Source: a virus. From it: a DNA stretch of 25,181 nt. This document shows positions 1 to 25,181 of this stretch, one piece after another (positions within the stretch are counted from its first letter, which is position 1; every line of letters begins with the position of its first letter). Where the stretch lies: positions 1-25,181 of the IMG/VR virus record IMGVR_UViG_3300030406_005449, one strand, 5' to 3'. Made by a program: the position numbers and the translations under genes. Below the pieces are notes generated by a model that had not been told where the DNA came from, did no database searches, and worked only from the letters and a program-made list of their open reading frames with translations.

Positions 1-337
1 CATTAGCTTGACCCGAAACGGTAACAGACCCCACCGAGCCTGTACCTGCAACACCTGTAACCGAAGCATTTGCGTCAGCCGCAACCGTGACAGATCCGAC
101 AGCACCCGATCCTGCCACGCCCGTAACCGAAAACGATACGCCCGTGCCTTCGATAATTGAGACAGAGCCAACTGATCCAGTGCCTGAGACACCCGTGACC
201 GATACGTTTGCATCCGCACTGACGCCAACAGAGCCAACCGATCCAGTGCCTGCCTGCCCGGTGACTGTGACTGGGATCTCTTCATTCCAAGCACCTTGCC
301 CCCAAGTGCCTCTGCCCCAGCCGTTAACATTTGCCAC
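1..337 (-). CDS. Repeat-bearing phage tail/virion protein, N-terminal part
   Basis: This open frame leaves the left edge, so only about 112 N-terminal residues are visible. It starts at a GTG three bases after the stop of the upstream gene and in the same frame as that gene; no strong ribosome site precedes it, so translational coupling is likely. The N-terminus carries NGWGRGTWGQGAW, a tryptophan/glycine-rich opening I associate with marine phage virion proteins. After it come four copies of a 22-24 residue unit built on VTGxxGTGSVGSV and, in two copies, an ADAN element. Such Gly/Val/Ser repeats suggest an extended beta-rich fibre or tail-surface protein. Function is inferred from position at the end of the head-tail block and from the repeats. 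The C-terminus is outside the window. Confidence 0.75.
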   Translation of the reverse strand, partial: MANVNGWGRGTWGQGAWNEEIPVTVTGQAGTGSVGSVGVSADANVSVTGVSGTGSVGSVSIIEGTGVSFSVTGVAGSGAVGSVTVAADANASVTGVAGTGSVGSVTVSGQAN

Positions 338-340
338 GAT

Positions 341-769
341 TTACGCGATCCGAATAATCGCATCGCTTGCATCAGCGGTGGGGAATTGAATCGTAAAGTC
401 TCCTGCTGTACTGGTTTTGTCGCCACCAAAAGCCAGCGTGCAAACCGCTTTGTCGGATTGTGTATCGTTATAAATTAGCGCCCCATTTGCAGTAATTGTG
501 CTGGAGCTAAAGGTGAGATCTGCAAAGTCACAAAATGCAGTAGTCCCAGATGTCGTAGGTGTAACACTTGTCAACGCAGCTCCTGCCGCTGTGTAGCCCG
601 TACCCGAAACCTCATTCGAGGTGGTGTAAGCAGTGGTGCTCGCGTTAAGCGTGGCTGAACTTGTGTACAAAGCAAGCTTAAACGAGTTACCAGAGGTGGC
701 TGTAAAGTTGTGCGTACCTACTAAGATTTCTTGCTTAAACGATGTGCAAAGTGCAGATGTAATGCTCAT
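341..769 (-). CDS. Conserved phage virion-type protein, beta-rich (142 aa)
   Basis: The 142-residue product is rich in Thr, Ser and Ala and has almost no charged residues in its first two thirds, which suits a beta-sandwich structural protein. It has the segment FKLALYTSSATL followed by TTSNEVSGTGY, a pattern I recognise from many uncultured marine phages, where it is annotated only as hypothetical or structural. No catalytic motif is visible. It starts at ATG 769 and overlaps the preceding gene by four bases (ATGA type). The next gene begins only three bases after its TAA and in the same frame. A tail or head decoration role is inferred from location between adaptors and the repeat protein. 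Confidence 0.72.
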   Translation of the reverse strand: MSITSALCTSFKQEILVGTHNFTATSGNSFKLALYTSSATLNASTTAYTTSNEVSGTGYTAAGAALTSVTPTTSGTTAFCDFADLTFSSSTITANGALIYNDTQSDKAVCTLAFGGDKTSTAGDFTIQFPTADASDAIIRIA

Positions 770-1050
770 GTTAATCTCCGTATAATCTTTGCTAACTCAG
801 GCTGACCTTGAGACTCAACTTCAGCAGCCAAAGTGGCACGATCACTCTTGATTGCTTCCTTTATGTAGTGCTCAACCACCTTGTGAATATGATCCTGAAA
901 CGCTAGAGCCTGCTCTTTTATTAATGGATGTGTATTCTGACCGACACTTACAATTCTTTTTGTTGCGGCATTTGACCAAAACTCTGGGCTATGACCACCG
1001 TTTTCTGTCGTAGCGACAAGAACTTCACCTACCTCGCCGCGTAGTGTCAT
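766..1050 (-). CDS. Conserved phage protein of unknown function (94 aa)
   Basis: A 94-residue protein with the segment HSPEFWSNAATKRIVSVGQN near residue 20, then a predicted long helix containing many His, Lys and Glu residues. I recall similar proteins in marine phages at this place between adaptor and tail genes, without known function. It overlaps the upstream 212-residue gene by four bases (1047-1050) and the downstream gene by four bases (766-769), so it is translated as part of a coupled series. No membrane segment, signal peptide or enzyme motif can be seen. Confidence 0.7.
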   Translation of the reverse strand: MTLRGEVGEVLVATTENGGHSPEFWSNAATKRIVSVGQNTHPLIKEQALAFQDHIHKVVEHYIKEAIKSDRATLAAEVESQGQPELAKIIRRLT

Positions 1051-1685
1051 CTACCAGCCCTTACCGCTCCAGCTCTATAACTGTCTGTTGTGCTGTAGCC
1101 TTCACCCAGTGAGATCAACTCCTGCATGGCCGTTTCATACCGGGCCTGATACAACTGCATCAAGTCAGGTTCACCCTTAATAAAGGTATACGCCTCTACC
1201 AGGCACCCATAGAGCAAAGCGTTCTCTGCATTAGACCCCAACCAGCTTGTACCGCTAGAAGCCACAGTGATTGACTCTGGCTCGTAAAAATAATGCAGCT
1301 CCACCGTTAAGTTGGCGTTAGGTGTTGGGCCTAAAATAAAGGTGCTGTTGTCAAAAAGGGCATAGTGTTTTGGGATGCCAGTTGTCGCTGCAACCGGATA
1401 CGCTTGGCGTATAAAGTTTACATCCTTGAACAACAGGTACTCATAGCCACTGTTATCGACAGCTAACGAATACGGAGAAAGAAAGTCACTTGGCGTCTCC
1501 AGGTAGCTATTTGACTGCGTGGTTGTACCTGTTACGTTCTTTCTAAAGTTTGGCAACTGGACAGACTTGAGGATGCGCTCCTCTGCCTGAGTAATAATAG
1601 TTGGCAGATTATTAACGAGCGTTGTCTCATCCGTCTCCAAGTAATCTTGGATTGCCTGCTTGAGCGTGGTAAATGTAAAAGCCAT
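1047..1685 (-). CDS. Head-tail adaptor-like protein (212 aa)
   Basis: The product begins with TLKQAIQDYLETDETTLVNNLPTII followed by QAEERIL, then a beta-rich centre and a C-terminal helical part. The motif of a helix, a short acidic loop and QAEERI is typical of the connector/adaptor proteins of podovirus-like and SU10-like phages that sit below the portal. An equivalent role to T7 gp11-type or SU10 adaptor proteins is therefore likely, but the family assignment is from memory of the pattern, not from a search. Its length (about 200 residues) fits. It overlaps both neighbours by one to four bases in the minus-strand virion operon. Confidence 0.7.
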   Translation of the reverse strand: MAFTFTTLKQAIQDYLETDETTLVNNLPTIITQAEERILKSVQLPNFRKNVTGTTTQSNSYLETPSDFLSPYSLAVDNSGYEYLLFKDVNFIRQAYPVAATTGIPKHYALFDNSTFILGPTPNANLTVELHYFYEPESITVASSGTSWLGSNAENALLYGCLVEAYTFIKGEPDLMQLYQARYETAMQELISLGEGYSTTDSYRAGAVRAGR

Positions 1686-2002
1686 TAGCTTGTAGTCACC
1701 GTAACGACACCTACATGTCCTGTAGCTCCCAAGCCTACCTGCCCTACCGGGTCAAACGAAGCCAGTATTCTACTTTCATCTAAACCACGATCTGGTCGCG
1801 GGTTACGCAAGGCTCTAGGGTCATCGACTAAAATCTTACCCAACTGCAATTGTGGCTGGTCAGGATCAACAACATCCCTGCCTACCAAAAACCCGGTTGG
1901 ACGTTGGTTTACAATTTCTGGCACCAAGTCCTTTAGCGGGTAACGGAACCCTGTCAGGTCGCAGTACCCAAAAGCATACTTTCCTTTTGTGTAAGAACTC
2001 AA
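1685..2002 (-). CDS. Conserved phage protein of unknown function (105 aa), TTG start
   Basis: The product opens SYTKGKYAFGYCDLTGFRYP and contains LKDLVPE and NPRPDRG. This layout (short aromatic N-terminus, RYPLKDL, then ADP/DPRALR-like segment) is recurrent between the two adaptor genes of marine phages; its function is unknown. The start is TTG at 2002. It is supported by a strong AGGAGG nine bases upstream inside the end of the preceding gene, whose TGA overlaps the TTG. A single Cys and no paired CxxC argue against a zinc finger here. Confidence 0.7.
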   Translation of the reverse strand: MSSYTKGKYAFGYCDLTGFRYPLKDLVPEIVNQRPTGFLVGRDVVDPDQPQLQLGKILVDDPRALRNPRPDRGLDESRILASFDPVGQVGLGATGHVGVVTVTTS

Positions 2003-2691
2003 AACGAGTAGCCTCCTGGGGCAACGAAAAGAGACGCCTTGTTACGATCAGAGTCACTAGCCAGCTTCCACTGCTCTTCGTAGTCCGCCTTCAAGGACTG
2101 TGCTCTGGGTATGGCTTCTGGGTACTTCAAGCTCAACTGGTAAGACAAGCCGCTCACCAAGCAAGGCAAGAACCTAGCAGGGACATCCATGTTGTTTGAA
2201 GCAGGGCTTCCTGCGTCTTCAACACGCTCCATATAATAGTAGCCAAACTGATACGTCTCTTGATCATCAGGTGTCGGCCAGATATTAATTGTGATCGAGT
2301 TAAAGTTTTTCTCGACGTAGTATTGAAGCGGCTTACTGCGAGTAAGCTTGTTGGAAAGATTAGAATATTGGCTAACAGATATCCTAGTCATTGACTGATC
2401 GAACTGTGAGTTTTGCTCGCCTGCGTCTGTCCTAATAAATGCTTCAACGATATCAAGAACCTTGCCATCCAACTGATACTGGTTGGTTCCTGCGGTTAGT
2501 GCTTGTGTGGCAAACTCAACGGACCATAAATTAAGCCCCCTGTTTTGCCATTCCAGCATCATAAGGTTCAAGCTTCTTCTAGCTGTCTTATAGTCGTAAC
2601 CACTGCGAAGCTCTAGGCCAGCGCGTTCAAACGCCTCCTCCATAGCATCAGAAAGATCTAGGTTAAATGTAAATGTGCCGCTTGTAGCCAC
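1999..2691 (-). CDS. P22 gp4-like packaged-DNA stabilisation / adaptor protein (230 aa)
   Basis: The N-terminal half contains DAMEEAFERAGLELRSGYDY, then ARRSLNLMMLEWQNRGLNLW, a helical signature I associate with P22 gp4-type tail accessory factors (head completion proteins that bind the portal after packaging). The rest is beta-rich with Tyr/Trp residues and ends in a helix and VAPGGYSF. A ring at the portal exit that closes the filled head is the expected role. It lies beside a second adaptor-like gene, as in podovirus-type connectors. Start is ATG 2691, overlapping the upstream gene end by one base. The role is inferred from pattern and place. Confidence 0.78.
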   Translation of the reverse strand: MATSGTFTFNLDLSDAMEEAFERAGLELRSGYDYKTARRSLNLMMLEWQNRGLNLWSVEFATQALTAGTNQYQLDGKVLDIVEAFIRTDAGEQNSQFDQSMTRISVSQYSNLSNKLTRSKPLQYYVEKNFNSITINIWPTPDDQETYQFGYYYMERVEDAGSPASNNMDVPARFLPCLVSGLSYQLSLKYPEAIPRAQSLKADYEEQWKLASDSDRNKASLFVAPGGYSF

Positions 2692-2906
2692 TACGGTCTC
2701 CTAGCCTTTCGCTTTTTCTTGCTTACCCCAGCCTCACTTAGCGCAATAGCGACAGCCTGTTTTCTGTTTTTAACTTTCTTTCCAGAGCCACCAGACCTTA
2801 ACTTGCCTTTCTTGAACTCCTTCATAACCTTCTTCACCTTAGCTCGCTTCTTTTTAGCTGGTGAACTGCTGATCTGCTTCCTCATTTGCGCTCTGCTGAT
2901 CGGCAT
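2691..2906 (-). CDS. Tiny lysine-rich phage protein, DUF6496-like (71 aa)
   Basis: A very basic 71-residue protein. The core reads VMKEFKKGKLRSG, then a Gly/Lys linker and KNRKQAVAIALSEAG, which matches my memory of the DUF6496 family (VMxEFKxGKLxSG...RKQAIAIALSEA), common in marine phages and some bacteria. It has almost no acidic residues, so nucleic-acid binding is plausible but unproven. It is the last of four consecutive small basic genes lying between the putative structural genes and the adaptors. It overlaps its neighbours by one base each. Confidence 0.72.
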   Translation of the reverse strand: MPISRAQMRKQISSSPAKKKRAKVKKVMKEFKKGKLRSGGSGKKVKNRKQAVAIALSEAGVSKKKRKARRP

Positions 2907-3238
2907 TAGCTCTTTCCAAATTTCTGCTTTTGCGATTTAGGTGGATCTTTTTTGCTGCCACTAGGTCCACTCCAAAAAGTTTTGTTTGCCCAATAGGCAG
3001 CACTTGTTGGACCCTTTGCTATGTTTTTTGCGTGACGAGCCTTGAAGCTTTTGCGAGCTTCTTTCGAGTAATTGTGTCCCATCTTCTGGTCGCCAAAACG
3101 AATCAGCTTCATCTTCTTGCCATCCCTTACAGCAACGATTGCTTTCTTTGTGGGATGCTTAGGCGTCCGCTTGACCTTGTTTAACCCAGACAAACCAACC
3201 TTCTTCAGCCTTTTTTTCTCTGCATCAGTTAAGCTCAT
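2906..3238 (-). CDS. Lysine-rich conserved phage protein (110 aa)
   Basis: A basic protein with the recognisable order VGLSGLNKVKRTPKHPTKK, IRFGDQ, then SFKARHAKN and SAAYWANKTFW. This 'phage RHxKN...YWAN' pattern recurs in many uncultured marine phages and in a DUF family whose number I do not want to assert. The role is unknown; the RHAKN segment and charge suggest binding to DNA or RNA. It overlaps the upstream 84-residue gene by four bases. No signal peptide or membrane segment. Confidence 0.72.
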   Translation of the reverse strand: MSLTDAEKKRLKKVGLSGLNKVKRTPKHPTKKAIVAVRDGKKMKLIRFGDQKMGHNYSKEARKSFKARHAKNIAKGPTSAAYWANKTFWSGPSGSKKDPPKSQKQKFGKS

Positions 3239-3489
3239 TTACGGTACCTTGCCGTCTTTTTAGCTATCTTTTTAGGTTGCTTTGAGTGTTGTTTGCCCTT
3301 TTTGGTGTCGGCACGTTTCTTGCGGCTAGTCGCTGCATACTCTTTGTCACTTAAAGCTTCACGAGCTTTCTTAGGCAAATACCTCTCGCCCGTTGCTTTT
3401 TTACCTTGCGTAGATGGCTTACCAGACTTGGTGCCCCACTTCTGCTTGGTCCATTTTTTAAGTGACTTCTGAGACTTTTTTAAGGCCAT
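3235..3489 (-). CDS. Lysine-rich conserved phage protein (84 aa)
   Basis: About a third of the residues are Lys or Arg. The pattern SLKKWTKQKWGTKSGKPST, GERYLPKKA, and ATSRKKR is widely conserved in small phage proteins of unknown role. The C-terminus KQPKKIAKKTARYRK is nearly all basic. It starts at ATG 3489, overlapping the end of the preceding gene by one base. Acting as a nucleic-acid binder, perhaps packed with the genome, is inference from composition and from its place among head and connector genes. Confidence 0.7.
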   Translation of the reverse strand: MALKKSQKSLKKWTKQKWGTKSGKPSTQGKKATGERYLPKKAREALSDKEYAATSRKKRADTKKGKQHSKQPKKIAKKTARYRK

Positions 3490-3683
3490 TAGTCTCTATA
3501 GCCGCCCCCGGCTTCCTTATAACGTTTAGCCAGCATCTGCGCTTTACGCGCAGACCACTGACCAGGCTTTCCGCCTTTTCCGCTGGCTTTAATTCGATTG
3601 AAGAGCCTTTTGCGTAAAGCTGGCTTTGTATAGTTACCAGCTTCATTGACACGGGATTTACTCTTCTTCTTTTTAGCAGCCAT
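3489..3683 (-). CDS. Tiny lysine-rich conserved phage protein (64 aa)
   Basis: A 64-residue basic protein with N-terminal KKKKSKSR, then AGNYTKPALRKRLFNRI and GGKPGQWSARKAQMLAKRY. The KPGQWSARKAQ signature is frequent in marine phage small proteins of unknown role. Start is ATG 3683, just after the stop of the 134-residue gene would end on the same strand boundary (upstream gene ends at 3685). It is the first of the four basic genes in transcription order. Confidence 0.72.
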   Translation of the reverse strand: MAAKKKKSKSRVNEAGNYTKPALRKRLFNRIKASGKGGKPGQWSARKAQMLAKRYKEAGGGYRD

Positions 3684-3684
3684 G

Positions 3685-4089
3685 TTAGAAGTGCTTTCTT
3701 ACCTGCATTACAATGTTATAGACATCTCCACTGGAATGACCAACAGTCGTAAACTGTATGTCTCCGGTTACACCAGAACCAGCATTATTGGGTATGCCTG
3801 TAAAGTCGCTGAAGTCTAAGGTATCTGCCCAGTCAGCATTTAACTGCCAAGCTAAAACGTCGCTAGACGCATCAAAAAATATTTTTACACCCATCCCTAT
3901 GGTTGAGTAGTAAATCTTCTGAATAGATACCTTTGTGCAAGCCGCACCAGTTATAGGGTCAACGGCTAATGCAGAGACATCAATCTTCGTAACAGCAGAC
4001 TCTCCAGATCCATCGCTCACGTTAGTAAAGCGAAAGATAGCGGTGTTGCCGTCATCCTGTATCGTTTGTGTAGCTACAGCATCAGCCAT
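3685..4089 (-). CDS. Putative virion structural protein (134 aa)
   Basis: A beta-rich, acidic protein starting MADAVATQTIQDDGNTAIF and containing FTNVSDGSGES, VTKIDVSAL, and late NNAGSGVTGDIQFTTVG. I recognise this pattern from small phage proteins adjacent to capsid genes; some are detected in virions but no precise role is known. No cysteine pair or enzyme motif. It begins at ATG 4089, 12 bases after the end of the preceding gene. A decoration or tail-tube-like role is speculation. Confidence 0.7.
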   Translation of the reverse strand: MADAVATQTIQDDGNTAIFRFTNVSDGSGESAVTKIDVSALAVDPITGAACTKVSIQKIYYSTIGMGVKIFFDASSDVLAWQLNADWADTLDFSDFTGIPNNAGSGVTGDIQFTTVGHSSGDVYNIVMQVRKHF

Positions 4090-4101
4090 CGCCGTCTCCT
4101 A

Positions 4102-4599
4102 CTATTGATCAGCAAAGGCTGGAGCAGTGGTGCTCGTAACGTTTCCAAAGATCTGATAGTTAGTCGTGTTCAGACCCATGATGGTGACATCAAAACCAGC
4201 AGGTACATTAAACTGAATACTGCTATTAGAGAAAACGCTACTAACTTCGTTGCCGTCCGTGTCTAGGAACGTCACGCCGCCAATGTAAAAGTTAGTGTTA
4301 CCAGGAGTAACGACAAGCGCATCTGTTGCATCAGCCGCACCACCAGCATAAACAAACCTAAACATAGAACCAGCGATAGGTGCTGGCAACGTATAGGTGT
4401 TGTCTTGTCCACCATCTGGGACAAGCAAGATTCTGCCACTGTGCGTTGCGTTGGTTAGGGTTACGTTTCCATCAGACAAGCTAACAGGGCCGTCACCTAG
4501 TGTTGCAACCTCAGTGATTGCTCCAGTAGTTGAGTTTTTGCTTACCGTCTTAAAAGTGCTTTCAGATCGAACCGCACCCGAAAAAGTTGAATTAGCCAT
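4102..4599 (-). CDS. Putative virion structural protein, beta-rich (165 aa)
   Basis: This Thr/Ser/Gly-rich 165-residue protein contains HSGRILLVPDGGQDNTYTLP and later FNVPAGFDVTIMGLNTTNY, an alternating-strand layout like phage surface or fibre-base proteins. It is the first gene after the capsid terminator, with ribosome site AGGAGA seven bases before ATG 4599. Since the terminator precedes it, it may need its own promoter or read-through; none is obvious. Its 5' leader holds the parS-like palindrome. Role inferred from composition and neighbours only. Confidence 0.68.
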   Translation of the reverse strand: MANSTFSGAVRSESTFKTVSKNSTTGAITEVATLGDGPVSLSDGNVTLTNATHSGRILLVPDGGQDNTYTLPAPIAGSMFRFVYAGGAADATDALVVTPGNTNFYIGGVTFLDTDGNEVSSVFSNSSIQFNVPAGFDVTIMGLNTTNYQIFGNVTSTTAPAFADQ

Positions 4600-4627
4600 A
4601 ATGTTCTCCTGTCTTGGCTAGTGTCAG

Positions 4628-4643
4628 TGTTCCACGTGGAACA
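4628..4643. promoter_or_regulatory. Perfect parS-type palindrome
   Basis: The 16-mer TGTTCCACGTGGAACA is a perfect inverted repeat. It fits the known bacterial chromosomal parS consensus for the centromere-binding protein ParB (TGTTNCACGTGNAACA as I remember it), in the TTCC/GGAA variant described for Pseudomonas. It lies between the capsid terminator and the next gene, outside any coding region. No parA or parB gene is visible in the window, so if it is a true parS it would be read by host ParB or by one encoded elsewhere. An alternative is an RNA hairpin (six-base stem, ACGU loop) in the leader of the 165-residue gene. Confidence 0.65.
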
Positions 4644-4655
4644 TCTGTCAGGATT

Positions 4656-4683
4656 AAACAAAAAGGGGGCGCAAAGCACCCCC
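4656..4683 (-). terminator. Rho-independent terminator after the capsid gene
   Basis: Read on the minus strand, just after the capsid stop, the sequence makes a GC stem GGGGG-TGC / GCG-CCCCC (one T-G wobble) with a TTT loop, followed at once by TTTTTGTTT. This is a standard intrinsic terminator located eight bases past the end of the major capsid gene. Such a position is usual in phages and gives more capsid transcript than downstream tail transcript. Confidence 0.85.
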
Positions 4684-4690
4684 GTAATTG

Positions 4691-5599
4691 TTAGCTAGAT
4701 CCTGGTGATCCGTAAATACCCAATGGGTCAGATACACCAAAGGAGTAACGTTCTCGCGCCTTGTAGCGCACGTTACCAGTATCGAAGTCACCGTCCATAG
4801 ACGTTTCAAGCGGAGTACGCTCAAACATCTTCATGCCGTTCGGAACATCAGTGATCACAAAGAAAGCATTGCTGTCAGTCAGATAGTGATTGACTGCATA
4901 GCCTTCTGGGATTGCACCCATGTTACGAATTGCATTGATGTCGTTATCAGACGTGCCGACTCGCTGAGTCGTCTCCAGCAGACGATCTGCTGTAAACATC
5001 AAAGCGGGGGGAACGATCAAACGACGAGGACGTGCAGCGATCAGAAGACCACGTTCATCAGTGAACGCAGCGATTTCGATGATCGCATTTTCGAGTGACG
5101 TTTCGTTCAGGTCAGCTCCGGTAGAAGGACGGTTGGAGTTTGTTCCACCGTTTACTAGCGGGTGTGATGCGTTAAACAAGGTTACGCCATCTCCAGACTG
5201 GAAGCTGTCGAATCCATTGTTTAGCGGGTTAGCTGCCTTCACTTGCTTCGTGTACGCCATAGCGCGAGAGAGCGCCTTGGTGTAGCGAGCCGAGAGCGAG
5301 TCATACAGATTGTCTTCCATCGCTTCTTCTGTAATCGCAAAGCCCATGCTGATGGTCTCGTGATTATATCTAGCAGTGAAAGATTCCTGTGCTGAGTCAT
5401 AGCTCGTTGCCGCACCTTCCGCCTTAACGGGAGCTGCTGCAAAGCCTGACAGCTTCACTTCTTCCTCAAACGAACGATCAGAGCTTTCTGTCTCATAAAT
5501 GAGAGTGTGCTCATCTTCGTATTTTTCATACTCCAAACCAAACAGAGCGTTAAGCCCCGGCAGGAGTTCTTTAAGCATTTGCGCTCTTGAAATTGCCAT
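4691..5599 (-). CDS. Major capsid protein, Mu gpT-like (302 aa)
   Basis: A 302-residue protein that should build the icosahedral head. Visible landmarks are MLKELLPGLNALFGLEY at the N-terminus, an E-rich loop around residues 40-50, AITEEAMEDNLYDSLSARY near residue 88-106, the SHPLVNGG loop near residue 145, and RPRRLIVPPAL near residue 187. These are characteristic of the Mu gpT family of HK97-fold capsid proteins and the length fits. It is preceded by AAGGAG nine bases before ATG 5599 and followed by a strong terminator, as expected for the most abundant virion protein. The gene follows the scaffold and a head protein in the usual order. Confidence 0.88.
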   Translation of the reverse strand: MAISRAQMLKELLPGLNALFGLEYEKYEDEHTLIYETESSDRSFEEEVKLSGFAAAPVKAEGAATSYDSAQESFTARYNHETISMGFAITEEAMEDNLYDSLSARYTKALSRAMAYTKQVKAANPLNNGFDSFQSGDGVTLFNASHPLVNGGTNSNRPSTGADLNETSLENAIIEIAAFTDERGLLIAARPRRLIVPPALMFTADRLLETTQRVGTSDNDINAIRNMGAIPEGYAVNHYLTDSNAFFVITDVPNGMKMFERTPLETSMDGDFDTGNVRYKARERYSFGVSDPLGIYGSPGSS

Positions 5600-5612
5600 T
5601 GCTTATTACTCC

Positions 5613-6200
5613 TTACACGCCAAGTGCAGTTTCGTATGCGTGACTCAGAGGCAGATAGGTAACAATCACGTCGGTGAACGAATCACCTACAGAGCTTGAT
5701 GGCCCATCTACGAAGTCAACAATACGCAGTGGTAATGAGTTAGTCGTAGCAATAGTGCTGGCATCTACAGCATTTTTGCTTCGACCGATTGAGGTTGATC
5801 CAGCAGTGCTAACCGCCGATACGTTGTTGCCCAGTCCAGTTTGAGCGATGGAACCATCACCCTGCATACGGAACAACAAATCAGGATCATCGACAACATA
5901 ACCAACGATATCGTCTGCTGCAGTAGACGCAGGAAACTGTTGGTTAAATGTCTTTTGGTTGGTGCTGGGATCAGTGTAAGCACAGCCTACAAAGATACCA
6001 ACGGTGCCAGCAACAACAGCAGTCGTTACTGCGGCTTTTTCGAGAGTGCCAGCCGCAACCAGCTTAACGAAGTCACCGTAAAAAATACCAGTGCCATAAC
6101 CACTTGCAATCTTGATGTGGCGAACTTTCCCCGTAAAAGAGCCGCTCGCACTCAAGGTATCAACTGGTTCAGCACCCATTGGGGTAGCAGAAGTAGCCAT
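5613..6200 (-). CDS. Putative head decoration / capsid-associated protein (195 aa)
   Basis: Located 13 bases before the capsid gene in transcription order. The 195-residue product has Ala/Thr/Ser/Val-rich beta strands, with FYGDFVKLVAAGTLEKA and GTVGIFVGCAY, features I associate with proteins encoded next to Mu gpT-like capsid genes in marine phages and often labelled structural. It has no catalytic motif. Capsid decoration or stabilisation is the most reasonable guess. A strong ribosome site (AGGAGG, minus strand) precedes the ATG at 6200. Confidence 0.7.
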   Translation of the reverse strand: MATSATPMGAEPVDTLSASGSFTGKVRHIKIASGYGTGIFYGDFVKLVAAGTLEKAAVTTAVVAGTVGIFVGCAYTDPSTNQKTFNQQFPASTAADDIVGYVVDDPDLLFRMQGDGSIAQTGLGNNVSAVSTAGSTSIGRSKNAVDASTIATTNSLPLRIVDFVDGPSSSVGDSFTDVIVTYLPLSHAYETALGV

Positions 6201-6243
6201 AATGTGGCCTCCTAGTTAATAACCACTAACCCCTGCTAAAGGA

Positions 6244-6696
6244 TTAGTTTCGTCCAAAAGTTGTCCTAGTGCTACGCTCTGGATTGAGCATAGGCATTCT
6301 AGGGTCACTCTCACGAAGATAGTTATTATCAACTGATGTCATCTGGTTTTCTGCAACACTTTGGTAATGCTGTGTTCTTTGCGCCATCAATTCTTCAGGT
6401 GCTTTACACAACAACAGTCCACCTACCTCAATGTTCCCTTCAAATTGCGAGTTTATATCAGACTGCAACATGAGTTCTGGATGATCTTCTGCCTTTACAG
6501 GCTGCCAACCTTCCCTGAACATTTTAGAAACATGAGTATTATCGGACTGACCCAAAAGAGATGTCTTCACCCATCTGAATACATAACCGGCTTGCGGTGC
6601 TGGATCAGGAAGGATTGCAGCAGGCTTCCAGCTATCAGTTGGTCGCTGATCTTCTGTTCGAGTAGTAATGGTTCTTGGTGTGCGCTCATCAGTCAT
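6244..6696 (-). CDS. Conserved phage head-region protein of unknown function (150 aa)
   Basis: A 150-residue protein with a basic, Thr/Arg-rich N-terminus, then GYVFRWVKTSLLGQSDN, FREGWQPVKAEDHPEL, GGLLLCKAPEE, and a Pro/Arg-rich end. The WQPVKAEDHPE pattern recurs in marine phage genomes between scaffold and capsid genes; function unknown. Its location makes a role in head assembly or as a minor head component likely. It overlaps the scaffold gene end by four bases. Confidence 0.7.
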   Translation of the reverse strand: MTDERTPRTITTRTEDQRPTDSWKPAAILPDPAPQAGYVFRWVKTSLLGQSDNTHVSKMFREGWQPVKAEDHPELMLQSDINSQFEGNIEVGGLLLCKAPEELMAQRTQHYQSVAENQMTSVDNNYLRESDPRMPMLNPERSTRTTFGRN

Positions 6697-7748
6697 TGCA
6701 AGGACTCCTTAGCGAGTTGCCTCGCATACTGTTCTGGGGTTAAACCCAATCTCTTAGCGAGGGAGAGTTGGGTGGACGTTAGCCGTACTTTGCGCGGTTT
6801 AGTACCGTTGCTCCTTGCGGAGGGTGCTACCACCGTCGAGGGTTGATTGTCAGTCACGGTTGCGCCACGTCCATCTGGATCGCCTTCATCCTGCCAATCA
6901 TATTCTGGGAAAGCGTTTCTTAAACGCTTGTCAATCTGTCGAAAGTATTCGTTGCTGTTAGGCTGTATACCTTTCTTGATTAACGAGGCATGAGTCCCGT
7001 AAGCGAGACTTGTCATCTCCTCGTAACCATCTTGCATAAACCAAGGGTTTTTGTTGGCCCAATCCTGGGCTTCCGGGTCTACCTGCCTTGGTTGTTGCTG
7101 TTGTGCCACACTTTGAGCTGCTTCATTTGCAATTCTTTGTTGATAAAACTGCTGTTCTTGCTGCTCTCTTTGCGCTTGGCTTTGAGCCAGGTTGTTTTCG
7201 TACCTTTCGGCCTCAGACATTTCTGCCTGCGCCCTCATTAAGTTTTCTTGCGAAGATACAACACGATCCGTGTCGCCCTCTTCGTAAGCTTGCTTATAGC
7301 TATTCCTAGCCTCTTGCAAAGCCAACTCAGCTCTTTGTTTAATTTGGGAGACTAAAGCAGCCTCACCACGATTAATTAAAGCTTCGTTTTCTTTGTTTCT
7401 TTGGTTGAGTTGCTCTGCTACACGTACAGCTTCTTCACGCATCTTTTCAGCGGCTTCCCGCTTTCTGCGCTCCTCGTGCTGTTCATACCGCAGCTTGTTG
7501 ATTCTTTTCTGAACCTTCTCGCTGTAACCACTTAGCTCATCATCATCGATGTCATCATCATCAGATGATTCTGCCTTGGGCGGTCTACGATCTAACTCAT
7601 CGCGGTCATCTATGACCTCTAGATCTAACTGGCTGTCTTCATCCAAAACATCGTTGGACTTTTTGCCAATCTGAGTTTTTACACCAAAGAATTTTTCTTC
7701 AGCAGTGTGTGTCTGCTCTTGCTCAGAGTCGTATTCTGCTTCGCTCAT
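6693..7748 (-). CDS. Putative scaffolding protein (351 aa)
   Basis: The product has an acidic N-terminal third, including a poly-Asp/Glu run (SSDDDDIDDDELSG, residues about 61-74), then a long coiled-coil of charged residues and Gln (about 80-220), and a C-terminal LAKRLGLTPEQYARQLAKE helix. A highly charged helical protein encoded just ahead of the capsid gene is the classic profile of an internal scaffold that guides procapsid assembly. No protease signature is visible. It overlaps the GroES-like gene by four bases, so expression is coupled. Function is inferred from composition and order. Confidence 0.8.
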   Translation of the reverse strand: MSEAEYDSEQEQTHTAEEKFFGVKTQIGKKSNDVLDEDSQLDLEVIDDRDELDRRPPKAESSDDDDIDDDELSGYSEKVQKRINKLRYEQHEERRKREAAEKMREEAVRVAEQLNQRNKENEALINRGEAALVSQIKQRAELALQEARNSYKQAYEEGDTDRVVSSQENLMRAQAEMSEAERYENNLAQSQAQREQQEQQFYQQRIANEAAQSVAQQQQPRQVDPEAQDWANKNPWFMQDGYEEMTSLAYGTHASLIKKGIQPNSNEYFRQIDKRLRNAFPEYDWQDEGDPDGRGATVTDNQPSTVVAPSARSNGTKPRKVRLTSTQLSLAKRLGLTPEQYARQLAKESLQ

Positions 7749-8161
7749 ACCTTCAATATACCTCTTGGATCTTCTACGACAGCTTCAACAGAATCGTCGT
7801 TAATCAAACGAAACTCTTTCCCATGCACCTTAAATCGGGTGCCGGAGTAAGATCTCATTAAGATAAAATCACCTTTACGGCAGAAGGGGCCAGTTGGGAA
7901 GCGGTTAGGGTCTTTATAAGCGTCGTCTCCTAGTTTTAGAACTAGGCCAACAATAGACCCCACCTCTTCGTCATTCAGAGTTTTGGCAGACTTGAGAATG
8001 CCTCCCTCCGTCATTTCATCTGGCTCAAATAGAGCGATTAACAGTTTGTAACCTTTCGGCTGAGGCAACTGTTTAGCCTTGCGAGTATTTTCATCCTCGT
8101 TGTCTGCGTTTATTGAAACATCAACTGCTCCAACTTCGCCTTTTGCTAATGCTTCTGACAT
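7745..8161 (-). CDS. Phage GroES-like co-chaperonin (138 aa)
   Basis: The core from residue 36 reads KGYKLLIALFEPDEMTEGGI, then a mobile-loop-like SAKTLNDEEVGSIVGLV, LGDDAYKD, and KGDFILMRSYSGTRFKV, followed by EFRLINDDSVEAVV. This is the Cpn10 beta-barrel pattern: the early strand, 'TEGGI' loop that docks on GroEL, and the late SGT..K...E strand. Like T4 gp31, it probably pairs with host GroEL to fold capsid protein. The residues around the GroEL-binding loop end in GGILKS, close to bacterial GroES GGIVLT. No phage GroEL is in the window. Ribosome site AGGAAG stands seven bases before ATG 8161. It precedes the scaffold. Confidence 0.85.
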   Translation of the reverse strand: MSEALAKGEVGAVDVSINADNEDENTRKAKQLPQPKGYKLLIALFEPDEMTEGGILKSAKTLNDEEVGSIVGLVLKLGDDAYKDPNRFPTGPFCRKGDFILMRSYSGTRFKVHGKEFRLINDDSVEAVVEDPRGILKV

Positions 8162-8223
8162 TAGTTAACTTCCTTGCACTGGAAAAAAGCGTCCAGAGTC
8201 GCTTGCACTACTTTTCGTAGCGT

Positions 8224-8421
8224 TTATTCAGACTCGAATCTAGCCTTCAAGTCTAAAATTTCTCTCTCTGCGATAGCTAATCCCTCGATAATACCGCATA
8301 GTTTTGTGTAATTACTGTAATCTTTGCAACCACCACCACTAATGTGGTCCGCATACTCGTTCATCTTGTCGCGCAGCTCTTTCTTCAAGTAATCAAATAC
8401 GTTGTCTTCATTACTAGCCAT
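8224..8421 (-). CDS. Small helical conserved phage protein (65 aa)
   Basis: A 65-residue, mostly helical protein: VFDYLKKELRDKMNEYADHI, a GGGCKDY turn, then LCGIIEGLAIAEREILDLKARF. This two-helix layout with a central GGGC is common in phages right after the portal gene; I do not know its function. It overlaps the portal end by eight bases (8414-8421). A 62-base gap with no clear signal separates it from the GroES-like gene. Confidence 0.68.
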   Translation of the reverse strand: MASNEDNVFDYLKKELRDKMNEYADHISGGGCKDYSNYTKLCGIIEGLAIAEREILDLKARFESE

Positions 8422-10855
8422 CTAAAGCATCTTTCGCTATCTGCATACCGGCCTTCAAGCCTTCAATCTGATCAGCAGACTGGTGCTCTGCTATCCTAGC
8501 AGCCAGTTTACCTTCTTCGATATCAAGTTGCTGACGTAATCTTTGCTGATCCAGCTCAACCTTGGCTGCGGCTTTCTGCGTATCAAGCTGCAATCTTCCC
8601 ATTTCTGACTGCATACGACGTTGCGCTTCCATTTCCTTTATCTGCAACTCTTTCTGTTGCATTTGAAGTATAGGATCGTTCATTTGTTCTTGCTGATCCG
8701 CTTGTTGTTGCTCTTGCTGGTTCTTTCCAGACAACTGAGCAGCGGCCATTGCTGCAAGCCTTGATATTCTGAACTCGATATCTTCCGGTAACGGCTCTTC
8801 TGGCCCTGGTAACTCGAAACCAAGCTCCCTTTCGATCTCCATCCTGTACTGGAACGCCAAGTGTTCTTGAATATGGGCGGCCATTGCAGCACCAATAGCG
8901 TCGGCATTGGGACTTTGGGACACCAATCCCATAATCTTCGGATCTTGCATCGCTGACTGGTGAGTCTGTATGTGTGCTTCGTGATCTTGGTAGATAAACG
9001 CTTTTATAGGCTTACCATTGATGACATTCATGTTTTCTGTGACCGGATCAGTCGGATGCTGGTCATCTTCAGTCGGAACAATCTTGTCTGCGTCCCGAAT
9101 ATTCAATATTTCGAGCATTTGGCGGTGCAGAAGCGGCATATCGTACATCTGGGGCGCTTGTTGCGCCAATTGTAGCGCCGATTGGTACTGCATAATGCGT
9201 TGAGCCATCGTTCCAGAGTTAGGATCGCTAACAGGGATGATATCAACCCGGTCATCGAAGTCTTGAGCCACCAATGGCTCCTTATCTTCGTCGTATGGGT
9301 ACGTTTCAGGCCCAAAATCATGCACAACATTTGATAAAAGCCGCAATTCAACCCGCATAGAGGCGTGTAACCGCGCCTGAACCGCGCTCATCACCTTCAT
9401 AGAGCGTTCTAAGATGGCTAACGTGGTGCCAACAGGGGCTTCTGCGTTCATATCCGCAGCTTTTACGTCTGCTGCGGAGGCAAAACGTCGGCCTTCCTCC
9501 ACAATATCGCCCATAAGCTGGTACAAAACGCTGCTTGGCTCTTTGTAAGGCAAGAAACTGATGTTTTCACCAATTGAACCGCCCGGAACATCCACGTCTC
9601 GGAACTCACCCGGCATAATCGGGGTGTCATCACCCTTGATTCGCAGCCCTCGCGCCTTCAATCCACCCGGTAGGTTGGCTAATGTGCCAGCATCGACCAG
9701 TTGACGCAGTAAAGAGGTCGCAGATTTGGCTAATCCACCAATCATGTGGAGCAAACCAAAGCCATAAAACCCTAAACCAGGCATATATTGGTAGTGAACG
9801 AAGTGTTGTCGGCGCATTTTGCGCTCATCATCCTCGTACCAGTTACGCCTGATCGCCAAAATCGTCCCAGAGGACTGTTCAATCGTCACCACATACGGTA
9901 GCTGTATGCCGGTTTCTTCACCTTTTTCTGTATCCTCGAACCCAGGCAGGTCAAGATCGACGTGCATCTCCAGCAACGTGTGCCGGTAGTCCATGTCGTA
10001 GTTTGCTGTATCGCCTGTCAGCTCGTTGTATTTCTTTTCGATCTTGTCGTAATCGGGTGTCGGCGCTGCAAGATCTACGTCCATGTAAAATCCAGAGACC
10101 TGGAGCTTGCGAACCTCATTGGCGCTACGCCGCATCACTTGCGTTGCTCTTTCACAGGTCGCTAGGTCAGAGGCACCATAGCTAACAACAAAATCCTCTG
10201 CCGGAACAAACATACTGCACGGTCTGTCCATGTTCGGATCGAAGTACACCTTGCGGAAAGCTGATCCTGCCAACGGCAAAGAAAACAATAATCTCTCTGT
10301 TTCGGTGCGATATTCTGTCATCCGCTCTGTCAGCAGATAATTCAGGTAATCCTGAACACGATTAGACTGTTCTTCCTTCTCAGCGGTAATAACACCCACA
10401 ACCGCTGTTTTTGCTGGGCCAGAAGCAGGGAACAATTCTTGGATAGATTGAGACTGGAAACGAATAACCGCCTCAGTCAGCAGCGGGTGAAACACACCAC
10501 AGGCACCGTCCCACGGTGTGGTCCTGTCTTCATGCTTTAGCCCCAGCAGATCAAGACCCTGTATGTAGGTCCGTTCCCAATCAGCACGGCTATCTTTGTC
10601 GGCCTTGAACGATCCAATCAACTCAGACGCTATTGCATCTAAATCACCCTCATCGATGTACTCGGCAAGGTTTGCATCGTGAGGCACAGCGCCTTCAGGC
10701 ACCACATCTGGATCAAAGTCGATGATCATGCCGCCGTCTTCCGTTCCAATAGAAACGGCCTCTGGGTTTACGATCTCGATCTCAAGATCAGGCTCGCCTT
10801 CTTCACCAGCAGAAAATAGATTCGCTGGCGGCGATAGTGGTTGGTCTACAGCCAT
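8414..10855 (-). CDS. Portal protein, P22-like long form (813 aa)
   Basis: This 813-residue protein should form the dodecameric ring through which DNA enters and leaves. Landmarks: an acidic N-terminus, DWERTYIQGLDLLGLK near residue 93, TTPWDGACGVFHPLLTEA near 116, GLGFYGFGLLHMIGGLAKS near 355, and LPGGLKARGLRI near 398. These are typical of the large portal proteins of marine podovirus-like phages. The last hundred residues (from about 710) are Gln/Glu-rich and coiled-coil, comparable to the long C-terminal barrel of P22 gp1. It follows the terminase and precedes scaffold and capsid genes. Start ATG 10855 directly after the preceding stop. Confidence 0.87.
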   Translation of the reverse strand: MAVDQPLSPPANLFSAGEEGEPDLEIEIVNPEAVSIGTEDGGMIIDFDPDVVPEGAVPHDANLAEYIDEGDLDAIASELIGSFKADKDSRADWERTYIQGLDLLGLKHEDRTTPWDGACGVFHPLLTEAVIRFQSQSIQELFPASGPAKTAVVGVITAEKEEQSNRVQDYLNYLLTERMTEYRTETERLLFSLPLAGSAFRKVYFDPNMDRPCSMFVPAEDFVVSYGASDLATCERATQVMRRSANEVRKLQVSGFYMDVDLAAPTPDYDKIEKKYNELTGDTANYDMDYRHTLLEMHVDLDLPGFEDTEKGEETGIQLPYVVTIEQSSGTILAIRRNWYEDDERKMRRQHFVHYQYMPGLGFYGFGLLHMIGGLAKSATSLLRQLVDAGTLANLPGGLKARGLRIKGDDTPIMPGEFRDVDVPGGSIGENISFLPYKEPSSVLYQLMGDIVEEGRRFASAADVKAADMNAEAPVGTTLAILERSMKVMSAVQARLHASMRVELRLLSNVVHDFGPETYPYDEDKEPLVAQDFDDRVDIIPVSDPNSGTMAQRIMQYQSALQLAQQAPQMYDMPLLHRQMLEILNIRDADKIVPTEDDQHPTDPVTENMNVINGKPIKAFIYQDHEAHIQTHQSAMQDPKIMGLVSQSPNADAIGAAMAAHIQEHLAFQYRMEIERELGFELPGPEEPLPEDIEFRISRLAAMAAAQLSGKNQQEQQQADQQEQMNDPILQMQQKELQIKEMEAQRRMQSEMGRLQLDTQKAAAKVELDQQRLRQQLDIEEGKLAARIAEHQSADQIEGLKAGMQIAKDALDG

Positions 10856-11134
10856 TTATCCGTTCAGCTTGAACTTTTGTGTACGGGCAGCACCAGAACC
10901 TCTGACAGGCATGTTACCGCCCTCTTTTCTTTGGATAGCGGTAGGACCACCGTTAGCCATCATCTTGGTGCTCATCCTGATTTTGCCGCCTTGCCGCATT
11001 TTGCCTACGCCATCAGCAGCATAAAAGGGCACCATTTGTCCGTCTTTCTCGACCATAGGCAGCTTACCGCCACCCTTGTAACCTTTGGTCTTCATTTTGC
11101 CGCCGCCCATGTAGCCTTTAGTCTTCTTTTTCAT
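10856..11134 (-). CDS. Small Gly/Lys-repeat phage protein (92 aa)
   Basis: I start it at ATG 11134 because GAGG sits six bases upstream; ATG 11137 would leave only three bases and the longer frame from 11161 has no ribosome site. The N-terminus repeats KTKGYMGGGKMKTKGYKGGG, and the rest has more Gly/Lys/Met with short GGK steps and a basic C-terminus. It is reminiscent of small low-complexity, basic proteins seen between terminase and portal in marine phages. Function is unknown. It overlaps the 231-residue gene by 17 bases. Confidence 0.68.
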   Translation of the reverse strand: MKKKTKGYMGGGKMKTKGYKGGGKLPMVEKDGQMVPFYAADGVGKMRQGGKIRMSTKMMANGGPTAIQRKEGGNMPVRGSGAARTQKFKLNG

Positions 11135-11813
11135 CATCGTCCTCGGAATAAAGATTATCAAAGACCTGGTTTACATCCAGCGTGTAATCTAGGTCAGACT
11201 TACTGTAGTGAATGTGTTGCGACGGCCTGAAGTCAGGAGCGCCTTCACCTAGTTCCCACCATGCAGGGTGAGAAACTCGTACACGGTTATTGGGCAGTGC
11301 GACAATGTTTCCTGTCCACTTGCCAGCATCCAGCAGCTCCATCACATGAGACTGCTTGTGTTGTGCCGGATCATCAGCAATCTCATTGTTGGTGTAGTCT
11401 ACCGTAAATAAATACTTTGCCGGGTAAAACTCACCATCGATCTTTGCTATCCAAGGGCACGGCGTACAACGGTCTAAGACGTACACCGAGTGCTCCCTAG
11501 AGCTGCAATCCCAAGGCTGCGCTGCCCAAGTCGGCATCGGTTCAGGCCAAGCATCAAAAGGTGTGTCACCCACCAAGCCTGTGATCGGCATCCTCGCCCA
11601 CATGGCACCACCATGCACATTGGGCATGTCATCATCGTCGTAGCTTTCTGCGCCAGTAAACACCACCTGGAAGCTCAAACTACGGCAAGGCATCGTTGTG
11701 ACGGCAATTGCCATCGCGTGTAGAAACTCACCGTGGTACTTGATGTGGTTGTGCGTATATTCTTTTCGCACCCAGCACTTGAAGTACGGTATGTTGCTTT
11801 GCAAAAAAGCCAT
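11118..11813 (-). CDS. Conserved terL-portal interval protein of unknown function (231 aa)
   Basis: The 231-residue protein has many aromatic and His/Cys residues: NVHGGAMWARMPITGLV near 65, AQPWDCSSREHSVYVLDRC near 98, then FYPAKYLFTVDYTNNEIADD, KWTGNIVALPNNRVRVSHPAWW, and FRPSQHIHYS. These motifs are well conserved in uncultured marine phages, always beside the terminase, and no function is known to me. Invariant-looking Trp, Cys and His residues suggest an enzyme-like or metal-binding fold, but no named family fits. It starts at ATG 11813, sharing one base with the terL stop. Confidence 0.75.
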   Translation of the reverse strand: MAFLQSNIPYFKCWVRKEYTHNHIKYHGEFLHAMAIAVTTMPCRSLSFQVVFTGAESYDDDDMPNVHGGAMWARMPITGLVGDTPFDAWPEPMPTWAAQPWDCSSREHSVYVLDRCTPCPWIAKIDGEFYPAKYLFTVDYTNNEIADDPAQHKQSHVMELLDAGKWTGNIVALPNNRVRVSHPAWWELGEGAPDFRPSQHIHYSKSDLDYTLDVNQVFDNLYSEDDDEKED

Positions 11814-13318
11814 TAATAATAGTTCGCTCTTCTGCTGTAGTGTGGCTCGTCCTCTTCGTCAGTATTGAGCTTGAGGAAGCCGCCCTGGCGGAATCTCAAC
11901 AAAGCCTGCGTCGATGAGTCCACTAGGTCATCATGTTCACCAGCAGGGAAAGCAGCAAACTCTTCGATCACTTCCTCTGCAAATCTTGTCGATGGTGCCC
12001 ACACAATACCTGACGCAAACAGATCTGACACCGCGTTCACCCGGCTAATCTTATCGTTGCCACGAGACGGGGTGTACTCTGCGACAGGTATACCCATTGC
12101 CCGTAGCTCAAAGATCAGTGGTGTACCAGCAGCCTTTGCCTCCACAATCGTGGCATCGGGTTGCCAGTCAACATAAAACTCTTGTGCCGCCTTTTTCAGT
12201 TCAGGGAACTCTAAACGCTCCTTGAAGGCATCTAGCAAGATGATATTCGGTTGAGTGACACCATCGTCATCCGGGCGATAAAACACGCCCCAGGTAGTGC
12301 AAGCAGAGTAGTCAGAGCGTTGCGTCTTGAGAAACGCGGTATCCCATGACTGAATAATAAACTCACAAGGCGGTGGACGCTCTTCTTCCCATTCACGCCA
12401 CCACTCTCGCTTAACTAATGCACCCTCCTCGGAAGTCGGGTTCTGCTGGTACTGGGCGTTCCATTTAGGCGACGGCAGTTCATTACGCAGCGCCGTCAGC
12501 TCTTCCAATGACCAGAACTCCGGCCATAAGGCGTTTCCTGAAGGCATGATCGCTGGAAACTCAATCACCTCCCATTCATCGACACCAACACGTTGAACGG
12601 ATGATTTAATGATCTGTCCAGTCAAATCCCGCTTATGCCAGCGGGTCATCACAACAATGATGGCACCACCCGGTTGTAGTCGTTGTCGCGGTCCTGACGT
12701 GTACCAGTCATACACCCGATCAAAGACACTGGGATCTGCACTCTGGCCTTCCTGCTCAGAATGCGGGTCATCTATGATTAATAGATCGGCACCTTTACCT
12801 GTTACAGCACCACCCACACCAATAGCGAAGTATTCACCATTCCTACTGGTGCTCCATCGCCCAGCAGCCTTGCTATCAGATCGTAACCCCAAATCAGGGA
12901 ACACCGATTTGTAGTCATCACTATCTACGAGGTTTCGCACCTTGCGGCCAAAGCCAACAGATAACTCAGCGGTGTGTGCGGTCTGGATAATCTTTTTGTC
13001 TGGAAACTTACCTAAAAACCAAGCAGGCAACAGATAGGAAGCAAACTCTGATTTGGTATGCCTGGGCGGCATATTCACAATTAATCTTTTGAGTTCACCC
13101 TTCGCCACGCGCTCAAAGGCATCAGCCATGATCTTGTGGTGCCGACCTTCAATAAAAGCAGGCCATACATACTTGGTGAAACCCATGAAGCTTTCACGGG
13201 CAGACTCTTTCTTCTCAGCTTCCTCAAGATCCTCCAACAAGGAAAGGATCTCTTTCTGCTCTTCCAAAGGCATATCAGGAAGGGCTTGCAGTAATCTTGA
13301 GTCAATTCTCTTTGACAA
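11813..13318 (-). CDS. terL: Terminase large subunit (501 aa), TTG start
   Basis: The DNA-packaging motor and nuclease. The ATPase has a Walker A-like PPRHTKS at residues 84-90 and Walker B LLIIDDPH at 179-186. The RNase H-like nuclease shows QSWDTAF (Asp 326), IVEAKAAG (Glu 393) and EHDDLVDS near 461-468, giving the acidic metal-binding set. Length and spacing fit complete terminases. The start is probably TTG 13318, because a stop (TAA) lies two codons upstream and residues 1-15 look coding; ATG 13273 is an alternative. No strong ribosome site is visible. It is the first gene after the 520-base non-coding region. Confidence 0.9.
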   Translation of the reverse strand: MSKRIDSRLLQALPDMPLEEQKEILSLLEDLEEAEKKESARESFMGFTKYVWPAFIEGRHHKIMADAFERVAKGELKRLIVNMPPRHTKSEFASYLLPAWFLGKFPDKKIIQTAHTAELSVGFGRKVRNLVDSDDYKSVFPDLGLRSDSKAAGRWSTSRNGEYFAIGVGGAVTGKGADLLIIDDPHSEQEGQSADPSVFDRVYDWYTSGPRQRLQPGGAIIVVMTRWHKRDLTGQIIKSSVQRVGVDEWEVIEFPAIMPSGNALWPEFWSLEELTALRNELPSPKWNAQYQQNPTSEEGALVKREWWREWEEERPPPCEFIIQSWDTAFLKTQRSDYSACTTWGVFYRPDDDGVTQPNIILLDAFKERLEFPELKKAAQEFYVDWQPDATIVEAKAAGTPLIFELRAMGIPVAEYTPSRGNDKISRVNAVSDLFASGIVWAPSTRFAEEVIEEFAAFPAGEHDDLVDSSTQALLRFRQGGFLKLNTDEEDEPHYSRRANYY

Positions 13319-13405
13319 AACTTATCGTGAGCCTTTCATCGTCAGCCTTCTATCGTAAGCTATCGTTTGTAGCTTTCGTTCGAAGCCTTCTTTTGCCTGC
13401 TTACC

Positions 13406-13429
13406 CGGCCCCGACCCCCCAAGGGGCCG
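13406..13429. other. GC-rich hairpin in the terL leader
   Basis: CGGCCCC and GGGGCCG form a perfect 7-base stem around a 10-base loop. No T-tract follows on either strand, so it is not an ordinary Rho-independent terminator. It separates the two copies of the 14-base leader repeat. Confidence 0.5.
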
Positions 13430-13456
13430 TTCTAAGCCTTCGAGTGATAGCTTTCT

Positions 13457-13472
13457 ATCGTAAGCTTACGAT
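13457..13472. promoter_or_regulatory. Perfect 16-base palindrome (operator candidate)
   Basis: ATCGTAAGCTTACGAT is a perfect inverted repeat and contains the recurrent ATCGTAAG leader motif facing its mirror image. Two motifs in palindromic arrangement about 140 bases before terL look like a dimer-binding operator. Confidence 0.5.
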
Positions 13473-13507
13473 GAACAACTATCGTCTATGTTAGCAGATT
13501 CGTTGAC

Positions 13508-13524
13508 TTGACAAGCTTTGTCAA
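13508..13524. promoter_or_regulatory. TTGACAA/TTGTCAA inverted repeat
   Basis: Perfect 7-base arms flank a 3-base GCT centre, and GTTGAC/GTCAAC (13502-13507, 13520-13525) makes a second nested pair. Both strands carry TTGACA, a sigma-70 -35 sequence, but I could not find a convincing -10 at 16-18 bases on either strand, so I call an operator-like element rather than a promoter. Confidence 0.4.
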
Positions 13525-13748
13525 CCTACACGACAAAAAAATTTATATTTTTTTTAGGGGGCTGGGACTCCTGGCGTAAATTCCTACAAAAAAAGGGGCA
13601 CGTTGTATGTTGTATGTTGTATTAGCCAGAAAAAAGGGGTATTTGTTTGAGCGTTTTACTATGTATATACAGGTGGGTGCGCGTGTGCGTTAGGGGGGTG
13701 TGGGGGTGCAGCCAGGATCGCCTGGTCAGGGAAAAACGTGCGCCTTTA

Positions 13749-13830
13749 TCTAACGGTTGTACTATGTTGTGCGACATTATCTAACCGTTGTACTATGCTG
13801 CTCCCCTTAGTCTAACGGTTGTACTATGTT
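13749..13830. repeat. Three 20-base direct repeats with exact 31-base period
   Basis: Copies at 13749-13768, 13780-13799 and 13811-13830 read TCTAACGGTTGTACTATGTT with two changes in the middle copy. The starts are exactly 31 bases apart (about three helical turns), so bound proteins would line up on one face. The core AAC-N-GTT is a small palindrome whose centre base is G, C, G. They lie just past the end of terS, ahead of terL. A small-terminase binding site (pac or cosB type), iterons, or a promoter array are the options. Confidence 0.75.
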
Positions 13831-13839
13831 AGTCGTCAG

Positions 13840-14316
13840 TCAGTGGAGGGGGTGGTTGTCGTCACTGCTACTACTATCTACCAACTGCACATCTTCTAAT
13901 CGCCGCTGTATCTCTGCTGCGACTTCTTCTGCTGATCGTTCGTTGCTTTCTATCACCTGCTTGTCACTAAACAGCGCCACTGTCCGCCCTAGCAGTTGGG
14001 CAGCCTGAAGCTGGGCAGGTGTTGGTTCTTCTCCAGTGGCTGGGTCAATGCCGTCCTCAGTCCATCGGCGCAGCTTGGCTACCACCAGCTCCCTATCCGT
14101 GACCGCTTTACGAGCTATAGCGCGCTCCTTTTGCCCGATCAGTTGGTCCACCCTACTGGAAACGTACTGGTTCGCCATGAGCTTGCTCGACTCGTTGTGT
14201 ACCGTCTGATCCTTGCCTTTGCTGGAGTATGCCTCACGGTAAGCATCGGCGTACGAGCTACCATTAGCCACGAGGCGGGCGAACGCTTCCTGCTTTGGGG
14301 TTAACTTCTCTGTCAC
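13840..14316 (-). CDS. terS: Terminase small subunit (158 aa)
   Basis: The N-terminal LTPKQEAFARLVANGSSYAD followed by AYREAYSS is the helix-turn-helix entry typical of Terminase_2-type small subunits, which recognise the packaging site and load the large subunit. A central helical oligomerisation part and an acidic/Ser-rich C-terminus follow. I choose GTG 14316 as the start because AGAGG lies eight bases upstream; GTG 14325 would be directly abutting that site. The gene ends ten bases beyond the 31-base repeat array and is transcribed from the divergent gap toward terL. Confidence 0.83.
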   Translation of the reverse strand: MTEKLTPKQEAFARLVANGSSYADAYREAYSSKGKDQTVHNESSKLMANQYVSSRVDQLIGQKERAIARKAVTDRELVVAKLRRWTEDGIDPATGEEPTPAQLQAAQLLGRTVALFSDKQVIESNERSAEEVAAEIQRRLEDVQLVDSSSSDDNHPLH

Positions 14317-14412
14317 GGGCTGCACCTCTAGTAAAGGTACATTCTATAGCTGCCACCATTTGGTCGGGAGATCACGCACAATAGCCGCTCTATGTTTTTT
14401 GTTGTTTGGGGG

Positions 14413-14441
14413 TTGTACTTCGTGAGTCTATGCCCTATATT
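14413..14441 (+). promoter_or_regulatory. Sigma-70-like promoter for the early plus-strand operon
   Basis: TTGTAC (14413-14418) and TATATT (14436-14441) are separated by exactly 17 bases; -10 matches the consensus at five of six positions and -35 at three. It stands about 57 bases before the first plus-strand gene, in the 181-base divergent gap between terS and that gene. The surrounding GGTTGTACT also occurs in the terS-terL repeats. No clear promoter for terS was found in the same gap. Confidence 0.5.
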
Positions 14442-14497
14442 CCGAACTCGACGTTTTGAAACACACCACCAACTAGGCAAACGAAGGTAAACGAGAA

Positions 14498-14794
14498 ATG
14501 AAACAGACAATTGATATCTACGACTTCCACCGTGCATTTAATGTTATGGGTCGAGATGATCCATTCACTTACGAAGGACTATCCGCCATCTTCGACATGC
14601 TCACAGAGATAGAGGAAGGCACCGGAGAGGAAATAGAACTGGACGTTGTCGGCATCTGCTGCGAATTCACAGAATACGAGTCGCTGGAGGAGTTACAGAA
14701 AAGCTACCCCGACATCCGCAGCCTTGACGACCTCGCGGACGAGACCATGTTCGTGATTGCTGAGAATGACCACCTGATTGTTCAGGACTATTAA
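14498..14794 (+). CDS. Very acidic conserved phage protein, first early gene (98 aa)
   Basis: The first gene of the plus-strand operon encodes a 98-residue protein with about 26 Asp/Glu and only 5 Lys/Arg. Central segment FTYEGLSAIFDMLTEIEE, then ELDVVGICCEFTEYESLEEL. The ICCEFTEY pattern is recurrent in small phage and plasmid proteins of unknown function. Such charge in an immediate-early protein would fit a DNA-mimic anti-host factor, but this is inference. Ribosome site AAGG is ten bases before ATG 14498 within GGTAAACGA, a leader shared with a later gene (20476). Confidence 0.7.
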   Translation: MKQTIDIYDFHRAFNVMGRDDPFTYEGLSAIFDMLTEIEEGTGEEIELDVVGICCEFTEYESLEELQKSYPDIRSLDDLADETMFVIAENDHLIVQDY

Positions 14795-14806
14795 GGAGTG
14801 ATGACC

Positions 14807-15217
14807 ATGAACGCAACCTATGCACAAGCGGACGGCAAGTGGCACAGTGAATATGTGGAAATGGTAAAAACCATGCCCACCGACTCACTGCGCTATATCA
14901 TCCAAGATTGCCGCAATGCCATCGAGGCGCTGCCAGAAAATCCAAAATGCGAGCAATACATAGATGAGATTCACTATTGCGCGATGGAGTTACGCATTCG
15001 CGGCGAGGCAGCCAAGCCCCATGATGACGCAGTAACCGCACAGATGGCATTACATGCGGCGATCTGCGAAGACCCAACCCACCGACATATATCTGCGGCT
15101 CAGGATCAGTTCGATATTGCAGAACGCGCCTATGACATGGCCGACTACGCCCTCTGTTCTGAGGCTTGCCATGTTGGGCTAGCCGTACTGGGCCAGCGTG
15201 AAGGAGGTATCCGATGA
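14807..15217 (+). CDS. Unknown phage protein, helical (136 aa)
   Basis: I place the start at ATG 14807 since AAGGAG lies eight bases upstream; the GTG 14798 and ATG 14801 are too close to it. The product is Ala, Glu and Cys/His-rich and mainly helical, with CRNAIEALPENPKCEQYIDE near 35 and QDQFDIAERAYDMADYALC near 104-122. The second segment resembles a tetratricopeptide-like helix pair, but there are too few repeats to claim one. Not recognised; sits in the early operon with four-base overlap to the next gene. Confidence 0.6.
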   Translation: MNATYAQADGKWHSEYVEMVKTMPTDSLRYIIQDCRNAIEALPENPKCEQYIDEIHYCAMELRIRGEAAKPHDDAVTAQMALHAAICEDPTHRHISAAQDQFDIAERAYDMADYALCSEACHVGLAVLGQREGGIR

Positions 15218-15447
15218 CAACCAGAGCAATCATTGAGATAGAAGTCGACACCGATGATGTCGAGCGGGTCAAGAGGCTCATGCGAGAGGTTGACCTAGAC
15301 ATCATCCGCCACACCCCAGATATTCCGATGGTGCGGGTTGCCCATTTTCAGATCGTCGAGGATGAAATCCCCGCAGAGGATCAGTGGTGCAATTGGAGTG
15401 AAACCCTCACCCAAGCGGTGAGCAAACAGTACACAGAGGAGGGTTAA
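15214..15447 (+). CDS. Unknown small phage protein (77 aa)
   Basis: A 77-residue acidic protein with N-terminal TTRAIIEIEVDTDDVERVKR, a strand-helix opening like a ferredoxin-type fold, and a C-terminal QWCNWSETLTQAVSKQY. AAGGAGG is six bases before ATG 15214; its start overlaps the previous stop by four bases. No family recognised. Confidence 0.58.
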   Translation: MTTRAIIEIEVDTDDVERVKRLMREVDLDIIRHTPDIPMVRVAHFQIVEDEIPAEDQWCNWSETLTQAVSKQYTEEG

Positions 15448-15451
15448 GGAT

Positions 15452-16120
15452 ATGTTGGTATTGGTAGCCTGTGAAACGAGCGGAACTGTGCGGGACGCAT
15501 TCACCGCGGCGGGGCATGATGCGTGGTCGTGCGACATCCTCCCCGCTGACACTCCCACCACCCAACACATCCAAGCGGACGTGCGTGAGGTGCTGACGAT
15601 GAAAGAATGGGACATGCTCATCGCTCACCCACCATGTACCCGACTCTGCAACAGTGGTGTGCGTTGGCTAAGTGCCGCTCCGGCTGGCCGATCGTTGGCC
15701 GACATGTGGGAAGAGCTAGACGATGGTGCCGAATTGTTCAGAGCGATGATGGACGCAGACATCCCGCTAATCGCGGTGGAGAATCCAGTCATGCACCGCC
15801 ACGCCAAGGAGCGCATCTGGGGTGATGGGTGGGAACGACTGTCCAAAAACGACGGTCAGTTTATCCAGACCAGTGTGCAGCCCTACGAGTTCGCCGCATC
15901 AGAGGATGCAGAGGACAACATCACCAAACGCACCTGCTTCTGGTTGAAGGGTCTCCCTGCCCTGACCCCGACCAGTTGCCTGACACGAGAGACTGCACGG
16001 GCGGACATTCACATGGCCTCGCCCGGTCCTGACCGTTGGAAGTTGCGGTCTAAATTTCACATTGGAATCGCACAAGCGATGGCCGCCCAGTGGGGTGATG
16101 CCAAGGAGAACCAGTTATGA
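15452..16120 (+). CDS. Cytosine DNA methyltransferase-like phage protein (222 aa)
   Basis: The protein opens LVLVACETSGTVRDAFTAAG, followed by CDILPADTP, AHPPCTRLCNSGVRWL (residues 58-73) and AVENPVMH (residues 108-115). PPC resembles the catalytic motif IV of C5-cytosine methyltransferases and ENP the motif VI ENV; the N-terminus takes the place of the SAM loop but departs from the usual FxGxGG form. Proteins like this are common in phages and usually called DNA methylase. Methylating phage DNA to avoid restriction is the expected role, with activity uncertain because it is short (222 residues) and lacks an obvious target-recognition domain. GGAGGG is eight bases before ATG. Confidence 0.75.
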   Translation: MLVLVACETSGTVRDAFTAAGHDAWSCDILPADTPTTQHIQADVREVLTMKEWDMLIAHPPCTRLCNSGVRWLSAAPAGRSLADMWEELDDGAELFRAMMDADIPLIAVENPVMHRHAKERIWGDGWERLSKNDGQFIQTSVQPYEFAASEDAEDNITKRTCFWLKGLPALTPTSCLTRETARADIHMASPGPDRWKLRSKFHIGIAQAMAAQWGDAKENQL

Positions 16121-16620
16121 GAATTGAGCTTAAGAACATCAAGCACGTCGAGAGCATGAGCGAAGAAACATTTTGTTTTAACGCAAGCCTCTACGTTGAC
16201 GGTAAGCGGGTGGGCGCAGTCTCAAACAGAGGCCACGGTGGTTGCCACGAGTACGACGTCAATAACGACACGGTTAGGGAGCTTAACCAGTGGTGCAAAG
16301 GAAACCTTCCCACGTGGTCAATGGACGACGATCAGGAATACGAAACTGATCTAGAGTTGCACATCTCAAACCTAGTGGCTGATTTCCTAGATACGAAGCA
16401 CATCAAGAACCTGCTCAAAAGGAGCGTTGTTGTCATGGATGACACCTGTGAGGAGGGCGAGTGCTGGGTGTACAAATTCTCTCAATACAGGCACTTGCAG
16501 AGAGATGAGCTGATCAGCGGTGTTGTGGCGAGGACTTCCAGCGATGAGAGGCTGATCAATCCTGTCGTCCTGAACACCCTGCCATTAGGCGAAGCTAGGC
16601 ATATTTTTTACAGAACATAA
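16117..16620 (+). CDS. Conserved phage protein of unknown function (167 aa)
   Basis: The sequence has a beta-rich N-terminus with FNASLYVDGKRVGAVSNRGH and GGCHEY (residues about 22-46), followed by Trp-rich WCKGNLPTWSMDDD. The VSNxGHGGCHxY motif recurs in phage and plasmid small proteins of unknown function. Conserved His and Cys suggest metal or nucleic-acid binding, unproven. It overlaps the methyltransferase-like gene by four bases and has AAGGAG eight bases upstream, so both are probably made together. Confidence 0.65.
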   Translation: MRIELKNIKHVESMSEETFCFNASLYVDGKRVGAVSNRGHGGCHEYDVNNDTVRELNQWCKGNLPTWSMDDDQEYETDLELHISNLVADFLDTKHIKNLLKRSVVVMDDTCEEGECWVYKFSQYRHLQRDELISGVVARTSSDERLINPVVLNTLPLGEARHIFYRT

Positions 16621-16634
16621 GGGAGGAACCGGTA

Positions 16635-17090
16635 ATGGGGATGGATGTATATGGGATAGCACCCACAAGTGAGGTCGGGGAATATTTCCGAAACAGCGTA
16701 TGGAGTTGGCGACCATTGTGGGATTTCGTGAGTGAGTCGTGTGACCTCACATTAGAGGTGAAACGATTCGGTCATTTCAATGATGGAATGCAGATAGATG
16801 AGTTCACGGCGCGACGTATCGCCAAGACGCTGTTTTCGTTACTGAACGATGGCACCGTTGCGACTTACCAGAGAGCGCATGATGCATTGTTCGAGGCTAT
16901 GCCTGATGAGGTATGCACACACTGCAATGGTACGGGTGTCAGAGATGATAAATACGTGCAAGGTAAATGCAATGGCTGCAATGGCACGGGTAGGGTCAGA
17001 CCATTTGAAACGCATTACTCTTTCAGTGCAGAAAACGTACAGGAGTTCGCGGAGTTCGCGGACCATTCAGGAGGGTTTGAAATATGTTAG
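16635..17090 (+). CDS. Conserved phage protein with DnaJ-type zinc motif (151 aa)
   Basis: It begins MGMDVYGIAPTSEVGEYFRN then WSWRPLWDF, an opening common to a family of phage proteins I have seen often. Residues 94-119 carry CTHCNGTG and CNGCNGTG, a pair of CxxCxGxG units as in the cysteine-rich zinc domain of DnaJ, but only one such pair (Cys 94, 97, 112, 115) for a single zinc. No J-domain HPD is present. A role as a chaperone cofactor or as a small zinc-based redox or binding protein is possible; none is proven. Ribosome site GGAGG lies eight bases upstream of ATG 16635. Confidence 0.72.
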   Translation: MGMDVYGIAPTSEVGEYFRNSVWSWRPLWDFVSESCDLTLEVKRFGHFNDGMQIDEFTARRIAKTLFSLLNDGTVATYQRAHDALFEAMPDEVCTHCNGTGVRDDKYVQGKCNGCNGTGRVRPFETHYSFSAENVQEFAEFADHSGGFEIC

Positions 17091-17593
17091 AGAAAGTCAT
17101 TCTTTCTAACGATCTTACCGCATCGATTGATGGGAAGATTATTCCAGAAAAATATCAGGCGCTGTTGGTCATTGACCACAGTGGTAGGAAAGCGCCAATC
17201 ATCAAGGTCATGCAACCGATCGATGGGGATCGCTGGTACCCTACGGGCGGCAGTTGGTACTACGACACGCTCAAGGTTTCAACAAAGCGGCAGGATAACT
17301 TGTCCATCGACTGGGGCCAGAATTGGTCCATCGAGAGCGGGATGCAGACTGCAATCAAGAGAGCCACACAATATCTCGAAGAGCCTGACGATGGTGTCAG
17401 GGAGGATTGGAGTCGATCTTTCACGCTGGCGGATGTGACCGATGCAAAACTGAAACTTGCGGAAATTTTCATGGAACTTACAGGCACCGATCCTGGCGAC
17501 AACCAGGCCTACGCTGAATTTTCCATCGAAGCGGAGGGGTTTTTAACCGATTGGTTAGAACAGCGTGATCAGAATGGTGGAGGTGAGAGATGA
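17084..17593 (+). CDS. Unknown phage protein (169 aa)
   Basis: A 169-residue acidic protein with aromatic-rich GDRWYPTGGSWYYDTLKV near residues 48-65 and an Asp/Glu-rich C-terminal half. No membrane segment, Cys pairs or catalytic motif. AGGAGG lies nine bases before ATG 17084, inside the end of the preceding gene (seven-base overlap). Not recognised. Confidence 0.58.
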   Translation: MLEKVILSNDLTASIDGKIIPEKYQALLVIDHSGRKAPIIKVMQPIDGDRWYPTGGSWYYDTLKVSTKRQDNLSIDWGQNWSIESGMQTAIKRATQYLEEPDDGVREDWSRSFTLADVTDAKLKLAEIFMELTGTDPGDNQAYAEFSIEAEGFLTDWLEQRDQNGGGER

Positions 17594-17841
17594 TCAACTA
17601 CAGAAAAATAGGGCTAGCACTCTTCGTCATGCTCAAATTGATGGCTAAGGTGGCAACAGCCGCAGTATTCATGGCAGCCGGTGCCTTCTTCACCGTGCAC
17701 TCATTCAGTACCACGCCCATCGATGATCTGCGGATAGGGGTGTTGGCGATGAAATTCATGGGCATATCGTTCCTCGTCATGTCTGTCGGCATATCGTTGG
17801 TGGCGGTGCAGGATGCCGTCGAAGATTCACGTTACATTTAG
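17590..17841 (+). CDS. Small two-span membrane protein (83 aa)
   Basis: Residues about 6-38 and about 48-72 form two hydrophobic segments separated by a short STTPIDDLR turn; the N-terminus MINYRKIG is basic and the C-terminus EDSRYI acidic. This matches the general form of a class II holin, but an early-operon position and absence of an endolysin nearby make that uncertain; it may instead act on the host membrane or protect against superinfection. GGAGG lies six bases before ATG 17590. Four-base overlap with the previous gene. Confidence 0.6.
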   Translation: MINYRKIGLALFVMLKLMAKVATAAVFMAAGAFFTVHSFSTTPIDDLRIGVLAMKFMGISFLVMSVGISLVAVQDAVEDSRYI

Positions 17842-17851
17842 GAGAACTATC

Positions 17852-18352
17852 ATGCACTTAGAGCAAGCAACAGAGGCATACATTGCCGTACACCGGCCAC
17901 AGGCCATCGATGTTGACCTCATCGAGAGAAATTATCCTTCGATGGAAAACTACCTCTTCTACAACGGTGCCTACTACGATCGTGATCATCCGTGGTTGCG
18001 GTACATCGAGGTGTCCCAGTGGGACCACATCAACGGACACGCCCACACTATCGAATGGGAGGATGACGTTCAGATACTGCTGCCACGGGATCGGTCAGGC
18101 CTAGAGGATTGGTTGAGCGCGGATGACAATCTGACAGAGGACCAAGCTGAGGATTACCGAACAGAATTTTATGAAAGGGTCACGCGGCTGATCTTGGAAG
18201 AATGTGAGCATGCTGAGATCAATATCGCCTACCCGGGCGACCTGACAGAGGGAGAGCTGCGTACCAGCGATGGGGACGGTCACTGGGACTACTGGGACTG
18301 CCAATTCTTGGATGACGTGATGGAAAAAGCCTTAGAGGAGATGGAGGCATGA
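17852..18352 (+). CDS. Unknown, very acidic phage protein (166 aa)
   Basis: Start ATG 17852 is chosen because AGGAGA stands six bases upstream, whereas the longer frame from 17813 lies inside the membrane-protein gene. The product is strongly acidic, with about 40 Asp/Glu against about 10 Lys/Arg, and rich in Trp and Tyr (WEDDVQILLPRD, LTEDQAEDYRTEF, DGHWDYWDCQFL). No family recognised. The composition resembles DNA-mimic inhibitors of host nucleases, which is inference. Confidence 0.62.
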   Translation: MHLEQATEAYIAVHRPQAIDVDLIERNYPSMENYLFYNGAYYDRDHPWLRYIEVSQWDHINGHAHTIEWEDDVQILLPRDRSGLEDWLSADDNLTEDQAEDYRTEFYERVTRLILEECEHAEINIAYPGDLTEGELRTSDGDGHWDYWDCQFLDDVMEKALEEMEA

Positions 18353-18708
18353 AAGTCGAGGTATGGACGAAGCCGGATCTGAAAGACTACTGGGGCATTC
18401 TCCCAACCGGGACACAGAGAACAGCGGGTTGGATCAGGCGAATGCGAAACGCTCCGACCCGCACCTATCTGGTGAAAATCTATGGTGCTGAGTTCGTGGT
18501 AAGACAAGGGCCGTTTCGTGGCAAAAAAACCCCTACCCAATCATTCCATTCCCTGAAAGAGGCCAAGCAGTTTGTCCACGAACACTTTGAGACAGTCAGT
18601 GGCGACCAAGAGCGTAGATATCGCGGGCTTCGAGTGAGAAAAGGTACATCTTGCGCCCAAAAGGGTACATCTTGCGCCCAAAAGGGAGAGCAGATATGTG
18701 GTCAATGA
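18349..18708 (+). CDS. Unknown basic phage protein with duplicated C-terminus (119 aa)
   Basis: A basic protein (about 25 Lys/Arg) with a beta-rich core TRTYLVKIYGAEFVVRQGPF, then HSLKEAKQFVHEHF. Its last residues contain KGTSCAQ twice in tandem, from a DNA duplication. It overlaps the preceding gene by four bases and the next start by 13 bases. No family recognised. The tandem may be an accidental slippage product as the core ends before it. Confidence 0.58.
   Translation: MKVEVWTKPDLKDYWGILPTGTQRTAGWIRRMRNAPTRTYLVKIYGAEFVVRQGPFRGKKTPTQSFHSLKEAKQFVHEHFETVSGDQERRYRGLRVRKGTSCAQKGTSCAQKGEQICGQ
18643..18683 (+). repeat. Tandem 20-base repeat, 21-base period
   Basis: GGTACATCTTGCGCCCAAAA occurs at 18643-18662 and again, exactly, at 18664-18683, in frame with the host gene (seven codons). 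The AAAAGGGAG that follows serves as ribosome site of the next gene. Replication slippage is the simplest origin; leader-type control of the next gene is possible. Confidence 0.7.
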
Positions 18709-18899
18709 GGGTGGTGGTGGCTGACGGAGAAGAGGAGCGAACAGTTGCCTTTCAGGCAGCCTCCTTCTCTGACCTGATCAAGGACTACACAAAGTTCCTG
18801 CGGAACAACTGCATCTTTCACGAGGATGAGGTCATCGATGCCAGCATTGCGCCAGATGGCACTCCCTTTGATCCTGGAATGGTCAGCTTGAAAAAATAG
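18696..18899 (+). CDS. Unknown small acidic phage protein (67 aa)
   Basis: I start it at ATG 18696 because GGGAG sits seven bases upstream, right after the tandem repeat; earlier frame positions translate the repeat itself. The product MWSMRVVVADGEEERTVAFQ continues to a helical LIKDYTKFLRNN and a Pro/Asp tail. Not recognised. It overlaps the previous stop by 13 bases. Confidence 0.58.
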   Translation: MWSMRVVVADGEEERTVAFQAASFSDLIKDYTKFLRNNCIFHEDEVIDASIAPDGTPFDPGMVSLKK

Positions 18900-18908
18900 G
18901 GGATAAAC

Positions 18909-20075
18909 ATGGAAGGAGATCTATATCAACAAACTCTTTTTGCGCTCAAGAAACCCCAGCAGCGTATTCTTTTTGCAGAAGAGGCCAGATCACCCAAGAG
19001 ACAAAGGGAGGAAGCACGGCGACTCGCAAACAGAATGAAGGTGGCTCGTAAATTCGACATTGATGACGAACTGCTGGAGATGGTTTTCGAGCAACCAAGT
19101 TGGGTAGAGCTGACCAAGAACGATGGCAGGTTGCCGGTCGAGGTGATGAGCCGCAACATCGTTGAAGCGAATCGTGAGTTGAGGCTGCCGTTCAACAGTT
19201 GTTTCTTAGAGTTTAACGGACGCAAATTCAACGAGCACCTTAGTGCTATGGGGTGGTCCACCGCGGAATACGTGTCATCGATAGGAGATTCCAAGACACC
19301 GTTATCTATAGAAGAAGATTCGGGCCATGCAAAGACACCGTTCGACAGAATAGGCGTTCTCTTTTTGCAGTCGAATGATGGGACGATTGACTGCTTTTGC
19401 TTCCACAACAGCCAAGACCCGCTCGAAAACTACAAAGGTCATACAGATTGGGTTTACATGTCGATGGTGGGGCGTTCTTTCCGTGAAGCAACTCTATCAG
19501 GCAATCCAAATGCCGACGACCATGCCTACGCCCTCAAACAAATGTCGTTGCTGGTCTTTGGCATGAGCTTTGAGGGTCAGCCTCTCACTGACGCGGTGCC
19601 AGAATATATCGACATGTTGCGAAGGACCAAGATTGTCTTCATGCAGCACCTCTTTCGCTATGAACGAATCAGGGAGGTGTTGGATGATCTTGTCGAGCCG
19701 TGGTGCCCGTTCCTCATACGGGCCGCTTGGGAAACGCTCCGCGTTCTCAACTACCCTTGGGTGGCAAAAGAACGGACTCGATTTGAAGGGCCAAGGAGAG
19801 GTCGCAGACCTAAGATCACCCCCCGTGATTCTTACTATCGGTGCAAGATCAATCTTCCTAAACCTGACGGCGTTGAAACTAAGGACGCGGAGCCACGCGA
19901 TGAGGCATCCGGCAAGCGATTGCACCAAGTGCGCGGCCACTGGCGTGTCTACCGCGACGAAAACGGCGACTTCATCAAGAGAACTTGGATCAAAGAGCAT
20001 CGGCGTGGTGATCACCGGCTGGGGGTAGTGCTGAAAGATTACGTTTTGACAAAGGTAGATGACCAAGATGGCTAG
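18909..20075 (+). CDS. Large conserved phage protein of unknown function (388 aa)
   Basis: The largest gene of the early operon. The first 60 residues are charged and helical, ending in RRLANRMKVARKFDIDDELLEM. The middle holds a mixed alpha/beta domain with aromatic stretches (DWVYMSMVGRSF; LVFGMSFEG; RYERIREVLDDL). A basic linker (PRRGRRPKITPRDSYY) leads to a C-terminal module LHQVRGHWRVYRDENGDF, then WIKEHRRGDHRLG. The H-VRGHWR...W-x-x-H-RGD pattern recurs in phage proteins of unknown role. No Walker, nuclease or zinc motif is clear. A regulator or nucleic-acid binding role is suggested by the basic linker only. Confidence 0.7.
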   Translation: MEGDLYQQTLFALKKPQQRILFAEEARSPKRQREEARRLANRMKVARKFDIDDELLEMVFEQPSWVELTKNDGRLPVEVMSRNIVEANRELRLPFNSCFLEFNGRKFNEHLSAMGWSTAEYVSSIGDSKTPLSIEEDSGHAKTPFDRIGVLFLQSNDGTIDCFCFHNSQDPLENYKGHTDWVYMSMVGRSFREATLSGNPNADDHAYALKQMSLLVFGMSFEGQPLTDAVPEYIDMLRRTKIVFMQHLFRYERIREVLDDLVEPWCPFLIRAAWETLRVLNYPWVAKERTRFEGPRRGRRPKITPRDSYYRCKINLPKPDGVETKDAEPRDEASGKRLHQVRGHWRVYRDENGDFIKRTWIKEHRRGDHRLGVVLKDYVLTKVDDQDG

Positions 20076-20310
20076 TCTGAAAACAAAAGCGGTGGGTGAT
20101 GCCATCGAGACGCTGCAAGATCTCAATGAAGAGATCCGTCAAAGGCTGGTGTGTCTCTCTTCTGAGAACCTCGATGAGACCGACGCATTTGTTCTGGAGG
20201 TGATCCAGACACTGGTGCAGGTCGAGGACGTGTCATCTGTCGTTCGTCATCATCTGATGGTGTTGGATGAGGCTATAAAAGAAATACATCAACACAGTTG
20301 CAACGAATAG
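20059..20310 (+). CDS. Unknown helical phage protein (83 aa)
   Basis: An all-helical, acidic 83-residue protein with a heptad-like pattern (AIETLQDLNEEIRQRL; VLEVIQTLVQVEDV; VVRHHLMVLDEAIKEI), so it probably forms a coiled coil. It overlaps the end of the 388-residue gene by 17 bases. ATG 20059 and ATG 20068 are both possible starts, with AAAGG three or twelve bases upstream; neither is clear. Not recognised. Confidence 0.55.
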   Translation: MTKMASLKTKAVGDAIETLQDLNEEIRQRLVCLSSENLDETDAFVLEVIQTLVQVEDVSSVVRHHLMVLDEAIKEIHQHSCNE

Positions 20311-20350
20311 CGAACAGTGTACAATCGCAAAATACGAAGAACGAACAGGG

Positions 20351-20464
20351 TTGAATGATTTGGTGAAGCGAGAAAAGAAAGTACCGGAGTTTTCAATACT
20401 GACAACGGTTGTCGTTGTCACAATCTGCCTGGGGCTAACCGTGCTGATCGGTTGGCTCCAATAA
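20351..20464 (+). CDS. Small single-span membrane protein (34-37 aa)
   Basis: A short frame ends at TAA 20462-20464 and gives a basic N-terminus, VKREKKVPEF, then about 20 hydrophobic residues (ILTTVVVVTICLGLTVLIGW). This is a textbook single membrane helix with a positively charged N-side. Starts could be TTG 20351, TTG 20360 or GTG 20363. AGGG is nine bases before TTG 20360, so that one looks best. No ATG is present. It fills a gap between two operon genes that would otherwise be 180 bases. Possible roles such as anti-superinfection or lysis control are inference. Confidence 0.45.
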   Translation: MNDLVKREKKVPEFSILTTVVVVTICLGLTVLIGWLQ

Positions 20465-20489
20465 ACAAAAAGCTAAAGAGGTAAACGAT

Positions 20490-20960
20490 ATGGGTATACA
20501 AAATGACATTGATTGCAGTGACGTGAAGATCAGCATCTTTTCGCACACGGATCTTGGCGAGGATTGGGAATTGGTTTGCACCCTGCCTATCAACGACATT
20601 ACGGGTGCCATCCGTTGGCACTCCACGCTTCCCGAAACCCCGATTTACAAAAAAGGTAAACTGGTTGAGTCCGTCGTCGAAGAGGGATGGGAGATGGTGA
20701 AGGAGGACGAAGAGGGGCAACACTGGATACTGCCGGAGCATGAGGTAGATACCGGCACCTCGATCACCTACACAGAGCCTGAACGTTCGGTGCTTATTGA
20801 AACTCATGAGCAATTCATGAAGCGTCGAGAAAAAGTGAAAGCGGCTAATCTCAAGATGGTTCACAAAGTCGCTGAGAGCATAAGACAAATGTATAGGGAC
20901 TGTGGCGATTTTTGGGATGCGAACTGCACCGTTCAGGTCACGCAGGAGGTCGAGATATGA
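20490..20960 (+). CDS. Unknown acidic phage protein (156 aa)
   Basis: A 156-residue protein with many Glu/Asp (KKGKLVESVVEEGWEMVK, EDEEGQHW) and a helical C-terminal third (FMKRREKVKAANLKMVHKVA). Aromatic residues cluster around IRWHSTLPE. AAGAGG stands eight bases before ATG 20490, and the leader GGTAAACGA is the same as that of the first early gene. Not recognised. Confidence 0.58.
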   Translation: MGIQNDIDCSDVKISIFSHTDLGEDWELVCTLPINDITGAIRWHSTLPETPIYKKGKLVESVVEEGWEMVKEDEEGQHWILPEHEVDTGTSITYTEPERSVLIETHEQFMKRREKVKAANLKMVHKVAESIRQMYRDCGDFWDANCTVQVTQEVEI

Positions 20961-21277
20961 GTCGTTCGATTGATGATATCTTGAATGAGATGGAGTCATG
21001 CATCGATCAATGGGAGGATGCAGCATCTCTGCAAGCGTCACTCGACGCTAACTACAAGAGCTGGGAGGCAGCGCAGAAGCTGGCCCTGATGGATAGCGGC
21101 GAGAGTGGTGTGAAGGCGGAAAACCAAGTGCGGTCTAGCCCGAAATGGAAGAAGCTTTTTGTGGATCTCCAGATGCAGAACATCTGTGTCGAGAAGTCCA
21201 ACCGGCAGATCAAGCTTTTGCAGAATCGATTTGAAGCAGCCCGAACCGCGGCAGCCGACGCGAGGAAAGTCGTATGA
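20957..21277 (+). CDS. Unknown coiled-coil phage protein (106 aa)
   Basis: ATG 20957 follows AGGAGG by seven bases and is preferred to the earlier in-frame ATG at 20912, which lies within the previous gene without ribosome site. The product (SRSIDDILNEMESCIDQWED, LDANYKSWEAAQKLALMD, then QIKLLQNRFEAARTAAADAR) is helical from end to end. The pattern resembles helical phage proteins near recombination or replication genes, but I cannot name a family. Confidence 0.6.
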   Translation: MSRSIDDILNEMESCIDQWEDAASLQASLDANYKSWEAAQKLALMDSGESGVKAENQVRSSPKWKKLFVDLQMQNICVEKSNRQIKLLQNRFEAARTAAADARKVV

Positions 21278-21504
21278 ATACATTGTCTGTGAGTGATGAG
21301 GAGTTGCAACTGCTGCATCAGCTCCTGCTGATGAGTAACGATGACCCCCGCGCCTATCACGTGGACGACACATGTTTTGGCGCTGGTTGGATCAATGCAA
21401 GTGGTATCTCAGAAGACGACGATTGGTCGCAACTGCGGAACACTTGGACAACGCTGACCAGTAAGGTGGTGCAGCTTTCGGAGGAGACGCAAACAGACAA
21501 TTGA
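21274..21504 (+). CDS. Unknown acidic small phage protein (76 aa)
   Basis: A 76-residue acidic protein: SVSDEELQLLHQLLLMSNDD, then HVDDTCFGAGWINASG and a helical C-terminus TTLTSKVVQLSEE. GAGGA is seven bases before ATG 21274, and the start overlaps the preceding stop by four bases. It contains about 14 Asp/Glu and 4 Lys/Arg. Not recognised. Confidence 0.58.
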   Translation: MNTLSVSDEELQLLHQLLLMSNDDPRAYHVDDTCFGAGWINASGISEDDDWSQLRNTWTTLTSKVVQLSEETQTDN

Positions 21505-21573
21505 ATGTGGGGTAGTTTGCATCAGGCGGGTGTGAGCGTCAGGTGTGTGTGGAGCCTACCACTCCACCCCTAA
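21505..21573 (+). CDS. Mini-ORF 1 (22 aa), possible
   Basis: It begins with ATG directly after the previous TGA (TGAATG) and ends with TAA 21571-21573, whose last base is also the A of the next ATG. The peptide is Trp/Val/Ser-rich (MWGSLHQAGVSVRCVWSLPL, then HP). No separate ribosome site; only coupled translation could express it. It is listed because of the tiling with its neighbours, with low confidence. Confidence 0.22.
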   Translation: MWGSLHQAGVSVRCVWSLPLHP

Positions 21574-21656
21574 TGAGAAAGAGATCGGATGAAGTGGTCG
21601 CCCCAGTTGATTTTCACACGGCCCAATCCGGTCAACTCGCACACTCACTAATTTAA
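21573..21656 (+). CDS. Mini-ORF 2 (27 aa), possible
   Basis: Starts at ATG 21573-21575 overlapping the stop of mini-ORF 1 (TAATG) and ends at TAA 21654-21656 that overlaps the ribosome site TAAGGAGGG of the next gene. The peptide begins MRKRSDEVVAPVDF. As with its neighbour, no ribosome site of its own is seen; a stem GTGGAG/CTCCAC (21549-21554, 21562-21567) lies just upstream. Confidence 0.22.
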   Translation: MRKRSDEVVAPVDFHTAQSGQLAHSLI

Positions 21657-21666
21657 GGAGGGAAAA

Positions 21667-22056
21667 ATGTCTTTGCAGAAAGGTACAGAAGTTCGAGTAG
21701 ACAGTGATGTCGAGTGGCCTACTACTACTGCTCCACGCAGTAGATGGTTCACCACAGGCTCAGGATTCTTTTCGACAGAGGAAGGCAGCAAAGGCTATCA
21801 CTGGATCGAGTTGAGAAACTACAAGGGTGCAGTGATAGATGAGATTGTGTCTGCTGAAGATTTGGAGAGTTTGAACATGCAAGACTGGGATAGTTACTAC
21901 AACACAATTGATGCTCCTCCCAAGAGCTTGTCAGAGGAAGTCGTTGACTGGGAGCACACGCTCTGGGAGCGCACACCCCCCGGAAATAGGCTGGCAAAGG
22001 AGGTGGCTGAATGGGAGCACACGCTGCTTGAGAATGTGTCAGACAAAGGTAACTGA
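21667..22056 (+). CDS. Unknown phage protein with internal duplication (129 aa)
   Basis: The N-terminal half is beta-rich, with RVDSDVEWP, GYHWIELRNYKGAVIDEIVS, resembling a small SH3-like fold in pattern only. The C-terminal half has a duplicated 15-residue unit: EEVVDWEHTLWERTP and KEVAEWEHTLLENVS. GGAGGG lies four bases before ATG 21667, a strong start. No family recognised. The duplicated WEHTL unit is amphipathic and could be a binding arm. Confidence 0.6.
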   Translation: MSLQKGTEVRVDSDVEWPTTTAPRSRWFTTGSGFFSTEEGSKGYHWIELRNYKGAVIDEIVSAEDLESLNMQDWDSYYNTIDAPPKSLSEEVVDWEHTLWERTPPGNRLAKEVAEWEHTLLENVSDKGN

Positions 22057-22063
22057 GGGAAAT

Positions 22064-22300
22064 ATGATCATAGAAAAAAATGTGCCAATGCCTCGCAAAA
22101 GAGCCGTTCGCAGTGAGCGCACCAACGAATTTGATGCAGCATTGAGAGTCATGGAGGTCGGTGACAGCATAGCCTTTCCTGCGAGTGAGTCATCAGTCGT
22201 TGAGCATTTTAGGCATTTCGCCCAACAAGCATACGACTATAAAATGACTCGCCGAATATCAGAGGACAAGCAGAAGATTCGGATTTGGAGGATTGAGTAA
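22064..22300 (+). CDS. Small basic phage protein ending in RIWRIE (78 aa)
   Basis: ATG 22064 is preceded by TGAGGGA, five to seven bases upstream, and starts seven bases after the previous stop. The basic N-terminus (PMPRKRAVRSERTN) leads to a core FDAALRVMEVGDSIAF, then a helix (FRHFAQQAYDYKM) and a basic end QKIRIWRIE. The 'VGDSIxF ... IRIWRIE' layout is one I have seen in short phage and plasmid proteins; DNA or RNA binding fits but is not shown. Confidence 0.62.
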   Translation: MIIEKNVPMPRKRAVRSERTNEFDAALRVMEVGDSIAFPASESSVVEHFRHFAQQAYDYKMTRRISEDKQKIRIWRIE

Positions 22301-22304
22301 GGAT

Positions 22305-22361
22305 GCCCCCGGCCACGGGGATGAAGGAGGGTAGCCAGGGGGCAGACAGGTGAGAGCTGTC
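22305..22361 (+). ncRNA. Structured stretch with two adjacent hairpins, candidate RNA element
   Basis: GCCCCCGGC (22305-22313) pairs with GCC-A-GGGGGC (22334-22343), a long GC stem with one bulge, and GACAG/CTGTC (22345-22349, 22357-22361) forms a second stem directly after. No T-tract follows. It lies between the stop of the 78-residue gene and the start of the 57-residue gene, so a leader RNA, attenuator or mRNA stabiliser is possible. Confidence 0.4.
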
Positions 22362-22413
22362 CCGGCTATTCTTCCGAAAAATAATGCGTTTTGCAAATGC
22401 CGGAGAGCAAAAA

Positions 22414-22587
22414 ATGACCCTCGAAACAGGTTACCCTGACTTATATCTCTTATGGTACGAAGAACACGGCGACATTACGCTGCACGTTTTTGAAGACGAA
22501 GAAGATTTTTTAGATGCACAGGATGAATGTGCAGACGATGACATAATCTGTCACACGCTATCGTTGAATTGGCATCCCGCCACGTAA
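22414..22587 (+). CDS. Extremely acidic mini-protein without Lys or Arg (57 aa)
   Basis: ATG 22414 is chosen since GGAGAG lies six bases upstream; the earlier in-frame ATG 22384 has none. The 57-residue product has about 16 Asp/Glu and no Lys or Arg: TLETGYPDLYLLWYEEHGD, FEDEEDFLDAQDE and ADDDIICHTL. The acidic strand-turn-helix plan resembles small DNA-mimic inhibitors. It is the last plus-strand gene before the convergent block. Confidence 0.6.
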   Translation: MTLETGYPDLYLLWYEEHGDITLHVFEDEEDFLDAQDECADDDIICHTLSLNWHPAT

Positions 22588-22675
22588 ACCCCCAAGCCAG
22601 CCCTGCACCCAAGACGGAGAGACAGAGTGATGCAGATCGCTGGCCTAGAGGCAGCACAAGTCTAGCAAACTGACA

Positions 22676-23152
22676 TTACTTTGAAGAGACCGCGATAAAC
22701 CTCTGATCGATGGCTGCCAGTCCCTCACGAAAGACTGGTAACTCATTCCCAAGCACGGCCCTATCTAAAAGTATTGCTCCAACGATCATCTCCGCTGCCT
22801 CTCTGCCGACAGAATCTGACATGCAGTTGACGATGTCGCGCAGCAAAAGCAGGTTGTTGTTGTATCTCCCGGTGCCCTTGTCCGTGGAGGGGACACCTTT
22901 CAGGTTGACGCTCCTCACGAAAGCGCCAGCCCTGCCCAGCACATCAAGCAAAAATTCTGCTGACTTGTGCTCCACCGTGTCGATCTTGCCACTCAGCAGC
23001 AGCCGATCAATCTGGAGTTGATCCGTGACCCTCGCCCTTGAAACGACCTCGCCCTCCTCCTTCTCAAGGATAACGCGGTGCCTTTCGTGCAGCCTGGGGC
23101 TGCCGACATCGTTCACAACGAGATCAGAAGTCCCACTGGCCGGGTCTTTCAT
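22676..23152 (-). CDS. Unknown phage protein overlapping the helicase gene (158 aa)
   Basis: I start it at ATG 23152 (MKDPASGTSDLVV), which has GAGGG nine bases upstream; the longer frame to 23224 runs inside the helicase. It is basic at its start (RLHERHRVILEKEEGEVV) and helical in the centre (RVTDQLQIDRLLLSGKIDTV, SAEFLLDVLGRAGAFV). Gene order after the primase-helicase and its 29-base overlap suggest a replication accessory or regulatory protein. Family not recognised. An 88-base gap with no clear terminator separates it from the converging operon. Confidence 0.62.
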   Translation of the reverse strand: MKDPASGTSDLVVNDVGSPRLHERHRVILEKEEGEVVSRARVTDQLQIDRLLLSGKIDTVEHKSAEFLLDVLGRAGAFVRSVNLKGVPSTDKGTGRYNNNLLLLRDIVNCMSDSVGREAAEMIVGAILLDRAVLGNELPVFREGLAAIDQRFIAVSSK

Positions 23153-24908
23153 TATTGTACGCCCTCGTTCCGCCTGGATTTTCGTCTGCGTCATCCCAGA
23201 CCACATAATCGCGATAACGACCATTCACCGGGTCATAGTTAAGCTTCGCATGACCCACGGTGCCAATCCATTTGAATCGGCACTTCCAACTATGGACCTC
23301 GATGTGCTCCCCGGTGCGATGCACCGTCAAACCACAGTCCGCCTTCGCAAACCAAGCAGCAGAACCGCTGATGTGATTGCCGTTGGGGATCGGCATCTGA
23401 CCACTATCGTTCGCTCTCATCTTTGCTGGATGAGCGATGAACCAAATGTGCAGATCACAGGATCGAGCAAACTGCACCATGCGCGTCAGCATCTCGCTGA
23501 TCGCTTGGTGTTCATTCTCAGAGGATGACTGGGCGATGTAGTTGTAGGGATCGATCACCAGACCGCGGCATCCCAGACGCATCACCGCCTGCTTGGTACG
23601 CTCGATGATCGAGTCAATCGTTGCAGCCTCACCGTCCTTGCTGTCGAGAAACGCAAAGTGATCGTTGACCCATGACTTAGCTTCGTTCATCTCATCATGC
23701 GACATTCTCTCAGTCGGACCCACGAAGAACGGCTTACGTGCTCTCTTCTCAGACAGCTTGATGATGTGCAATGGTGGCGGGTTCTCGAAACTGGCAATGG
23801 CAAACTTCCAATCGTGTTGCTCCGCAAGGTTGACCAGCACCGCATCGATAAACTCCGATTTACCACTGCCGGGTTGCCCCGTCACCACCGTGAGCTGGCC
23901 TTGAAGGACTGTGTACAGCTCATCGAGACCACTGAATCCGGTGCTCTTGCCCTGCATCAGCCCACGTTCGTAGAGGAATGCCACGTCCTCGCCGTAATCA
24001 TCCGCGCTGTAGACACCCACCAGTGGAGTTGGCACCGCACAATCGATCAGCTCCGCTAAGTAATCTGCACCATGCTCTCTGAGCGCATCGTTCGCGTCCT
24101 TACAGCCCTCTGGCAGCTCTAGGTGGTAGCACTTGGCTCTGCCTACCCGCCGCATGATCTCTTCCCCTAGCGCCTCTCCTGGCTCATCAGCGTCCATTGC
24201 CAGAATAATCTTTTCAGCTTGATCGAGTACCGACTTTGCCTTCCAGAGATAGGAGAACTTCCTATCCTCTTCTGGATCTACCTTTCTGTTGCTCACTTTC
24301 TGAGGTGCCCCAGATGGCACTGACACCACCAGATGATCAGTGCGACTACCCAAGGCATCAGATATCGCGCAGCAATCTAGCTCACCCTCAGTGATGATCA
24401 CCGTGGTGTGCTCATCCGTCGCGCTCTCGATGTTCCACAGGTTCTGCGCTGAACCATCCTGTATGAAATTCTTGCCCTCAGTGCTGCGCCACTTGATCGC
24501 TGACTTGTCCTTGTAGGCAAATCCGATCGCTGGTACATCACCGACGTTATGGAAGTAATGGTTGCCACCAACCACGTTGAGATGCCGTACCCGGCTGGGG
24601 TCAATGCCCCGCAGTGTCAGAAAATTATCAGCCACCAGTTGATCGGACTGCTTGGGCACACTGATCGCAGTAACTTTGGTGACAGGTTTGTCGATCTCGA
24701 AATCATCAAACGGATCGTCCCTCCTCACAATCCCACTCGCCTCGCAATGCCAGCATTTGTACACCAGACCATCCGCCACCTCATCCACATCTAATGTTTT
24801 CTGATTTTTCTTTTTCCTATCCCCTGAACAGAGGGGACAAACGTGTCGTCCCTCACCTCGACTCTGTATGAAATACTCGAAGTCGTCGTCACTCATCACA
24901 TGATTCAT
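23124..24908 (-). CDS. T7 gp4-like primase-helicase (594 aa)
   Basis: Start ATG 24908 follows AGGAGG by about five bases; the upstream 24 codons of the longer frame translate leader motifs. Domains: zinc-binding module with Cys 24, 27, 52 and 55; TOPRIM with TEGELD (Glu 175) and AMDADEPG (Asp 239, 241); then a DnaB/RecA-type helicase with TGFSGLDELY, Walker A GQPGSGKS (344-351), and Walker B LVIDPYN (450-456). Order and length are those of T7 gp4, which primes and unwinds at the fork. The C-terminus ends in an acidic and aromatic tail (PGQWDF), as in T7-like helicases that bind polymerase. It overlaps the next gene by 29 bases. Confidence 0.88.
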   Translation of the reverse strand: MNHVMSDDDFEYFIQSRGEGRHVCPLCSGDRKKKNQKTLDVDEVADGLVYKCWHCEASGIVRRDDPFDDFEIDKPVTKVTAISVPKQSDQLVADNFLTLRGIDPSRVRHLNVVGGNHYFHNVGDVPAIGFAYKDKSAIKWRSTEGKNFIQDGSAQNLWNIESATDEHTTVIITEGELDCCAISDALGSRTDHLVVSVPSGAPQKVSNRKVDPEEDRKFSYLWKAKSVLDQAEKIILAMDADEPGEALGEEIMRRVGRAKCYHLELPEGCKDANDALREHGADYLAELIDCAVPTPLVGVYSADDYGEDVAFLYERGLMQGKSTGFSGLDELYTVLQGQLTVVTGQPGSGKSEFIDAVLVNLAEQHDWKFAIASFENPPPLHIIKLSEKRARKPFFVGPTERMSHDEMNEAKSWVNDHFAFLDSKDGEAATIDSIIERTKQAVMRLGCRGLVIDPYNYIAQSSSENEHQAISEMLTRMVQFARSCDLHIWFIAHPAKMRANDSGQMPIPNGNHISGSAAWFAKADCGLTVHRTGEHIEVHSWKCRFKWIGTVGHAKLNYDPVNGRYRDYVVWDDADENPGGTRAYNNERPGQWDF

Positions 24909-24948
24909 CTTTCCTCCTCTTGTGAATCCCCTAGATTTATGATATTTA

Positions 24949-25033
24949 TCGTCAGCTATCGACGTTGGCATCACGTTCAACTCTCTGAGTTGATAGCAGC
25001 TTTCGTATCTGTAGCTATCGACGTTAGCTATCG
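24949..25033. repeat. AGCTWTCG motif cluster before the helicase
   Basis: AGCTATCG is at 24954-24961, 25013-25020 and 25026-25033, and AGCTTTCG at 24998-25005. AGCTATCGACGTT is duplicated exactly (24954-24966 and 25013-25025). ATCGTCAGC (24949) also occurs in the terL leader (13338). The cluster covers the 115-base gap between the partial gene and the primase-helicase, and the last copy runs into the end of that partial gene. Operator or promoter function is inferred. Confidence 0.58.
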
Positions 25034-25181
25034 ATGATGGCTTCTCGAAGCTCTCTCACGCCATCGATAACAGCCTTCTTCCTTCTCACTCCTGCATCCT
25101 CACTTGCTATCCTGTAAATGATCTCGAGATATTTTGATCCCACACCGGGGCCAAGATCGTTCTTATCGCATAAGCGTTCAA
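25024..25181 (-). CDS. Unknown phage protein, C-terminal end only
   Basis: An open frame enters at the right edge and stops with TAA at 25024-25026. The visible 51 residues include KNDLGPGVGSKYLEIIYRIA, then VRRKKAVIDGVRELREAII. The helical, basic pattern looks coding and reads straight into the helicase leader. The N-terminus is outside the window, so no family call is made. It precedes the primase-helicase in the same direction and is probably part of a replication operon. Confidence 0.6.
   Translation of the reverse strand, partial: ERLCDKNDLGPGVGSKYLEIIYRIASEDAGVRRKKAVIDGVRELREAIIDS

Follow-up and report, generated by a model that had tools for sequence, protein, structure and literature searches.

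The origin of phage lambda (ori) is of the iteron type. In phage SPP1, the replication origins consist of direct repeats and an A/T-rich unwinding element and are bound by an initiator, and the TerS protein binds regions on both sides of the packaging cut site (PMC6316719). The DNA-binding domain of SF6 TerS, by comparison, binds independently of repeats (PMC4737164).

The locus described here belongs to a marine phage represented by a 25,181-base IMG/VR virus record (IMGVR_UViG_3300030406_005449), the whole of which is referred to as the window. Its late genes (tail, capsid, portal, terL and terS) run leftward from nt 14325, and the early genes run rightward from nt 14498. The primase/helicase is of the phrog_239 type. 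The products of terS (nt 13840-14325, minus strand; 161 aa, Terminase_2-like with an HTH domain, the profile match being below the Pfam cut-off) and of terL (nt 11813-13318, minus strand; 501 aa) both match terminase families. The gap between the two genes is 521 nt and carries, at its terS end and near the terS stop, an array of 31-bp repeats. A near-identical array with exactly the same spacing is present in otherwise unrelated marine phages, and it therefore probably serves as a common docking site, for a DNA-binding protein of a replication origin or a gene switch, and not as a private packaging signal.

The array and its conservation among terminase relatives

The array (nt 13738-13830) is made up of three tandem 31-bp units (nt 13738-13768, 13769-13799 and 13800-13830), with palindromic cores of AACGGTT (nt 13752-13758), AACCGTT (nt 13783-13789) and AACGGTT (nt 13814-13820). 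The original prediction, of three 20-base repeats beginning at nt 13749, 13780 and 13811 with a 31-base period and lying between terS and terL, was confirmed by a check of the sequence. The repeat family in register is longer than first noted, as the units extend over 31 nt and match the first unit at 84-87% identity. Of the 20-mer copies, 1 and 3 (nt 13749-13768 and 13811-13830) are identical (20/20 bases), and copy 2 (nt 13780-13799) has two differences, one at the centre of AACNGTT and the other a T/C change near the end. The 18-mer TCTAACNGTTGTACTATG occurs three times with no mismatches, and no further site with up to three mismatches was found on either strand of the 25,181 bp. Its chance expectation is 0.05, and none of 100 shuffles reached three sites. 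The three repeats are real, lie where they were predicted and are beyond chance.

Relatives were recruited independently of the repeats, 80 by TerL and 24 by TerS, and L138, L145 and L154 were added later. In every lineage with at least two clear AACNGTT copies beside terS the spacing is 31 bp (or 62 bp across a degenerate copy). The half-palindrome with a changing centre, described at the outset for the window, is kept across the relatives, with all four letters seen at the centre. Among ten window-type genomes (whole or in large part), six heptamer pairs are found at a spacing of 31, all of them at the array locus, against four pairs for all other spacings from 15 to 60 combined, none recurring. 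The copies are direct, in a single orientation, and number from two to six across the array-bearing phages. Exact phasing, kept in relatives, argues fairly for a protein that would sit on one side of the DNA, as originally proposed.

An alignment with related phages had been put forward as a check on the repeat number and spacing. The 31-bp spacing is exact across the array-bearing relatives, the copy number varies, and some lineages have no array (L003-L006, L009 and L015). Of the otherwise near-identical sisters L019 and L020, only L020 has kept the array, its loss from L019 being near-clean, and no relocated array was detected elsewhere in the array-less genomes. Since these sisters differ by such a loss, and many relatives are without an array, it is not indispensable. 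At the array position of L132/L134 and L181, period-23 tandem repeats of another kind were noted by eye.

The 31-bp unit in phages with unrelated terminases

A pattern search of IMG/VR with three YAACNGTT motifs at 31-bp spacing, the flanks being left unspecified, returned 31 stretches, about twenty of which are marine contigs carrying three to six copies of a unit close to that of the window (ACAACAGTTAGACTAAGGCGCACCACAGAGT against ACAACCGTTAGACTAAGGGGAGCAGCATAGT). These marine phages (group 2) include L203, L204, L210 and L220. L210 and its relatives have a 416-aa ORF that is also a TerL, though from a different family (phrog_2 first); next to their array, an ORF specifies an AT-hook protein that has no family match and is TerS-like by position and eye only. 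At the flanks, which were unused in the search, the three window units match group 2 with shuffle p-values of < 0.00025, < 0.00025 and 0.0005, and their scores with a negative-control family (unrelated, 31-spaced, from isolate records) are -34 to -50. A 30-bp control pattern gave many matches in IMG/VR, and is not a clean control because these are mostly isolate-derived records and none has the window's terminase family. The exact two-unit pattern had no match among 84,980 bacterial and archaeal species genomes, and the group-2 array had no blastn match in cultured phages.

A tighter two-unit pattern returned the same groups and also L379 and L383, whose TerL proteins are 55-58% identical to that of the window. 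The L383 array occupies the region between the divergent early and late genes, separated from terL by about 2.5-3 kb and with no terS adjoining. In all three lineages the array precedes the late operon, at the early/late junction or close to it, and its placement in group 2 and L383 indicates that its constant companion is this junction and not the terminase. The orientation of the array relative to the late operon is opposite between groups 1 and 2, and in group 2 a clear TTGACA-N17-TATAAT is present between the array and the late genes.

The window units are nearer to group-2 units than are most units of the window's own relatives. This resemblance, like the varying copy number, would suit junction DNA that is passively exchanged among phages of one habitat, multiplied by slippage and without function. 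Drift, however, would not keep the AACNGTT arms, a free centre and an exact spacing of 31 across divergent lineages, and the array also covaries with a second repeat block of the spacer (the R block, see below), so that passive sharing is highly improbable.

Two further observations were made in these comparisons. The isolate-derived records L205, L206, L207, L211, L219 and L226 carry a different 31-spaced array, CAACTGTT, with TTTTACA/TGTAAAA palindromes, that is unrelated to the window unit. A small basic protein of 84 aa encoded in the window (nt 3235-3489; phrog_14910) is about 80% identical in phages that are otherwise unrelated in their genes.

The terS-terL spacer and its possible role in DNA packaging

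From terS to terL, the spacer of window-type relatives shows the order array, C-run, core, R block, AGGAGTCCCA, A/T tract, a TTGACA/TGTCAA palindrome with an extended -10-like box, and then lineage-specific palindromes around a GC hairpin, followed by terL. A reading of the sequences places the most conserved part of the spacer, the core (nt 13636-13671; TATATACATAGTAAAACGCTCAAACAAATACCCC on the minus strand), between the array and the R block; in relatives its sequence is TATACATAGTAAAACGCTCAAACGATTACC, and parts of it can still be recognised where TerL identity falls to about 66%. The C-run element (nt 13692-13709; CACCCCCACACCCCCC on the minus strand) has a conserved position beside the core. 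Over nt 13636-13709, the C-run is followed by an alternating pyrimidine-purine stretch, which in L008 and L014 runs without a break for about 34 nt. Most spacers also carry TTTTTCTGA (or TTTTCCTGA) twice, once on each side of the core (L003, L006 and L008).

The R block (nt 13602-13623, plus strand) consists of three GTTGTAT at a 7-bp period, a motif also found in the array. Within the 25 kb of the window GTTGTA(C/T) forms only two clusters, the array and the R block, both confined to the neighbourhood of terS. Most window-type relatives have a counterpart of the R block, which differs between lineages in step with the array. Across seven lineages, the stretches shared by array and R block are longer when both come from one genome than when the pairs are mismatched (3/5040 permutations reach the observed sum). 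The simplest explanation would be one protein that reads both blocks, the alternative being copying between them.

Closer to terL, the AGGAGTCCCA element (nt 13563-13572, minus strand) is nearly invariant among relatives. The A/T tract (nt 13534-13556) is a candidate for unwinding or bent DNA, and comparable tracts occur ahead of terL in HTVC027P, phage 023Pt_psg01 and DSL-LC04. A putative late promoter directed toward terL (nt 13488-13524, minus strand) combines the TTGACAAAGCTTGTCAA palindrome with the extended -10-like box TGCTAACAT and has a conserved position among relatives; it is called here as a candidate because a strict sigma-70 scan of the window gave no promoter site. The terL leader (nt 13319-13487) carries the lineage-specific palindromic repeats ATCGTAAGC/GCTTACGAT around the GC hairpin (nt 13406-13429). 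These palindromes are wholly different by lineage (GAACGTTC; TATCGATA; AGTAG-CTACT; GGAATATTCC), and yet they match one another within a genome, as would be expected if they evolved together with a binder. No known RNA family was detected in nt 13200-14600.

On the other side of terS, the divergent early/late intergenic region carries two GTTGT motifs (nt 14401-14423, plus strand), one of them within GGTTGTACTTCGT. Another cluster of roughly 7-bp repeats is seen upstream of terS in L018, L014 and L138, for example GGTCATA GGTCGGG GGTCGTA in L018, to which the GTTGT pair of the window is related. Directly upstream of terL, a distant relative (L201; G005:44044-44232) encodes a lone LexA-type DNA-binding domain (PF01726, E 1.3e-12), and similar ORFs are visible upstream of terL in L070, L076 and L078-L081.

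The original prediction placed a TerS-binding packaging site, like cosB, first among the possible roles of the array. The corresponding arrangement in SPP1 would be a pac region (pacL-pacC-pacR), in which TerS binds the array and the R block and TerL cuts the conserved core between them. The window spacer does lie between terS and terL, with the core flanked by two covarying repeat blocks, and the SPP1 TerS provides a precedent for binding to the flanks of a cut site (PMC6316719). The window TerS carries an SF6-like HTH domain and a weak Terminase_2 match, and its predicted structure gave small terminases as the top matches, among them the SF6 DNA-binding domain at a probability of 0.94; the E-values were poor throughout. 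Against a pac, group 2 has the same unit together with an unrelated TerL and the AT-hook, TerS-like ORF, and in L383 terL is some 2.5 kb away from the array, which has no terS next to it. The array is also situated 3' of terS, not over the terS promoter and start, and can be lost.

Two natural TerS recombinants bear on the same point. L085 (3646-4101) combines a window-like HTH with an L008-like C-terminus and has an L008-like array, and L006 (386-853) carries the L008 HTH next to a spacer without an array; in both, the HTH was exchanged without a change in the array. When the other spacer blocks were taken out, the correlation of array distances with TerS distances was 0.06, and with the HTH alone -0.01. 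The strongest partner in this analysis of spacer blocks against TerS distance was the terL-proximal palindrome block, a result that is not decisive. As the HTH swaps leave the array unchanged and the correlations are near zero, the array does not follow the DNA-binding part of TerS. This outcome is not final for a pac, because the SF6 domain binds independently of repeats; that such binding does not need repeats also counts against a pac (PMC4737164). Given the kept spacing, the losses in some lineages, the sharing with unrelated terminases and the lack of TerS tracking, a private TerS/cos-type packaging site is not favoured, and an SPP1-like pac is unlikely. As first choice, a TerS-specific pac or cosB site was demoted by the group-2 and L383 arrays and by the TerS domain swaps.

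With regard to fixed genome ends of the lambda cos type, the spacer is crossed by many contigs and is internal in three relatives whose own ends overlap; those contig ends that fall in the spacer have no single base in common. A pile-up of contig ends was considered as a sign of genome ends. It was hinted at in the TerL-recruited contigs; the portal-recruited contigs gave a mild excess (hand count) with no common base, and the candidate was rejected.

A possible replication origin or late-gene control site, and comparison with known systems

The reading we favour, if tentatively, is that the array represents iteron-like accessory sites of a replication origin or control region. The array, its kept spacing, its sharing by unrelated phages at the junction, the motif that links it to the R block, and the A/T tract close by are seen directly; from these we infer protein binding, an initiator as the bound protein and a start of replication at the array. 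Tandem, same-facing sites about three helical turns apart could hold several molecules of one sequence-specific protein on one face of the DNA. The array would then be part of the control region where early and late genes meet, rather than of the terminase genes themselves. An initiator may bind at the array and, in the group of the window, also at the 7-bp R block, and once bound might help to unwind the A/T-rich tract close by, which adjoins the putative late promoter. In common with iterons, the repeats are tandem and direct, share a single orientation and are separated by a near-integral number of helical turns, and an A/T-rich stretch can be seen near the array in the window (nt 13534-13556), in group 2 and in L383. 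L019 compared with L020, and other array-less relatives, show that the repeats are not indispensable; the array is therefore not counted here as an iteron-type origin, though it may still be an accessory set.

A phrog_239-type primase/helicase can work without iterons, as in T7-like replication, and this counts against the reading. No protein family specific to the array-bearing genomes, and no candidate initiator shared by them, was found in these records, which may be incomplete. The detrended cumulative GC-skew minimum speaks for an origin in that it lies no more than about 1.7 kb from the start of terL in six relatives and inside the array in 3/4 group-2 contigs. The signal coincides with the change in gene direction, and GC skew was rejected as proof of an origin for this reason. 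Third-position skew in the window showed no trace of an effect of replication.

Alternatively, the array and R block could serve as operators or activator sites through which a phage or host regulator, bound in phase, acts on the promoter next to terL and so adjusts when or how strongly the late operon is transcribed. In window-type relatives both blocks are upstream of the promoter-like segment that precedes the late operon, palindromic repeats are found downstream of that segment, and in group 2 the TTGACA-N17-TATAAT sits between the array and the late genes; presence/absence and copy-number variation would also suit a tuning element. The distance from the array to the promoter segment (about 200-300 bp) is, however, far for a classical operator, groups 1 and 2 carry the array in different orientations relative to the late operon, no other promoter carries array units, and the strict sigma-70 scan returned no promoter in the window. 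Control of late genes is possible but somewhat unlikely. Of the alternatives to packaging offered originally, origin iterons or a control element fit better than a packaging site, and a set of phage-polymerase promoters is unlikely, as array units occur nowhere else in the window and a search of nine relatives, run without a positive control, found no match to a single-subunit RNA polymerase. It is also possible, though less likely than not, that the array is a defined 31-bp tandem element of the junction, common to unrelated marine phage groups and gained or lost independently of the terminase. Its binder would then come from the host or be a phage protein not recognised as such, and the array would be a common docking site in marine phages that has so far gone uncharacterised.

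If the favoured reading of iteron-like sites at a control region is true, the array offers a sequence handle on the early-to-late switch or the start of replication in uncultured marine phages, for which almost no cis elements have been characterised. The occurrence of the 31-bp unit in phages whose terminases are unrelated points to a shared protein, which one DNA probe could serve to retrieve. It also cautions that a repeat beside terS need not be a packaging site.

Compared with the lambda cosB R-sites, the array likewise has three repeated sites adjoining the terminase genes, but it differs in its equal tandem spacing, its position 3' of terS and a unit that is not tied to one TerS, and the spacer differs in having no consistent contig ends at one base. 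The pac regions of SPP1 and SF6 resemble the spacer in having repeats that flank a conserved core near terS, a promoter inside the region and a TerS with a similar HTH; the array, unlike these, is 3' of terS, has its unit in phages with unrelated terminases and tracks the early/late junction instead of terS. With iteron phage origins (SPP1 oriL/oriR and lambda ori) the array shares tandem direct repeats, a nearby A/T-rich stretch and a single locus per genome between gene blocks. It departs from them in its 31-bp period, the lack of a recognised initiator gene, its loss in close relatives and the second motif block at a 7-bp period. The group-2 arrays (L203, L204, L210, L220 and others) have a near-identical 31-bp unit with the same period, at the early/late junction by the late genes, and differ from the window in their unrelated TerL, higher copy number and opposite orientation relative to the late operon. 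No earlier description of a 31-bp unit shared by terminase-unrelated marine phages was found in the literature searched. Iteron-like arrays as such are already known.
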